Shown here in pieces: positions 1 through 64,000 of a stretch of DNA of 64,000 bases. Source of the stretch: Malaciobacter pacificus. GTDB taxonomy: Bacteria; Campylobacterota; Campylobacteria; Campylobacterales; Arcobacteraceae. The position numbers and the translations under genes are program-made. The notes under the pieces are model-generated. The model did not search any database, was not told where the DNA came from, and saw nothing but the letters and a program-made list of their open reading frames with translations. Location: the NCBI RefSeq assembly GCF_004214795.1, contig NZ_CP035928.1:620001-684000 (forward strand), in the 5' to 3' direction. Numbering within the stretch: position 1 is the first letter of the stretch; each line of letters starts with the position of its first letter.

Positions 1-82
1 AGAGAGAAAAATTATTGATGACTTAAAAACAAAATCCCTTGTTGTAGCTCTTGCTGCACTTGGAATAAATATGTTTGTTTAG
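1..82 (+). CDS. 3' end of an unidentified protein (partial)
   Basis: An open frame enters from the left edge (first full codon at base 2) and ends at TAG 80-82. Only 26 C-terminal residues are visible: a charged stretch (REKIIDDLKTK) followed by a short hydrophobic tail ending in NMFV. Nine bases separate it from the next gene on the same strand, so the two probably share an operon. The tail is too short to assign a family. Confidence 0.6.
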   Translation, partial: ERKIIDDLKTKSLVVALAALGINMFV

Positions 83-91
83 GATTATAAA

Positions 92-487
92 ATGTTTAAA
101 CAAGTAAAATCTGCACTTTTTTGGTACTACTTATTTAAATTTAGAAGAAGAGTTATTTTAATAGTATTACTTTTAATTGTTGCTCTTTTTGCAAATGCAA
201 TTTATTCTGATGTAGTTCAGTATTTGACATTGAAAGAAAAACTTGAATTTTTAGAAGCAGTACTTATTGCAAAATGGATAATTATAATTTTTAATATAGT
301 TTTTTCAATCTATTTAATTCTTACAATGTTTAAAAAAGAAGAAGATAAAGTTGTAAAAAAAGTGCAAAAAGAAGATAAAAAAATAAAAACTGAAATTAAA
401 AAAACTGATAAGTTTTCAAATAGAGAAAAAGAGTTTCTAAATAAAAAAAAGTTAAGAACTAAAGCTGATATCTTATTAGAAAAGTAA
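92..487 (+). CDS. Hypothetical two-TM membrane protein with Lys-rich tail
   Basis: This encodes 131 residues. Two hydrophobic segments are visible at about residues 20-42 and 62-82, followed by a very lysine/glutamate-rich tail of about 50 residues that should be cytoplasmic by the positive-inside rule. An AGGA element lies about 7 bases before the ATG. It follows the upstream partial gene by 9 bases and is convergent with the MscS gene; both stop codons sit inside one perfect palindrome. I do not recognise a family, and no function is proposed. Confidence 0.75.
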   Translation: MFKQVKSALFWYYLFKFRRRVILIVLLLIVALFANAIYSDVVQYLTLKEKLEFLEAVLIAKWIIIIFNIVFSIYLILTMFKKEEDKVVKKVQKEDKKIKTEIKKTDKFSNREKEFLNKKKLRTKADILLEK

Positions 488-509
488 AGAGATTTAAATC
501 TCTTTACTT
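482..509. terminator. Bidirectional terminator spanning two convergent stop codons
   Basis: A perfect 28-bp palindrome (14+14) contains the stop codon of the upstream plus-strand gene (485-487) and of the minus-strand MscS gene (494-496). T-rich sequence follows on the plus side and A-rich sequence precedes it, so it can act in both directions. Confidence 0.7.
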
Positions 510-2434
510 ATTTTCTGTTCTTGCATACTTGCAATTTCAAGTGGATTTTTGATTGCAATTGCTTGTGTTGGATAAGCAAATTCACAATTATTTTTTTCTA
601 CTAATTGAGCTATTTTTATTAGTACATCCTCTTTTGTTATCAACCACTCTTCCCATGCTGGACTTTTTGAGAAACAATAAATTAAGATATTGATTGATGA
701 ACCTGCAAACTCATCAATATATACTAATAAAGTATTTTTAATACCTTTTAAGTCCTCTTTTTTTGCAACCTCAAAAGCTTTTGTCCTAGTGATATGTGTA
801 TTAAAATCAGTTGCTATATCAGGATGATTTTTTAACATATCTAATATATCTTCTTTTAAATTTTTAATATCACTCATTTTACTTTCATAAGTAATACCAA
901 GACTCATTTTTATTCTTCTTCCAACTACTCTTTTTGACCAGTTCATAATATGAGAGTTTGCAAGTTGAGAATTTGGAATAGTAATCATAGCATTATCAAA
1001 AGTTCTAATTCTTGTAGTTCTCATTCTAATATCAACAACAGTTCCTTCTATATCTGGAGTTTTTATCCAATCGCCTTGAGAAAAAGAGTTATCTGTCATA
1101 ATATTTAAAGACCCAAAGAAGTTCGCAAGTGTATCTTTAGATGCAAGTGCAACAGCAATACCACCAACTCCAAGAGAAGCTGCTATTGCTTTAATATCAA
1201 TTCCAAGTTGAGAAAGTAAGAAGAGTAATACAAGCATAATAAGTATGATTTTTACAATTCTTAGTAAAAATACAATCATCTCTTTTCTAACATTTGGATA
1301 TTTTTCTAATAATGTGTGTGCATAGATATTTATACTATTATTGATTATTGCATAGATGGCCCATGTTAAAATTGCTATGTATACTGTGTTAATCCATGGT
1401 AATAATGTATTAATAAGCTCTTCATCTTTTACTAAAATAAATACAGATATATGAATAGATAGAGTATAAAGTGCGTACTTTAAAGGTGAGTCAATAGACA
1501 TTCTTAAGTATTGTCTTATACTTTCACTATCTTCATCCTTTACTTTTACAAAAACTCTTGATATAAAGTTTGCTAAAAGTGAAATTATATATTTATTTAA
1601 AAATCTAAAGAACACTATGATAAATAAAACTACAACAATTTCACCAATTGAAAATTTTAAATAATAAGAAGTTAGTTTAGATACAAAAGATACTCCTTTT
1701 ACTGAATCAATTTTATCAACTAAATATTGTAAATTAAATTCATCAATAATAAAATTAGTTGGTCTGTAAACTGACATATTTTCTAAAAGATAAGTTAATA
1801 CAAATTGTTGAGTATTTGTCTGATTATATGCATCAATATAATTTTCTACAAATTGGTTTGATATTCTATTATCAACTTTTTTTTCTGATTCATATAGTAC
1901 TTTGTATTCCTCAAAGTTTACTTGTGAAAGAGAATCTAAATTTTTATTTAATAAGTCAATAAAATATTTTTTATCTTTATACTCTTGTTTTGCAATTATT
2001 ATTGATTTTAGAGTGTTTTCGTAGTTTAGTTTTTCTTTTATGTAAATTAATTTTAACTCATCTCTTTTTACAGCAAGAGTATTATTTAGTTTTTTATTTA
2101 TATTTATTCTATTTGTTAAAAAGTTGATATCTTCATTGTATTTTTTTGTGTTATTATATATCTCTAAATACTTTTCACTGTTAATATTTTGTACAACTTC
2201 ATCTAATAATTTATTTTGTTGTTCAAGTTGTTTATCAATATCATCACTTGCAGATACTTCTAATGTTTGATTTGCTTCAGTAGTTTCATTAGAAGGTGTT
2301 TCTTCTTGTGTAGAAGTTATAGTCTGTTCATCTTTTTTTATAAGTTTAACTGGCTCTAATTCTGTATTTTGAGCAACTAGTAATATTGGGAAAATAATAG
2401 ATAATAAAAATAGGTAATATTTTTGATTTAACAT
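494..2434 (-). CDS. MscS-family mechanosensitive ion channel with large N-terminal periplasmic domain
   Basis: At 646 residues this is far longer than E. coli MscS (286), matching the larger MscS/MscK-like group. A signal peptide (about residues 1-21) is followed by a Thr/Glu-rich linker and a coiled-coil-like region to about 250. Several TM segments lie at about 258-405. The pore helix and MscS core follow at about 405-500, with the Gly/Ala-rich segment GVGGIAVALASKDTLANFFG, the SQGDWI motif of the beta domain and IPNSQLANSHIMNWS. Known family role: inner-membrane valve that opens on hypo-osmotic stress. An AAAGGAG ribosome site lies just before the ATG at 2434. The large periplasmic part suggests sensing beyond membrane tension, but that is inference. 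Confidence 0.9.
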   Translation of the reverse strand: MLNQKYYLFLLSIIFPILLVAQNTELEPVKLIKKDEQTITSTQEETPSNETTEANQTLEVSASDDIDKQLEQQNKLLDEVVQNINSEKYLEIYNNTKKYNEDINFLTNRININKKLNNTLAVKRDELKLIYIKEKLNYENTLKSIIIAKQEYKDKKYFIDLLNKNLDSLSQVNFEEYKVLYESEKKVDNRISNQFVENYIDAYNQTNTQQFVLTYLLENMSVYRPTNFIIDEFNLQYLVDKIDSVKGVSFVSKLTSYYLKFSIGEIVVVLFIIVFFRFLNKYIISLLANFISRVFVKVKDEDSESIRQYLRMSIDSPLKYALYTLSIHISVFILVKDEELINTLLPWINTVYIAILTWAIYAIINNSINIYAHTLLEKYPNVRKEMIVFLLRIVKIILIMLVLLFLLSQLGIDIKAIAASLGVGGIAVALASKDTLANFFGSLNIMTDNSFSQGDWIKTPDIEGTVVDIRMRTTRIRTFDNAMITIPNSQLANSHIMNWSKRVVGRRIKMSLGITYESKMSDIKNLKEDILDMLKNHPDIATDFNTHITRTKAFEVAKKEDLKGIKNTLLVYIDEFAGSSINILIYCFSKSPAWEEWLITKEDVLIKIAQLVEKNNCEFAYPTQAIAIKNPLEIASMQEQKISKEI

Positions 2435-2510
2435 ATGGCTCCTTTTAAAATTGTGATTTTACCAAAAAAGAAGAAATAGAAAGTTAATGGAAAATTTAAT
2501 ATTAATTTTA

Positions 2511-2594
2511 TGGTGCGGATAACTGGACTTGAACCAGCACGGGTTGCCCCACAAGCCCCTCAAGCCTGCGTGTCTACCATTCCACCATATCCGC
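2511..2594 (-). tRNA. tRNA-Leu (anticodon GAG), CCA encoded
   Basis: Read on the minus strand, the 84-nt gene begins GCGGATA and ends TATCCGC-A-CCA, giving a 7-bp acceptor stem and an encoded CCA. The anticodon arm CAGGC/GCTTG encloses loop TTGAGGG, so the anticodon is GAG (Leu). The long variable arm expected of a class II tRNA and the GGTTCAAGTCC T-arm are present. It lies between the mscS-like and atpE genes, all on the minus strand. Confidence 0.95.
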
Positions 2595-2621
2595 TTAATA
2601 AGAAGTTTTTGAAGTTTAACT

Positions 2622-2656
2622 AAAAAAAGGCCAAGAGCAAGAACTCTTGACCTTTT
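2622..2656 (-). terminator. Intrinsic terminator downstream of atpE
   Basis: A 12-bp stem (one G-U pair) with a 6-nt loop, followed on the minus strand by a run of seven T. It lies 29 bases past the atpE stop and upstream of the tRNA. Confidence 0.85.
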
Positions 2657-2684
2657 AAGTTATCAGTTCTGTAGTAAGTACTGA

Positions 2685-2990
2685 TTACCCTAAGAATGGG
2701 TTTGCATATAAAGCGATCATTGCGATAACTAATGCATAAATAACTTGAGCTTCGATCATCGCTAATGCAATGAACATAGTAGTCATTAATTTTCCACCTA
2801 AACCTGGGTTTCTAGCAGTACCAGCGATTGTTGCAGCAGCAGTGTTACCCATACCGATAGCACCACCAAGTGCAGCTAAACCTAAACCAATACCTGCAGC
2901 TACTACAGAGTATGCTTGAATCATAGACTCACCTTCAGCAGCGAAAGCGAAACCAGCAAATGCTAGCATTAAAAGAACGATTTTTTTCAT
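2685..2990 (-). CDS. atpE: F0F1 ATP synthase subunit c
   Basis: The protein has 101 residues and forms the proton-carrying c-ring of the ATP synthase. After an N-terminal hydrophobic stretch that looks like a cleavable signal (about 1-18), two long hydrophobic helices are joined by the polar loop ARNPG. The second helix carries the carboxylate in AMIEAQVIYALV, the ion-binding Glu. I see none of the Gln/Thr set typical of Na+-type rings, so a proton ring is likely. The gene stands alone with its own promoter region and terminator, away from other atp genes. This separation and the signal-like extension are, as I recall, usual for Campylobacterota. Codons are visibly more GC-rich and regular than in neighbouring genes, as expected for a highly expressed gene. 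Confidence 0.97.
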   Translation of the reverse strand: MKKIVLLMLAFAGFAFAAEGESMIQAYSVVAAGIGLGLAALGGAIGMGNTAAATIAGTARNPGLGGKLMTTMFIALAMIEAQVIYALVIAMIALYANPFLG

Positions 2991-3075
2991 TCTGAAATCC
3001 TTATAAAAATTTGTATTACAAAGTCTGTTCGGCTTGCGTATCCCTACTTATCACTTTGTTGGGCAAAATTATATT
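2991..3075 (-). promoter_or_regulatory. atpE promoter and structured 5' leader
   Basis: On the minus strand a TATAAT-like -10 (complement of 3068-3073) precedes a leader of about 70 nt. The leader holds a 7-bp inverted repeat (ACAAAGT ... ACTTTGT) enclosing an unusually GC-containing core with GGGATACGCAAGCCG, then the AAGGA ribosome site. The core stands out from the AT-rich surroundings. Whether it is a stabilising leader or a regulatory element cannot be told from one sequence. Confidence 0.4.
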
Positions 3076-3166
3076 CAAATTAAAATAAAATAAAGCTAAA
3101 ATGATTTATTTAGATATTATTATAAAATTTGTTATAATAATTATGATTATTAAAGAAAGGTATTTT

Positions 3167-5248
3167 ATGAAAAAACTATTTTTTGGATTAACTTTATTTA
3201 TTATAGCCACTATAGGTACTATTTATGGTGTATTATTTACAAAAACTGGTAATGATTTTATTGCCTCATATATAGAGAATAAAGTAAATACAGAACAAAG
3301 TGATGTAAAATTAAAGGTAAATAAATTTGAATTGACTTTTAACACTATTACTTTTAATGCAACAATTGATGATAATTCTAATATAGATGTCATTGGAGAT
3401 TTACAATTATTTAAAAAAGTTGTTGATTTAAAATATAATATTAAAATCAAAGAGCTTTCTAACTTGGAAAACTTAATAAATCAAAAGTTAAATGGACCTT
3501 TTAACACTTCAGGTATTTTCAAAGGTAATGAAAGAGCGGCACTAATTGAAGGTATAAGTGATATTGCATCTAGTGAAACTACTTATAAAATAAATCTTAT
3601 TAATTTTGAACCATCAGATATTAATTTTTTAGTAAAAAATGCAAAAATTACTGATTTATTAAACTTAGTAAATCAACCTAATTATGCATCAGGTAATATT
3701 GATATTAAAGGTGATATCAAAAATGCAAGAGCAAATCACTTAGATGGGACAATCATAACTAACATAAATAATGGTAAGTTGATAAACGATGTAATTAATA
3801 AAGAGTTAAATCAAAATATTGCTTCAAGAATAGGTTTTAAAAGTGATATTAACGCAAAACTTATTGGAGATAAAATTGAGTTAAAGTCTGATTTGATTAC
3901 TTCATTAGCAGATGTATTTGCTTCTAAAAGTATTATAAATCTTAACACAAATAAAATCACAAGTGATTATAAAATTGATGTAAAAAACTTATCAAAGCTT
4001 CAAGGTGTAATTGGTACTAAACTAAATGGTAAATTTATTTTAGATGGTAATTTAGTTTTTGAAAATGGTAATTTAAAAATTGATGGTAAATCAAATATCT
4101 TTGAAAGTAATACCTCTTATGATTTTAAACTTTTAAATTCAAGTCTACAAGATGTGAATTTTAAAATAGAAAATGCAAAAATAGATAAACTTTTACATAT
4201 GTTAAATAAACCTATATATGCTGTTGGTGATTTAAAAGTTCAAGGTAATATTCCAAATGCAAATTTAAATACATTAGATGGAAAAATAAATACTACTATA
4301 GAAAATGGAAAACTTATTAATGAAGTTATAAACACTGTATTTAAACAAAACTTTAAAAAGAATGTCTCTTTTAGTGGGGATTTAGATACAAAACTTTCAT
4401 CAAATAAAGCATTAACAAAAGCTAAGATTGACACTTCAATTGCTAATTTAACTGCAAATGAATTAGTTTTTAACTTTAAAGATTCATCTTTAATTAGTGA
4501 TTATCTTTTAAGTGTACCAAGTTTAGAAAAACTAAAAGATTTTACAGGAGCAAAACTACGTGGGTCTTTAGATATATCAGGTGATTTAAGTAAAAAATCA
4601 GGAGCTTTAGTTGTAAATGGAAACTCAGATGTTATTGGTGGAAAGTTAAACTTTAATTTAAAAAATGATGATTTAAAAGCAACATTAAAAGATGCCCAAA
4701 TCAAACAATTAACACATATGCTTTACTATCCAGAAGTTTTTAACTCAAAAACAGATTTAAACTTAGATTATAATTTATTATTAAATAAAGGTAAATTATC
4801 AGGAAATCTTTTAAATGGTCACTTCTTACCAAATGATTTTTCTGCTTTAGTTAATCAATTAGCAAAATTTGATCTTACAAGAGAAGTATATGAAACAGTT
4901 AAAATTAATAGTGATATAAATAATATGGTTTTATCTAGTGTTATAAATATGAAAAGTGCAAATACAACAATAGATGTTACAAACTCAGTTTTAGATTTAA
5001 ATAAAGATACAATAGATGCTACTGTAAAAGGGAAAATAAAAACAACAGATTTTGGAGTTAATATAAAAGGAAGTATTTCAAAACCTAAAATATCTCTTGA
5101 TACAAAAGGCTTAATAGAAAATCAAATTAATAAACAATTAGATAAAAATCAAGATAAAATAAAAGAAAAGCTAGACAAGGTTTTAAAAGGTAAACTTGGA
5201 GAAGAGGGCTCTGAGAAATTATTAAATAATATCAAATCTCTTTTTTAA
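3167..5248 (+). CDS. Exported three-repeat protein, AsmA/TamB-like
   Basis: The start chosen is ATG 3167 (MKKLFFGLTLF), behind GAAAGG, giving 693 residues; an upstream in-frame ATG at 3101 would add 22 residues but lacks a good ribosome site. An N-terminal hydrophobic segment (about 1-20) is a signal or membrane anchor. The rest is an Asn/Lys/Asp-rich beta-type protein with three tandem copies of a unit of roughly 160-170 residues. Each copy contains motifs such as KLNGxF, NAKITDLLN/NAKIDKLLH, and NGKLINDVIN/NGKLINEVIN. Such long filamentous repeats resemble AsmA/TamB-type envelope proteins, but that is a resemblance, not a firm assignment. The C-terminus is a Lys/Asp-rich helical tail. Confidence 0.7.
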   Translation: MKKLFFGLTLFIIATIGTIYGVLFTKTGNDFIASYIENKVNTEQSDVKLKVNKFELTFNTITFNATIDDNSNIDVIGDLQLFKKVVDLKYNIKIKELSNLENLINQKLNGPFNTSGIFKGNERAALIEGISDIASSETTYKINLINFEPSDINFLVKNAKITDLLNLVNQPNYASGNIDIKGDIKNARANHLDGTIITNINNGKLINDVINKELNQNIASRIGFKSDINAKLIGDKIELKSDLITSLADVFASKSIINLNTNKITSDYKIDVKNLSKLQGVIGTKLNGKFILDGNLVFENGNLKIDGKSNIFESNTSYDFKLLNSSLQDVNFKIENAKIDKLLHMLNKPIYAVGDLKVQGNIPNANLNTLDGKINTTIENGKLINEVINTVFKQNFKKNVSFSGDLDTKLSSNKALTKAKIDTSIANLTANELVFNFKDSSLISDYLLSVPSLEKLKDFTGAKLRGSLDISGDLSKKSGALVVNGNSDVIGGKLNFNLKNDDLKATLKDAQIKQLTHMLYYPEVFNSKTDLNLDYNLLLNKGKLSGNLLNGHFLPNDFSALVNQLAKFDLTREVYETVKINSDINNMVLSSVINMKSANTTIDVTNSVLDLNKDTIDATVKGKIKTTDFGVNIKGSISKPKISLDTKGLIENQINKQLDKNQDKIKEKLDKVLKGKLGEEGSEKLLNNIKSLF

Positions 5249-5250
5249 TA

Positions 5251-5278
5251 AATAAAGCTAAATTAGCTTTATTTTTTT
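5251..5278 (+). terminator. Intrinsic terminator (overlaps rhodanese 3' end)
   Basis: The stem AATAAAGCTAA/TTAGCTTTATT is followed by seven T. It terminates the plus-strand repeat protein gene and reaches into the last codons of the convergent rhodanese gene (stop at 5269), so it may serve both. Confidence 0.75.
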
Positions 5279-5694
5279 GTAGTTGTTAAAGATACAGAAT
5301 TCCAACTTGTCATTCCACCTCTGTACCAAAGCATCTTTTCTTTTGGATAGCCTAGTTTTATTAAATAGTTCATACTTTTAGAAGATATTGGACACCAAAC
5401 TCCATTGCAAAAAAATACTACAGTTTTTGCATTTGTAAAATCAAATTGATTTTTTCCTATAACCTTTACACCTAAATTCTCATAGGCTTTATTAAAATCT
5501 TCTATAAAATCTTCATCATAAGCTAAATCTTCAAAGGGAACACTAAGAGCACTTGGAATAGTCTGTTTTTTAAACCAAATAGCTTTTCTACTATCTATTA
5601 AGGCATATTTATTTGGATCTTTTTGTGCTTTATTATATATAAAATCAAGTACTTCAATTTCACCTATAGTTTTTATCTTCTCATCAAATATCAT
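5269..5694 (-). CDS. Rhodanese-like domain protein
   Basis: 141 residues forming a single rhodanese fold. ALIDSRKAIWF is the usual substrate-side strand and IPSALSVPF matches the conserved loop after it. The active-site loop is CNGVWCPIS, with the catalytic Cys at the start of the loop and a second Cys five residues on; the C-terminal end has LGYPKEKMLWYRGGMTSW. Rhodaneses move sulfane sulfur or act as thiol sensors; the substrate is unknown. No signal peptide is obvious at this start. It overlaps the upstream small exported protein gene by 11 bases, so the two are probably co-transcribed from the divergent Fur-type promoter at about 6000. Confidence 0.85.
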   Translation of the reverse strand: MIFDEKIKTIGEIEVLDFIYNKAQKDPNKYALIDSRKAIWFKKQTIPSALSVPFEDLAYDEDFIEDFNKAYENLGVKVIGKNQFDFTNAKTVVFFCNGVWCPISSKSMNYLIKLGYPKEKMLWYRGGMTSWNSVSLTTTKK

Positions 5695-5956
5695 TGGTTG
5701 AATAACACCATGTAATTATAAACTCTCTTTTACATCTATTTGATATATTGTTTCTTATATTTTGTTCATCAAAGTTTTCAGGATTTACAGGCATTTTTAA
5801 ACAATCCTTATGAACTTCTCTTTGAATTGTATACTCTTTTTTTGAACCATCAAGAAAAGTATGAGTAACTTTTACTCCACTGTATTGCAAAGCTATTGGA
5901 TTAATATTTGCATATAAATAGTATGAAAATATAAATATTAAACTAAAAAATTTCAT
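5684..5956 (-). CDS. Small exported protein, unknown function
   Basis: The start is placed at ATG 5956 (MKFFSLIFIFSYYLYA), preceded on the minus strand by AAGGA, giving 90 residues; a longer reading frame to 6022 would run through the Fur box and lacks a ribosome site. Residues 1-16 look like a signal peptide. The mature part (GVKVTHTFLDGSKKEYTIQRE) carries three Cys, which could form disulfides in the periplasm. It overlaps the rhodanese gene by 11 bases and faces the imelysin operon across the Fur box, so iron control of this pair is likely. I do not recognise the family. Confidence 0.65.
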   Translation of the reverse strand: MKFFSLIFIFSYYLYANINPIALQYSGVKVTHTFLDGSKKEYTIQREVHKDCLKMPVNPENFDEQNIRNNISNRCKREFIITWCYSTNDI

Positions 5957-6002
5957 TTTTTTCCTTTTTTTAAATAATACCATAAAAAACAAAATAAAAT
6001 TT

Positions 6003-6025
6003 ATTATGATAATTGTTATCATAAT
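6003..6025. promoter_or_regulatory. Fur box in divergent promoter region
   Basis: A 23-bp perfect palindrome, ATTATGATAA-TTG-TTATCATAAT. It agrees closely with the Fur consensus built from GATAAT-type hexamers. It lies 47 bases upstream of the minus-strand exported protein start and 77 bases upstream of the imelysin start, so it could repress both directions when iron is plentiful. Confidence 0.85.
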
Positions 6026-6062
6026 TAAGAAAAGATAAAGTTTATTTTCGGTTTAATTTCAT

Positions 6063-6084
6063 TAATGATAATTGATATTAAAAT
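6063..6084 (+). promoter_or_regulatory. Second, weaker Fur-like site before the imelysin gene
   Basis: TTAATGATAATTGATATTAA contains GATAAT and GATATT hexamers in an imperfect arrangement, 18-40 bases before the imelysin ATG. It probably overlaps the -10 region. It would be the second operator of an iron-repressed promoter. Confidence 0.55.
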
Positions 6085-6101
6085 TAAAAAGGAAACAATT
6101 T

Positions 6102-7454
6102 ATGTTAAACAACGTTAAAAAAGCTTTACTTTCTGTTTCAGTAGTTACTGCCATAGCACTAACAGGATGTACAGCTTCAGATAATCAAACAGCCAAAACA
6201 GAGATTTCTTCTTCTCAATCAGTATTAAACTCTTATGCAAATATTGCATTAGCAAACTATACTGATACATTAAATGATGCAAAAGCACTAAAAAATGCAA
6301 TTGATAATTTTGCATCAAACCCAACACAAGCTACATTTAATGAAGCAAAAAAAGCTTGGTTGATTTCAAGAGAATCTTATGGTCAAACAGAAGCATTTAG
6401 ACTTTCAAATGGACCAATTGATGCGGAAGAAGGATGGGTTGCAGATTCATATGGAGCACTAGAAGGACAATTAAATGCGTGGCCACTAGATGAAAATATG
6501 ATTGATTATACAATTGATGCAGATGGTAAAAGAACTAGCGGTAATATTATCGATACAGTAGGTAAATTTAATCCAGGTGGTGAGGATTCAACTGTTGTTG
6601 ATGTAACAAAAATTACAGTTGATGCTATTACTGCATTAAATGAAAATGGTGGAGAAGCAAATGTAGCTACAGGATATCATGCCATTGAATTTTTATTATG
6701 GGGACAAGATCAAGATTATTCTAACTTCTTAAAAGATGGAATTACAAGTGGACCTTTAACAGCTGGAAATAGATTATTATCTGATTTTACAAGTGACAAA
6801 GATGCTCCTAGAAGATTAGCTTATTTACAAGCAGCTGCAAATAAAATTGTTGCAGACTTAGAGGTTATCAAAGGTGCTTGGGATAAAGATATAAATGGTA
6901 CAAATGGATTATATAGAGCAGCATTTTTAGGAAACTTAACTGGTGATGAAGCAGCTAAAAATATTGATTCAAAAGAAGCATTAAAACAAGTAATTGCAGG
7001 ACTTGGGGTATTTATTAAATCAGAACTTGCTAATGAAAGAATTGCAGTTGCTGTGTTAACTCCATCAGAAGAAGATGAACACTCTTGCTTCTCAGATAAT
7101 ACACATAGAGATATTTTAACTAATTATTTAGGATTTAAAAACTTATTAACTTCTACATATAATGGTAAAAAATATGGAGTAGCTTTACTTGATGCAGTTG
7201 ATGCAGATTCAAAAGCTAGAATTACAAAATTAATGTCTTCAATTGAAGCAAAGATAAACTCAATTGATGAAATTGCTAAAACAAAAGAACATTTTGATTA
7301 TCAAATTAAACCAACAAGTTCTCAAGCAAAAGTGATTGTAAAACTTAAAAATGAAATGAGAAAACTTGGTGATGAGATGGTTACAGTTGCAAAAGCAAAT
7401 GGGATTAGTCTAACAACTGAAGATGTAACGGATGCTGAAGAAACACAACTTTAA
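6102..7454 (+). CDS. Imelysin-family (IrpA/M75-like) periplasmic lipoprotein
   Basis: Start at ATG 6102 behind AAAAAGGA, giving 450 residues; a TTG further upstream lies in the Fur-like site and was rejected. The signal peptide ends in the lipobox LTGC with Cys23, so the protein is lipid-anchored. The imelysin hallmark GxHxxE is present as GYHAIEF (Gly191, His193, Glu196), followed by LLWGQD. Known: imelysins are iron-regulated surface or periplasmic proteins, once called peptidases, now mostly linked to iron uptake. This one heads a five-gene operon behind two Fur-type sites, supporting iron-repressed expression. The next gene overlaps its 3' end by 23 bases. Confidence 0.9.
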   Translation: MLNNVKKALLSVSVVTAIALTGCTASDNQTAKTEISSSQSVLNSYANIALANYTDTLNDAKALKNAIDNFASNPTQATFNEAKKAWLISRESYGQTEAFRLSNGPIDAEEGWVADSYGALEGQLNAWPLDENMIDYTIDADGKRTSGNIIDTVGKFNPGGEDSTVVDVTKITVDAITALNENGGEANVATGYHAIEFLLWGQDQDYSNFLKDGITSGPLTAGNRLLSDFTSDKDAPRRLAYLQAAANKIVADLEVIKGAWDKDINGTNGLYRAAFLGNLTGDEAAKNIDSKEALKQVIAGLGVFIKSELANERIAVAVLTPSEEDEHSCFSDNTHRDILTNYLGFKNLLTSTYNGKKYGVALLDAVDADSKARITKLMSSIEAKINSIDEIAKTKEHFDYQIKPTSSQAKVIVKLKNEMRKLGDEMVTVAKANGISLTTEDVTDAEETQL

Positions 7455-8826
7455 TTTAATTAAATCTGTCAAAAATCTCCTAATATCAAAAAGCCTTGTA
7501 GTCTTTGTAGCTACAGGGCTTTTTGCCGTTAATTCTCAAGGCGAATATTTATCAAGTGATAAAAATAAGTCACTATTACTAAAGCCTTATAAAAAAATGA
7601 CAGATGAAGAGTATGACATATTTATGTTAGGAAAGAGTTTTTTTAGAATCCCATGGGTTGAGTCTCCTAGTGCAACAACTGCTAGAGATGGATTAGGACC
7701 ACTATTTGATGCAAATACATGTGTTAGTTGTCATCCTGGAAATGGTAGAGGAACTTTATACTCAAAAAAAGGAAATGCTTCAAGAAGTTTAGTTGCTAGG
7801 GCTTCAATAGATTCAAATGGTAGTGAGTTACATAAGAAACTTTTGATAAATAAAGGTTTTGTTCCTGAACCTGTTTATGGTTCTCAAATATCTATTAATG
7901 GTATACATGGAGTTTTATTTGAAGGAAGAGTAGATATAAAATTTAAAGAAGTAGAAGTTGTTTTTCCTGATGGAGAGATTGATACTTTATTAAAGCCTTT
8001 ATACACTTTGAAAGATTTAAATTATGGAGAATTACATAAAGATTCAAATATCTCTTATAGAATCGCAAATAGTTTAAATGGAATGGGATTAATATCACTA
8101 ATTAGTGATGAAGATATCTTAAAAAATGAAGATGTAGAAGATAAAAATAATGATGGAATTAGTGGAAAAGCAAACTGGGTTAAATCTAAGATAAATGGTC
8201 AAAAAGAGTTGGGAAGATTTACTTGGAAAGCAAGTGTTTCTAGCTTAAAAGAGCAGGTTGCAAATGCAGCTAATAATGATATGGGATTGACAACAACATT
8301 AAATCCCCATGAAAATTGTACAAGTTTTCAAAAAGAGTGTTTAGAAGCTCCAAAGTCAAAAGATAATATTGATATTCCAGATTTTAGATTAGATGCTATA
8401 ACTTATTATTTAAAGAGTTTAAAAACATATAGTGCAAAAGAGACAAAACAGTACAAATTAGGCTTAAAAATTTTTGAAAAAGTAGGTTGCGTAAAGTGTC
8501 ACATAAGTAGTTTTAATACTATAAATGGACAAGAAATTAAACCCTTTTCAGATTTTTTATTACATGATATGGGTGAAGAGTTATCAGATGGTAGAGTTGA
8601 ATTTGAAGCCTCTAAAAGTGAGTTTAGAACAGCACCTTTATGGGGATTAGCCCTTCATGAAAAAATAAATAAAACAAAACCACGATTATTACATGATGGA
8701 AGAGCTAGAGATTTCCAAGAAGCTATTTTATGGCATGGTGGTGAGGCAAGAGATGCTAAAGTAAACTATATGAATTTAGCAAAAAATGAAAGAAAAATTT
8801 TAATTGAATTTTTAAAAGGATTATAA
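7432..8826 (+). CDS. Di-heme oxidoreductase (DUF1111 / COG3488 type)
   Basis: 464 residues. A signal peptide-like segment runs from about residue 15 to 37. Two c-type heme sites are present: CVSCH at 97-101 and CVKCH at 353-357. Between them is the region typical of di-heme thiol-oxidoreductase/peroxidase-like proteins (RDGLGPLFDANTC, LLHDGRARDFQEAI near the C-terminus). The start codon ATG 7432 lies inside the imelysin gene (23-bp overlap), with only a weak GG element before it, so translation is probably coupled. Proteins of this family accompany imelysins in iron-regulated loci; an electron-transfer role in periplasmic iron handling is inferred. Confidence 0.9.
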   Translation: MLKKHNFNLIKSVKNLLISKSLVVFVATGLFAVNSQGEYLSSDKNKSLLLKPYKKMTDEEYDIFMLGKSFFRIPWVESPSATTARDGLGPLFDANTCVSCHPGNGRGTLYSKKGNASRSLVARASIDSNGSELHKKLLINKGFVPEPVYGSQISINGIHGVLFEGRVDIKFKEVEVVFPDGEIDTLLKPLYTLKDLNYGELHKDSNISYRIANSLNGMGLISLISDEDILKNEDVEDKNNDGISGKANWVKSKINGQKELGRFTWKASVSSLKEQVANAANNDMGLTTTLNPHENCTSFQKECLEAPKSKDNIDIPDFRLDAITYYLKSLKTYSAKETKQYKLGLKIFEKVGCVKCHISSFNTINGQEIKPFSDFLLHDMGEELSDGRVEFEASKSEFRTAPLWGLALHEKINKTKPRLLHDGRARDFQEAILWHGGEARDAKVNYMNLAKNERKILIEFLKGL

Positions 8827-9770
8827 TGAAAAAAATATTTGTGTTTATGTTTTTAAATTTAGGAATATTATTTGCTCAAGATAGAGCTTTTACTTCTATT
8901 TTAAAAAATGTTTCAATAGTTGATGTTAATGAAGCTATAAAAAATGCTCAAAATTTAGAAAAGAGTTTCTCAAAAGATGATTTTACAAAGTTTGTACAAT
9001 CATGGAAAGAAGTAGAGACAATGTATTTTGGTGGGGATATTGATGAAAATTATATTGATACTCCAAGATATATTGATGTATTTCACAATTTAAAAGAGGA
9101 TTTATCTGCACAAATGCAAAGGGTAATTGAATCAAAAGATGAGCCAAATATTGCACTGTTTAAAAACTCTTTTAAAACAATAAATGCTTTAGAGTATATT
9201 CTTTATAATGACAAAGAGATAACACAAAGAGAAAAAGAGTTAGCAAAAGCTGTGATTGCTAATATAATCTCTCACTTAAATGATATAAAAGAAGTCTATA
9301 CAAACTATTTAAATGGTCAGCAAAAAGAAGAAGCTTGGGAGAATGCTGTTGTATTAAATACTTTAATTGCTTCAACTTATAAACTTAAAGAGTGGAGAAT
9401 TGGTGACCCAGCTGGATTTACTGCTAAATATAAAAATGATTTAGATAACACTAGAGGTGAATATTTTTTAAGTCAAAACTCATTTAATGCAATTAAAGCA
9501 ATTGTAAATGCACATGAAGAAGTAGTAGGAAATAAATCTTATTATAATTTTGCTTCTATGGCAAAACACAGTGATGCAAAAAATGAAATCAAAGAGGTTC
9601 ATGTAGCTATAGAAGAGATTAAAATTGCTTTATCTAAAATCAAAAAAGATGATTTTAAAAATGCTCAAGAGTTATATAAAGCAGTTAGTAATTTACATAA
9701 TGCATATTATTTATCATTAACAACTCAACTCTCTGTTACTGCAAAAATCTTAGATGCAGATGGTGATTAA
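8826..9770 (+). CDS. Second imelysin-like periplasmic protein
   Basis: 314 residues with a signal peptide (MKKIFVFMFLNLGILFAQD). The helical composition and the segment INALEYILYND (aligned with the HxxE region of imelysins but lacking the His) fit the shorter imelysin-like group next to DUF1111 proteins. KEWRIGDPAGF also fits this group. The start overlaps the preceding stop by one base (TAATG), indicating coupling. The missing His suggests that the metal site differs from that of the upstream lipoprotein. Family assignment is good; the exact role in iron handling is unknown. Confidence 0.8.
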   Translation: MKKIFVFMFLNLGILFAQDRAFTSILKNVSIVDVNEAIKNAQNLEKSFSKDDFTKFVQSWKEVETMYFGGDIDENYIDTPRYIDVFHNLKEDLSAQMQRVIESKDEPNIALFKNSFKTINALEYILYNDKEITQREKELAKAVIANIISHLNDIKEVYTNYLNGQQKEEAWENAVVLNTLIASTYKLKEWRIGDPAGFTAKYKNDLDNTRGEYFLSQNSFNAIKAIVNAHEEVVGNKSYYNFASMAKHSDAKNEIKEVHVAIEEIKIALSKIKKDDFKNAQELYKAVSNLHNAYYLSLTTQLSVTAKILDADGD

Positions 9771-9772
9771 TA

Positions 9773-10687
9773 TTGAATGAATTTTATGCTTTAGAGTATT
9801 TTATAAATCCAGGAAAGAGACTTTACTGGATTTATATTATTAGTTCAGTGTTATTAGCAATAATATATTTTTACTATACAAAAAAGAGTAATAGATTAAT
9901 AACTTCTTCAAAACTTTGGCTACATCCTAGTGCAAAGTTAGATTATTATTACTTTTTTGTATCTTATTTTATAAATATATTATTGTTAATACCACTAATT
10001 GTAAGTGCTAAAACAGTTGCTTTGAGTGTAAATAAGTTTTTATTTTTACAATTTGATTATTTTGAAAATACACTATTTTCATATAGTCAAATTGTAGTGA
10101 TGTATACAATAGCATTATTTATCGTAAGTGATTTTACAAGATATTGGCTTCATAGATTTTTACATACTATACCAGTACTTTGGGAATTTCATAAGGTACA
10201 TCACAGTGCAAAAGTATTAACACCATTTACATTTTATAGAGTTCATCCTGTTGAAAATTTACTTTTTGGTATACGTTATAGTTTAAGTATTGGATTAGTA
10301 ACAGGAGTATTCATTTACTTTTTTGGTGCAATGATAAATATAAAAATGGTTTTAGGGGTTAATATAATTTTATTTATATTTTCAATTTTTGGTTCAAATT
10401 TGAGACATTCTCATGTACCTTTTTCTTATGGTAGGATATTAGAAAAAGTATTTATGTCTCCAAAGCAACATCAAGTTCATCATAGTAAAAAACATTTTAA
10501 TAAAAATTATGGTGGATACCTCTCACTTTGGGATAATATTTTTGGTAGTTTAAAATTATCCCATGAAGTTAAGGTTTTAAAATTTGGATTAAGAGCTGAG
10601 CAGATGAGTGATTATAATTCTATTTCAAAAGTTCTAATTAAACCATTTTTAAATTTGCCACAAGTATTTAGTAGGAGAAAAAAATGA
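9773..10687 (+). CDS. Sterol desaturase / fatty acid hydroxylase family membrane protein
   Basis: 304 residues with about four to five hydrophobic segments. The di-iron histidine motifs of the superfamily are visible: HRFLH, HKVHH, and HQVHHSKKH, with DFTRYWLHR before the first. Known members use O2 and a non-heme di-iron centre to hydroxylate or desaturate lipids, in the membrane. The start appears to be TTG 9773, two bases after the imelysin stop, with GATGGTG as a weak ribosome site; no in-frame ATG gives the conserved start. Its place within an iron-repressed operon is odd, because it is an iron-dependent enzyme. The substrate is unknown. Confidence 0.85.
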   Translation: MNEFYALEYFINPGKRLYWIYIISSVLLAIIYFYYTKKSNRLITSSKLWLHPSAKLDYYYFFVSYFINILLLIPLIVSAKTVALSVNKFLFLQFDYFENTLFSYSQIVVMYTIALFIVSDFTRYWLHRFLHTIPVLWEFHKVHHSAKVLTPFTFYRVHPVENLLFGIRYSLSIGLVTGVFIYFFGAMINIKMVLGVNIILFIFSIFGSNLRHSHVPFSYGRILEKVFMSPKQHQVHHSKKHFNKNYGGYLSLWDNIFGSLKLSHEVKVLKFGLRAEQMSDYNSISKVLIKPFLNLPQVFSRRKK

Positions 10688-11805
10688 AATATTTTTTAGT
10701 TTTAGGTATTTTTAATATCTTTTGTTTTGCTGCAACTAGTAATCAAGCAGTAAAAGAGAACTTAGGTCAAGCACTATTTTTAGATGCAAACCTATCAAAA
10801 AATAGAACAATGTCTTGTGCAACTTGTCATAATCCAAGTGCAGGTTTTGTAGATGATAGAGATAATGGTGTTGCTAAAATGGCATCTTTAGGTGATGATG
10901 GAAAATCTCTAGGAGATAGAAATGCTCCAATTGCTGCTTATGCAAAGTTCTCTCCAAAATTTCATTTTGATGAAAAAAATAAAGTTTATAAAGGTGGTCA
11001 ATTTTGGGATGGGCGAGCTAATACTTTAGAAGAACAAGCAGGAGGACCACCTCTTAATCCTATTGAGATGGGAATGGCTTCTAAAGAAGAAGTTGTTGAA
11101 AGATTAAAAGAGAATAGTTATTATGTGAGTACTTTTAAAGAGTTATATGGAGATAATATTTTTGAAGATTTAAATAAAGCTTATAATGCTATGACTGAGG
11201 TTATTGCAACTTTTGAAAGAACAGAACAATTTTCACCTTTTGACTCAAAATATGATAAGTTTTTAAGAGGGGAATATGATTTAACTGTTTTAGAAGACTT
11301 AGGTAGAACAATATTCTTCTCAAACAATAATAACTCTTGTATAAATTGCCATGTATTAAAAGTTGAAGACGCTCCTATGGAAACATTTACTAACTATGAA
11401 TATCATAATATTGGGGTTCCTATAAATGAAGCTTTAAGATCAAAAAATGGTGTAAAAGAGATAGATAAAGGTTTACTAGCAAATCCTTTAGTAAATGATG
11501 AAGCACAAAAAGGTAAGTATAAAGTTCCCACACTTAGAAATATAGCAGTAACTGCACCTTATATGCATAATGGAGTATTTAAAGATTTAAAAACAGTAGT
11601 TGAGTTTTATGATAAATATAACAATAAAGATAGAACTATAAACCCTGAGACAGGTAAACCTTGGAGAGAGCCTGAAGTTAAAGAGACAATATCCCTTGAT
11701 GATTTAAAAGCAAAAAAGTTAACTGATAGAAAAGTTGAAGCATTAGTTGCTTTTATGAAACTTTTAACTGATGAGAAGTATGAACATCTTTTAGAAAATA
11801 AATAG
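10684..11805 (+). CDS. Di-heme cytochrome c peroxidase / MauG family
   Basis: 373 residues with a signal peptide (about 1-17). Two heme c sites: CATCH at 45-49 and CINCH at 219-223. The order and spacing match bacterial di-heme peroxidases/MauG proteins. LDANLSKNRTMSCATC, FWDGRANTLEEQAGGP and YMHNGVFKDL are characteristic of the family. Acting in the periplasm, it would reduce peroxide using cytochrome c electrons, or oxidise a protein partner as MauG does. The start overlaps the preceding stop (ATGA). It is the fifth gene of the Fur-box operon. Confidence 0.9.
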   Translation: MKYFLVLGIFNIFCFAATSNQAVKENLGQALFLDANLSKNRTMSCATCHNPSAGFVDDRDNGVAKMASLGDDGKSLGDRNAPIAAYAKFSPKFHFDEKNKVYKGGQFWDGRANTLEEQAGGPPLNPIEMGMASKEEVVERLKENSYYVSTFKELYGDNIFEDLNKAYNAMTEVIATFERTEQFSPFDSKYDKFLRGEYDLTVLEDLGRTIFFSNNNNSCINCHVLKVEDAPMETFTNYEYHNIGVPINEALRSKNGVKEIDKGLLANPLVNDEAQKGKYKVPTLRNIAVTAPYMHNGVFKDLKTVVEFYDKYNNKDRTINPETGKPWREPEVKETISLDDLKAKKLTDRKVEALVAFMKLLTDEKYEHLLENK

Positions 11806-11848
11806 TAAAAAATAGTTACAATAGTTTAATTTTACATAAGGATATCGT

Positions 11849-12532
11849 ATCAAAATTCTATTTATCACACTATTTTTTACATTTAGTTTATTCGCTAATT
11901 TTGAAAATGATTTCAAAGATTTAGAGAATAAAAAAGAACAAATTATTAATAATTATAAAATTCGAATAGAACTTGCGAAAATTGAGGATAAAAAAATTAG
12001 ATATGAAATATTAAGTAATACTTTAAAATGTATTAATAATTCTAGAAGTAGTACAGAGTTAGATGCTTGTAAAGCACAAGAAAATTCAATTTTAATGGAT
12101 TATATAAATAAAGACTTTGATAGTAGTAAAGAGTTTACTATTATCAAAAATAGAGTTTTAATTGAGTATAAGGCTAAGTACTTAAAGACAAAACAGAAAG
12201 TAAAAAAAGAACTTATAAATCAAACTTTAAAATGCATAAAAACTTCAAAAAACTCTAATGATATAAATAGTTGTAAACACAATGAATCAATTAATTTAGA
12301 AAAAATATATCTTAGCTATGAAGATAATCCAAGATTAAAAAATATTATTGATAAAGATGAATTAATAAATAGATATCAAATAAGAATTGAAATGGCAAAA
12401 CTTGATAATGATATCTCAAAAGTTGAAATTTTTTCAAAGACTCTAAAGTGTTTTGAATCTTCACGAACAAAAAGAGATATCTATTTTTGTAAAAATAATG
12501 AGAAGAACAGAATTATTAAATATCTAAACTGA
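11849..12532 (+). CDS. Exported three-repeat CX12C protein with apparent ATC start
   Basis: The frame opens after a TAA at about 11836. Read from ATC 11849 it gives 227 residues beginning with a convincing signal peptide (KILFITLFFTFSLFAN). AAGGA (11838-11842) sits six bases before that ATC, ideal spacing. No ATG, GTG or TTG occurs in frame until ATG 12095, which would remove the signal peptide and the whole first repeat. The mature protein is three helical units of about 70 residues, each with TLKC(I/F)xxS and a second Cys after exactly 12 residues: C61/C74, C129/C142, C201/C214. Each pair probably forms a disulfide. Family unknown. Either an unusual start codon or a recently lost ATG explains the structure. 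It follows the peroxidase gene by 43 bases. Confidence 0.65.
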   Translation: MKILFITLFFTFSLFANFENDFKDLENKKEQIINNYKIRIELAKIEDKKIRYEILSNTLKCINNSRSSTELDACKAQENSILMDYINKDFDSSKEFTIIKNRVLIEYKAKYLKTKQKVKKELINQTLKCIKTSKNSNDINSCKHNESINLEKIYLSYEDNPRLKNIIDKDELINRYQIRIEMAKLDNDISKVEIFSKTLKCFESSRTKRDIYFCKNNEKNRIIKYLN

Positions 12533-12591
12533 TTTTTAATATAAACTTGCTTATAATAAGTACAAAATATATATAATGAGGAGAGATCATT

Positions 12592-13296
12592 ATGTCAAAA
12601 AAAGTACTTATAACTGGTGGTAACAAAGGGATAGGTCTTTGTGTTTCAAGAGCTATGTTAGAGTTTGGATATGAAATAGTAATTGTAGCAAGAGATTTTG
12701 AAGATTGTCCAATAGTTGGTGTTGAAAATGTTACAGCTATTGAATATGATTTATCAGATGTTGATAATTTACCAAAGCTTATGGAAGAGGTTGGTGAAGT
12801 TGATATTCTAATCAATAACGCTGGATATATGCAACCTAAATATACTTATGATAACTATCCTAAAGAAGCAAAAGAGCATCTTATGAATGTTGATTTACAC
12901 ACTCCCGTTGAATTAATGAACCTAGTTAGTGTTTCAATGAAAAAGAAAAAATTTGGAAGAATCGTAAACACAGCTTCAATTGCAGGACAAATTGGACATC
13001 CTGATGTTTGGTATGGTATTGCAAAAGCTGGACTTATAAATGCAACAAAAATATATGCAAAACTATTAGGGACTGATGGAATTACAGTTAATTGTGTTGC
13101 ACCAAGTGCAGCTGAAACTGGAATGCAAAAAGATAATGATGAGGCAAGAAAAAAGGCTTTTAAAGCAGCAGTTGTAACAAACAGATTTGCTGAACCTGAA
13201 GAAGTAGCGAAAGCTATTGTTTGGTTAGCAACGGATTGTCCTGAGTATATAAATGGAATAACAATAGATATAAATAATTGTTTTTATCCAAGGTAA
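12592..13296 (+). CDS. Short-chain dehydrogenase/reductase (SDR)
   Basis: 234 residues, typical classical SDR length. The nucleotide-binding motif TGGNKGIG is at the N-terminus, followed by NNAG at about residue 74. The catalytic Ser lies in NTASIAGQIG and the catalytic Tyr/Lys in YGIAK. The ending NGITIDINNC occupies the place of the usual C-terminal GG motif. Strong ribosome site GAGGAGA. It is flanked by the CX12C protein and the chemoreceptor, 28 bases before the latter. The family reduces or oxidises small carbonyl/alcohol substrates with NAD(P)H; the substrate cannot be inferred here. Confidence 0.9.
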   Translation: MSKKVLITGGNKGIGLCVSRAMLEFGYEIVIVARDFEDCPIVGVENVTAIEYDLSDVDNLPKLMEEVGEVDILINNAGYMQPKYTYDNYPKEAKEHLMNVDLHTPVELMNLVSVSMKKKKFGRIVNTASIAGQIGHPDVWYGIAKAGLINATKIYAKLLGTDGITVNCVAPSAAETGMQKDNDEARKKAFKAAVVTNRFAEPEEVAKAIVWLATDCPEYINGITIDINNCFYPR

Positions 13297-13323
13297 AGTT
13301 AAAAAAATTAGTAGGGAATAGTA

Positions 13324-15354
13324 ATGTTTAAAAATACAACGATTAGATCAACTATGATGATTTTTTCATCAATAATTATAATAGTTGCAATATCAAATAT
13401 GGTAATTAGCTACTTAAATTTAAGTAGTGTAAATAAAAAAGTAGAGAGTCAAGCAAATGATGTATTACCAATTTCATTTGAGTTATTAGCTTTAGAAAAA
13501 AATACAATTCAAATACAACAGTGGCTTACAGATATATCTGCAACTAGAGGTGCTGAAGGTTATGATGATGGTTTTAGTGAAGCAAAAGTATATTTTGAAA
13601 AAGCAAATAAAAATATTGATAGATTAATTGAATTAAATAAATTAAATAATCATTTAGAGCAAATTCCTATTTTAGACTCATTTAGAAATGATCTAAAATC
13701 TTTTTATGAAATGGGTTATAAAATGGCAGAGGTTTATATAAAAGATGGTCCAGAGTTTGGAAATAAAATGATGGAAAAATTTGATCCATATGCCACAAAA
13801 ATAACAACTCAACTTCAAAAAATGATTTCATATGAAGAGGAAATAAATAGAAGTCTTGAAAAAGATATTGTTGATTCTGTTCATGCTTCATTGACTATTA
13901 GTATTTTACTAGGATTCTTACTATTGATTGTACTTACTATTATTTTTGTAAGCTTGTATTATAAAACTGTTCCAAAAATTGAGGCTTTTGAACATGGTTT
14001 AAAAGATTTCTTTAGATTTTTAAATAAAGAAACAAAAGAGGTTGTTCTATTAGATGATAGTACAGATGATGATATTGGTCAGATGTCAAAGGTTATTAAT
14101 GAAAATATTAAGAAAACTCAAAAAGATATTTTAAGAGATAGTGAATTTATTGCAGATGTTACTAGATTTGTAAATGAACTAAAATCTGGAAATATGTTAG
14201 CTAAAATTGAAAAAGATACAGATTCTCAAGACTTAAAGGAACTTAGAAAATTATTGATTGAATTACAAGATTATTTAGAACATACAATTGCAAGAGATTT
14301 AAATAGATTGCTTGACATACTATCTAGTTTTAGCAGATATGATTATACTCCAAGATTTGAAAATGCTTATGGAAAAGTAGCAGTTGCTGTTAATGAACTT
14401 GGTGATGCTATTACTTCTATGTTAATTGAAAATAAATCAAATGGTTTAACATTAGAGCAAAATTCAAAAACTTTGATGAATAATGTACATGAATTAAGTA
14501 ATTCATCAACTAGTGCAGCAGCTTCACTAGAGCAAACAGCAGCAGCTTTAGAAGAGATAACTTCTACAATTAAAAATGATAATGTAAAAGTAAATCAGAT
14601 GTCACAATATGCAAATGAATTATCTTCTTCTTCAACAAAAGGTCAAACATTAGCTTCTCAAACAACAAATGCAATGGATGAAATAAATGATAAAGTAACA
14701 GCTATTAATGAAGCAATTTCAGTAATTGACCAAATAGCATTCCAAACAAATATTTTATCATTAAACGCTGCAGTTGAAGCAGCAACAGCTGGTGAAGCTG
14801 GTAAAGGATTTGCTGTAGTTGCACAAGAGGTTAGAAACTTAGCTTCAAGAAGTGCAGAGGCTGCTAAAGAGATTAAAGATTTAGTAGAAGATGCTACACT
14901 AAAAGCAAATAGTGGTAAAACTATTGCTTCTGAGATGATTGAAGGTTATAATGGTTTAAATGAGAATATTGCTAAGACTTTAGAGTTAATTAAAGATGTT
15001 GAAAGTTCATCAAAAGAACAATTAGCTGGAATTTCTCAAATAAATGATGCAGTTACTTCTCTTGATAAACAAACACAACAAAATGCAGAAGTGGCTTCAG
15101 TGACTAAAACTATTGCTGAGTCAACTCAAACTATTGCACATACTGTTGTTGAAAACGCAAATGCTAAAGATTTCAAAGGTAAAGATACAGTAGTAGCAAA
15201 GAAGGTTGAATTAGCTCATCAAGTTAATGTGAGTAGTTCTACTGTGACTACTTCAAAACCTAAAATTGTAGAGCCTAGACCTATTAAAACAACAACTAAT
15301 TCAAATACTATTATTTCATCAAATAATGATAATGATGAATGGGAAAGTTTTTAA
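13324..15354 (+). CDS. Methyl-accepting chemotaxis protein with C-terminal CheR-type pentapeptide
   Basis: 676 residues. TM1 is at about residues 13-33 and TM2 at about 190-213, bounding a helical periplasmic ligand domain of about 155 residues. A HAMP-like/linker region follows, then the signalling domain with the conserved hairpin tip, [19 protein letters not shown] (about 488-506). The protein ends in a flexible Ser/Thr tail finishing with EWESF, which fits the xWxxF pentapeptide used by CheR/CheB tethering in other bacteria. The methylation helices are rich in Gln/Glu/Ala. The signal is unknown. No other chemotaxis genes lie nearby. Confidence 0.92.
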
Positions 15355-15358
15355 AATC

Positions 15359-15391
15359 AAAAAAGTGACTATTTAAGGTTACTTTTTTTTA
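15359..15391 (+). terminator. Intrinsic terminator of the chemoreceptor gene
   Basis: A 9-bp stem (AAAAGTGAC/GTTACTTTT, one G-U) with an 8-nt loop and a run of T. It separates the receptor gene from the TetR operon. Confidence 0.75.
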
Positions 15392-15400
15392 TTATTAATT

Positions 15401-15436
15401 TAGAATAAATGTTCTATAATTAGAATAAATGTTCTA
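15401..15436 (+). promoter_or_regulatory. Duplicated TetR-type operator
   Basis: Two identical 16-bp copies of TAGAATAAATGTTCTA (15401-15416, 15421-15436), each with TAGAA/TTCTA dyad symmetry. They start exactly 20 bp apart, about two helical turns, so two dimers could bind one face. The second copy ends 14 bases before the TetR ATG, consistent with autorepression of the whole efflux operon. Confidence 0.8.
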
Positions 15437-15450
15437 ATTAAAGGACTAAA

Positions 15451-16086
15451 ATGCTAATAAGAAAAGAACAAATCTTACAAACATCCTTAAAACTTTTTAA
15501 TGAAAAAGGTTGTTTAAATACTTCAACAAGACATATAGCTGATGAATTGAATATTAGTGTAGGGAATCTTTATTATTATTTTAAAAATAAAGAAGAGATA
15601 GTAATAGAGCTTTTTTTAAGATATTTAGAAAAGGTTTTTAAGAATGTCACTAACTTAAATTATGAAAAAGATGAGATATTTTTATTAAAAGAATTTTTAT
15701 TAGATAATTTAGAAATAGAGATAGAGTATAGGTTTTTTCATTTAGAATTAAATTTATTAGTTATCTCTTTTTCTAAATTTAAACAAATAATGCAAACTCA
15801 ATTAAAAAGTGAAATAGAACTAATAACACAATTAATCAAGCACCAAATAAAATATGGTTACATAAAAGAACTAGATGAAAATGAAATAGAATTCTTTGTA
15901 TCTAATATTTGGATTGTTGTAACAAATAATGTCTTATATTGGAGTTTACAAGAGCATGATATTTTTTCACTTACTAAAAAAGCTGCATTAAATAAATATT
16001 ATTTAATAAAACCATATTTAACAAAGAAAAGTTTAGATAATGAAAATATAAAAGATATTGAAAAAGTATTAAAGGATAAGAGATGA
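15451..16086 (+). CDS. TetR/AcrR family transcriptional regulator
   Basis: 211 residues. The N-terminal helix-turn-helix is clear: FNEKGCLNTSTRHIADELN followed by SVGNLYYYFKNKEEIV (about 16-50), the AcrR-type signature. The C-terminal two thirds is helical, the ligand/dimer part, with no recognisable subclass. It is the first gene of a six-gene operon and sits directly behind two copies of a 16-bp dyad operator. It most likely represses its own operon until a pump substrate binds. The next gene overlaps by ATGA. Confidence 0.9.
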   Translation: MLIRKEQILQTSLKLFNEKGCLNTSTRHIADELNISVGNLYYYFKNKEEIVIELFLRYLEKVFKNVTNLNYEKDEIFLLKEFLLDNLEIEIEYRFFHLELNLLVISFSKFKQIMQTQLKSEIELITQLIKHQIKYGYIKELDENEIEFFVSNIWIVVTNNVLYWSLQEHDIFSLTKKAALNKYYLIKPYLTKKSLDNENIKDIEKVLKDKR

Positions 16087-17849
16087 GAGTTTTTAGATTT
16101 ATAGTTTTCATTTTTTTTATAGTAGATTTTTCTATTGCAAGTGAATATGAAATTGATATATATTTAGATAATGAAGTTTCATTTTATTCTCAAGCTATAA
16201 AAAAAGAGACAAAAACACTTTTGGATTTAGATGATAATATAACTTATAAATTTAACTCTTGCGAAAAACAAGATTGTGCTAATTTAATAAAAATAAATAA
16301 GGATTCTATTTTTGTATTTAAGAGTCAAAATAGTTTTAAAAGTACAAAAAATCATGTAATAAACTATGATAAGATAATAACCTTATATGATGAAAATAGA
16401 GTTATAAGAACTACTAGTATCTCTATTTTAGAACTTTTAAAAGAAAACATTAAAAAAAAGAGTATATATTTAAAAAGTGATTATATAAATAATGATGAAG
16501 AAAAAATAGATAAAAATCTAAAAAAATATTCATTATTAGATATTTATAATTTAATTGATAAAAATAATCTAACATTAAAGCAAAACATTAATGAACTGAC
16601 TTTTAGTAAACTAAATAAGGATGAAGCAGTAAGTTTATATAAGCCAAAAGTAGAATTATTTGCAGATGTCATTCAAATAGATGCAGATAGAGCCAAATAT
16701 AGTTCAGGACTTTATTCTGAAGGTACAGTTGATTATGGTTTAAAAGTAACTCAATTAATCTATTCAAATCAAGTGATAAAAAATATAGAAATAAAAAAAT
16801 ACCTAGATAAATCTGTTAAAAATAGAGTTAAAAATGAGAAAAATGAAGTAATTTATAAATCAATTCTAACTTATTTAAATATTTTAAAGCTAAAAAAATA
16901 TAATGATATTATCAATGTTAAAAAAGATTTTATTACTAAAAACTTGCAGTTATCAAATCAAAGAGTTCAAATTGGTGTTCAAAATAGAAGTGATATTTAT
17001 AGGTGGAAAAATGAACTTGCTAGTGTAAATATTGAACTTGCCAACTCTTTAAAACAGTTAGAAAATTTAAAGCTAAATTTATCAAATATGATTTTATTAG
17101 ATGAGAAGTATGATTTAGAAAATTATGGTTTATACTCTTCAATATTTAAAATAAATGATAATACTGCGATAAAATATATCAATAATGAAAAAATTCAAGA
17201 TTATTTCTTCGAAAATATGATTTTTAAACATCCCTCTTTAAAATATATCGATGAATTAATAAATGCAAAAAATGAACAGTATGATATGAATAAACAATCA
17301 AGATATTTGCCTACAGTTTCTTTACAAGCTCAAGGTAAAAAAATAGAAGATAGGTATGGAAGCGCATCTAATTTTCCTAGACCTTGGGATAACAACGAAT
17401 TACAAGTTGTTTTAAATTTAAATTTGCCTTTATATGAAGGTGGAAAAAAATCACTTGATATTCAAAGAAGTGAAGTAGAGCTTTTAAATTTAAAGCTAAA
17501 ATATAATGAAGTTAAGAATCTAATTAAAACTAATCTTTTACAAAACTATGATTCTATAAAAAAGAGTTATTCTAAAATTAAATATTCTCAAGAGTCTCAA
17601 TCTTTTTCTAAAAAAAATTATGCTTTAGTTTTGGATAGATATAAAAAAGGTAAAGAAAATATTATATCTGTACTTGATGCTCAAAATTCATATATTGTTT
17701 CAAGATTAAATAAAAACATTTCAATAATTGACTATTTAGCTGACTTAACTTCAATATATTATTTTACTGGAAATATTGATGTATTAATAGATAAAAATAA
17801 AAAAATAGAATTAGAAAAAGAGATATTAAGGATTGTAAATGAGAACTAA
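16083..17849 (+). CDS. TolC-family outer membrane efflux protein with N-terminal extension
   Basis: 588 residues, about 100-150 more than usual TolC/OprM-type proteins. After a signal peptide (about 1-20) there is an extra region to about residue 150 containing two Cys (CEKQDC), of no family I recognise. The outer membrane factor part follows: YSLLDIYNLIDKNNLTLKQNINEL begins the first repeat, and LPTVSLQAQGK and LNLPLYEGGKKSLDI mark the second. Long coiled-coil helices fit the periplasmic barrel. It overlaps the TetR gene by 4 bases and the adaptor gene by 11. Confidence 0.85.
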   Translation: MRVFRFIVFIFFIVDFSIASEYEIDIYLDNEVSFYSQAIKKETKTLLDLDDNITYKFNSCEKQDCANLIKINKDSIFVFKSQNSFKSTKNHVINYDKIITLYDENRVIRTTSISILELLKENIKKKSIYLKSDYINNDEEKIDKNLKKYSLLDIYNLIDKNNLTLKQNINELTFSKLNKDEAVSLYKPKVELFADVIQIDADRAKYSSGLYSEGTVDYGLKVTQLIYSNQVIKNIEIKKYLDKSVKNRVKNEKNEVIYKSILTYLNILKLKKYNDIINVKKDFITKNLQLSNQRVQIGVQNRSDIYRWKNELASVNIELANSLKQLENLKLNLSNMILLDEKYDLENYGLYSSIFKINDNTAIKYINNEKIQDYFFENMIFKHPSLKYIDELINAKNEQYDMNKQSRYLPTVSLQAQGKKIEDRYGSASNFPRPWDNNELQVVLNLNLPLYEGGKKSLDIQRSEVELLNLKLKYNEVKNLIKTNLLQNYDSIKKSYSKIKYSQESQSFSKKNYALVLDRYKKGKENIISVLDAQNSYIVSRLNKNISIIDYLADLTSIYYFTGNIDVLIDKNKKIELEKEILRIVNEN

Positions 17850-18942
17850 TTATTTATTATGGATACTAGTAGTTTTATTTTTTAGTGCTTGTGAAGATGT
17901 AAATAAAAAACAAGAAATAAAAGATAACAATAAAACAGTTTTTGCAACTAATGTAAAATTAAAAGATGATAATCAAAATAGGATTTTCTATGCCACAGCT
18001 ACAACAACTAATCAAATAAAAACAAGTTTTAAGGTTCAAGGAAATATAAAAAAACTTGATTTAAAAATTGGTGATGAGGTTAGTAAAAATCAATTGATTT
18101 CAAAGCTAGATTCAAAGCCTTATGAATTAAAAGTATCTCAAGTTAGATATGGACTTAGTGAAGCAAAAGCTAGTCTAAAAAATGCCCAAAGTAATTATGA
18201 AAGAGTAAAGAAATTATATATAAACCAAAATGCCAGTACAAGTGATATAGACAACGCAAAGGCAAAACTAGATGCCTCAAAAGCAAAAGTAAAAAACATA
18301 TTACAAGAATTGGAGTATGCAAAACTTCAAGAGTCATATACAAAATTGTATTCACCAATTGATGGTTATATTTCTTCAAAATTTGCACAAGAAAATGAAA
18401 ATATTCAAGCAGGTATGCCTATTGTTTTAATTAGTGATAAATTAGTAAATGAAGTTCATGTTCAAGTCCCTGAAGATTTTGTAAATAAATTAAAAAAAGA
18501 TGATGAAGTTAAGGTATTATTTAACTCAATTTCAAAGAAAACATATAATGGAAAAATATCAGAAATATCAAAGTTTTCTTCACAAAATGAGAAGTTATAT
18601 TTAGTAATTATCAAACTTCTAAACAGTGATGAACAGATAAAAATAGGGATGTCAGGAGAAGTATATTTTAATATAAATGAAAATATGAACTCTTCTGTTT
18701 ATTTAGTTCCTTCTAGTAGTGTATTAAGTGATGGAGATAATCATTTTGTGTATGTTTTATCTAAGGATGAAAATTTATACTTAATACAAAAACAAGAAGT
18801 GAAAGTAGGTGAATTAAGTAGTGCTGGCTATGAAATAACAGAAGGACTAAATAGTAAAGATTTAGTTTTAAAAGCAGGTATGAGTGAAGTATTTGAAGGA
18901 ATGAAAGTAGAGCTTGGAAATAAAAAAGAATTAGGATTATAA
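17839..18942 (+). CDS. RND efflux periplasmic adaptor (membrane fusion lipoprotein)
   Basis: 367 residues. The N-terminus is a lipoprotein signal ending in FFSAC (Cys18), so it is membrane-anchored by lipid. The lipoyl/barrel-sandwich halves are visible: FKVQGNIKKLDLKIGDEVSKNQLISKLD and LYSPIDGYISSKFAQENENI. They flank a coiled-coil hairpin (about 100-165). C-terminal beta-barrel and membrane-proximal domains follow. It links the RND pump encoded next to the TolC-type channel encoded before. It starts 11 bases inside the TolC gene and ends one base before the pump ATG. Confidence 0.92.
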   Translation: MRTNYLLWILVVLFFSACEDVNKKQEIKDNNKTVFATNVKLKDDNQNRIFYATATTTNQIKTSFKVQGNIKKLDLKIGDEVSKNQLISKLDSKPYELKVSQVRYGLSEAKASLKNAQSNYERVKKLYINQNASTSDIDNAKAKLDASKAKVKNILQELEYAKLQESYTKLYSPIDGYISSKFAQENENIQAGMPIVLISDKLVNEVHVQVPEDFVNKLKKDDEVKVLFNSISKKTYNGKISEISKFSSQNEKLYLVIIKLLNSDEQIKIGMSGEVYFNINENMNSSVYLVPSSSVLSDGDNHFVYVLSKDENLYLIQKQEVKVGELSSAGYEITEGLNSKDLVLKAGMSEVFEGMKVELGNKKELGL

Positions 18943-18943
18943 G

Positions 18944-21900
18944 ATGAATATTACATCTTTTGCATTAAAAAATGACAAAGTAACTATTGTTTTTTCTTTA
19001 TTGATTTTTATTTATGGTGTAATTACTTTTATAGATTTGCCAAGGGCTAAAGACCCAGGATTTATCATAAGAACTGCAACAGTTGTCACTTATTTTCCTG
19101 GTGCTAGTGCAAAAAGAGTTGAGCAGCTAGTAACAGATAAATTAGAAAAAGAGATACAACAAATGAGTGAAATTGATTTTATTAAATCAACTTCAAAAAA
19201 TGGTGTATCAATAATTTTTGTTAATATCTTAGAAAAATATAAAAATATGCGTCCAATTTGGGACAGTCTTAGAAGAAAAGTTCAAGATGGTTCAAGAAGT
19301 TTGCCTCAAGGGACATTAACTCCTATTGTAAATGATGAGTTTGGAGATGTTTATGGAACATTAATCTCAATACAAAGTGATGGATTAAGTTATAGAGAAT
19401 TAGAAGATATTTCAAATGATACAAAAGATATTTTCTTAAGATTAGATGATGTAGCAAAAATCGAGATTTTAGGTATACAAAATCAAGCAGTATATATTGA
19501 GTATGATAACTCAAAATTATCTAGTTTAAATCTTAGTGCAAGTTACATAAAAACAATTTTAGAATCTAAAAATATAGTTTTATCAGGTGGGAATATAAAG
19601 CTTGAAAAAAATAGATTATCTATAGAACCAACAGGAAATTATGAAGATATAGAACAAATTAAAAATACTTTGATTCCTTTAAATACAGGAGAAAAAATAT
19701 ACTTAAAAGATATTGCAAAAATAAGATATGAGTATAAAACACCAAGTAATTTTATAGTTCAAAAAGATTCAAAAGATGCTGTTTTATTAGCAGTTTCGAT
19801 GAAAGATGATGGAGATATTATTAAATTAGGAGAGCAAATAGATGCTTTACTTGTTTCTGTTCAGGATAAATTACCATTAGGAGTTTATTTAGATAGATTA
19901 TTTAATGAACCAAAAGTTGTAGATAGAATAGTTAGTAATTTTGTAATTAATTTACTTCAAGCTATGGCTTTAGTAATAATAGTAATGTTATTCTCACTTG
20001 GATTTAGAACAGGTATGATTGTAGCCTTACTTATACCTATGTCTATACTTTTATCTTTTATTATTATGTCTATATTTGATATTTGGTTAGATCAAGTATC
20101 TTTAGCAGCTCTTATTATATCTTTGGGATTATTAGTAGATAGTGCTATTGTAATGAGTGAATCTATTATGGTTTTAATGCAAAAAGGTAAAAGTGTTGTT
20201 GAAGCTTCCATAAAAAGTGCAAATGAATTAAAAATACCACTATTAACATCAGCATTGACAACATCAGCTGCTTTTTTACCAATATTTTTAGCAAAATCAA
20301 CTACTGGAGAATATACAAACTCTATTTTTAAAGTAGTAACAATCACACTTTTATCTTCATGGGTTTTAGCTTTAACTTTAACGCCAGTTTTAAGTAAATA
20401 TTTTATGAAAAAGGGAATTAAAGCAAAAATAAAAGAGTCTTTTCTTTCTAGCTTTTATAAAGCAAGTTTAGTTTTTGCAATTTCAAATAAAACAGTTACT
20501 TTAATAGTAACTATAGTTTTATTTATAGGTTCATTACTTTTATTTGAAAATGTACCAAAAAAGTTTTTCCCTCCTTCTAGTGAATCTACTTTTACTGTAG
20601 AAATAAATTTACCAGTTGGAACAGCTATTGAAACTACTTTAGATAGTGTAAAACAAATAGAGAACTTCATAAAAGAAAAATATATGAAAGAGGAAAAAGA
20701 AGTTATTAATTTTGTCTCTTTTATTGGTGAAAGTGCTCCTAGGTTTTGGTTGTCTTATGACCAAGAGTTAGCAAGTAGTGAATATAGTACCATTTTAGTT
20801 AATTTAAAAGATACTCAAAATATAAATGAAATTAGAAAAGATATAGAAGATTTTGCAAAATCAAAATTTCCTGATATGCAAATAAGTGCAAAAACATTAA
20901 ATATGGGACCACCTGTTAAAAAACCTATAGAGATTAGAATTAGTGGGAAAGATATAGATAAATTATCACTAATGAGTTCTAAAATAAAACAGGAATTATC
21001 AAAGATAGATGGTGTTGTAAATATATCTGATGACTGGGGTTTAAAGAATAAAAAAATAATAGTAAATATTGATGAATCAAAAGCCTTGAAAGAAGGGATT
21101 TCAAACCTAGATATTGCAGTTTCTCTTCAAACAGCTGTAAGTGGTTTTGAGGTTACTACATTTAGAAAAGATGATAAACTTATACCTCTTATTTTAAGGT
21201 CAAATGAAAATACAAAAGATGATATAGATAGATTAAAAACAATAAATGTTTATTCTCAATCAACAGGTAAAAATATACCTTTATCTCAAGTTGCAAAAAT
21301 AGATGTAGTTTATGAAGAATCAAAAATAATAAGAAGAGATAGATTAAAAACTATTACAATTGGAAGTGCAATTAAAGATGGTTATAATGCAATTGATGTT
21401 TTTGATGAAATTAAACCTTGGTTGGATGAATATTCAAAAAGATTTGATTTAGGATATTTTTATGAATTTGGAGGAGAATATGAAGCTAGTGCAAAGGCTA
21501 ATGAATCAATAATTGTAAATCTGCCTATCGCTTTTATGGTAATTCTTCTTTTAATGGTTGCCCAGTTTAATTCTATACGAAAACCTTTTATTATATTAAC
21601 TGCAATTCCCCTTGGTATTATAGGAGTTAGTTTTGGATTATTTATTACAAATTCATATTTTGGATTTATGACATTACTAGGAATTATATCCTTAAGTGGT
21701 ATTGTAATTAATAATGCAATTGTTTTATTAGAAAGAATAAAATTAGAACAAGTAGAAAATAGATTAAGTCCTTATGATGCTGTACTACAAGCTAGTCTAA
21801 GTAGATTTAGACCTATTGTACTTACAACTTTGACAACTGTTTTAGGTTTAGTTCCTTTATGGTATAGTGGAGGAATTATGTGGGAACCTATGGCTATATC

Positions 21901-21991
21901 TATAATTTTTGGTTTATTAGTATCAACAATATTTACTTTATTGTTTGTTCCCGTTTTATATTCTATTTTCTATAAAGTAAAAAAGGTATGA
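18944..21991 (+). CDS. RND-type efflux permease (AcrB-like)
   Basis: 1015 residues, the normal length. Twelve TM helices are expected, with TM1 near the N-terminus and two large periplasmic loops. Characteristic stretches include PGASAKRVEQLVTDKLE, the TM4 signature IISLGLLVDSAIVMSE with its proton-relay Asp, and FGFMTLLGIISLSGIVINNAIVLLE in the second half. It exports small molecules out of the periplasm or inner membrane using the proton gradient. Substrates are unknown. It forms a tripartite pump with the preceding adaptor and outer membrane protein under the operon's TetR regulator. Confidence 0.94.
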   Translation: MNITSFALKNDKVTIVFSLLIFIYGVITFIDLPRAKDPGFIIRTATVVTYFPGASAKRVEQLVTDKLEKEIQQMSEIDFIKSTSKNGVSIIFVNILEKYKNMRPIWDSLRRKVQDGSRSLPQGTLTPIVNDEFGDVYGTLISIQSDGLSYRELEDISNDTKDIFLRLDDVAKIEILGIQNQAVYIEYDNSKLSSLNLSASYIKTILESKNIVLSGGNIKLEKNRLSIEPTGNYEDIEQIKNTLIPLNTGEKIYLKDIAKIRYEYKTPSNFIVQKDSKDAVLLAVSMKDDGDIIKLGEQIDALLVSVQDKLPLGVYLDRLFNEPKVVDRIVSNFVINLLQAMALVIIVMLFSLGFRTGMIVALLIPMSILLSFIIMSIFDIWLDQVSLAALIISLGLLVDSAIVMSESIMVLMQKGKSVVEASIKSANELKIPLLTSALTTSAAFLPIFLAKSTTGEYTNSIFKVVTITLLSSWVLALTLTPVLSKYFMKKGIKAKIKESFLSSFYKASLVFAISNKTVTLIVTIVLFIGSLLLFENVPKKFFPPSSESTFTVEINLPVGTAIETTLDSVKQIENFIKEKYMKEEKEVINFVSFIGESAPRFWLSYDQELASSEYSTILVNLKDTQNINEIRKDIEDFAKSKFPDMQISAKTLNMGPPVKKPIEIRISGKDIDKLSLMSSKIKQELSKIDGVVNISDDWGLKNKKIIVNIDESKALKEGISNLDIAVSLQTAVSGFEVTTFRKDDKLIPLILRSNENTKDDIDRLKTINVYSQSTGKNIPLSQVAKIDVVYEESKIIRRDRLKTITIGSAIKDGYNAIDVFDEIKPWLDEYSKRFDLGYFYEFGGEYEASAKANESIIVNLPIAFMVILLLMVAQFNSIRKPFIILTAIPLGIIGVSFGLFITNSYFGFMTLLGIISLSGIVINNAIVLLERIKLEQVENRLSPYDAVLQASLSRFRPIVLTTLTTVLGLVPLWYSGGIMWEPMAISIIFGLLVSTIFTLLFVPVLYSIFYKVKKV

Positions 21992-23283
21992 CTATGTTAA
22001 AACAGTTGTGGTTTAAAGTTTTAATAGGTATGTTTTTAGGAATTGTATGTGGTTTGATTTTATCACCTAATGCTTTTGCAATTATTCCTGAAAATATAGC
22101 TTTGAGTATTGCACCTTGGATTGCTTTAGTTGGTAATATATTTTTAGCACTTATTAAAATGGTAGTTATTCCTTTAGTTATGAGTTCAATAATTTTAGGT
22201 ATTACAAGTGCAGGTAATCCAGAAATATTAAAAAATCTTGGACTTAAAATAGCCCCTTATTTTGTTTTAACTACGACAGTTGCTGTTATTATTGGTATTA
22301 TTATTACCTATTTATTAAAACCTGGATTATATGTATCCCCTGATATTTTAAATAGTATTGAAATTACAGCAGTTGAGGTTTCAAAAAATTTAAAAGATAT
22401 TTCTGTTCCTGATATGATTGTTGATTTAATTCCTGTTAATAACGCAAAAGCTGAATTAGATGGGAATATTTTAGCCTTTGTAATTTTATCAATATTTATT
22501 GGAGTTGCTTTATTAAATATTGAAGATGATGATGCAAGACCTTTAAAAGATTTAGCAAAATCTTTACAAGCATTTTCTATGAAAGTTGTTGAGTGGGCTA
22601 TGAAATTAGCTCCTTATGCGGTATTTGGACTACTTTGTAATATCACAATAAAAATAGGTTTTGATGCTATTTCTTCAATGTTTATGTATGTTTTAACTGT
22701 GATTATAGGTTTAGGCTTACTTTTAGTTTTCTATTTAATTATTGTCTACTTTTCATCAAATTTAAGACCAATAGATTTTTTAAGTAAAATAAGAGAAGTT
22801 CAACTAATGGCATTTTCAACTTCATCTTCTGCTGCTGTTATGCCATTATCTATTAAGACAGCACAAGATAAATTAAATGTTCCAACTACAATCTCAAAAT
22901 TTGTAATACCTTTAGGTGCAACTGTAAATATGGATGGAACGGCACTTTATCAAGTTTGTGCTGCAATATTTTTAACACAACTTTTTGGTATTGATTTAAC
23001 ATTTATAGAAATTATAGTTTTAGCTTTCACTACTGTTGCAGCATCAATTGGAGCTCCAAGTACACCAGGAGTTGGTATTGTTATATTAGCTACAATATTA
23101 CAAGGTATCGGAGTTCCTGTTGAAGGAATAGCTCTTATTTTAGGAGTAGATAGAATTCTAGATATGTGTAGAACTACTGTAAATGTTACAGGGGATTTAA
23201 CAGCAAGTTTAGTTATGAAAAAACTAACAGGATACTCAAATGTATCAGAAAAGTCAGCAAGAAAGGTTGTTCATGAAAGCTAA
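21988..23283 (+). CDS. Dicarboxylate/amino acid:cation symporter (DAACS family)
   Basis: 431 residues, usual GltP/DctA length. The serine-rich re-entrant loop (FSTSSSAAVMPLSIKTAQ) and the signature GATVNMDGTALYQ are present, as is GAPSTPGVGIVI and the C-terminal DRILDMCRTTVNVTGD. These residues bind the substrate carboxylate and the coupling ions. The family takes up Glu, Asp or C4-dicarboxylates with Na+ or H+. The gene overlaps the RND permease stop by 4 bases and is therefore part of the efflux operon, an unusual partner for a pump. Confidence 0.92.
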   Translation: MTMLKQLWFKVLIGMFLGIVCGLILSPNAFAIIPENIALSIAPWIALVGNIFLALIKMVVIPLVMSSIILGITSAGNPEILKNLGLKIAPYFVLTTTVAVIIGIIITYLLKPGLYVSPDILNSIEITAVEVSKNLKDISVPDMIVDLIPVNNAKAELDGNILAFVILSIFIGVALLNIEDDDARPLKDLAKSLQAFSMKVVEWAMKLAPYAVFGLLCNITIKIGFDAISSMFMYVLTVIIGLGLLLVFYLIIVYFSSNLRPIDFLSKIREVQLMAFSTSSSAAVMPLSIKTAQDKLNVPTTISKFVIPLGATVNMDGTALYQVCAAIFLTQLFGIDLTFIEIIVLAFTTVAASIGAPSTPGVGIVILATILQGIGVPVEGIALILGVDRILDMCRTTVNVTGDLTASLVMKKLTGYSNVSEKSARKVVHES

Positions 23284-24118
23284 AAAAAGCGTTTCTTTAG
23301 TTCTTGGAAGTGGTGGTGCTAGAGGTTATACACATATTGGTATAATAAATGAGTTAGAAAAACAAGGCTATGAAATAAAATCTGTTTGCGGATCGTCAAT
23401 GGGAGCACTAGTTGGTGGATTATATGCAGCAGGTAAGTTAGAAGAATATCAAAAGTGGGTGTCTAATTTTAATGTAATAGATATTTTAAAACTTATTGAC
23501 TTTTCTTTTAATAAAGATGGAATGATAAAAGCAGATAAAGTTTTTGCAAAAATCGAAGAGATTATTGGTGATGTTTGTATTGAAGATTTGCCTATTTCTT
23601 TTACTGCTACTGCAACTGATATTGTAAATAAAAAAGAAGTTTGGCTTCAAAAAGGAAGCTTAAAAGATGCAATTAGAGCTTCAATTGCAATTCCTACTAT
23701 TTTTACTCCAAAACAATTAAATGGCAAAACTCTTTTTGATGGTGGGATATTAAATCCAATCCCAATTTTACCAACTGCTTCAGAGTTTACAGATTTGATT
23801 ATAGCAGTGAATTTAAATAGTGATGTAAAAGCTAAAAAAGAGCATCTTAAATTATTTAAAAAAGATAAAGGGTTTATTCAAAATAGTATAAGTGAATTCT
23901 TACAAAAGCATATCACAAAAAAAGAATCACTTAGTTATTTTCAGCTTATAAATAAATCAATAGAAACTATGCAAGAAATAATCTCAAGGCATCAACTAGC
24001 AAGCCATAGACCTGATATTATGATAGAAATTCCAAGTGATATTTGTGATTTTTATGATTTTCATAAAGCAAATGAATTAATAGAATATGGGAAAATTATA
24101 ACTAAAGAGGTTTTATAA
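23273..24118 (+). CDS. Patatin-like phospholipase family protein
   Basis: The start is ATG 23273 (MKAKKSVSLVLGSGG), behind GAAAGG, giving 281 residues and overlapping the symporter by 11 bases; a longer frame to 23240 has no ribosome site. The oxyanion motif GSGGARG, the nucleophile elbow GSSMG (catalytic Ser) and the Asp of the dyad in DGG (FDGGILNP) are all intact. This matches the RssA/YlbK-type bacterial patatins, cytoplasmic or membrane-associated lipid hydrolases. It is the last gene of the TetR/RND operon and could edit membrane lipids when the pump is expressed; that link is inference. Confidence 0.9.
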   Translation: MKAKKSVSLVLGSGGARGYTHIGIINELEKQGYEIKSVCGSSMGALVGGLYAAGKLEEYQKWVSNFNVIDILKLIDFSFNKDGMIKADKVFAKIEEIIGDVCIEDLPISFTATATDIVNKKEVWLQKGSLKDAIRASIAIPTIFTPKQLNGKTLFDGGILNPIPILPTASEFTDLIIAVNLNSDVKAKKEHLKLFKKDKGFIQNSISEFLQKHITKKESLSYFQLINKSIETMQEIISRHQLASHRPDIMIEIPSDICDFYDFHKANELIEYGKIITKEVL

Positions 24119-24143
24119 ACAAAAGCTATTAAGCTTTTGTTTT
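24117..24143. terminator. Bidirectional terminator between patatin and nhaA
   Basis: The stem AAACAAAAGCT/AGCTTTTGTTT (11 bp, loop ATTA) lies between convergent stops at 24118 and 24129. A-rich and T-rich flanks suit both strands. Confidence 0.8.
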
Positions 24144-25433
24144 ATTTGACATAAGTATAAGTACTACACCTATTATGGCAGCTAAGAATGATGCTGCAAA
24201 TACTCCAAGTTTAACTGCACTAATTGTACTTTCATCTAAGAAGGCTAAGTGAGTTATAAATATAGACATTGTAAAACCAATACCAGCTAGGAAACCTACT
24301 GCAAATATTTCATACCAAGATATATTATCTGGTTTTGAAACAATTTTAAGTTTTGTAGCTAAGTATGTAAAACCAAATACACCAATAGGTTTACCAATTA
24401 AAAGTCCAAATACAACGCCTAAAACAATCATTAAGTTTGCATTTACTGTTGAGAAATCAATTAAAACTCCAGCATTTGAAAATGCAAATAACGGCATAAT
24501 AAAAAATGCAGATAATCCATGTAAATTGTGTTCTAATCTTACTAGAGGATTTTGAACTTTATCATATCCATAAGCAATTCCTTCTAAAGCATCAATTTGA
24601 TGATGATTTAGTACAGGAGTTGGATCTTTGTGTTTTTCAAACTCTTCAATTGATTCTTTTGTTTTTTCTAAAAATCTCTCTTCATCAATTTTTGAGCTAA
24701 TTGGAATAGCAAAGGCTAATAAAACACCAGCGATTGTTGCATGAATTCCTATTTCATGGATGAAAATCCATAAGAACACACCTAGTATTAAATATGGTAA
24801 TAATTTTTTAACACCAAAATAGTTTAATGCCCAAATTAGAGCATAAGTAACTCCAGCGTGTAAAAAGTATTCTGCTTTTATTTCTGCTGTATAAACAGTA
24901 GCAACTACCATAACAGCACCTAAATCATCAACTACTGCAACTGCAACTAAAAATAGTTTTAATGCTGGATTTACTTTTGTTCCTAAAAGCATAAGTATAC
25001 CAAGTGCAAATGCTATGTCTGTTGCCATAGGTACACCAAATCCTAATGGATTATCAGGATTTAAAGCAACATAAATAAGTGCAGGAATTGCCATTCCTCC
25101 AATTGCAGCTACTATTGGAAATGCTGCTTTATTAACAGTTGATAATTCTCCAATAACCATTTCTCTTTTTATCTCAAGTCCTACCATTAAGAAAAATAAA
25201 GCCATAAGTCCATCATCAATCCAATAGGTTAATGTCATAGAAATTGTTTTATCACCTAATGTTATTCCTAAAGGCATATGCCATAAGTCATAATAAGCTT
25301 GTCCCCAAGCAGAATTAGCAACTAAAACAGCTGCAACAGTTGCAATAAATAATAAAATACCACTAAGGGCTTCTTTATTTATAAAGTCTTGTATCGATGT
25401 AAATTTTTCAATTACAACATTTTTATCAATCAT
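24129..25433 (-). CDS. nhaA: Na+/H+ antiporter NhaA
   Basis: 434 residues. Family signatures: WIDDGLMALFFLMVGLEIKRE near the N-terminus, PMATDIAFALGI, and the ion-binding Asp pair in AVAVVDDLGAVMVV. GFLAGIGFTMSIFI lies near the C-terminus. It exchanges Na+ for H+ across the inner membrane and controls cytoplasmic pH and Na+, needed in saline habitats. A soluble-looking insertion (about residues 245-285: EERFLEKTKESIEEFEKHKD) is longer than in E. coli NhaA. A second NhaA lies at 45.8 kb. It ends 12 bases after the Zur-like gene, so co-transcription is possible. Confidence 0.95.
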   Translation of the reverse strand: MIDKNVVIEKFTSIQDFINKEALSGILLFIATVAAVLVANSAWGQAYYDLWHMPLGITLGDKTISMTLTYWIDDGLMALFFLMVGLEIKREMVIGELSTVNKAAFPIVAAIGGMAIPALIYVALNPDNPLGFGVPMATDIAFALGILMLLGTKVNPALKLFLVAVAVVDDLGAVMVVATVYTAEIKAEYFLHAGVTYALIWALNYFGVKKLLPYLILGVFLWIFIHEIGIHATIAGVLLAFAIPISSKIDEERFLEKTKESIEEFEKHKDPTPVLNHHQIDALEGIAYGYDKVQNPLVRLEHNLHGLSAFFIMPLFAFSNAGVLIDFSTVNANLMIVLGVVFGLLIGKPIGVFGFTYLATKLKIVSKPDNISWYEIFAVGFLAGIGFTMSIFITHLAFLDESTISAVKLGVFAASFLAAIIGVVLILMSNKTKA

Positions 25434-25445
25434 GATTTATTTCCT

Positions 25446-25811
25446 TTATATACAGTTTGGGCATAAGCCTTTGATTATTATTGTACCTATTTTATGATTT
25501 TCTAAATTTAGATTAAAATCTTTATGAATACATTCAATTTTTGAACAGTTAGTACAAATAAAGTGAGAGTGCTGTGTTTTTTGCATTTCAAAGTATCTTT
25601 TTTTATCATTTGATTCAAAAGAATAAATTATTTTTTCCTCTTCAAATTTTGAAACATTTCTGTAAAATGTAGCTTTATCCATTGATAAACTATCTTTAAT
25701 ATCTTCATAGCACAAAGGTTTATTAGATTCAATTAGAATTTCTAAAATAGCTCTTCTTGCATTTGTTAGTTTGATATTTGTATTATTTGTTATTTTGTCT
25801 AATTTGTTCAT
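25446..25811 (-). CDS. Fur-family metalloregulator, probably zinc-responsive (Zur-like)
   Basis: 121 residues, shorter than typical Fur (about 145-150). The winged helix region contains TNARRAILEILIESNKPLCYEDI and MDKATFYRNVSKFEEE. The dimerisation half retains HFICTNCSKIECIH (CxxC and the His-type ligands) and ends in GLCPNC, the second CxxC of the structural zinc site. The gene is divergent from a ZnuA-like gene, and two gcaac/gttgc dyads lie between them. That context makes a zinc sensor more likely than iron or peroxide. It is named by context rather than by specific residues. Confidence 0.8.
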   Translation of the reverse strand: MNKLDKITNNTNIKLTNARRAILEILIESNKPLCYEDIKDSLSMDKATFYRNVSKFEEEKIIYSFESNDKKRYFEMQKTQHSHFICTNCSKIECIHKDFNLNLENHKIGTIIIKGLCPNCI

Positions 25812-25849
25812 AGCAATATTATATCAATTTACTTTTTAAAATTACTTTT

Positions 25850-25908
25850 ACAACTAAGTTGCATTAAAGTTATAGTTAATTAAAATTCGATAATCGCAAC
25901 TAGGTTGC
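25850..25908. promoter_or_regulatory. Two Zur-like operator dyads in divergent promoter
   Basis: Site 1 is ACAACTAAGTTGC (25850-25862; inner caac/gttg arms perfect), and site 2 is GCAAC-TAG-GTTGC (25896-25908), 22 bases before the ZnuA-like ATG. Both match a perfect 7-3-7 palindrome at 49326-49342. They lie between the regulator gene and the binding protein gene and so fit autoregulated zinc control. Confidence 0.7.
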
Positions 25909-25929
25909 AAAAAAATAAAGGATTATTAG

Positions 25930-26826
25930 ATGAAAAAACTATTTGTTGTTTTAATATTTTTGTTTTCTTGGACATTTTTAAGTGCAAAAGAGATTAGTGT
26001 AAGTATTTTACCTCAAAAATATTTTGTAGAAAAAATTGTGGGAGACAAGTTTAATGTAAATGTAATGGTAAAACCAGGATCCTCACCTGCTACATATGAG
26101 CCTAAAACATCTCAAATGAGAGATTTAGTTAAATCAGATATATATTTTTCAATTGATGTACCATTTGAAAAAGTGTGGTTAGAAAAATTTAAACAAAGTG
26201 CTAAAAATACACTTTTTGTAGATACTTCAAAGGGTATTGAAAAACTTGCGATGGAAGCACACTCTCATGGAGAAGAACAACACCATGAAGAAGATAAACA
26301 TGAAGAACATGACCATGAAGAGCATGCACATGATCATGGAGGTTTAGACCCACACATTTGGTTAGACCCAATTTTAGTAAAAATACAAGCTAAAAATATT
26401 TATGATGCAGTTTCAAAAATAGATAGTAAAAATAGTGAATTTTATAAAGCCAATTACGAAGTATTTATAAAAGAACTAGAGCAATTAGATAATAACATTA
26501 AAGATATTTTAAAAGATGTAGAACATAAACCATTTATGGTATTTCATCCATCATGGGGATACTTTGCAAAGAGATATCATTTAGAACAAGTTTCAATTGA
26601 AGTAGAAGGGAAAGAGCCAAAACCTAATCAATTGGTTGAAATTATTGAAGATGCCAAAAAACATAATATTAAAGTAGTTTTTGTTGCACCTCAATTCTCA
26701 CAAAATAGTGCAAAAACAATTTCAAAGAGTTTAAATGCAAATGTAGTTACAATCAATCCACTTAGTTTAAAATGGGATGAAGAGCTAATAATAACTGCAA
26801 AGGAAATTGAAAAAAGTTACAAATGA
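25930..26826 (+). CDS. Zinc ABC-type substrate-binding protein (ZnuA-like)
   Basis: 298 residues with a signal peptide (about 1-20). The cluster A-I fold motifs are visible: PGSSPATYEPKTSQM, DPHIWLDP and FHPSWGYFAKRY. A His/Glu/Asp-rich loop (about residues 112-140, many HxH and EEH steps) is typical of zinc-specific members and catches metal in the periplasm. The next gene starts inside the stop (ATGA) and is not an ABC component; no znuB or znuC is present in the window. The promoter region carries Zur-like dyads. Confidence 0.92.
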   Translation: MKKLFVVLIFLFSWTFLSAKEISVSILPQKYFVEKIVGDKFNVNVMVKPGSSPATYEPKTSQMRDLVKSDIYFSIDVPFEKVWLEKFKQSAKNTLFVDTSKGIEKLAMEAHSHGEEQHHEEDKHEEHDHEEHAHDHGGLDPHIWLDPILVKIQAKNIYDAVSKIDSKNSEFYKANYEVFIKELEQLDNNIKDILKDVEHKPFMVFHPSWGYFAKRYHLEQVSIEVEGKEPKPNQLVEIIEDAKKHNIKVVFVAPQFSQNSAKTISKSLNANVVTINPLSLKWDEELIITAKEIEKSYK

Positions 26827-28175
26827 TTAGAATAATTTTTCTAACACTTTTATTTACAAACCTTATTAATGCATGTTCTTTATGTGCAGTATACTCTCCA
26901 AGAACAGATGTATCAATACATATAAAAGCAGATAAAGAAGAGATAAAAACAGCAAAAGTTACATGGACTTTTGCTGCTGCTTTTAGTGACGAACTTTTAA
27001 AACTTTATGATTTAAATTTAGATGAGACTTTTGATGAAAAAGAGCTAACAATGATAGAAGATGCTCTTTTAGCTTATATTGAAACAAAAAACTTTTTGAC
27101 TTTTATCTCTTACGATAAAGATATACAAAAAGAGTCTAGAAAAGTAGATGTTACTAACTATAAGTTTTCTTTTGATGGAAAGTCATTGTCTTTTGACTAT
27201 GAGATAAGATTAAACTATAAAATTATTGATAAAAATAAACTTCATATTAGAATACATGATGATGGAGCATATTTTTTAATACTTTTTGATAAAAATAAAC
27301 AATTTTTTAATATTCCATACAAAGTTAAAAAAGAGTATAAACCAAATAACATTACATACACTATAGATGCACCTTCATTGGCTAATAGTAATATAATTAC
27401 CAAAGATGAAAATGTAAAATCTATTGAAGAACCTACATTAGAAGAAAAACTCACAGTTGAAGAGAAGAAAAAAGAGTTGACTTTTCTTGAAAAATATACA
27501 AAAGAGATTAAAAGATATTTAATAGAAATTGAAAAAGGTGAAGATAAATTAGCACTTGTATTTTTACTTTTTGCTTCATTTATTTATGGAGTAATTCACG
27601 CCCTTGGTCCAGGTCATGGAAAAGCTTTAGCATTTTCATATTTTTCAGCTCAAAAAAGTAGTTTTATTCAAGCTTTTAGTATTTCTTTAGCTACAGCATT
27701 TGTTCATATAATTGGAGCATTTATTTTAGTTGTAGTTTCTGTATTTGTACTTCAAAGTGTTTTAAATAGTTTTATTGAAGATTCAATTTCATATTTAACA
27801 TCTCTTTGTGCAGTACTAATAATGATTTTATCACTATATATACTTTATAAAAAGTTAAAAAAGAAATCTTGTGATTGTTGTAAAAGAAAAAAACAAGATT
27901 TATTTTTTGTTTTAACAGCTGGTCTTATTCCTTGCCCTGGTACTGTTTTATTATTTGTATATGCATTTATTTTAGAGACTTATTTATCTGTATTACTTGC
28001 AAGTATTGCTATTAGTTTAGGTATGGGGATTGTGATTTTTGCTTCATCTTTCTTAGGATTATCTTTAAATAAAGTATCTGCAAAGTCACATAAATTAATT
28101 AACTTTTTAGAAATAGTTGCTCCTATATTTATGTTTATTTTAGGAGTATTCCTTCTATTTGGTTCTACTATTTAA
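26823..28175 (+). CDS. Fused DUF1007-NicO (ZevA-ZevB-like) metal permease
   Basis: 450 residues. After a signal sequence ending near INACSLC, residues about 20-200 look like DUF1007 (ZevA in Haemophilus). From about 235 the protein is a NicO/RcnA-type permease with FIYGVIHALGPGHGKALAFS, the metal-binding HALGPGHGK motif, and GLIPCPGTVLLFVYAF. There are six predicted TM helices. A KKKSCDCCKRKKQD loop between TM halves adds a Cys cluster. In Haemophilus ZevA and ZevB are separate proteins involved in zinc uptake; here they are one chain. It is translationally coupled to the ZnuA-like gene. A zinc importer role is inferred. Confidence 0.85.
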   Translation: MIRIIFLTLLFTNLINACSLCAVYSPRTDVSIHIKADKEEIKTAKVTWTFAAAFSDELLKLYDLNLDETFDEKELTMIEDALLAYIETKNFLTFISYDKDIQKESRKVDVTNYKFSFDGKSLSFDYEIRLNYKIIDKNKLHIRIHDDGAYFLILFDKNKQFFNIPYKVKKEYKPNNITYTIDAPSLANSNIITKDENVKSIEEPTLEEKLTVEEKKKELTFLEKYTKEIKRYLIEIEKGEDKLALVFLLFASFIYGVIHALGPGHGKALAFSYFSAQKSSFIQAFSISLATAFVHIIGAFILVVVSVFVLQSVLNSFIEDSISYLTSLCAVLIMILSLYILYKKLKKKSCDCCKRKKQDLFFVLTAGLIPCPGTVLLFVYAFILETYLSVLLASIAISLGMGIVIFASSFLGLSLNKVSAKSHKLINFLEIVAPIFMFILGVFLLFGSTI

Positions 28176-28239
28176 TTGATATAAATCAATTTTTAAAACT
28201 TTTTATATAGATATAATCCTTCAAAAAAAGGATTATATC
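28176..28239 (+). promoter_or_regulatory. Cupin promoter: FNR-type box, -10 and inverted repeat
   Basis: TTGAT-ATAA-ATCAA (28176-28189) is a perfect FNR/CRP-family box. A TATAAT -10 follows at 28212-28217, putting the predicted start at about 28224 and the box centre at -41.5, the class II activator position. GATATAATCC (28210-28219) and GGATTATATC (28230-28239) form a perfect inverted repeat across the -10 and ribosome site. Confidence 0.65.
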
Positions 28240-28240
28240 A

Positions 28241-28582
28241 ATGATTTCAAATAATATATTAAATGATCTAAACTACAATGAAAAAAAGCCAAGTATAAGT
28301 GTACTTTTTGAAAGTTCATTTTCAAAAGAGATTAGAATACTTTTAAAAGAAAATCAAATTATGAGTGAGCATAAAACACCATATCCTATAGTTGTTGAGG
28401 TATTTGATGGATGTGTTGATTTTGGTGTTGAAGGTAAGATTTATAATCTAATAAAAGGTGATATATTGACTTTAGAAGGAAATGTTCCCCATGATTTAAA
28501 AGCTACAAGTGATTGTATTATAAGGCTTAGTCTTAGTAAACTTGATAGTGTAAATAGAGTTAAAGGAGTTTTGAAACTTTAA
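28241..28582 (+). CDS. Small cupin-domain protein
   Basis: 113 residues forming one conserved beta-barrel. The cupin metal-binding pattern appears as HKTPYPIVVEVFDGCVDF and, in the second motif, GDILTLEGNVPHDLKA, with His but fewer ligands than a canonical site. Such small cupins act as metal- or ligand-binding sensors or isomerases. AAAAAGGA serves as ribosome site. Its promoter has an FNR-type box at about -41.5, suggesting induction at low oxygen or by a related regulator. The 3' end overlaps the convergent PLP enzyme gene by 4 bases. Confidence 0.8.
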   Translation: MISNNILNDLNYNEKKPSISVLFESSFSKEIRILLKENQIMSEHKTPYPIVVEVFDGCVDFGVEGKIYNLIKGDILTLEGNVPHDLKATSDCIIRLSLSKLDSVNRVKGVLKL

Positions 28583-30081
28583 ATAAGTTTCTCAACTTTC
28601 TTAAACTCACTTATTAACTCTTCAATTGGTTCAATTCCAACAGAAATTCGAAGTAAGTCTTTTGGAAGACCAATTTTATTTAAAAAAGCTAGTCCTTCTT
28701 TTGTTTGAAGATAATCATAGTGAGCTAAATAAGTATAAGGCATAAGAAGAGTAAACTCTGTACCTAAACTAGGTCCTTTTGCTATATTAAGTTTATCATA
28801 GATTTTTTCAAAATCATTTGTGAATGTAACAGAAACTATTCCAACCCAAGAATTCTCATCAATCATCAGGTTTTCATAATTTACTTTGTTTTCCTCACTT
28901 AAACAATAAAAAATTTTATCAATAATTGGAGAGGTTTTAAAATACTCAACTAATTTTTTAGTATTTGAACTAATTTTCTTCATTCTTGATTTATAATCTT
29001 TTATCTCATATGCCATTCTTTGCAAATCTTTTATATATGGCATATCAGCATACTTAAAAAACTCATGACTTATATGAGAGATTTTAGAATCAGTATTTAA
29101 AATAATAGCTCCCATTAAAACATCAGCATTCCCACAAGCAAATTTTGTAAGTGATTCTATATAAATATCGGCATAAGATTTTAAATCAAGTAAATATGGT
29201 GTAGCAAAAGTAGAATCAATAACTAAAGGAATATTATACTTTTTACAAAGCTTTTTTAGTCTTGGAAGATTTGGGCATTTTAGAAGTGGGTTTGTTGGAA
29301 CTTCAGTAATTATTGCTGAAACTCTTAGACCTTCATTTTCTAAGTATTTTTCTAAATCATCTAAATTTGATACATCATAGAATTTTTTATTCTCTTCAAA
29401 ATAGTGCTCAACTATATTCATAGTATCAAGGTATAACCATCCTAGTTGAACTAAAACAGTTCTTCCATTTCTTGATTGAATATTTTTAATACCTCTTAAG
29501 GCACAATAAACTGCATTCATTCCAGATGGGTTTAAACAGATATTCTCTTTTGGTTGATTATATGCATCACTTAATATTGAAATAATATTATCATAAGATA
29601 CTAATTGATCTTCATACTCTTCTTGATATTTCTCTTTTAATAATCCTACATCACAAAGATAATCTTGAGCAAGTCTAGAAGATAGGTTATATCCAACATG
29701 CTGAATATATTTTAAAACCTTTTGTAATTGTCTTGAACTTTTTTGTACAAGTATTACTCCAAATGGCTCATCTATTTCTATCTTATTATGAATATAGTAT
29801 TTATTACTTACTATTTCAACCGCTTTTTGTGAACTTAAAAGTACCACTTCATATGCTTCATTTACTTTGTATTTATCTTCAATATAGTTTGCTAGTTGCC
29901 GTAAATATGGATGTAGTACAAATCTAGGATAAGCACTTTTGATTTTTTCTAAAATCTCAGGTGTTTGCTCTTCATAATCAATCACATCTTGTAAAGCAGG
30001 CATAGAAACTGATACCGCATGTATGTTATTTTGTGGTAAAGTTTGCCCACAAGGAATGTGATTAAAAAAACTATTACTCAT
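28579..30081 (-). CDS. Cys/Met metabolism PLP-dependent enzyme with N-terminal extension
   Basis: 500 residues, about 110-120 longer than typical cystathionine gamma-synthase/lyase. The PLP domain occupies about residues 165-500: NPSGMNAVYCALRG, EVPTNPLLKCPNL, VIDSTFATPY and ESLTKFACGNADVLMG with the PLP Lys. The first ~165 residues have no family I recognise and resemble the extension seen in fungal-type cystathionine gamma-synthases. The gene is 9 bases downstream of a second enzyme of the same superfamily, implying linked transsulfuration steps between homoserine esters, cysteine and methionine. Reaction direction and substrate cannot be fixed by eye. Confidence 0.85.
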   Translation of the reverse strand: MSNSFFNHIPCGQTLPQNNIHAVSVSMPALQDVIDYEEQTPEILEKIKSAYPRFVLHPYLRQLANYIEDKYKVNEAYEVVLLSSQKAVEIVSNKYYIHNKIEIDEPFGVILVQKSSRQLQKVLKYIQHVGYNLSSRLAQDYLCDVGLLKEKYQEEYEDQLVSYDNIISILSDAYNQPKENICLNPSGMNAVYCALRGIKNIQSRNGRTVLVQLGWLYLDTMNIVEHYFEENKKFYDVSNLDDLEKYLENEGLRVSAIITEVPTNPLLKCPNLPRLKKLCKKYNIPLVIDSTFATPYLLDLKSYADIYIESLTKFACGNADVLMGAIILNTDSKISHISHEFFKYADMPYIKDLQRMAYEIKDYKSRMKKISSNTKKLVEYFKTSPIIDKIFYCLSEENKVNYENLMIDENSWVGIVSVTFTNDFEKIYDKLNIAKGPSLGTEFTLLMPYTYLAHYDYLQTKEGLAFLNKIGLPKDLLRISVGIEPIEELISEFKKVEKLI

Positions 30082-30090
30082 ATATTTTTA

Positions 30091-31251
30091 CTACTTTACT
30101 GCTTGTTTAATATCTTCAATTAAATCTTCTATATTTTCTAATCCAATAGAAAATCTAACAGTACCTTCTGCTATTCCGATAGCTTCAAGTTCTTCTTTAG
30201 AAAAAGAGGCATGAGAGATTTTAGCAGGGATTTCAACTCTTGAATCAGGACTACCAAATGAACACTTTTCACCAAATATTTTTGTATTTTCAATAAACTT
30301 TTCTGCTAATTCTAAGCTTTCAAAATCTGCACTGAAAACTCCAGGAATATAATCCATTTGCTCTTTTGCCAAATCATACTGTGGGTGAGATTTTAGTGCA
30401 GGGTGAGTTACTTTAGTGATGTAATCTTGCTCTTCTAAGAATTCAGCAATTTTAATAGATACTTTTTCATGCTCTGCCATTCTAACTTTTAAAGTTGGAA
30501 TACCAAGTGTGATTAAGTAAACATCCATAGGGTTTTGACTTCTACCATGGGCATTTGCATAGTAGTGAATTTCATCAGCTAACTCTTGTGTTTTAGCAAC
30601 AATTGCACCAGCAACAACTGCTCCATGTCCTGAGATATATTTAGTTGTTGAAAATAGTGAAAAATCTGCACCAAGTTCAAGTGGTCGCTGAGATATAAAA
30701 GTTGCAAGAGAGTTATCAACTGCAAATAATGCATGATATTTTTTTGATAATTTTGCAACAGATTTTAAATCAATAATTTTAAGACCAGGATTTGTAGGAG
30801 ACTCACATAAAACTAAATCAATAGGATTTTCACTTAAAATTTTTTCCATCTCATCAAACTCTAAAAAGTCTGCAAAATGAACTGTGATATTATATTTTTC
30901 TTTAAATACTTTTAATAATCTAAAAGTCCCACCATAACAATCTGCTTCAACTAAGATATGAGAGTTTGCTTTTAAAACTGTTTCAAATAAAAGTGCAACT
31001 GATGCAATTCCTGTATGAGTACATACACATCCAGCACCTCCTTCAACTTGAGTAAATAGATTTTCTAACATCTCTCTTGTTGGATTATCACTTCTTGTAT
31101 AGTCGTAGATTTTACCACCATTAGAAGAGTCTTGTTTTTTTAAATCAAATGTTCCTGTATTATAAATAGGGAAGTGAGAAGCCCCTGCAACATCTTCAAA
31201 TGGAGCAAATGCAGCAATATGGCTTAAATTTGTTTCTATATGTTTTTTCAT
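30091..31251 (-). CDS. Trans-sulfuration PLP enzyme (cystathionine gamma-synthase/lyase type)
   Basis: 386 residues, usual length. PLP-fold landmarks: YTRSDNPTREMLE, TGIASVALLFE, CESPTNPGLKI, AVDNSLATF, and the PLP Lys in FSTTKYISGHGAVVAGAI. The C-terminal SFGSPDSRVEIPAKISHAS and GTVRFSIGLENIEDL are typical. It acts on cystathionine, homocysteine, O-acyl-homoserine or methionine in the cytoplasm; the exact member (metB, metC or mgl) is uncertain. The second enzyme gene follows 9 bases downstream on the same strand, so the two are an operon. No T-box or SAM riboswitch is visible upstream. Confidence 0.9.
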   Translation of the reverse strand: MKKHIETNLSHIAAFAPFEDVAGASHFPIYNTGTFDLKKQDSSNGGKIYDYTRSDNPTREMLENLFTQVEGGAGCVCTHTGIASVALLFETVLKANSHILVEADCYGGTFRLLKVFKEKYNITVHFADFLEFDEMEKILSENPIDLVLCESPTNPGLKIIDLKSVAKLSKKYHALFAVDNSLATFISQRPLELGADFSLFSTTKYISGHGAVVAGAIVAKTQELADEIHYYANAHGRSQNPMDVYLITLGIPTLKVRMAEHEKVSIKIAEFLEEQDYITKVTHPALKSHPQYDLAKEQMDYIPGVFSADFESLELAEKFIENTKIFGEKCSFGSPDSRVEIPAKISHASFSKEELEAIGIAEGTVRFSIGLENIEDLIEDIKQAVK

Positions 31252-31335
31252 GTCTTACCTATGTTTTTTGGGGATTATATCTAATTTTTTCTTTGAATAA
31301 AAATTAGCTAATAATTAACATAAATAAATATTATA

Positions 31336-31779
31336 TTAGTGTTGCATAGCACAAGGACTAAGTCCTGTTTTAAAAAACATAGCAGTTACTGTATCCATAG
31401 TTTGTATGTGATTTACAAGCCAGTTTATTAAATCTACTTCTAAATACTTTAATAGTGTTTTTTCATCACCACTATTTTTAAAGTTTTCAATAATATATCG
31501 CATATGTTCTAAACATCTTTCGTGTTCACCTTTATGCATCATATATGGAGGGAAGTGTAATTCTAGCATTTTGTCTTCTTCACCTTTAAAATGATCAACT
31601 GTATGATTAAACCATTTTGTGTAAATTTCAATTACTATATTTTTATTATCTTCAGTTTTATCATTTTTGTACTTTTGTACTGTTTCATATAATTCATTTA
31701 TTATTTCCACATCCTCAAAATGAACATCATTCATAAACTCTTCAGCTACTAAAGGAAGATTATTTTTATCTATTAACAT
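31336..31779 (-). CDS. Bacteriohemerythrin
   Basis: 147 residues of a single hemerythrin four-helix bundle. The di-iron ligands are visible in order: a His in the N-terminal helix, FNHTVDHFKGEEDKM with His and the bridging Glu, MHKGEHERCLEHM with two His, and VNHIQTMD with the last His and Asp. It would bind O2 reversibly at a di-iron site, for storage or delivery to oxidases. A TTGAC-N4-ATCAA site about 60 bases upstream on the minus strand suggests control by an FNR-type regulator. ATG 31779 is preceded by AAAAAGG. Confidence 0.92.
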   Translation of the reverse strand: MLIDKNNLPLVAEEFMNDVHFEDVEIINELYETVQKYKNDKTEDNKNIVIEIYTKWFNHTVDHFKGEEDKMLELHFPPYMMHKGEHERCLEHMRYIIENFKNSGDEKTLLKYLEVDLINWLVNHIQTMDTVTAMFFKTGLSPCAMQH

Positions 31780-31832
31780 TATATTGGCCTTTTTCTTTTT
31801 TAGAATTTTTCCATAATAAGGTTTTAATTTCC

Positions 31833-31846
31833 TTGATTAGTGTCAA
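31833..31846 (-). promoter_or_regulatory. FNR-like box upstream of hemerythrin
   Basis: On the minus strand, TTGAC-ACTA-ATCAA differs from the FNR/CRP-family consensus by one base. It lies 54-67 bases upstream of the hemerythrin start. A TATTAT element at 31813-31818 is closer than ideal for a class II site, so function is uncertain. Confidence 0.4.
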
Positions 31847-31933
31847 GTTAATATAGGACAATATTTATCCTCTTTTATGTTTTCTTTTGATAGAGTTTTG
31901 TTTATTTACAAACAAATTTTAAAAGAGAATAAA

Positions 31934-33388
31934 ATGAAATTAGATGAATTAGAATTACAAATAGATTATTTTGAATTTGATGAGAACTTATATCAAAAAC
32001 TTCAAGCAACACCATTAGAAAATCCAAAACTTGTATCTTTTAATAAAGAGGCTTGTGATTTAATAGGACTTGATTATGAAGCTTGTGAAACTCAAAATTT
32101 TATAGATTTTATAAATGGTATTAAAGTTTTAAAAGGAAGTGTTCCTTATGCTATGGGATATGCAGGACATCAGTTTGGATACTTTGTACCACAACTTGGT
32201 GATGGAAGAGCTATAAATCTTGGAAGTATAAATGGCTGGCATTTACAAACAAAAGGCTCTGGACTTACAAAATATTCAAGACAAGGAGATGGAAGAGCAG
32301 TTCTAAGGTCAAGTATTAGAGAGTATTTAATAGGTGAAGCAATGCATCATTTAGGAATACCAACTACAAGAGCGTTAGGAATTATAGATTCAGATACCTA
32401 TGCACATAGAGAATGGAATCAAGAGTCTTGCTCAATTGTAATGAGGCTTAGTCGATCATGGATTAGAGTAGGGACTTTTGAATATTTTGCAAGAACAAAA
32501 AATGCAATTGAAAATATTAAACAATTATCCGATTATGTAATAAAACAATCTTATCCACATTTAATTGATGTTGAAAAGAAATATGAAAAGATGTTTTACT
32601 CAATAGTTGATAAAAGTGCCGAACTTTTAGCCCAATGGAGCGTTTATGGTTTCCAACATGGAGTTATGAATACAGATAACTTTTCAGTTGCAGGTCTTAC
32701 TATTGATTATGGTCCATTTGCATTTATGGATTATTTTGAAAAAAACTCAATTTGTAATCACACTGATTCAGAAGGAAGATACTCATATAATAACCAGCCT
32801 TTTGTAGCTAGATGGAATCTTGCTGTTTTAGCAAACTGTTTAGAAAAAATATGTGATAGTGAAAAATTAAACTCTTATTTGGAGACATTTTTAGCTCAAT
32901 ACCAAAAAGTATATTTAGAGATGATGAATAAAAGAATAGGTTTAGAAGCTTCTAAAAGTGGAAATTTAAATTCTGATTTAATCAAAGAGTTATTAGGAGC
33001 TTTAGAGACTTCAAGAATGGATTATAATGTTTTCTTTTATAGATTAACAAATCTAAAATCATTTGAGGACCTAAGTAGTATTCTAAATATAGCAGTATTT
33101 CAAGAGCCAATAAAAAATTGGTTTGAATCTTATAAAAATGTATGCTTAGAACAAAATAGTAGTTTTAGAGATAGATTTGAAATTATGAAAAAAGTAAATC
33201 CAAAATATATATTAAAAAACTATATGATTGAAGAGGCTATACAAAAAGCTCATGATAGAGACTACTCTTTAGTAAATGATTTACTAAAAATTGCTCAATC
33301 ACCCTTTGATGAACATCCTGATTTTGAACACTATTCAAATCCAACTCCTATTAAGTATGCAAATGTGAAATTAAGTTGCTCTTCTTAA
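31934..33388 (+). CDS. selO: SelO/YdiU-family protein adenylyltransferase
   Basis: Start at ATG 31934 (MKLDELELQIDYF); an upstream in-frame ATG at 31877 adds 19 residues without a ribosome site or conserved sequence. The 484 residues fit the family. Conserved pseudokinase blocks: QLGDGRAINLG, QTKGSGLTKYSRQGDGRA, GIPTTRAL, HGVMNTDNFS and DYGPFAFMD (metal-binding Asp). The chain ends in SCSS, like bacterial SelO proteins with Cys in place of selenocysteine. The family transfers AMP to protein hydroxyls and is linked to redox control. Confidence 0.93.
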   Translation: MKLDELELQIDYFEFDENLYQKLQATPLENPKLVSFNKEACDLIGLDYEACETQNFIDFINGIKVLKGSVPYAMGYAGHQFGYFVPQLGDGRAINLGSINGWHLQTKGSGLTKYSRQGDGRAVLRSSIREYLIGEAMHHLGIPTTRALGIIDSDTYAHREWNQESCSIVMRLSRSWIRVGTFEYFARTKNAIENIKQLSDYVIKQSYPHLIDVEKKYEKMFYSIVDKSAELLAQWSVYGFQHGVMNTDNFSVAGLTIDYGPFAFMDYFEKNSICNHTDSEGRYSYNNQPFVARWNLAVLANCLEKICDSEKLNSYLETFLAQYQKVYLEMMNKRIGLEASKSGNLNSDLIKELLGALETSRMDYNVFFYRLTNLKSFEDLSSILNIAVFQEPIKNWFESYKNVCLEQNSSFRDRFEIMKKVNPKYILKNYMIEEAIQKAHDRDYSLVNDLLKIAQSPFDEHPDFEHYSNPTPIKYANVKLSCSS

Positions 33389-33389
33389 T

Positions 33390-33413
33390 ATAAGTAAAAC
33401 TTATTATTTTTTT
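33390..33413 (+). terminator. Weak terminator after selO
   Basis: The 6-bp stem ATAAGT/ACTTAT with a 3-nt loop is followed by a T-rich run, immediately after the selO stop. It is short and AT-only, so termination may be inefficient. Confidence 0.4.
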
Positions 33414-33511
33414 ATAAATTTATATTATAATTTAAGAATAGATTAAGCTAACAAATTATAGAATACTTTTATCAAAGGAAAAAAATTATCCAATGATGTA
33501 AGGAGAATATT

Positions 33512-34219
33512 ATGGCTTGTGATACAGGTTCAAAACCAATTGAAGAAAATGAAAACGTTATAAATAATGAAAATGAAAATAAAGAAATAAAAAAGGAAGA
33601 AAATATGAGTTCAAGTTTAGTTTTAAGAAAAGCGCCAGAGTTTAAAATGGATGCATACGATGCAGCAACAGGACACTATAAACAAGTAGCAAGTAGTGAT
33701 TATGAAGGTAAATGGAGAGTAGTTTGTTTCTATCCAGCAGATTTTACTTTTGTTTGTCCAACTGAAATTGCAGCAATGAATGCAAAATATGATGAGTTCC
33801 AAGAATTAGGTGTTGAGATTTTAGCTGTATCAACTGATACAAAATTCTCTCACAAAAGATTTGTTGAGACTGAGCCATTATTAGCTGGGTTAAAACTTAC
33901 AATTGGTGCAGACCCAACAGGAACTGTTTCAAGAGCATTTGGTGTTATGATTGAAGAAGAAGGTATTGCTTTAAGAGGAAGATTCTTAATTAATCCAGAA
34001 GGTACAGTTGTAGCTCAAGAAGTTCAAGCACCAATGGTTGGAAGAAATGTACATGAATTCTTAAGACAAGTTAGAGCTTGGCAACATGCAGAAAAAACAG
34101 GTGAGGTTTGTCCAGCAGGATGGGTTCCAGGTAAAAAAACGCTTCCAGTAAATACTGATGTTGAGCAAATGACAGGAAGAGTTGGTGATTATATCACTGT
34201 TGATGAGATTATGTCATAA
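33512..34219 (+). CDS. 2-Cys peroxiredoxin (AhpC/Prx1 type)
   Basis: 235 residues. The peroxidatic Cys lies in YPADFTFVCPTE and the resolving Cys in GEVCPAGW, with Trp86-like and Arg environments typical of the Prx1/AhpC group. It detoxifies peroxide in the cytoplasm using thioredoxin or AhpF-like reductants. The first ATG (33512) has an ideal AAGGAG site and adds a 31-residue Asn/Glu/Lys-rich leader (MACDTGSKPIEENENV). A second ATG at 33605 (MSSSLVLRKAPEF) also has GGAAG before it and gives the usual family length of 204 residues. Either or both may be used. Confidence 0.93.
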   Translation: MACDTGSKPIEENENVINNENENKEIKKEENMSSSLVLRKAPEFKMDAYDAATGHYKQVASSDYEGKWRVVCFYPADFTFVCPTEIAAMNAKYDEFQELGVEILAVSTDTKFSHKRFVETEPLLAGLKLTIGADPTGTVSRAFGVMIEEEGIALRGRFLINPEGTVVAQEVQAPMVGRNVHEFLRQVRAWQHAEKTGEVCPAGWVPGKKTLPVNTDVEQMTGRVGDYITVDEIMS

Positions 34220-34269
34220 CCATTGAAATTCAAATTCCACTACTACTATATACACTAACATATTTATAA

Positions 34270-34302
34270 GGTTCAAGGGGTTTCCCCTTGGGCCTTTTTT
34301 TA
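34270..34302 (+). terminator. Strong intrinsic terminator of the peroxiredoxin gene
   Basis: The stem GGTTCAAGGGG/CCCCTTGGGCC (11 bp including G-U pairs, 3-nt loop) precedes seven T. It is the most GC-rich hairpin in the region. Confidence 0.9.
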
Positions 34303-34316
34303 TGTAATTTTTTTTA

Positions 34317-34383
34317 TGACCAATGGTCAATTTAAAAAAGAATTAAGTTTTCATGGAATATAATTTATATTGACCGACGGTCA
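34317..34383 (+). promoter_or_regulatory. Two TetR-type operators (TGACC-N3-GGTCA)
   Basis: TGACCAATGGTCA (34317-34329) and TGACCGACGGTCA (34371-34383) are 13-bp palindromes starting 54 bases apart. The second ends 27 bases before the TetR ATG. They flank the likely promoter and so fit autorepression. Confidence 0.8.
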
Positions 34384-34410
34384 GTCAAAAAAATATTTAG
34401 GAGTTGCAAT

Positions 34411-35016
34411 ATGCCAAAAATTGTAGATAAAGTACAAAAAAGAAAAGATATTGCATTATCATGCCAAGATTTAATTTATGATGTAGGAGTAAAAAAGCTT
34501 ACTGTTGCTCAAGTTGCTAAAACAGCTGGAATTGGCAAAGGTACAGTTTATGAATATTTTGAAAATAAAGATGATATTATTTTTGAGATTATTAATATCC
34601 ATATCCAAAAACATCATGAAAGCTTTTTAGAAAGTATAAAAAATGTTGAAACAACAAGAGAAAAAGTATTTCATTTTTTTAAATTTGTTATGGATGATAG
34701 TGAAGAAAATTTAAAACATTTTAATGGTTATAAAGAGTATTTATCAGTTGTTTTAAGTGACGAAAATTATGATATGAAGTTTTTTAATAATACATGTCAT
34801 TTATTTTTTAAAGAACAACTAAAAAAAATTATTGAAGAGGGTATTAATAAAAATGAATTAATAGATCAATCAATTAATTTTGTTGATGGATTAATGCATT
34901 TTGAAAAGGGTGTTGTTTGTGCAAAGATGACACAAGTTGAATTTGATGCAAAAAAAGCTTGTGAAGATTTTGTAAATAATTTATTTGATAATTTAGAGGT
35001 TAAAAATGATAAGTAG
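34411..35016 (+). CDS. TetR/AcrR family regulator of the second RND operon
   Basis: 201 residues. The helix-turn-helix is LTVAQVAKTAGIGKGTVYEYFENKDDIIFEI (about 30-58), a textbook TetR pattern. A helical effector domain follows. It sits behind two TGACC/GGTCA palindromes and heads an operon of DUF2798 protein, adaptor, RND pump and TolC-type channel. The next gene starts 11 bases before its stop. It is not closely similar to the TetR at 15.4 kb outside the HTH. ATG behind TTAGGAG. Confidence 0.92.
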   Translation: MPKIVDKVQKRKDIALSCQDLIYDVGVKKLTVAQVAKTAGIGKGTVYEYFENKDDIIFEIINIHIQKHHESFLESIKNVETTREKVFHFFKFVMDDSEENLKHFNGYKEYLSVVLSDENYDMKFFNNTCHLFFKEQLKKIIEEGINKNELIDQSINFVDGLMHFEKGVVCAKMTQVEFDAKKACEDFVNNLFDNLEVKNDK

Positions 35017-35236
35017 AAAATATGAAAGAGTAGTATTTGCTTTTTTTATGTCTTTATTTATGAGTTTTATCATGAGCTTTATAATCTCTATAATAAATTT
35101 AGGTTTTGTTGATGGTTTTATGTATAAATGGATGAAAGCATTTGGATTAGCTTTTATGTGTGCTTTTCCTATTATATTTGTAGTTGCCCCGATAGTACAT
35201 AAAATTGTGCATAAATTAATGAAAAATATTGATTAA
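35006..35236 (+). CDS. DUF2798-type small membrane protein
   Basis: 76 residues with two TM helices: FAFFMSLFMSFIMSFIISII and AFGLAFMCAFPIIFVVAPIV. Length and the RKYERVVFAFFMSLFMS start fit the DUF2798 group of small inner membrane proteins. It is the second gene of the TetR/RND operon, overlapping the regulator by 11 bases and lying 16 bases before the adaptor ATG. Its role in the pump is unknown. Confidence 0.75.
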   Translation: MISRKYERVVFAFFMSLFMSFIMSFIISIINLGFVDGFMYKWMKAFGLAFMCAFPIIFVVAPIVHKIVHKLMKNID

Positions 35237-35252
35237 GATAAAAGGAATTTAT

Positions 35253-36302
35253 ATGAAAAGAATAGGAATGGCAATATTTGTTGTGTTTTTCATGATGGCT
35301 AACTTTATTGAAGCAGCAAGTAAAGCACCTTCTTTAGTTGAAGTTGAAACATTAAAACAACAAGAAGTAAATGATTTACAAGAGTTTGTTGGAACTGTAA
35401 ATTTTGATAAAAAATCAAAAGTGGCAAGTCAAAGTAGTGGTATTGCTAAAAAAATAAACTTTGAAGTTGGACAGAAAGTTAAAAAAGGTGATGTGTTAGT
35501 TGTAATTGATTCAGATGTTTTAAACGCACAAATTAATGCTGCAAAATCTTCAGTTAATATGTACTCAGTACAGTTAAAAAATGCAAAGAAAAATTATGAC
35601 AGATATAAAGCTTTAGTTGAGAAAAAATCAATTGCACAAAAAACTTTTGATGATGCAAAGTTGGAGTATGATGTAGCAAAAGAGAGTTTAATAAGTGCAA
35701 AAGCAAATTTAAATGAATTAAATATTCAAAAATCAAAAAAACTTATAAAAGCACCATTTGATGGAATAGTAGTTGAAAAAACTGTAAATAAAGATGAGTG
35801 GCTAAATCAAGGTACTTCAATAGCAACTGTCGTAAATACTAGTGATGTGGAGATTATATTTAATCTTCCTATTTCTTTTATTAATGGACTTGAAATAGGT
35901 CAAGAATATGATGTGAATATTTCAGGAAAAAGTGTAAAAGCAAAATTATTTGCAGCAATTCCAAGTGGGGATAAATTAACAAGAACTTTCCCTGTTAGAT
36001 TTAAAGCAACTATTAAAGATATGTTTATTTTTGATGGAGCTCAAGCAAAAGTAAATTTTGCAAAAGAGTCAAAAAGTGTTGCTTTAGTAATAAATAGAGA
36101 TGCTGTTATTAAAAGATTTAACATGGATGTTGTATTTGCAGTTGTTGAAAATCAAGCAAAAATGATTCCTGTAAAACCATTAGCATTTTTTGGTACAAAT
36201 GCAGCTATTAGTGGACAAGGATTAGTTGAGGGTATGCAACTAGTAACAAAAGGAAATGAAAGAATATTTCCTGATATGCCTGTAAAAATTATAAATAAAT
36301 AG
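35253..36302 (+). CDS. RND efflux periplasmic adaptor
   Basis: Start at ATG 35253 (MKRIGMAIFVVFFMM), behind AAAGGA; the longer frame from 35229 lacks a ribosome site. 349 residues with a signal peptide (about 1-22). The barrel-sandwich halves are VASQSSGIAKKINFEVGQKV and IKAPFDGIVVEKTVNKDEWL, flanking a coiled-coil hairpin. It connects the inner membrane pump encoded next (8 bases on) to an outer membrane channel. Unlike the first adaptor in this window it is not a lipoprotein. Confidence 0.92.
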   Translation: MKRIGMAIFVVFFMMANFIEAASKAPSLVEVETLKQQEVNDLQEFVGTVNFDKKSKVASQSSGIAKKINFEVGQKVKKGDVLVVIDSDVLNAQINAAKSSVNMYSVQLKNAKKNYDRYKALVEKKSIAQKTFDDAKLEYDVAKESLISAKANLNELNIQKSKKLIKAPFDGIVVEKTVNKDEWLNQGTSIATVVNTSDVEIIFNLPISFINGLEIGQEYDVNISGKSVKAKLFAAIPSGDKLTRTFPVRFKATIKDMFIFDGAQAKVNFAKESKSVALVINRDAVIKRFNMDVVFAVVENQAKMIPVKPLAFFGTNAAISGQGLVEGMQLVTKGNERIFPDMPVKIINK

Positions 36303-36310
36303 GACTAAGA

Positions 36311-39300
36311 ATGGATTTAATAAAATTTTCAATAAAAAATCCTGTAACAATAATAGTTTCAGTTCTTATTGTAGTTTTATTTGGTTTTTTATCATTAACA
36401 AAGTTACCTTATCAGTTAACTCCCAATGTTACAAAACCAGAGATTAAAATTACAACAACATGGCCAGGAGCTACTCCTTATGAGATTGAAAGAGAGATTA
36501 TTGAAGAGCAAGAAGATGCACTAAAAAGTTTGAATAACTTAGTAGAGTATGAATCATCTTCAAAGGATAATTCAGGTGAAATCACTCTTACTTTCAAATT
36601 AGGAACAGATTTAAGAGCAGCACTTCAAGATGTATCTAACAAATTAAATGAAGTTAGTTCATATCCAGCTAATGCAAATGAACCTATTATTGAAACAGCA
36701 ACAGCAAGTCCAGTTATTTGGATGATGTTACAAACTTTAGATACAAATGATAGACATATTGATGAGTATAAAACATTTTTCGAAAATGAAATCAAACCTG
36801 TTATAAAAAGAGTTAACGGAGTTGCTGGTACTATGGGTGGAGGAGGAAGAGAACAAGAGATGCAAATTAGTTTAGATACTAATAAACTTGCCTCTTATAA
36901 TCTAACTATTCCTCAAGTAATAGGTATTTTACAAGCAGAAAATGTTGATATCTCTGCTGGTACTCAAAATATGGGTAGAAGAAGTTACAGAATTAGAACA
37001 GTTCATAAATTTAAAACACCTCAAGATATAAAAGATGTAATTTTAATTTCAAATAGAGAACAAAGAGTTACAGTAGGTGATGTAGCAAGTGTTGATTTTG
37101 GATATGCAACACCAAGTACTGTTGCAATGTTCTTAGGTAAAGATGGTATCTTTTTAGGGGTTCAACCAAGTAGTGATGCAAATATTGTTGCTTTAACAAA
37201 TGAAGTTGAAAAAGTTGTAAATGAATTAAATGACACTATTCTAAAAAAAGAAGAACTAAAAATAAAATGGTTGTATGATCAAAGACCTTATATTGTTGGT
37301 TCTGTTGATTTAGTTAAACAAAATATTATGATTGGTGGTGCTTTAGCAATAATTGTTTTAATACTATTTTTAAGAGCTATTTCACCAACAGCTGTTGTTT
37401 CAATTGCTATTCCAATTTCAGTTATTGGTACATTCATTATTTTAGAGTCTATGGGAAGAAGTTTAAATACAATTTCTTTAGCTGGTATTTCATTTGCAGT
37501 TGGTATGTTAGTTGATAGTGCCATTGTAGTTTTAGAAAATATTGATAGGCACAGAAAAGAAGGAATGAGTATTCCTGAAGCTGCTTATAAAGGTGCTAGT
37601 GAAGTTTGGGGAGCTTTAATTGCAAGTGCATCTACTACTGTTGCAGTATTCTTACCGATTGTATTTTTACAAGATGAAGCAGGTCAGTTATTTAAAGATA
37701 TTGCAATTGCTGTAACAGCAGCTGTAACATTCTCTTTATTTGTTTCAATTGCAGTTATTCCAATGCTTTGGAAAAAATTTGCTTCAATTTCTGGAAAAGA
37801 GCCAAGGGGTGAAAGTGGTTTAACAAAACTTGGGCATAAATTTGTAAACTTTATTATGGGATTTGTTAAATGGTCGTTAAAATCTACAATGACAAAAATA
37901 GCTACTATTATCTCATTTGCTGTAATCTCAGGGGCTACGATTTTTCTATTATTCCCTAAGTTAGACTATTTGCCTCAAGGAAATAAGAACTTAGTGTTTA
38001 ATATTTTAATTACTCCTCCAGGTCTTTCTTATGAAGAAAGATATAATATGGGTGCATATTTAATGAAACAAATTGAACCTAATATTAATAATGATATTGA
38101 TGGAGTTCCAGGAATAAGTAGAGCATTTTTTGTATCATTTGGTGATTTTAACTTATTTGGTGGTACTTCTATGCACGAAAGTCGAGCAAGAGAATTAATA
38201 CCATTTTTTAGACCAATTGTAAATTCTCTTCCTTCTGTATTTGGAGTTTCATTACAATCAGGAGTATTTGAAAGTGGAATTGGTGAGGGTAAAACTGTAA
38301 ATATTGATATTAGTGGTGAAAGTATTGAAGAAATAGCTGGTGTTGGTACAAAATTATTTATGGCAGCGCGAGGTGCAATTCAAGGTGCTCAAGTTAGACC
38401 AGTACCTTCAATAGAATTACTTTATCCAGAAGTTAGAATAAAACCAAATCAAGATGCCTTAAAAGCATTTGGTATGAGTTCAACTGATTTGGGAATTATG
38501 AGTGATGTTCTAATGAGTGGTAGAAAAATCTCTGATTATGAACAAGATGGAAAAAAGAAAATTGACCTTGTTTTAAAAGCTGATGATAGTTTAATTAAAA
38601 CACCAGAAGATATATTAGCTACACAAGTTGCTTTACCAAATGGTGCTTTAGTTCCTATGTCTTCACTTGCAAGTTCAGTTGATACAACAGGTATTAGTGA
38701 AATTAGACACTTAAATGGTGATAGAACTATTACATTACAAGTTACACCACCTGAGCATATGACTATTCAAGAGACAATGGGTATTTTAGGTGGAGCTTTA
38801 GAAAAAATGAAAAGTGAAGGTGAAATCTCTAAAACAGTTGAAGTAGGTATTAGTGGTACAGCTGATAAGTTAACTGAAACAATTGCAGCTTTAAGTGGAA
38901 GTTTCATTTTAGCAATAGTAATTATTTATTTACTAATGTCTGCTTTATTTGGTAATTTCTTGTATCCAATTGTAATTATGTTTACAGTACCTTTAGCAAC
39001 AGCAGGTGGATTTATTGGACTTGCTTTAACAAGTAATTTTATAGAAGAACAGCCTTTAGATGTTCTTACGATGTTAGGATTTATTATTTTAGTTGGTATT
39101 GTTGTAAATAATGCAATTTTAATTGTTCATCAAAGTTTAAATTATATTAGAAATGAAGGCATGGAGCATAAAAATGCAGTAATAGCAGCAACAAAATCTA
39201 GAATTAGACCTATTTATATGAGTTCATTAACTTCAATTTTTGGTATGTTACCTTTAGTTTTAGTGCCAGGTCCAGGAAGTGAATTTTATAGAGGTTTAGG

Positions 39301-39439
39301 TTCAGTTATCACTGGTGGACTTGCATTGTCAACTGTATTTACGATATTTGTTACGCCAGCACTTTTAATGTTCTTTATTAAATTAGAGTCAAAAGTTTCA
39401 TCAATGTCTAATAAGCCAATTGATGTTAGTAAAGCATAA
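36311..39439 (+). CDS. RND-type efflux permease
   Basis: 1042 residues with twelve TM helices and two large periplasmic loops, the AcrB/CmeB plan. Landmarks: TTTWPGATPYEIEREIIEEQE, AGISFAVGMLVDSAIVVLEN (TM4 with the proton-relay Asp), and MLGFIILVGIVVNNAILIVH in the second half. It pumps small molecules outward at the expense of the proton gradient, in a complex with the adaptor before it and the TolC-type protein after it (11 bases). Sequence is distinct from the pump at 18.9 kb, so it probably has another substrate range. Confidence 0.94.
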   Translation: MDLIKFSIKNPVTIIVSVLIVVLFGFLSLTKLPYQLTPNVTKPEIKITTTWPGATPYEIEREIIEEQEDALKSLNNLVEYESSSKDNSGEITLTFKLGTDLRAALQDVSNKLNEVSSYPANANEPIIETATASPVIWMMLQTLDTNDRHIDEYKTFFENEIKPVIKRVNGVAGTMGGGGREQEMQISLDTNKLASYNLTIPQVIGILQAENVDISAGTQNMGRRSYRIRTVHKFKTPQDIKDVILISNREQRVTVGDVASVDFGYATPSTVAMFLGKDGIFLGVQPSSDANIVALTNEVEKVVNELNDTILKKEELKIKWLYDQRPYIVGSVDLVKQNIMIGGALAIIVLILFLRAISPTAVVSIAIPISVIGTFIILESMGRSLNTISLAGISFAVGMLVDSAIVVLENIDRHRKEGMSIPEAAYKGASEVWGALIASASTTVAVFLPIVFLQDEAGQLFKDIAIAVTAAVTFSLFVSIAVIPMLWKKFASISGKEPRGESGLTKLGHKFVNFIMGFVKWSLKSTMTKIATIISFAVISGATIFLLFPKLDYLPQGNKNLVFNILITPPGLSYEERYNMGAYLMKQIEPNINNDIDGVPGISRAFFVSFGDFNLFGGTSMHESRARELIPFFRPIVNSLPSVFGVSLQSGVFESGIGEGKTVNIDISGESIEEIAGVGTKLFMAARGAIQGAQVRPVPSIELLYPEVRIKPNQDALKAFGMSSTDLGIMSDVLMSGRKISDYEQDGKKKIDLVLKADDSLIKTPEDILATQVALPNGALVPMSSLASSVDTTGISEIRHLNGDRTITLQVTPPEHMTIQETMGILGGALEKMKSEGEISKTVEVGISGTADKLTETIAALSGSFILAIVIIYLLMSALFGNFLYPIVIMFTVPLATAGGFIGLALTSNFIEEQPLDVLTMLGFIILVGIVVNNAILIVHQSLNYIRNEGMEHKNAVIAATKSRIRPIYMSSLTSIFGMLPLVLVPGPGSEFYRGLGSVITGGLALSTVFTIFVTPALLMFFIKLESKVSSMSNKPIDVSKA

Positions 39440-39450
39440 AGGATTAATTT

Positions 39451-40716
39451 ATGAAAAAAATTTCAATATTATCATTAGCATTAAGTTCACTATTTTTAGT
39501 GAATGCTAATGCATTAAATTTAGATGAAGCAATAGATATAGCACTAAATAAAAACTTAGATATTAAGAGTTCTGAGTTTACTTATATGAAAAGTATTCAG
39601 AGTTTAAAACAGAGTAATTCAGCATACCTTCCAAAATTAGATTTAGGATATGCTTATAATAATACAGATGAAGCAGTTTTTAATAACAACCAATCAGAAA
39701 CTACAGCTTTAAGTGCAACAGTTTCTTATAATTTGTTTAATGGTTTTAAAGATTTAGCAAATAAAAATGCTTCTAAGTATTTATCTCAATCATCTAAATA
39801 CTCTTTAAATGCTACAAAACAAGATATTGTTTTAAGTGTAAAAAGTGCTTATATAAACTACCTAAATGCACAAAATTCACTAAAAACATATAATAGTGCT
39901 TATGAGTTATTTAAAGAGCAGTATGAAGATTCTAAAAATAGATATAACCAAGGATTAATTGCAAGAAATGACTTATTACAAGTTCAAGTAAATATGTCAA
40001 GTGCAAAGCAAAATGTTGTTCAAGCAAAAGGTGATTTAAAAGTTGTAAAATATCAATTATCTAATGTTTTAGGTGGCATTGATTTAACAAATGAAAATAT
40101 AGAAAACTTAGATGAAAAAACTCTTAGTATTAAAGATTATGATAAGTCTAAACTTTCACAAAGAAGTGAAATACAAGCATTAGAAATGGCCTTAAAATCA
40201 TTTAATCAACAAATAAAAGCAACAAAATCTAGTTATTATCCAACAGTTGATATTAGTGCTTCTCATAATAAATATTATGATACTTTTTCATTAAATAAAT
40301 ATGAAGCTATACCAAATGTTGATAATCAAAATAGTGCTAATATAACAGCAAGTTGGAATTTATATAGCGGTGGTTCAACTATGGCACAAGTTGAAAACTC
40401 TAAAATTGATTATAAAAATGCAATAAATCAATTAGATAAAACAAAACTTGATATAAATCTTCAATATGAAAATGCTAAATCAAATTTAGAGGTGGCAATT
40501 GATAATTTAGATACTTCAAAGTTATCATTAATTCAAGCAAAAGAGAATTATGAAATTGTTAAAAATAGATTTGATGAAGGTTTAGCAACAACTACAGATT
40601 TAACAGATGCCAATTATTTATTAACTCAAGCGCAACAAGGATATAATAAAGCATATTTTGATAAATATTTAGCAATTGCAAGTTTAGATAGAATATTTGA
40701 GATAAATAAATACTAA
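39451..40716 (+). CDS. TolC-family outer membrane efflux protein
   Basis: 421 residues, normal for the family. The signal peptide is about residues 1-22, ending near NANA. Two OEP repeats are visible: LNLDEAIDIALNKNLDIKSSE with long coiled coils, and ASWNLYSGGSTMAQVENSKID in the second half. RFDEGLATTTDLTDANYLLTQ is a classic TolC stretch. It is the outer membrane exit of the preceding RND pump and the last gene of that operon. No N-terminal extension is present, in contrast to the paralogue at 16.1 kb. Confidence 0.93.
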   Translation: MKKISILSLALSSLFLVNANALNLDEAIDIALNKNLDIKSSEFTYMKSIQSLKQSNSAYLPKLDLGYAYNNTDEAVFNNNQSETTALSATVSYNLFNGFKDLANKNASKYLSQSSKYSLNATKQDIVLSVKSAYINYLNAQNSLKTYNSAYELFKEQYEDSKNRYNQGLIARNDLLQVQVNMSSAKQNVVQAKGDLKVVKYQLSNVLGGIDLTNENIENLDEKTLSIKDYDKSKLSQRSEIQALEMALKSFNQQIKATKSSYYPTVDISASHNKYYDTFSLNKYEAIPNVDNQNSANITASWNLYSGGSTMAQVENSKIDYKNAINQLDKTKLDINLQYENAKSNLEVAIDNLDTSKLSLIQAKENYEIVKNRFDEGLATTTDLTDANYLLTQAQQGYNKAYFDKYLAIASLDRIFEINKY

Positions 40717-40767
40717 GGTTAGTTTTGCAAATCTTTCAAAAAGAGTTTAACTTAAACCCACACTCAA

Positions 40768-40799
40768 GAGGATTTCATCTAGTAACTGATGAAATCCTC
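40768..40799. terminator. Perfect hairpin between tolC-like gene and ParE-like gene
   Basis: GAGGATTTCATC/GATGAAATCCTC is a 12-bp perfect stem with an 8-nt loop. It covers the last codons and stop of the minus-strand toxin gene. There is no T-run on either side, so it may stop transcription poorly, stabilise mRNA ends or only separate the converging transcripts. Confidence 0.45.
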
Positions 40800-41080
40800 T
40801 CAACCCAATAGTCAGGTTTTCTATGATGATGAGCAATTGCAATAATTAAAATGTGATTTTCTTCAACTGAATAGAGTAAATTAAATGGAAATTTATTTAC
40901 AACACATTTTCTTATGTCTTTTCTAATTTCAGCATACATATTTGGGAATCTTTGTATTCGTTTTAAGGTATTGAAAATTTCTTTTTTAAACTTTTCCCCT
41001 AAATTTGTTTGTTGTTCTTCATAATAATCTTGCGAATCATAAAACTCTTGTTCGGCAATTTCTAGAAATAAAATATTCAT
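40775..41080 (-). CDS. ParE/RelE-superfamily toxin
   Basis: 101 residues. The fold pattern of the RelE/ParE superfamily is clear: EIAEQEFYDSQDYYEE, FKKEIFNTLKRIQRFPNMY, then the strands RKCVVNKFPFNLLYSVEENH and the end HHHRKPDYWVER. RelE-type members cut mRNA on ribosomes and ParE-type poison gyrase; the absence of a clear RelE catalytic set points to the ParE side, with low certainty. It overlaps the antitoxin gene by one base. The pair lies next to an IS110 element. Confidence 0.88.
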   Translation of the reverse strand: MNILFLEIAEQEFYDSQDYYEEQQTNLGEKFKKEIFNTLKRIQRFPNMYAEIRKDIRKCVVNKFPFNLLYSVEENHILIIAIAHHHRKPDYWVERISSVTR

Positions 41081-41280
41081 TATTTAAAAATATTTTCCAT
41101 TGGTACAGCCTTAAGCTCACCTTTTCTATAAGATTCAAGACGTTTATCAGCTTCTTCTGCCCAAATTTGATCTATTTCTTCATCAGGTTTGTCAAGACTT
41201 TTTAAAAGTTCATCTATAAGTTTTGACCTTTCATTGGCTTTTAGTTCTAGTGCTTGCTCTAATACTTCATTTATACTCAT
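41080..41280 (-). CDS. Addiction-module antitoxin (TIGR02574-like)
   Basis: 66 residues, acidic and helical. The pattern NEVLEQALELKANERSKLIDELLKSLD followed by DEEIDQIWAEEADKRLESYRKGE matches the small 'addiction module component' family found upstream of RelE/ParE toxins. It would bind and block the toxin; the C-terminal half probably wraps around it. It overlaps the toxin gene start by one base, so translation is coupled. No clear DNA-binding domain is visible. Confidence 0.88.
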   Translation of the reverse strand: MSINEVLEQALELKANERSKLIDELLKSLDKPDEEIDQIWAEEADKRLESYRKGELKAVPMENIFK

Positions 41281-41544
41281 ATTATAACCTTTTAATTTTA
41301 TACTAAAAATTGTATCTAAAAAATGATAATAAAGCTGTTATCATCCTTTCAATACTTTACCATATTAAAGACTTAATAAAGAATATATCTAGGTGAACAT
41401 AGAGATTATGGTGGTAGTAGAAAAATTGTTGCTACAATTATTGGTACTTAAAATACACTAAATTAACTAATTAGTATAATACTTTCTAAAGATTAAGGAG
41501 TCAACTATAAAGAAACCTAACTAAAAAACAAAGATTTTAAAGTT
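41281..41544. other. Non-coding gap between antitoxin and IS110 transposase, with a gene remnant
   Basis: 264 bases without a full gene. A hairpin ATGATAA/TTATCAT lies at about 41322-41343. From 41380 to 41451 the plus strand encodes RIYLGEHRDYGGSRKIVATIIGT then a stop; its composition looks like the tail of a real protein, cut off upstream by a stop. The left end of the IS element is probably within this stretch, but I see no clear terminal repeat. Confidence 0.4.
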
Positions 41545-42741
41545 TCATTTGGAAACACCTAAAGCTAAATTTTCATCAAATTTGGTTTTGTTCTTTAACA
41601 TTACAAATATTGTTTTTAGAAGTTTATTTGCAACAGCAATAACAGCTTGTTTGAATTTTTTACCTTCTTCTCGTTTTTTAGAGAAATAGAGTTTAAATTT
41701 TTCACAAGAACGAATAGTACCAATTGCCATTTGCCAAATAGTTCTTCTAAGGTTTGCATTACCTCTTTTAGAGATTTTGCCCCTATAGTTGATTGAAGTA
41801 CCACTTTGTCTAACTGATGGGTCAATTCCTATAAAAGCACATAGTTGCTTTACGGAATTAAACTTATCAACAGAGGATACTTCAACCATAAAGTTTTTAG
41901 AAGTTACTGCTCCAATTCCTGGTATTGATTGTACTATATCAATATCATTGTTTATATCAGTATCTTCTAAAGAGTTTTCCAACTCAGAATCTAGAATAGA
42001 TAATTCATCTTGAATAGCTATTAATCTTCTAATTTTAGAAGTTAAAACCTTTTCAAGATATTTATCGGATACGGCGATAGAAGTTTTTGCTAAGGCTAAT
42101 ATATCCTTTGCAGTAATTTTAACTTTATTGCCACTTGTATCATCTAAGATTCGTTGGATGGTCTTTTCCCTTAAGTTCCTAATTGCTTTACGGCTAGGAG
42201 CTTTAAGGAGCAGATTTAAAATGCTCTTTGTAAATATATTTGTGTTCTTTAACAATTCAGGGAATAATTGCACTAAATTAGCTTTTATTTCAGTTTTTAA
42301 TCTTGCTACATCTTTCGAGAGGTTTTCTCTTTCACGGATAAGCGGTCTAATATTTTCAATATTATTAGTACTAGCAAGATGTAAAGATTGATATGATTTT
42401 AAACTAAATAGAGCAATTGAAGCTGCATCTTTTTTATCATTCTTAGTTTTTCTAAGGGTAGTTGAACCAATAAAACTCTTTATGAGTATTGGATTAATCA
42501 CTACACACTTAAAACTATTTTCTAATAAAAAAGATAATAGTGGTAAATGATAAATACCAGTTGCTTCCATTGCTATTAAAAGCTCTTCTTTAGGATATGT
42601 GGATAAATACTCTACTAAAGTATCAAATCCATCTCTATTCATTGTAAGCTTTACTTCTAGTTTAATTTCACCACTATTTTCAAGTAGTGTTAAATCAAAG
42701 CTATCTTTAGAAATATCTATTCCTATGAATTGTTTATACAT
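41545..42741 (-). CDS. IS110-family transposase
   Basis: 398 residues from ATG 42741, behind AAAGG (an adjacent GTG at 42744 is possible). The N-terminal DEDD RuvC-like domain has FIGIDISKDSFD, LLIAMEATGIYHLP and NDKKDAASIAL, with all four acidic residues. A helical linker leads to the C-terminal Transposase_20 domain: IQSIPGIGAVTSKN, LCAFIGIDPSVRQSGTS with the conserved Ser, and SKRGNANLRRTIW. The gene is intact. Such enzymes move elements without target duplications. The family is known to use a non-coding 'bridge' RNA from the element's own ends. Confidence 0.95.
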   Translation of the reverse strand: MYKQFIGIDISKDSFDLTLLENSGEIKLEVKLTMNRDGFDTLVEYLSTYPKEELLIAMEATGIYHLPLLSFLLENSFKCVVINPILIKSFIGSTTLRKTKNDKKDAASIALFSLKSYQSLHLASTNNIENIRPLIRERENLSKDVARLKTEIKANLVQLFPELLKNTNIFTKSILNLLLKAPSRKAIRNLREKTIQRILDDTSGNKVKITAKDILALAKTSIAVSDKYLEKVLTSKIRRLIAIQDELSILDSELENSLEDTDINNDIDIVQSIPGIGAVTSKNFMVEVSSVDKFNSVKQLCAFIGIDPSVRQSGTSINYRGKISKRGNANLRRTIWQMAIGTIRSCEKFKLYFSKKREEGKKFKQAVIAVANKLLKTIFVMLKNKTKFDENLALGVSK

Positions 42742-42766
42742 CACAAATACCTTTACAAATGTTATT

Positions 42767-42954
42767 TTACATACAAACAGATAAGTAACCTTACTTTTAT
42801 CCTATCTCCATAATGACAGAAGCTCGAAGCTTAATCAACCTATTGGGATTTGAAGTAAGTGATAGACTCCTTGGAGATTTAATAAAACTTCATTAAAAGT
42901 TCTATCATTGATCTAAAAAAAATGTGATCATCTTACTTATCTCTTTGTATGTAA
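42767..42954 (-). ncRNA. Structured 188-bp region 5' of the IS110 transposase (candidate bridge RNA locus)
   Basis: A 22-bp inverted repeat with one mismatch closes the region: arms at 42767-42788 (TTACATACAAACAGATAAGT...) and 42933-42954. Within it are smaller hairpins: AAGCT/AGCTT at 42820-42832, CTCC/GGAG at 42867-42876, and GATAGACT pairing with AGTTCTATC between 42861 and 42906. It ends 26 bases before the transposase start. Known: IS110-group elements encode a guide RNA upstream of the transposase with internal loops that read target and donor. A match in place and structure is inference; an operator or MITE is possible. Confidence 0.4.
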
Positions 42955-42983
42955 TTATACAAAATTTATTAGTAGGAGTATAA

Positions 42984-43589
42984 ATGGATTATGATAAATT
43001 TGCAGACTTTTCACCTTGTGATTATGCAGGACCTTTAAAAAGAGAGAGTTTTATGGATTGTGGTATAAAAGAGTTATGGCAAGGTATTCCAAGAATTTCT
43101 GGACCTGCTTTTACTGTTGAAATGGTTGGTGGTGAGAATTTAAGTTTGCATAGAGCAATTTATGAAGCTCCTGTTGGTTCAATTATTGTAGCTCAATCAA
43201 ATACAATGGATTATGCTGTAATTGGTGGAAATGTATCTTTAATTGCTAAAAAAAGAGGAATTAAAGGTTTTGTGATTGATGGACTTGTTAGAGATATTGG
43301 TGAAATTAGAGAAAACCAAGTAGCAATCTTTGGAAGAGGTGTAATACCTATGCCAGGTGGTAAGAAAAATGCCGTTCCTGTTAATATCCCTATAACTGCT
43401 GGTGGAATATCAGTTAATCCAGGTGATATAATAGTTGCTGATGAAGAAGGCGTTGCTGTTATTCCAAAAGAGAAAGCTGAGGATATTTATGCTCAAACAA
43501 AAGCAAATGTACAAAAAGAAAAAGAGATGAGTTTTGAACAGTGGGCAGCAAATCACAAAGATAAAATTGATTCTTTTTATAAAATATAA
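42984..43589 (+). CDS. RraA-like protein (HMG aldolase / RraA superfamily)
   Basis: 201 residues. The RraA-superfamily core is clear: DYAVIGGNVSLIAKKRGIKG followed by FVIDGLVRDIGEI, the region that holds the metal- and ligand-binding Arg and Asp residues in HMG/CHA aldolases. VPVNIPITAGGISVNPGDIIVADEEGV is the second signature. The start MDYDKFADFSPCDYAG suits the enzyme-like branch more than E. coli RraA, which regulates RNase E. Function is thus either a 4-hydroxy-4-methyl-2-oxoglutarate type aldolase or an orphan. AGGAG ribosome site. The IS110 element lies directly upstream. Confidence 0.88.
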   Translation: MDYDKFADFSPCDYAGPLKRESFMDCGIKELWQGIPRISGPAFTVEMVGGENLSLHRAIYEAPVGSIIVAQSNTMDYAVIGGNVSLIAKKRGIKGFVIDGLVRDIGEIRENQVAIFGRGVIPMPGGKKNAVPVNIPITAGGISVNPGDIIVADEEGVAVIPKEKAEDIYAQTKANVQKEKEMSFEQWAANHKDKIDSFYKI

Positions 43590-43592
43590 TAG

Positions 43593-45620
43593 TTAATATT
43601 TAGGAAGTTTGATTATAAAACAAGCTCCATATTGTTTTTCATTTTGATAATCAAAACTTCTATTTTCTATAGATAAAGAACCTTTTAGGTTTTTTTCTAT
43701 AATCTCTTTGCACATATAAAGTCCAATTCCTGTTCCTTGAGATTTATGTTTTGTTGTAAAGTATGGATCAAAAATTTTATCTTTAATCTCTTTTTCAACT
43801 CCTCCACCATTATCAGTAATTTCAATTATGTTATGGTTTAGAGTTTGACTTATATGTATTTTTACTAACCTTTGAGTTTCTTTTTTTTCTATTAAAATAT
43901 CTTTTGCATTATTTAAAATATTTAAAAAAACTTGAGTTAATTCATTTGGAAATCCTAAAGCCCTATATTCAGACTCTTTAACATCATCTATTATTAAAAT
44001 AGCATTATTTTTATAGGTTGCATTTATTATAGTCATTGAATTTCTGTAAATCTCTAAAATATTAAACTCTATAGCTTTTTTATCTTGTCTAAAGAAACCT
44101 CTAAAATCTTCAATAGTTTGATTTAAAAAACTGATATTTCTTAAAATTGATGAATAAGATTTATCAATATCATCATTAGTTGCAAGATTTAATTCTCTTT
44201 GCAGTTGCATTGAAGTAACAGTTGAAGAGATAGCTGATAGTGGTTGTCTCCATTGATGGGCAATATTACCTATCATCTCTCCTAGTGCTGCGTATCTAGA
44301 TTGTTGAATTAGAGTTTTATCTTTTTTTCTATTATCTTCAACTTCTTTCTTAATTTTTTCTTCTAGATTTTCATTTAATTCTTGAAGCTCTTTTGTTTTT
44401 TGAGTTACTAAATCTTCTAAGTTTTCATTTAAGAGTTTTAGTACTTCTTGGTTTTTAACCTCTTCAGTGATATCAGTTAAAACAACTATAATAATAAATG
44501 TATTTTCATCTAAAATCTTTTTTACAGCACTAATCGAAAAGTGACTGATACTACTAGCTACATCTCTTCTCATAGCAACTTTATGTGGTAGTTTGGGATT
44601 ATTAATTATATATTCAAACCATTTTAAACCATCATAATCTTTATTTAATAAATAGTTCTCTTTATTAATATCTTGGAAAAAATCACAAATACATAAATGC
44701 TTAGATTTAAACTCATTAAAACTATTATAATTTTTAAAAAAATCAACTAATGATTTATTTGCATCAATCATTTTTTCACCATTACTAACTATTACAATAT
44801 TCTTTTGTGCATCTAAAACACCACGATTTGATTTACTTTGTCTTTCTAGATTTTTTGTATTTTTATTAATTTGTAAAGCGATTGCAAATGCAATTATAAA
44901 AACTAAAGTAAAGATAGTTAATACAAGAATTATCTCTAGCTTAACATAATAATCCTCTTGCTTTTTTAGCTCTTTTTGTAGTGATTCAAGCTCCTTAGAA
45001 CCTTCATATAATAATCTGTTAGCGTTTTCAGTAATTCTAATAAAAAAAGATGGAGTTCTTTTGTAATAGCTTTTAATTTCATTATTTAAATCTAAATATT
45101 TATTTATATTATTTTGCTCTTTATAAATATCTTGTTTTTTCAAAAGAGTAATCATATCTTCAATCATTTTTTCAAATTTTATAAGTTTAGGAAGAAGATC
45201 AATAGATTCTAAGGATATACTGTTTTCATATTTTTTATAAGTTATTGTTTCAGTTGTGAAACTTTGACCCGCAATATTTAATCTAATAACCCTTTGAAAT
45301 GTTCCCCCATTTTTCAAAATATGTAAACTCTGTTTTATTTCATCGGTTCTTTTTGATATTCTTTTTTTTATTAATTCTCTACCTCTTTCATTTGTTGCTG
45401 TTGTTGCTAATTCATAAAAATCTGATCTTATTTTATATAAATCAGTCACAATATATCTTCCAATATAAATTTTTGATTTTAGGTTTTCACTCTTTTGAGA
45501 TAGTCCATTTACTAATTTTTGAAAAAAAAGATGTAAAAATATAAGTGATAATAGGCCTATTGTAAAAACCATTACCAATAAAATAAGCTGACTTAATGTT
45601 TTAGAACTATTAATTTTCAA
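43593..45620 (-). CDS. Membrane sensor histidine kinase with PAS-like domain
   Basis: 675 residues. TM1 at about 10-30 and TM2 at about 228-250 bound a helical periplasmic sensor. A PAS-like domain lies at about 275-390, then a coiled coil. The H-box is GEMIGNIAHQWRQPLSAISS (phospho-His in AHQWRQPL), followed by an ATPase domain with NELTQVFLNILNNAKDIL (N-box), ITDNGGGV (G1) and KSQGTGIGLYMCK (G2). No receiver domain is fused and no response regulator gene is adjacent on this strand. The HQWRQPL form is frequent in Campylobacterota kinases. Signal unknown. Confidence 0.92.
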   Translation of the reverse strand: MKINSSKTLSQLILLVMVFTIGLLSLIFLHLFFQKLVNGLSQKSENLKSKIYIGRYIVTDLYKIRSDFYELATTATNERGRELIKKRISKRTDEIKQSLHILKNGGTFQRVIRLNIAGQSFTTETITYKKYENSISLESIDLLPKLIKFEKMIEDMITLLKKQDIYKEQNNINKYLDLNNEIKSYYKRTPSFFIRITENANRLLYEGSKELESLQKELKKQEDYYVKLEIILVLTIFTLVFIIAFAIALQINKNTKNLERQSKSNRGVLDAQKNIVIVSNGEKMIDANKSLVDFFKNYNSFNEFKSKHLCICDFFQDINKENYLLNKDYDGLKWFEYIINNPKLPHKVAMRRDVASSISHFSISAVKKILDENTFIIIVVLTDITEEVKNQEVLKLLNENLEDLVTQKTKELQELNENLEEKIKKEVEDNRKKDKTLIQQSRYAALGEMIGNIAHQWRQPLSAISSTVTSMQLQRELNLATNDDIDKSYSSILRNISFLNQTIEDFRGFFRQDKKAIEFNILEIYRNSMTIINATYKNNAILIIDDVKESEYRALGFPNELTQVFLNILNNAKDILIEKKETQRLVKIHISQTLNHNIIEITDNGGGVEKEIKDKIFDPYFTTKHKSQGTGIGLYMCKEIIEKNLKGSLSIENRSFDYQNEKQYGACFIIKLPKY

Positions 45621-45714
45621 TTTAGATATTCCATTTTTTTTTATTAATTCTTTTATACTCTCTATTTTACAATTAACAGTTTATTATTTCTTTAAACAAA
45701 TATTTTTTTTTGAT

Positions 45715-45763
45715 AATAAATTGTCAATAAATTGTCAATAATAAAACCATAAAAATATTGACA
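45715..45763. promoter_or_regulatory. Direct and inverted repeats upstream of nhaA-two-component operon
   Basis: AATAAATTGTC occurs twice in tandem (45715-45725, 45726-45736), an 11-bp period as for OmpR-family response regulators. TGTCAATA appears at 45723-45730 and 45734-45741, and its inverse TATTGACA at 45756-45763 overlaps a possible -35 TTGACA. The site lies between the histidine kinase gene (start 45620) and the nhaA start. Confidence 0.5.
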
Positions 45764-45817
45764 CTTATTATGTATACTTTACATTTATATTATAAAATTT
45801 ACTAAATAGGAATTTAA

Positions 45818-47155
45818 ATGAAATTATATGCACCATGGGAAAAAGCTTTTAAAAAAGTCTCAACACCATTTGAAGAGTTTTTACATGCTCAAACAACAAC
45901 AGGGTTGATTTTGATTGTGATGACTGTATTAGCTTTAATATTGGCAAACTCATCACTTTATGAATCATATTCACATTTCTTTCACCTAAATATTGATTTT
46001 AATGTTGGCTCTTGGGCCTTATCTCATACTTTGCATCACTGGATAAATGATGGTCTAATGGCAATATTCTTTTTTGTGATAGGTTTAGAGATTAAAAGAG
46101 AAATAACAGTAGGAGAATTATCAAATCTAAAAGTTGCGCTTTTACCGATTCTTGCAGCAATTGGAGGAATGGTATTTCCTGCACTAATCTACACAAGTTT
46201 AAATTATGGAACTCCTGGAAGTGCAGGTTGGGGAATCCCTATGGCAACAGATATTGCCTTTGCAATTAGTGCTTTAGTTTTACTTGGAAAAAGAGTTCCA
46301 ACAGCACTTGTTACATTTTTAGTAGCACTTGCAATTGTGGATGATTTAGGTGCTGTTTTAGTTATTGCATTATTTTATACAGAGACAATTAATATGGTAG
46401 CTCTTGTATTAGCTGCATCAATGTTTTTTATAATGATAATGTTTAATAGATTTGGAATTCATATGATATTACCTTACTTTATTGTAGGTTTATTTATGTG
46501 GTTTTTTATGCTTGAATCAGGAGTTCATGCTACAATTGCTGGTGTTTTAGCAGCCTTAGCAATTCCTTCAACTCCAAAAAGAGTTCCATCAACTTTAGCA
46601 AAAGATACTAAACATCTTTTAGAGGAGTATGAAAAGTATCCAGAAAAAGAGAATTTTGAATTACATGAAGAGCAAAAAAAGATTTTAAATAATATCAAAG
46701 ATAAAATTGATGAAGTAGGTACTCCTGCATCAAGATTAGAACATAATTTACATTTACCAGTTGCTCTTTTAATTATTCCTATTTTTGCTTTAGCAAATGC
46801 TGGAATAAAAATTGATTTTAGTTCAATTGGTTCAACAATTTTAGAACCTGTATCTTTAGGAATAATTTTAGGTTTAATTTTTGGAAAAGTTATAGGAATT
46901 TTTGGAGTTTCATGGTTAGCTATTAAATTAAATATAGCACAACTTCCAACTGGAAGTACTTTAAGTCAAGTATTTGGAGTTGCATTTTTAGGTGGTATTG
47001 GTTTTACAATGTCAATATTTGTTGCAGATCTTGCGTTTTTAGGAAATGCAGAATTAATCTTCCAAGCTAAGGTTGGTATTTTAAGTGCTTCATTGTTTTC
47101 TGGATTATTTGGATATTTTTGGTTAAAATCAGTTTCAGCAAAGAACAAACATTAA
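45818..47155 (+). CDS. nhaA: Na+/H+ antiporter NhaA (second copy)
   Basis: 445 residues. Motifs as in the first copy: WINDGLMAIFFFVIGLEIKRE, PMATDIAFAISALVL, the Asp pair in ALAIVDDLGAVLVI, and FLGGIGFTMSIFVADLAF. A hydrophilic insertion at about 258-305 (LLEEYEKYPEKENFELHEEQKK) is again longer than in E. coli. The N-terminus begins MKLYAPWEKAFKKVSTPFEEF. It heads an operon with an OmpR-type regulator (25 bases on) and a kinase. The coupling suggests that this copy is induced by a particular ionic or pH signal. Confidence 0.94.
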   Translation: MKLYAPWEKAFKKVSTPFEEFLHAQTTTGLILIVMTVLALILANSSLYESYSHFFHLNIDFNVGSWALSHTLHHWINDGLMAIFFFVIGLEIKREITVGELSNLKVALLPILAAIGGMVFPALIYTSLNYGTPGSAGWGIPMATDIAFAISALVLLGKRVPTALVTFLVALAIVDDLGAVLVIALFYTETINMVALVLAASMFFIMIMFNRFGIHMILPYFIVGLFMWFFMLESGVHATIAGVLAALAIPSTPKRVPSTLAKDTKHLLEEYEKYPEKENFELHEEQKKILNNIKDKIDEVGTPASRLEHNLHLPVALLIIPIFALANAGIKIDFSSIGSTILEPVSLGIILGLIFGKVIGIFGVSWLAIKLNIAQLPTGSTLSQVFGVAFLGGIGFTMSIFVADLAFLGNAELIFQAKVGILSASLFSGLFGYFWLKSVSAKNKH

Positions 47156-47180
47156 AATAATGTGAAACTAAAGGAAACTA

Positions 47181-47861
47181 GTGAAAAACAATAATGTTCT
47201 TTTAATCGAAGACAATTTAGAGTTACAAAACTTAATAAGTGGATTTTTAGAACCTTACAACTACACTTGTAAGGTTTTTTCTGATCCCTTTGAAGCTTTA
47301 AAAGAGTTTGAAGAAAACTTTACAAATTACTCAATTGTAATTTTAGATTTAGGACTTCCAGGAATGGATGGTTTTGATCTATTTAAAAAATTAAAAGAGA
47401 TAAAAAATATTCCTATAATTATATCAACTGCTAGGGATGATATAGGAAATAAAATCCATGGCTTTGAACTTGGTGCTGATGATTATTTATCAAAACCTTA
47501 TGAACCAAGGGAATTAGTTCTAAGAATTGATGCTACACTAAAAAGATACTCTAGTAGTAATGAAATGAATATAAATGATTTATATATTGATTTAGACAAA
47601 AAAAGAGTTTTTTTAGAAAATCAAGAAATTGAGTTTACAAAAATAGAATCAGAGATATTTTTTATGTTTGTAAACAATATAAATAAAGTAGTTTCTAGGG
47701 AAGATATCTTAAATCAAACAAGTCTAAAAAAAGATACAAAAAATAGAACAATCGATATGCACATAAGCAATATTAGATTTAAAATTAATGATGATTCTAA
47801 AGAGGCTAAATATATCAAATCAGTTTGGGGAATAGGGTATAAATTTATAAATGACAATTAG
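47181..47861 (+). CDS. OmpR/PhoB-family response regulator
   Basis: 226 residues starting at GTG 47181 with AAGGAAA before it. The receiver domain has the acidic LIEDN start, the phospho-Asp in VILDLGLPGMDGF and the Lys in YLSKPYEPREL. The winged helix domain follows at about 130-225 with SREDILNQTSL and RTIDMHISNIRFKI, ending VWGIGYKF. The DNA-binding part belongs to the OmpR class, which fits the 11-bp tandem repeats upstream of the operon. It overlaps the kinase gene by 11 bases. Confidence 0.95.
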   Translation: MKNNNVLLIEDNLELQNLISGFLEPYNYTCKVFSDPFEALKEFEENFTNYSIVILDLGLPGMDGFDLFKKLKEIKNIPIIISTARDDIGNKIHGFELGADDYLSKPYEPRELVLRIDATLKRYSSSNEMNINDLYIDLDKKRVFLENQEIEFTKIESEIFFMFVNNINKVVSREDILNQTSLKKDTKNRTIDMHISNIRFKINDDSKEAKYIKSVWGIGYKFINDN

Positions 47862-49236
47862 GCAAAGACTTTATATCTCATTCTCTTTAATCTTATTGAT
47901 TACAATATTTATTATAGGTGTATTTTTTTACTCAATTTATAATTTCAATGAAGTACATTTATCTCAAAAACATAGATATGACCAAATTAGAAGGGTTGAA
48001 AAACTAAAGGAGTATAACAACTCTTTTTCTTGGATTGTATTAGATATTATTACTGATTATGAAAAAATAAATATTGTAAAAGAGAGACTTAATAAATCAG
48101 ATGAGTTATTAAAAAAACTACTTTTAAAAAAAGAGATAACAATTGAAAACTCTGAATCTATAATTGAAAAAGAGAATCTTCAATTGATTTTCTTACAGTT
48201 TGAAAAAATACATAAACTAATTAGAAATGAATTATATGGAATAGTTTTAACAAAAGAAGAGAATAGAACTTTCAATGATTTCAACACAAGTTTTGAGTCT
48301 TTAAGTAAGCAAGTAGATGAGCTTTTAGATTATGAAATTGATTATTTGCAAAATGAACTTAATAAAACAGAAATAGATAAAAATAACTTTATTGATACTA
48401 TAAAAATTGAGGTTGTAATTCTTTTTTTAGTTGCACTAATTTTAGCCCTTATAATATCTTCAAAAATTATAAGAGAGATAAAAGATAAACTTGATAAATT
48501 AAATAAAGGTGTCTTACAACTCTTTAATGATGATGAAAATAAAATTAAAGTTGATATTGGTAAAAACAATGAATTAAATGAAATTACTAATAATCTAAAC
48601 TCATATTTAGAAAAACAAGAAGATATAATTCATTCAAGGGAAGAGCTACTTAGAAATATAAGTCATGAATTAAAAACACCAATTACAAAAGGTAAATTTT
48701 TATTAGAGAATCTAAAAGATAAACTAGATAAAAATGAACTATCAAATATAAATAGTGTTTTTGTTGATATTGAAGAGCTAACTAGTAAACTTCTTCAAAG
48801 AGAGAAATTAAATTTTGCAACTTTAAATATTACAAATTTTAAAATTAGTTCTTTGATATTAGAAGCTCTATCTAAACTCTCAATAGATGATGAATCAAAG
48901 ATTGAATTAAATGTTGATGATGATTTTGAAATAAGTGCAGATAAGTACTACATGACAATGGTTCTAAAAAATCTAATCGATAATGCAATGAAATATACAA
49001 ACAATTATCCAATAAAGATTCAAACACTTAATAATAGAATATATATTAAAAATTTAGGAAATAAATTACATAATGATTTAATATATTATACAAGACCTTT
49101 TACAAGGGATCCAAACCAGCAATTAGGTCATGGATTGGGATTAAATATTGTAAATAAGATTGTAAAAATGCATGACTTTACCTTAGATTATGACTATAAA
49201 GACTCTTATAATATTTTTATAATAAAATTTAAATAA
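47851..49236 (+). CDS. Sensor histidine kinase, partner of the upstream regulator
   Basis: 461 residues. TM1 at about 10-32 and TM2 at about 185-205 enclose a helical periplasmic domain. A HAMP-type linker follows, then the H-box LRNISHELKTPITKGKF, N-box MVLKNLIDNAMKYTN and G2 box QLGHGLGLNIVNKI. No second G-box of the DxGxG type is obvious; the G1 region is degenerate (IKNLGNKLHND). It overlaps the response regulator by 11 bases, so the pair is surely cognate. Order nhaA-RR-HK implies that the system senses conditions in which the antiporter matters. Confidence 0.93.
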   Translation: MTIRQRLYISFSLILLITIFIIGVFFYSIYNFNEVHLSQKHRYDQIRRVEKLKEYNNSFSWIVLDIITDYEKINIVKERLNKSDELLKKLLLKKEITIENSESIIEKENLQLIFLQFEKIHKLIRNELYGIVLTKEENRTFNDFNTSFESLSKQVDELLDYEIDYLQNELNKTEIDKNNFIDTIKIEVVILFLVALILALIISSKIIREIKDKLDKLNKGVLQLFNDDENKIKVDIGKNNELNEITNNLNSYLEKQEDIIHSREELLRNISHELKTPITKGKFLLENLKDKLDKNELSNINSVFVDIEELTSKLLQREKLNFATLNITNFKISSLILEALSKLSIDDESKIELNVDDDFEISADKYYMTMVLKNLIDNAMKYTNNYPIKIQTLNNRIYIKNLGNKLHNDLIYYTRPFTRDPNQQLGHGLGLNIVNKIVKMHDFTLDYDYKDSYNIFIIKFK

Positions 49237-49325
49237 AACCTTCCATCTTTTTTAAATATAAGTATTTACTATAAATATATCATAAGTTTAAATTAATAAA
49301 AAATGATTATAATTCTGAAAATTTA

Positions 49326-49342
49326 TTGCAACTTAGTTGCAA
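49326..49342. promoter_or_regulatory. Perfect Zur-like palindrome
   Basis: TTGCAAC-TTA-GTTGCAA is a 7-3-7 perfect palindrome, 17 bases before the interrupted barrel gene's ATG. It matches GCAAC-TAG-GTTGC upstream of the ZnuA-like gene, so the same regulator probably binds both loci. Confidence 0.7.
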
Positions 49343-49359
49343 ATTAAATAAGGAATATA

Positions 49360-50205
49360 ATGAAAAAAACTCTTTTTATAATTTTACTATTAAGTAGTAT
49401 GGTTTATGCAAATACTCAACTTTCATATGAATACGGAAATAAAGATTATAATAATTCAATGACAAAAATTGATGGAAAAGTACAAAATATAAATTATAAA
49501 TATTTTGATAAAAAGCAAGAACTAAACTTAAGTATGCAATCAGATAATGTTAATAGAAAACACTCAATTACAAATGTAAGTTTACCATCTTTAGATGTTG
49601 AAAAATATAGTGCAAAATACTCATATAATCTAAATAATGTTTTAGCTTTAAAAGGCTCTTTTATAAAAATTATAGATAATTTAGCTCCAACTGATTAGGG
49701 AAAAATTTATGGAGTTGGTGCAACTTATAATATTTCAAAAGCTCTTATTAGTTCAATTAATTATTATAAAAGTGATTACAAAGATTTTGACGTAAATCAA
49801 TATGATATTAGTTTATCAAAAGCTTTTAAAATCAATAATTTGAGGCTTAAAGCAACAATCCTTGCAAAAAAAATAGATATTGATGGCAATAAATATGGTG
49901 CATATACTTTTAAAGATAGAGATTATTTTACTACAGGCTTAAAACTTGCAGGAAATTATAATGGATTTATTACAGGCTTTGCCGCTTTCTTTGGAGAGAG
50001 AATTTTTACAGTTTTAGATGATGGTATGAAAGTTCAACACCATGCAATGCAACAAGATAAAACATATATGTTTTCATTTGGTAAAAAGTTTAAAAACTTT
50101 GATATTATTGCAAAGTATTCATATCAAAATGGAAAAGAACTACCAGAAAATAGAGATGATGTAGATACAAAAGTAACTTCAATACTTTTTTCATATAAAT
50201 TTTAA
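49360..50205 (+). pseudogene. Small outer-membrane beta-barrel-like gene interrupted by one in-frame TAG
   Basis: The frame runs for 281 codons with a single TAG at codon 113 (49696-49698) between GCTCCAACTGAT and GGAAAAATTTATGG. Before it is a signal peptide (MKKTLFIILLLSSMVYA) and alternating beta-type sequence; after it the same style continues to a C-terminal FSYKF, an outer membrane barrel ending in Phe. There is no frameshift, and a single base change from CAG, AAG or GAG would restore the gene. It lies 17 bases behind a Zur-like palindrome. It may be a fresh pseudogene, a base error, or a readthrough product. The intact form would be a roughly 260-residue porin-like protein, perhaps for zinc. 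Confidence 0.75.
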
Positions 50206-50309
50206 TTAAATGTCAAGGAATTGTAAAGAGTAGTTACATTTTAAAATTTACATATCTCATATATAATATTTTTAGTTTAACTAAAATATTTAACCTTAAA
50301 GGATGTAAT

Positions 50310-50387
50310 ATGAACTTTGTTAGAAGTTTAATCGTATTAGTAGTAGTTTCTTTCTTGGCTATTGGTTACATTAGCTCAAGTTTTTAA
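50310..50387 (+). CDS. 25-residue single-TM membrane peptide
   Basis: ATG 50310 to TAA 50387 gives MNFVRSLIVLVVVSFLAIGY plus ISSSF. One hydrophobic helix fills most of the peptide, with Arg at the N-terminal side, as for small inner membrane proteins. AAAGGATG provides a strong ribosome site 7 bases before the ATG. A TATAAT -10 at 50262-50267 lies 43 bases upstream, and a 12-bp-stem terminator follows 11 bases after the stop, so it is a complete monocistronic unit. Function unknown. Confidence 0.6.
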   Translation: MNFVRSLIVLVVVSFLAIGYISSSF

Positions 50388-50398
50388 TTTTATGTTTT

Positions 50399-50428
50399 AA
50401 GGTTAATAAATTTTTTATTAACCTTTTA
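50399..50428 (+). terminator. Intrinsic terminator of the 25-residue gene
   Basis: The perfect 12-bp stem AAGGTTAATAAA/TTTATTAACCTT with a 3-nt loop is followed by T-rich sequence. Confidence 0.75.
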
Positions 50429-50537
50429 TATACTCTCTTTAGTTATTTCCCCTTTAACAATTTTCTTATTAAATCTTTAAAGTTTAATGTTATACTATTG
50501 TAATAAAATCAATTAATTTTATATAAAAGGTAAAAAA

Positions 50538-51164
50538 ATGTTCGCAATATATAATAAAGGGAGTGTAGGATTTAGAAGTACAGTAGATAACCTGTATGAA
50601 TTAAAAAAAACTGATGCTCCTGATGCTGTTCAATTAAAGCCTAATGATGATGATTTATTTCAAGAGTATTTAACTTCAAAAAAAGGGAAAGATACTCAAC
50701 AAGCGATAAATGCATATAAAAAAGTCGCAAATATTGATACTTCTGAACAAGTATTTCATGTAAAAGATATTATGACTTTAGAACCTGTTTATATAGACCA
50801 ATCAATAACAATCCAAGAAGCCTATGATAAATTAAAAGATGTTGAGGTTAATCAACTTCCAGTATTAGGCTTTAGCAAAAAAATCATGGGTATGATAAAT
50901 AAAAAAACTATCTTAAATCTTATAATGGATGATATATCAAATATAAATAATATTTTAAATAGAAAAATTGAAGATATTTATCTTGATGAGGTTTTAACAA
51001 CAGACCCTATAACAGATATAAGAAGAGTTGCAAAAGTTATGCTAGATTTTAAACTTGATGCAATTCCTGTTGTGACACAAGAGGATATTTTAGTTGGAAT
51101 AGTTTCAAAAACAGATATTATAAAGGCTGTTTCACATATACCTAAATTTCAATTATGGTCATAA
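50538..51164 (+). CDS. CBS-domain pair protein
   Basis: 208 residues. Two CBS domains are visible: VKDIMTLEPVYIDQSITIQEA ... VNQLPVLGFSKKIMGMI (about 72-130) and VLTTDPITDIRRVAKVMLDF ... AIPVVTQEDILVGIVSKTDI (about 145-200). The first ~70 residues have no recognised domain. A CBS pair binds adenine nucleotides and reports energy state, but no effector domain is fused. AAAAGG ribosome site. The DMT transporter starts directly after its TAA, so the two are likely co-transcribed. Confidence 0.9.
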   Translation: MFAIYNKGSVGFRSTVDNLYELKKTDAPDAVQLKPNDDDLFQEYLTSKKGKDTQQAINAYKKVANIDTSEQVFHVKDIMTLEPVYIDQSITIQEAYDKLKDVEVNQLPVLGFSKKIMGMINKKTILNLIMDDISNINNILNRKIEDIYLDEVLTTDPITDIRRVAKVMLDFKLDAIPVVTQEDILVGIVSKTDIIKAVSHIPKFQLWS

Positions 51165-52001
51165 ATGCAACTTTTTATTTTAGTTTCACTCTCACTTATA
51201 TTTTTAAGTGCAAACTCTATTTTTGCAAGAATGGCATTAATTACCCAAAATATTGATGCTTTCTCTTTTACTTTTTTACGTATACTTTCAGGGGCAATTT
51301 TACTTTTAATAATATATTTTTATAAAACTAAAACTCTGAAATTTGATTTGAAAAAGAACTGGATAAGCTCTTTTATGCTTTTTTTATATGCCATTTGTTT
51401 TTCATACTCTTATGTAAATATGGAAGCAGGAGTTGGAACTTTAATTCTTTTTGCAAGTGTTCAAATAAGTATGATTTTAATAGCAATTTTTTATAAAGAA
51501 AAGTTTAGTTCAAAAAAAGCTTTAGGTGTAATTATAGCTTTTAGTGGACTATTTTATTTATTGTATCCCAAAGAAGAGTTTTCCTTATCTTTTTATCACT
51601 CTTTTTTAATGATATTATCAGGTATCGCTTGGGCTGTTTATAGTGTTCTTGGGAAAAAATCAACAAATGCTACTTTAAATACAACTGATAATTTTTTAAA
51701 AGCTACACTATTTGTTATTGTATTTATGTCTCTTTTTATTAGTGAATTAAAATTTGATTTATATACTGCAAGTTTAGCAATTATATCTGGTTCATTAACA
51801 TCTGCAGTTGGGTATTTGATTTGGTATTTTGTTTTACCTAAAATGAAAATTACAACAGCAAGTATATTGCAGCTTTTAGTTCCTATTATTGCTATATTTT
51901 TAGGAGTTGTATTTTTAGATGAAGCTCTTACTTTTGAGTTGATTATTTCAACGCTACTTATTCTTCTAGGGATTTTAATAGCTCTTTTTTGGGCTGGCTA
52001 A
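51165..52001 (+). CDS. DMT-superfamily (EamA) transporter
   Basis: 278 residues with ten predicted TM helices arranged as two EamA repeats. The first repeat has ANSIFARMALITQNIDAFSF and FSYSYVNMEAGVGTLILFAS; the second has LSGIAWAVYSVLGKKS and PIIAIFLGVVFLDEALTFEL, typical of metabolite exporters. The start codon follows the CBS stop with no gap and only weak ribosome site, so translation coupling is likely. Its 3' end overlaps the convergent GAF-EAL gene by 44 bases. Substrate unknown. Confidence 0.9.
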   Translation: MQLFILVSLSLIFLSANSIFARMALITQNIDAFSFTFLRILSGAILLLIIYFYKTKTLKFDLKKNWISSFMLFLYAICFSYSYVNMEAGVGTLILFASVQISMILIAIFYKEKFSSKKALGVIIAFSGLFYLLYPKEEFSLSFYHSFLMILSGIAWAVYSVLGKKSTNATLNTTDNFLKATLFVIVFMSLFISELKFDLYTASLAIISGSLTSAVGYLIWYFVLPKMKITTASILQLLVPIIAIFLGVVFLDEALTFELIISTLLILLGILIALFWAG

Positions 52002-53766
52002 ATAGATATCCTTGAGAAAAGTTAATACCTAACTCTTTAATAATTTTTTGAACATCTTCATTATGTACAAACTCTGCAATTGAAGATATATTTACATTCT
52101 TTGCAAAAAATGCAATAGCTTTTGTAATTTCATAACTTCTTTTATCTTTATGAATATTTTTAATATATTTAGCATCAATTTTTATAAAATCAACATCTAA
52201 ATCTAAAATTCTTTCAAAATTAGAGTATTCAGCACCAAAATCATCTATTGCAATTTTAAATCCTTGTTTTTTAAGTTCAATTAGTTGGTTTAAATGGCTA
52301 TCTTTCCCACCTGTACTAACACCCTCTAAAATCTCTAAAATAACTCTATTGGGATTTATATTATATTTGGATGCTTGCTCTTTTAAGTAATCCACCAAAT
52401 ACTCTTCTGCTAAATCATCTTCTGTAATATTTATTGAAAATGTGTAGTCGTTAGAAAGCATTGTCTCAAAACTTTTTTTAATCATAATTTTAGTTATATT
52501 AGGAATTAAGCCAGCTAATTTAGCGATTTCTAAAAATTCAAATGGACTAATTACTTTATCTTCTAATTCAATTCTAACTAAAGCTTCATATTTATTAATT
52601 AAGTTTTTCTCATTGTCATATATACCTTGAAAATAAGCAACAATTTGATTATTATCAAGGGCATTTTTTATAATGTTAGTATATTTAATAAATTTTTCTC
52701 TGTCTTTGTAATTTAGATTATCAAATTTATCAAAGATAATGAATTTGTTTTTTCCACTCTCTTTTGCCTTTTTTAATGCAGTAGATGCTTTTCTTAATAG
52801 ATTCTCTTCTCCAAAAGTTGCTCCATATGAGAAAGTAATACTAATTTTAATTTCATTAATATCAATCATGTGATTTAAAAAATATTGTTGAATTGAATTA
52901 ATCTTACTTTTTATATCAATTTCTTTATCATAAACTAAGGCAAACTCATCAGAATTTATTTTACATAAAGTATCAGCATGAAAGTTGTTTTTTAACACTT
53001 TTGAAACATCTTTTAAAATTTTATCACCTATATCAAATCCATAGGCTGTATTAATATAACTAAAACTATTAATATTTAGAAGAATTAAGCTCTTTTCACC
53101 TTTTTTCTTTAAAACATTTTCTAAATAACTTTTATTGTATAAATCAGTTAATTCATCATGATAAGCTAAATATTTCATTTTATTATTAGTTTTTCTATTT
53201 TTCAAAACAATGCTTATTATTGTTGAGGCTGTTTTTAAAAGTTTCTTATGAAATGCACTTGGAGCTCGATGTTCAAAAGATGATAATGCAAAAGATCCAA
53301 TTACTTCTTTATTTTCATTAGTAATTGGTGTTGACCAGCATGCGCAAATATTAAAATCTCTAGCAAACTCTCTTAGGTTTGTCCATCTTTCATCAATAAA
53401 TGTATTTTGGATATATTGGGGTTTATTATAATAAACAGCATTTCCACAAGAGCCATTATGAGGGCCAGGGCTTAGATCATACAATAGTTTTTTTGCATCA
53501 TTAGGTATAGAAGGAGCAGCTTCAACATCTAAATCACCATTATGGTTTTTTATTAATATTGAAGCCACTGAGTTTTTTAGTAAAGATTCTGCCATAATAC
53601 ATAGTTGATCTAAAATTTCATAGGTTTGTTGGTTTGATGCAACCATATGAAGTATCTTTTCTTCTAAATCTAATATATTATTATAATCTTCAGAACTAAT
53701 TTCTACTTCATTACTAAATTCTAATTTACAACTATTATTGAGTTTGTTTCCCATAATTAAATCCAT
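51958..53766 (-). CDS. GAF-GGDEF-EAL protein, probable c-di-GMP phosphodiesterase
   Basis: 602 residues. A GAF domain spans about 35-180 (LCIMAESLLKNSVASILIKN, DINC-type ACWSTPI). The GGDEF domain at about 195-340 is degenerate: the signature reads KINSDEF instead of GGDEF, so cyclase activity is unlikely. The EAL domain at about 350-600 is intact: YEALVRIEL, ILEILEG, IDDFGAEYSNF, FIKIDAKYIK and IAEFVH. It should hydrolyse c-di-GMP under control of the GAF ligand. No TM is present, so it is cytoplasmic. An in-frame ATG at 53754 is an alternative start. Confidence 0.9.
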   Translation of the reverse strand: MDLIMGNKLNNSCKLEFSNEVEISSEDYNNILDLEEKILHMVASNQQTYEILDQLCIMAESLLKNSVASILIKNHNGDLDVEAAPSIPNDAKKLLYDLSPGPHNGSCGNAVYYNKPQYIQNTFIDERWTNLREFARDFNICACWSTPITNENKEVIGSFALSSFEHRAPSAFHKKLLKTASTIISIVLKNRKTNNKMKYLAYHDELTDLYNKSYLENVLKKKGEKSLILLNINSFSYINTAYGFDIGDKILKDVSKVLKNNFHADTLCKINSDEFALVYDKEIDIKSKINSIQQYFLNHMIDINEIKISITFSYGATFGEENLLRKASTALKKAKESGKNKFIIFDKFDNLNYKDREKFIKYTNIIKNALDNNQIVAYFQGIYDNEKNLINKYEALVRIELEDKVISPFEFLEIAKLAGLIPNITKIMIKKSFETMLSNDYTFSINITEDDLAEEYLVDYLKEQASKYNINPNRVILEILEGVSTGGKDSHLNQLIELKKQGFKIAIDDFGAEYSNFERILDLDVDFIKIDAKYIKNIHKDKRSYEITKAIAFFAKNVNISSIAEFVHNEDVQKIIKELGINFSQGYLFSQPKKELLKSLEE

Positions 53767-53830
53767 GATAATAATACAAATGATACTATTTAAATCTTAA
53801 AAATAAGTTTATAATAATTTTTTTATGAAT

Positions 53831-53983
53831 TTAATCAAAATATTTAAAATCTTTATCTTCGCTTCCATCTTTTTTTCTATTTTTAAACTTCCACATAGTT
53901 ATAAAATATTTAATAGAAGCGAAAGATAAAATAATAGCTATTACAAATAATCCTATATAAACTAATAAAACAGCTATTTCCAT
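53831..53983 (-). CDS. Small membrane protein, last gene of the suf operon
   Basis: 50 residues from ATG 53983 to TAA 53831. A perfect AAAAGGAG ribosome site lies 8 bases before the start. The N-terminal half is one TM helix (MEIAVLLVYIGLFVIAIILS, then FASIKYF), the C-terminal half a charged tail (WKFKNRKKDGSEDKDFKYFD). It begins 13 bases after the DUF59 protein stop, so it is the seventh gene of the suf transcription unit. It has no match I know. A membrane tether or assembly partner for Fe-S delivery is speculation. Confidence 0.7.
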   Translation of the reverse strand: MEIAVLLVYIGLFVIAIILSFASIKYFITMWKFKNRKKDGSEDKDFKYFD

Positions 53984-53995
53984 AACAAACTCCTT

Positions 53996-54343
53996 TTAGA
54001 ACATCGCAGCTCCACTTGCTCCCATGATTTCTCTTGCCTCTTCAGTCATAAGTTCAGGACTCCAAGGTGGAGTAAATGTAAGATTTACTTTTGCTTCATC
54101 TACTTCATCAACAGCAAGTGTTACATATCTAACTTGTTCTACTAAACTTTCTGCAACAGGACAAGCTGGACTTGTAAGAGTCATCTCAATAACACAGTGT
54201 AAATAGTTCCCTTTTTCTTGTAAATCTATATTATATATTAACCCTAAGTCATAAATATTTGCTGGAATTTCTGGGTCAAATACATTTTTTAAATTTTTTA
54301 TAATCTTTTCTTTAATTTCATCTTTATCAAAATTTGTACTCAT
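53996..54343 (-). CDS. sufT: SUF-system DUF59 (MIP18-like) Fe-S assembly protein
   Basis: 115 residues of one DUF59 domain. The conserved acidic motif DPEIPANIYDLGLIYNID and MTLTSPACPVAESL with the conserved Cys are present, as is the ending FTPPWSPELMTEEAREIMG. Members assist maturation of iron-sulfur proteins. It is the sixth gene of the suf operon, 10 bases after sufE. The name SufT is used for this place and domain; experimental naming in this lineage is not known to me. Confidence 0.85.
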   Translation of the reverse strand: MSTNFDKDEIKEKIIKNLKNVFDPEIPANIYDLGLIYNIDLQEKGNYLHCVIEMTLTSPACPVAESLVEQVRYVTLAVDEVDEAKVNLTFTPPWSPELMTEEAREIMGASGAAMF

Positions 54344-54353
54344 TTTTTATCCT

Positions 54354-54761
54354 TTACGCATTTTGCGCATACTCTTTTATCTTTTTTATCATTCCAATAA
54401 CTCCACTTTGTCTATTTGGAGTAATAACTTCTGATAAATCAAGTTCATGAACTATATCCATATCAACCTCTTTTAACTCTTCAATTGTAGAGTCAGAAAA
54501 AATCTTTAATATCATATAAACTAAACCTTTTACAATTATTGCATCACTAGTTCCATGAAAATATAATTTACCATCTTTAATTTCACTTGTTAACCAAACC
54601 TGAGAAGTACATCCATGCACTATATTTGCTGGAATTTTATCATCTTCAGGAAACTCTTCAAGTTTTTTACCTAAATCTATAATATATTCATATTTTTGTA
54701 ATTCATCTTCAAAAAAATCTAAATCTTCTTTAATATCTGCAACTCTTTGTTCTATACTCAT
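54354..54761 (-). CDS. sufE: SufE, sulfur acceptor for SufS
   Basis: 135 residues, the standard size. The active-site loop HGCTSQVWL holds the Cys that accepts persulfide from SufS. Preceding KLEEFPEDDKIPANIVHGC and following GTSDAIIVKGLVYM are family signatures, with a C-terminal RQSGVIGMIKKIKEYA. It hands sulfur to the SufBCD scaffold. It starts 2 bases after the sufS stop, so the two are stoichiometrically linked. Confidence 0.94.
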   Translation of the reverse strand: MSIEQRVADIKEDLDFFEDELQKYEYIIDLGKKLEEFPEDDKIPANIVHGCTSQVWLTSEIKDGKLYFHGTSDAIIVKGLVYMILKIFSDSTIEELKEVDMDIVHELDLSEVITPNRQSGVIGMIKKIKEYAQNA

Positions 54762-54763
54762 TT

Positions 54764-55948
54764 TTAATCCCTTAACATATTTAAAGCTCTTTTTAGTGCA
54801 TTTATTAGATTATCAACATCTTTGTAGTTATTATAAAATGCAATAGAGACTCTAATTGTTCCTTTTATTCCAAGTTGTTTCATAATTGGTTGGGCACAGT
54901 GATGACCAACTCTTAAAGCTATTTTCATCTTATCGATTAAAATTCCAATATCATCATGAACAATTCCTTCAAAATTAAAACTTAGACTTCCAACACAGTT
55001 ATCTATGTCATTATAAAAAATAATTCCATCAAGTTTTTCTAACTCATTACGTAAATATTTATATACATCATTCTCTATTGTTTCAATATTTGCATATCCA
55101 ACATGGCTTAAATACTCAATAGCTTTTCCAAAACCAATAACACCTGCTATATTTTGAGTTCCTGCTTCAAACTTGTATGGAGAATCAAGTAGTGTTGAAC
55201 CATAAAAATCAACTTCATGAATAGTTGCTCCACCTGTTTGATATGGTTTTAATTCATTTAAATATTGCTCTTTTACATAAATAGCACCAACTCCCGTTGG
55301 AGCAAATGTTTTATGTCCAGACATTGCAAAGAAATCACAATCAAACTCTTGCATATCAACTTTTAGATGAGCTAAACTTTGTGCCCCATCCACTAATACA
55401 ACTGCACCATAAGAGTGAGCTAATTTTGTAATAGCTTTTATATCATGAATCTCTCCAAAGGCATTTGAAATATGTGTAATACTTACAAAAGCTTTTGGAT
55501 TAGCTTTTAGTAATTCTTCAAAATGCTCCATATCAAAGTTCAATCTGTCATCACATTTAACTACTTCTAAACCTTTTCCTATTGTTCTTCCTTGCATATG
55601 CCAAGGAACAACATTTGAGTGGTGTTCTAAACTTGAAATAATCACTGTTTCAAAATCAACAGCAAATGAACTTGCAATAAAATTTATTGATTCAGTAACA
55701 CCTTTTGTAAAGATAATCTCCTCATTTTTTGAAGCATTAATAAACTCTTTTAATATTTTTCTCGCATTTTCAAACTCTCTTGTTGCTTTATTAGCATCCC
55801 CAAAATTACTTCTATGTGTATTAGCACAATATTTTGTATAGTAATCAATTTGTGAATCAATAACAACTTTAGGTTTTTGCGTAGTTGCTCCATTATCCAA
55901 ATATGTGATATCACTATTTGAAAAATATGGGAAATCCTTTTTAAACAT
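54764..55948 (-). CDS. sufS: SufS cysteine desulfurase
   Basis: Start at ATG 55948 (MFKKDFPYFSNSDITYLDNG) behind ATAGGAG, giving 394 residues; ATG 55975 adds nine without a ribosome site and lies in sufD. This is a group II desulfurase: the PLP Lys is in MSGHKTFAPTGVGAIY and the catalytic Cys in RVGHHCAQPIMKQLG. DNGATTQKP and THISNAFGEIHDI are characteristic. It takes sulfur from L-cysteine and passes it to SufE. It overlaps the sufD 3' end by 8 bases. Confidence 0.95.
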   Translation of the reverse strand: MFKKDFPYFSNSDITYLDNGATTQKPKVVIDSQIDYYTKYCANTHRSNFGDANKATREFENARKILKEFINASKNEEIIFTKGVTESINFIASSFAVDFETVIISSLEHHSNVVPWHMQGRTIGKGLEVVKCDDRLNFDMEHFEELLKANPKAFVSITHISNAFGEIHDIKAITKLAHSYGAVVLVDGAQSLAHLKVDMQEFDCDFFAMSGHKTFAPTGVGAIYVKEQYLNELKPYQTGGATIHEVDFYGSTLLDSPYKFEAGTQNIAGVIGFGKAIEYLSHVGYANIETIENDVYKYLRNELEKLDGIIFYNDIDNCVGSLSFNFEGIVHDDIGILIDKMKIALRVGHHCAQPIMKQLGIKGTIRVSIAFYNNYKDVDNLINALKRALNMLRD

Positions 55949-56975
55949 ATTTTCTCCTATCATATTGCACCACAAACTCTTTTACAAGTTCATCTTTTAA
56001 ATTTTGTGCAATATCTTTCTCAAAAGCTTCTAATAACATATTATATGCATTATCTTTTGAAATACCCCTTGATTGAAGATATAATAACTGCTCTTTATTT
56101 AAAGACCCAGTTGTAGCACCATGACTTGCTTCAAGTTCATCAATAAATATCTCTAAATGAGGTTGAGCAAATATAGTTGCATCATCACTTAATAAAATAG
56201 TATCACTATTTTGAAATGCCTTTGAATTAGGTGCACTTTCATTTACAACAGATGTTGCTTTAAATACAGCTTTTGAACTCTCTTTTAATGAGTGCTTATA
56301 GTTTATGTTACTAAGGGATTCTTTTTCATTGTGGATAGTTTTAATTAAATTTGCACAATTTGCATCACTATGTAACTTTACTAATCCATTAAGATTATAA
56401 GTAACACTTTGTTTTTCAATAATATTTTGAATTGTATTTACTATAAACCCATCACCATACTCAAAGTTTGAAAAATCTAAATTTGAGTTTTCATCTTGTG
56501 AAACTAAAGTATTAAATAGCATTGAATTTGAACTACTAATATCTTGAACTTTTACATACTCCAAATTAGCATCTTTTTCTAAATGAATATTTCTATTTAT
56601 GCTTAAAGCAGAGTTTTGTCCATTTGTAATAAATAGTTCAACTACTTGAGCTTTTATTCCTTGACTAACTTCAATTTTAATAGAGTTTGTAAAAAAAGTT
56701 TCATCTTCGCTGATTTTATGAATTAAAAATATTGGCTCTTTTATATTTTTATCTATCTTTAAAACCTTTTGTTTTACATCAAAATTTCTTGTGATATCAA
56801 AAAGTGGTGAAGCATAAGTAGCTTCATCAACCACTTCTTCTAATCCCATAATATCAATTTCTAAAGTTTCAACATTTTTAAAATCATAAGAAAAAAGTGG
56901 GTCAAAATTTATCTTTAAAAACTCTTCCTCTTTTTTCTTTGGTAGTCTTAAATCTTTTGTATTAATTACTTTCAT
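55941..56975 (-). CDS. sufD: SufD, SufBCD scaffold component
   Basis: 344 residues. The C-terminal half shows the SufBD beta-helix and tail: IFAQPHLEIFIDELEASHGA and LNKEQLLYLQSRGISKDNAYN, the latter also present in SufB. The N-terminal part is poorly conserved, as usual for SufD. It forms the scaffold complex with SufB and SufC. It overlaps sufC by 14 bases and sufS by 8, so the middle of the operon is translationally coupled. Confidence 0.93.
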   Translation of the reverse strand: MKVINTKDLRLPKKKEEEFLKINFDPLFSYDFKNVETLEIDIMGLEEVVDEATYASPLFDITRNFDVKQKVLKIDKNIKEPIFLIHKISEDETFFTNSIKIEVSQGIKAQVVELFITNGQNSALSINRNIHLEKDANLEYVKVQDISSSNSMLFNTLVSQDENSNLDFSNFEYGDGFIVNTIQNIIEKQSVTYNLNGLVKLHSDANCANLIKTIHNEKESLSNINYKHSLKESSKAVFKATSVVNESAPNSKAFQNSDTILLSDDATIFAQPHLEIFIDELEASHGATTGSLNKEQLLYLQSRGISKDNAYNMLLEAFEKDIAQNLKDELVKEFVVQYDRRKYV

Positions 56976-57717
56976 CTTTAATTCCTATTGCTTCATAACC
57001 TTTTTCATCAAGTTCAAGTGCAAGGCTATAATCACCTGTTTTTGCAATTTTTCCATCATTAATAATATGTACAAAATCAGGTTTAATTAACTCTAATAAT
57101 CTATCATAGTGCGTAATCATAATAATTGATCTTTTCCCATCAAGCATAGAGTTGATTACATTTGCAACTATTTTAATAGCATCAACATCAAGTCCTGAAT
57201 CTATTTCATCAAGTAAGATTAAATCAGGTTTTAACATAAGTAGTTGAATTAATTCATTTCTTTTTTTCTCACCACCACTAAAACCATCATTTAAATCTCT
57301 TTGAAGTAGTTTTCTATCTATATTAAATTTTGCAGTCTCTTCTTTTGTAAGTTTTAAAAACTCCATTGTATCGATTTCATCTTCTCCATTATAAGCTCTT
57401 TTTTCATTAATAGCTGTTCTTAAAAAGTAGCTATTATTTACTCCTGGAACTTCAACTGGAGATTGGAAACTCATAAAGATTCCTTCATTTGCTCGCTCAC
57501 TCACATCAAGTTCTAATAAATCTTTATTTTTATATGTGATGTTTCCATCCGTTACATTACAGTCATAGTGAGCACTTATTGTTTTAACAAGTGTTGATTT
57601 ACCAGCACCATTTGTACCCATGATCGCATGTACTTCACCTGGTTTAACCTCTAAGTCTAAACCTTTTAAAATTTCATTCTCATTTATATTAACGTGTAAA
57701 TTTTCAATTTTTAACAT
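56962..57717 (-). CDS. sufC: SufC ATPase
   Basis: 251 residues of one ABC-type ATPase without membrane segments. Walker A GTNGAGKSTLVK, the signature FSGGEKKRNEL and Walker B PDLILLDEIDSGLD are all intact, as is the switch His in MITHYDRLLELI. SufC binds SufB and SufD and powers cluster assembly. It lies 27 bases downstream of sufB and overlaps sufD by 14. Confidence 0.96.
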   Translation of the reverse strand: MLKIENLHVNINENEILKGLDLEVKPGEVHAIMGTNGAGKSTLVKTISAHYDCNVTDGNITYKNKDLLELDVSERANEGIFMSFQSPVEVPGVNNSYFLRTAINEKRAYNGEDEIDTMEFLKLTKEETAKFNIDRKLLQRDLNDGFSGGEKKRNELIQLLMLKPDLILLDEIDSGLDVDAIKIVANVINSMLDGKRSIIMITHYDRLLELIKPDFVHIINDGKIAKTGDYSLALELDEKGYEAIGIKDESN

Positions 57718-57743
57718 CTTGTTTTCCTTATAAATCCGTTGGA

Positions 57744-59180
57744 TTAACCAACGCTTCCTTCTAATGATATATTTAATAACTCTTTTGCTTCAGCAGCAAA
57801 TTCCATTGGTAACTCTTTTAAAACCTCTTTACAAAATCCATTTACAATCATTGCAATTGCATTCTCTTCACTAATACCTCTTTGATTTAAATAAAATAAT
57901 TGTTCGTCCGATATTTTTGAAGTAGTAGCTTCATGCTCTATATTTGCACTAGAGTTTCTTATCTCATGATATGGATAAGTATGGGCTCTACATGTATTTC
58001 CAATCAGTAGTGAATCACACTCTGAAATATTTCTTGCATTGTGGGCATTTTTACCAACTCTAACTAATCCTCTATATGCATTTAAACCATGCATTGCACT
58101 AATACCTTTTGAGATAATAGTTGATTTTGTATTTTTACCTAAGTGAACCATTTTAGTTCCAGTATCTGCTTGTTGTGCTTTTGAAGCAATTGCAACAGAA
58201 TAAAACTCACCAACACTATTATCACCTTGAAGAACACATGATGGATATTTCCAAGTAATAGCACTACCTGTTTCTACTTGTGTCCAAGAGATTTTTGAAT
58301 TATCACCTTTACATAAACCCCTTTTAGTTACAAAGTTGTAAATACCACCTTTACCATTTTCATCACCTGGATACCAGTTTTGAATAGTTGAGTATTTTAT
58401 TTGAGCATTTTCTAGTGCACAAAGCTCAACTACAGCTGCGTGAAGTTGGTTGTCATCTCTCATTGGTGCAGAACAGCCTTCATTATATGATACATAACTT
58501 CCTTCATCACAGATGATTAGTGTTCTTTCAAACTGTCCAGTGTTCAGTGCATTAATTCTAAAATAAGTTGATAATTCCATTGGACATCTAGTCTTTGGAG
58601 GAACATATACAAAACTTCCATCAGTAAATACTGCACTGTTTAAACAGGCAAAATAGTTATCAGTTACAGGGACTACACTTGCTAAATATTTTTGTAATAA
58701 ATCAGGATATTTATTTGCAGCTTCAGAAATAGAGCAAAATATAATTCCTAATTTTTCAAGCTCTTCTTGATATGTTGTTTTAACTGAAACTGAATCAAAT
58801 ACTGCATCAACTGCAACACCTGCAAGTTGTTTTTGCTCTTCTAGCGGAATACCAAGTTTTTCATATGTTTTTAAAATCTCTGGGTCTACTTCATCTAAGC
58901 TATCTAGTTTTTTCTTAGGAGCAGAAAAATATGAAATATTTTGATAATCTATTTTAGGGTACTTTAAATGTGCCCAATCTGGCTCTTCCATCTTTAACCA
59001 CTTAGCATAGGCTTTTAATCTAAAGTCTAAAAGCCATTGAGGTTCATTTTTTTTTGCACTTATTGCTTTTATTACGTCTTCATTAAGTCCAACAGGAAAA
59101 GTATCGCTTTCTATTAATGTTTCAAAACCAAGTTTATACTCTTGTTTTAAAACGTCGTGAATATGTTTGTTGTCACTCAT
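57744..59180 (-). CDS. sufB: SufB, Fe-S scaffold protein
   Basis: 478 residues from ATG 59180 ([13 protein letters not shown]), with GGAG 7 bases before; ATG 59192 would add four. Family landmarks: [40 protein letters not shown] and [16 protein letters not shown], with [15 protein letters not shown] containing the conserved Cys, and [20 protein letters not shown] at the end. SufB builds the nascent cluster. It is the first gene of the suf operon and faces nifS across a 359-base promoter region. Confidence 0.95.
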
Positions 59181-60739
<1,559 letters not shown>

Positions 60740-60770
60740 TATTTAAAGAAGATATCAAAAGGAATTAAAA

Positions 60771-61751
60771 ATGGCAAAAAATGATTTAATTAGTGGTTCA
60801 ATTTGGGATGAATATTCAAACCAAGTAGTTGAAAGAATGAACAACCCTAAACACCAAGGGGAAATTACTGAAGAAAGAGCAAAAGAGTTAAATGCAAAAC
60901 TTATTATTGCAGATTTTGGTGCAGAATCTTGTGGTGATGCAGTAAGATTATACTGGGCAGTTGATGAGTCAAATGATAAAATTTTAGAATCAAAATTCAA
61001 ATCTTTTGGTTGTGGTACTGCAATTGCATCTTCAGATGTTATGGCTGAATTATGTGTTGGAAAAACTGTTGATGAAGCTGTTAAGATTACAAATATTGAT
61101 GTTGAGCATGCACTAAGAGATAATCCAGATACTCCAGCTGTTCCACCTCAAAAAATGCACTGTTCAGTTATGGCTTACGATGTTATTAAAAAAGCAGCAG
61201 GTGAGTACAAAGGTGTAGATATGGAGTCTTTTGAAGAAGAGGAAATTATCTGTGAGTGTGCTAGAGTTTCATTAGCAACTTTAAAAGAAGTTATTAAATT
61301 AAATGATTTAAAAACTGTTGAAGAGATTACTGACTTTACAAAAGCAGGTGCATTTTGTAAATCATGTATTAAGCCTGGTGGGCATGAAGAAAAAGATATT
61401 TATTTAGTAGATATTTTAAAAGATACTAGAGCTTCAATGGAAGAAGAAAAATTAAAAACTGCTGCTGATGCAAGTGCTTCAGGTCAAGCTAGTTTTGATA
61501 AAATGACTTTAGTTCAAAGAATTAAAGCAGTAGATTCTGTAATTGATTCTGATATTAGACCAATGTTAGTTATGGATGGTGGAGATATGGAAATCATCGA
61601 TATTAAAGAAAACTTACCACACTACGATATCTATATTAGATATTTAGGTTCTTGTTCTGGATGTGCTTCTGGAAGTACTGGAACATTATACGCTATTGAG
61701 TCAGTTTTACAACAAAAAGTTGACGAAAATATTAGAGTATTACCAATCTAA
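60771..61751 (+). CDS. nifU: NifU Fe-S scaffold
   Basis: 326 residues with the full three-domain NifU order. The N-terminal IscU-like domain (about 1-130) has its three cluster Cys in ESCGDAVRLYW, FGCGTAIASS and MHCSVMAYD. The central ferredoxin-like BFD domain (about 155-205) has CECARVS and CKSCIKPGG. The C-terminal NifU-type domain (about 250-326) has GSCSGCASGSTG with its CxxC. It assembles clusters with sulfur from NifS and passes them on. AAAAGG ribosome site; a strong terminator follows. Confidence 0.96.
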   Translation: MAKNDLISGSIWDEYSNQVVERMNNPKHQGEITEERAKELNAKLIIADFGAESCGDAVRLYWAVDESNDKILESKFKSFGCGTAIASSDVMAELCVGKTVDEAVKITNIDVEHALRDNPDTPAVPPQKMHCSVMAYDVIKKAAGEYKGVDMESFEEEEIICECARVSLATLKEVIKLNDLKTVEEITDFTKAGAFCKSCIKPGGHEEKDIYLVDILKDTRASMEEEKLKTAADASASGQASFDKMTLVQRIKAVDSVIDSDIRPMLVMDGGDMEIIDIKENLPHYDIYIRYLGSCSGCASGSTGTLYAIESVLQQKVDENIRVLPI

Positions 61752-61756
61752 TTTTT

Positions 61757-61786
61757 AACCTATGTGATTTCACATAGGTTTTTTCT
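61757..61786 (+). terminator. Intrinsic terminator of nifSU
   Basis: The 10-bp perfect stem AACCTATGTG/CACATAGGTT with a 4-nt loop precedes a T-rich run. It ends just before the next gene's ATG. Confidence 0.9.
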
Positions 61787-61789
61787 TTT

Positions 61790-62407
61790 ATGAATAAAGC
61801 TTTAACCTTACGAATAGCAAGAGCCTTTTTATCTTTATCTATAGCTGGTATTATTATTGGCTTTTTTTTCCCTTATGATTTATATTTAGCAGTATTTCTT
61901 TTTTTACTTTTAGTTTTTAGAATTTATCAAGAATCAGATAAAAATCTATTCTCAACAAATGGGAAAATCTTAATTGCTGGTACAGTTTTAAGTGGCTTAC
62001 TTGGTTCTTTTGCAGAAATCTGGGGCATAAGTAATAATTATTGGGAATATCATAATTTAGATAATAACAGACATTTTCCCTATTGGTTACCTTTTGCTTG
62101 GGCATTAACTTTTAGCTTTTTTTACAAGTTAGAAAGAGATATTTTAAAAATCACAAATACAATTTCTTTGAAAAGTAAATTGATTTTTGTAGTTTTAGTT
62201 TCAGCTATATTTCCTACATGGGGAGAAATAATTACAATTAATTTAGGGGTTTGGACTTATTATTGGGATTATCAGTTTTTTGGAGTTCCTTTATTAGCTA
62301 TATTTCTTTTGGTAGTTTTTCATACATTTATATTTATTTTATTTACACTAATTTGTAAAAAATACAAAATCTCTAATCCTGTATTTAACTTTGTTTTAAC
62401 TAAATAG
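61790..62407 (+). CDS. Hypothetical multi-TM membrane protein
   Basis: 205 residues with about six TM helices. Aromatic-rich motifs stand out: GISNNYWEYHNLDNNRHFPYW and LGVWTYYWDYQFFGVP, both placed between helices, with GSFAEIWG and FPTWGEI repeated acidic positions. These repeats suggest a symmetrical fold, perhaps an enzyme, but I do not recognise the family. ATG 61790 lies 4 bases after a terminator and has no ribosome site, so the transcript may begin elsewhere or the start may be wrong. It overlaps the convergent GGDEF-EAL gene by 8 bases. Confidence 0.65.
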   Translation: MNKALTLRIARAFLSLSIAGIIIGFFFPYDLYLAVFLFLLLVFRIYQESDKNLFSTNGKILIAGTVLSGLLGSFAEIWGISNNYWEYHNLDNNRHFPYWLPFAWALTFSFFYKLERDILKITNTISLKSKLIFVVLVSAIFPTWGEIITINLGVWTYYWDYQFFGVPLLAIFLLVVFHTFIFILFTLICKKYKISNPVFNFVLTK

Positions 62408-64000
62408 GTTCACTAAAGTAGTAACCTTGAAACTTTTTTATTCCAAGTGATTTTACAGTTTCATATATCTCTTTAGAACTTACATATTCAGCAATTACAT
62501 CAATATCAGCCTCTTTTGCAAAATTCATTATATTTTTTGCTACTAAATAAGATAACTCATCCTTATTGATTGTACTAATAATACTGCCATCAATCTTAAT
62601 TGCATCAGCATTTATTTTTGAAAGATAAATAAAATTAGAGTATCCACTTCCAAAATCATCAATATAGATTTTATAAGATAGTTTTTTTAACTCCATTATA
62701 GTTTTAGTAATCTCTTCATATGATATTATTTCATCAGTCTCTACTATTTCTAAAGCGATTTTAGATGCAATATTACTAGTTTTTGCAAACTCTTTTAATA
62801 TGTTTAAAATGGGTTCATTTTGTAAATCTTGTTGAGTTAAGTTAATAGAAATTTGAATATTCTCTTGGGAATTTAAAATTTTTGTTTGAATAATACTTAA
62901 TAACTCTTTTGTAAGTTTAGTTGATATAAATGTGTCTTTAATTGTTGGTAAAAACTTTTCAGGAGAGTATATTTGACCATCTTTGATGATTCTAATTAAA
63001 GCTTCATAATATCTTTTTTTATCATTTTCATCCTCATTTATAATCTCTTGATAATAAACCACAACCCTTTTATCCTCAATTGCATCTTTTATATCATTTA
63101 TTGTTAAAAAGTCTTTATTTCTATGATCTTCTTTGTATATCTCAATAGAGTTTCTACCTTTATTTTTGGCATTGTAAAGTGCCATATCAGCTAGTTTAAA
63201 TGCACTTATAAAGTTTCTTTGTTTTTTAGGATTAAGGTTTACTCCTATTGATACGCTTAGGGAGATTCTCTCACTATTAGAGACTTTAAATTCCCTATTT
63301 TTTATTGCATTATGAATTTTTTCTACTAACTCTAAAGGATCAAATCTTTTCTCTTTTTTAATAAGTAAACAAAACTCCTCTCCCCCATATCTTACAAATA
63401 TATCTTTTTTTTCTCTAATCTCATTTTTAATTCTGTTTGATATTTGAACTAAAATATCATCACCAACTACATGTCCATAAGTATCATTAACTTTTTTAAA
63501 ATAATCAACATCAATTGCACAAACAATATAATCATTTAGATTGATAAACATCTCATTATCTTGAAGATAGTTTCTAGAATAAATACCTGTTAATCTATCA
63601 ATATAAGATATTTTTTTAGTTTTGTAAAACTTAAATGTTTGATACATAAGTATCACAAGTAAGATTGATATTAATACCCAAAATAGTTGTAAAAATAGTT
63701 TTACTTGTGAAATCGTAGAAGAGATTTCATCAATTTTTTTTACAGAAAAATCAATGCTTAAAATCAAAGTAATATCTTCAATCTCAATAGGTTTTAAATA
63801 TGTTAAAGAGAGTTCATTTATGTAATCATGTTTAATAACTTTTGATTTTTTAGTATAATAAGCTTCAATCCAATATTTTGAATCAATATCGAATTTTTGA
63901 TTTATCTCAGCTTTCTCTTCACCCCTTGCAGCATCTGAAATAAATCTAAATATTTCATTTTTATCAACATAAAGTATATATGCGTATTTGATATTATTAG
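62400..64000 (-). CDS. Membrane GGDEF-EAL protein (5' end outside the window)
   Basis: The frame stays open to base 64000, so the start lies beyond the right edge; a TTG at 63767 is only an internal codon. Visible, from the N-terminal side: about 85 residues of a periplasmic sensor (YILYVDKNEI..., SKYWIEAYYTKKSKVI, similar in style to PDC/Cache sensors), TM VKLFLQLFWVLISILLVILM, GGDEF with the active form GGEEF (YGGEEFCLLI), then an EAL domain with YEALIRI, IDDFGSGYSNF, IKIDGSI and QGYYFSEP. Both c-di-GMP making and breaking motifs look intact. The activity balance is unknown. Confidence 0.92.
   Translation of the reverse strand, partial: NNIKYAYILYVDKNEIFRFISDAARGEEKAEINQKFDIDSKYWIEAYYTKKSKVIKHDYINELSLTYLKPIEIEDITLILSIDFSVKKIDEISSTISQVKLFLQLFWVLISILLVILMYQTFKFYKTKKISYIDRLTGIYSRNYLQDNEMFINLNDYIVCAIDVDYFKKVNDTYGHVVGDDILVQISNRIKNEIREKKDIFVRYGGEEFCLLIKKEKRFDPLELVEKIHNAIKNREFKVSNSERISLSVSIGVNLNPKKQRNFISAFKLADMALYNAKNKGRNSIEIYKEDHRNKDFLTINDIKDAIEDKRVVVYYQEIINEDENDKKRYYEALIRIIKDGQIYSPEKFLPTIKDTFISTKLTKELLSIIQTKILNSQENIQISINLTQQDLQNEPILNILKEFAKTSNIASKIALEIVETDEIISYEEITKTIMELKKLSYKIYIDDFGSGYSNFIYLSKINADAIKIDGSIISTINKDELSYLVAKNIMNFAKEADIDVIAEYVSSKEIYETVKSLGIKKFQGYYFSEPI

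Follow-up and report, generated by a model that had tools for sequence, protein, structure and literature searches.

A predicted exported CX12C-repeat protein of Malaciobacter pacificus whose gene probably starts at a conserved ATC codon

The CX12C gene and its surroundings

The window analysed here is a 64,000-nucleotide stretch of the genome of Malaciobacter pacificus, a member of the Arcobacteraceae whose genome of 2.66 Mb lies in a single contig. Between the genes for a di-haem cytochrome c peroxidase and a short-chain dehydrogenase, an open frame follows an ATC codon (Table 1), and the first ATG, GTG or TTG in this frame is an ATG at 12095, its codon 83. After the ATC the frame begins IKILFITLFFTFSLFA, which was recognised by inspection as a signal peptide, and three repeats follow with Cys residues at 61/74, 129/142 and 201/214, 12 residues inside every pair, at repeat-to-repeat distances of 68 and 72 residues. 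The ATC frame, the signal peptide, the three CX12C repeats and the first canonical start at codon 83 had all been described in an earlier sequence-only reading, and each was confirmed. The ribosome site, which that reading had called ideal, is average instead: its predicted Shine-Dalgarno pairing of -4.9 kcal/mol lies close to the genome median (-5.4) and is exceeded in strength by 58% of the sampled genes.

Table 1. Features at and around the CX12C gene, in window coordinates
Feature	Position	Strand	Remark
Cluster of imelysin, DHOR di-haem oxidoreductase, imelysin, fatty acid hydroxylase and CCP/MauG peroxidase	6072-11805	+	
Di-haem cytochrome c peroxidase (CCP_MauG)	10684-11805	+	neighbour in 9/16 readable ortholog loci
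TACAAT, candidate sigma-70 -10 box	11817-11822	+	possible own promoter
In-frame TAA	11837-11839	+	upstream bound of the CX12C frame
Shine-Dalgarno AAGGA	11838-11842	+	spacer to ATC of 6; anti-Shine-Dalgarno duplex -4.9 kcal/mol
CX12C gene	11849-12532	+	signal peptide and three three-helix repeats; 227 residues, stop TGA
ATC, probable start codon of the CX12C gene	11849-11851	+	homologous-site codons of orthologs in text
Signal peptide (M)KILFITLFFTFSLFA	11849-11896	+	by inspection
Repeat 1 (Cys61/Cys74)	11897-12115	+	most similar to single-domain orthologs
Repeat 2 (Cys129/Cys142)	12110-12313	+	furthest diverged of the three
Repeat 3 (Cys201/Cys214)	12314-12529	+	
Short-chain dehydrogenase	12592-13296	+	downstream neighbour in several orthologs

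In nine of the 16 readable ortholog loci described below, the CX12C gene lies downstream of a fatty acid hydroxylase and a di-haem cytochrome c peroxidase, and the gene is possibly tied to the di-haem peroxidase/imelysin cluster. The hydroxylase and the CCP/MauG peroxidase are conserved beside it in several genera. These neighbours mostly start with ATG. Among the copies tabulated, the peroxidase, taken as a control gene, departs from it twice, once with TTG and once with GTG, whereas every copy of the short-chain dehydrogenase has ATG. Boxes resembling TATAAT, TATTAT or TAGAAT stand at a comparable upstream distance in most CX12C orthologs. At four loci of one genus (L017, L019-L021) the leader is very short and opens with about seven A directly behind a GATAGAAT or GATAAAAT box; where a transcript begins, such a run could give rise to polymerase slippage.

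Start codons and selection among the orthologs

A family search of 104 Arcobacteraceae genomes returned matches in 18, M. pacificus (G000) included, and 16 of these orthologs, again counting G000, could be read at the start, after a copy cut by a contig end (G142) and a distant, ATG-started copy (G013) were left out. A weak match in G061 (L008), in which the Cys pair is missing, was set aside as probably due to chance. At the homologous place, ATC stands in six orthologs (G000, G100, and G005, G053, G058 and G022, the last four being the Poseidonibacter genus group), ATT in one (G002), TTG in seven (G034, G114, G116, G120, G113, G105 and G108) and ATG in two (G123 and G115). The rare start codon that the sequence-only reading offered as one option is thereby supported: five other species have ATC at this position and one more has ATT, while ATG occurs there in only two of the 16. 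The spacer from the Shine-Dalgarno sequence to the start is six bases in most of the readable orthologs and 5-9 across all. The ortholog tree demands at least five changes of start codon, with many of its forks poorly resolved, and the 16 orthologs are not independent, given that four of the ATC cases fall in one genus.

Canonical starts inside or before the frame were also followed through the orthologs. In Poseidonibacter ostreae (G058, locus L028), only codon 91 of the 98 in the frame is a canonical start, and the CX12C protein can therefore be obtained from none; in G100, no ATG, GTG or TTG occurs before the middle of the domain. G005 and G022 carry a TTG three codons past the ATC, which could act as an alternative, poorly spaced start. 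Three TTG-started orthologs (G116, G120 and G108) have an in-frame ATG farther upstream, which is not common to the orthologs and comes without a Shine-Dalgarno sequence. Relatives starting at the position of 12095 and devoid of the signal peptide were looked for among the orthologs, and none was found.

The coding sequence behind the Poseidonibacter ATC starts is under purifying selection. In the mature part of the four ATC-started Poseidonibacter-group sequences, dN is 0.026-0.086 and dS 0.40-1.04; furthermore, the signal peptides of G053 and G022 differ by three synonymous changes and no replacement, and the hydrophobic stretch with its LFA, LNA or LSA end is retained across the orthologs. 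Judged by these substitution patterns, the CX12C gene is very probably translated and selected in the species where ATC starts it. Since dN is far below dS in these ATC-started genes, both the sequencing-error reading and the fresh-pseudogene reading are removed for the family, and the combination of weak starts across the orthologs with purifying selection indicates that the mostly non-AUG start is old and maintained.

For M. pacificus itself, a recent mutation of ATG to ATC that left a young disabled frame, as the sequence-only reading had also considered, would agree with the ATG starts of distant relatives and with the nonsense codons that break at least two other genes of this genome. It is nonetheless improbable, as ATC recurs in five other species, four of them (Poseidonibacter) under strong purifying selection, and the M. 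pacificus frame is open for about 230 codons with six of six Cys retained; a lone sequencing error is likewise countered by the recurrence of ATC in other species. G000 sits on a long branch, with neither a second species of its genus nor another close relative among the genomes compared, and the case for the M. pacificus copy therefore rests on its open frame and kept motif. This copy could itself be decaying, its frame intact nonetheless.

Other routes of initiation were weighed as well. Initiation at another nearby non-canonical codon, with the ATC incidental, has candidates in single species, namely an ATT at codon 3 in the window, an ATT before the ATC in G005 and G058, and the TTG at codon 4 in G005 and G022. 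However, the ATC position alone is common to the species, at the spacing of the TTG and ATG starts of the orthologs, and initiation at codon 4 would deprive the signal peptide of its basic N-terminus, so this route too is given little credence. Less credible still is a frameshift from an upstream out-of-frame ATG or a coupling to the upstream gene. In G053 and G002, slippery-like stretches rich in A stand before the ATC or ATT and out-of-frame ATGs lie upstream, and in M. pacificus the CCP gene ends 43 bases before the ATC; yet no upstream ATG is common to the orthologs, and none is near in G000, G058 or G022. In G022 and G058, the upstream gene is divergent, which rules coupling out there and makes it unlikely in general.

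As background, 464 kb of the M. pacificus genome were sampled, made up of the window and 20 further stretches amounting to 400 kb, and the confidently called genes of this sample start with ATG in about 88%, TTG in 7% and GTG in 5%. A scan by coding score gave about 395 called frames in the same 464 kb, a noisy set whose top rows are mostly antisense shadows of repeat genes. Its sole similar case, a frame for a signal-peptide protein of more than 300 codons that lacks a canonical start (L047:5718-6660, forward strand), is by its sequence a nonsense-broken gene: a normal ATG is present, and a TAA follows it at codon 7. Frames were also compared between M. pacificus and one Poseidonibacter-group genome, where greedy filtering left few antisense shadows, and among the 95 matched pairs no second intact gene was seen with conserved coding sequence well before its first canonical start. 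The other clear case among these pairs is a gene for a porin-like exported protein (window 49359-50205, forward strand) with one in-frame TAG at 49696-49698; its relative in the Poseidonibacter-group genome (L118) is uninterrupted, and the window copy is probably a pseudogene or an assembly error.

A family of small, putatively exported proteins

The relatives of the window gene have one CX12C domain each and mostly measure about 87-94 residues with the signal peptide counted; three domains occur in M. pacificus only. Searches of Pfam, NCBIfam, PHROGs and PDB sequences for a named family gave only sub-threshold matches, which were inconsistent between members. A likeness to CX(n)C hairpins of the LprI/DUF1311 type was dropped, being absent from every Pfam scan listing. 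The single domain was modelled as three helices with a pLDDT of 89, the two Cys standing on either side of the turn that joins helices 2 and 3, while the full-length three-repeat model was poor (pLDDT 62). Fold searches with the single domain gave a best Foldseek E of 2.1 and a best VIA-align match of Z 7.2 (rmsd 3.4, 69 aligned), which is within the range of generic helical bundles.

More distant Campylobacterota proteins (L091, L092, L094 and L095) resemble the CX12C gene product in their signal peptide, mostly helical character by sequence and C(12)C[KR] signature. They differ from the window gene in ATG starts, a single domain and a weak sequence match, and are unnamed in Pfam. Since these distant relatives use ATG, the weak start appears, from the sequences compared, to be a derived feature of the Arcobacteraceae CX12C subgroup; with ATG in two orthologs as well, the weakness of the start is not universal. 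Together, these CX12C proteins, small and exported by prediction, define a Campylobacterota family that has so far had no name.

Weak initiation and its possible purpose

The codon and its position are conserved, a usable canonical start is missing, and the coding sequence is under purifying selection. The explanation we favour, with a probability of roughly 0.8, is that of an intact gene initiated at AUC with fMet at low efficiency, the weak start being kept and limiting the dose of an exported helical protein. Translation would begin at the AUC at 11849, six bases past an ordinary Shine-Dalgarno sequence, where the initiator fMet-tRNA (anticodon CAU) would pair with a third-position mismatch and initiate inefficiently. 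By keeping AUC, AUU or UUG in this position, and only seldom AUG, the orthologs would cap their protein output, and in the AUC and AUU members IF3 would likely repress initiation further. The signal peptide would then export the product, which is predicted to fold into units of three helices, with a single Cys-Cys bridge probably spanning a helical hairpin in each unit. The odd start is maintained in evolution, probably as a means of holding the protein level low. As a statement on the whole set of orthologs, we consider the odds about even that weakness of the start is itself the conserved property, with AUC, AUU and UUG interchanging at a fixed Shine-Dalgarno distance, AUG mostly avoided, and AUC usual in one genus.

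Precedents for a conserved AUH start are found in infC, pcnB, cvfC1 and ccpN. In E. coli, the conserved AUU start of infC and pcnB reportedly limits translation; these genes are similar to the CX12C gene in their conserved AUH start, but they encode cytosolic housekeeping proteins and use AUU rather than AUC. As in this class, the codon is conserved between species here (among the 16 readable orthologs, six have ATC and one has ATT), and a selected coding sequence lacks a usable canonical start (codon 91 of 98 in G058, with dN far below dS). The starts of cvfC1 (AUU) and ccpN (AUA) of Staphylococcus aureus are conserved across species as well (PMC13009471), and S. aureus reporters in poor medium yield about 10% of the AUG output from AUU or AUA (PMC13009471). 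Unlike the CX12C gene with its average Shine-Dalgarno sequence, cvfC1 and ccpN depend on an extended, strong one (PMC13009471), and a further difference is that the CX12C orthologs swap among AUC, AUU and UUG. No extended, unusually strong Shine-Dalgarno was found in the ATC and ATT members, whose predicted pairing of -4.9 to -6.0 kcal/mol brackets the genome median of -5.4; we take the extended Shine-Dalgarno to belong to the S. aureus genes and not to the AUH-start class in general. The TTG and ATG members mostly pair at -3.8 to -5.1 kcal/mol, and the slightly stronger predicted pairing of the ATC and ATT members hints at compensation.

A variant of the favoured explanation, compatible with it, is that the weak start was selected for IF3-dependent regulation, as in infC, and not for low dose. 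AUU, AUC and AUA are discriminated by IF3, while AUG, GUG and UUG are not (PMC4611024), so the AUC and AUU members would be open to such control. The variant is nevertheless rather unlikely, as UUG in seven orthologs and AUG in two argue against its holding family-wide, and infC of Arcobacteraceae, found with PF05198 (L053-L082), itself uses TTG, at a conserved position, as the start of 29 out of 29 readable copies. In E. coli and S. aureus, by contrast, infC has AUU and AUA starts, and TTG, unlike these, is not subject to IF3 discrimination. Because UUG, used by seven orthologs, is not discriminated by IF3, dose limitation is ranked above IF3 control for the family as a whole.

To our knowledge, no conserved AUC-start gene has been described in bacteria, and limited literature searching found no natural example; the one ATC case looked at, in a disrupted gene of Neisseria, was reported as a start codon that had probably mutated. 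If true, conservation between species would make AUC a natural start codon of an uncommon kind. Gene finders restricted to ATG, GTG and TTG miss or misplace genes that begin with AUC. In conclusion, the CX12C gene, as a clear evolutionary case, joins a handful of genes whose poor start codon selection seems to maintain, and its set of orthologs with AUC, AUU, UUG and AUG makes the reason for a weak start testable.
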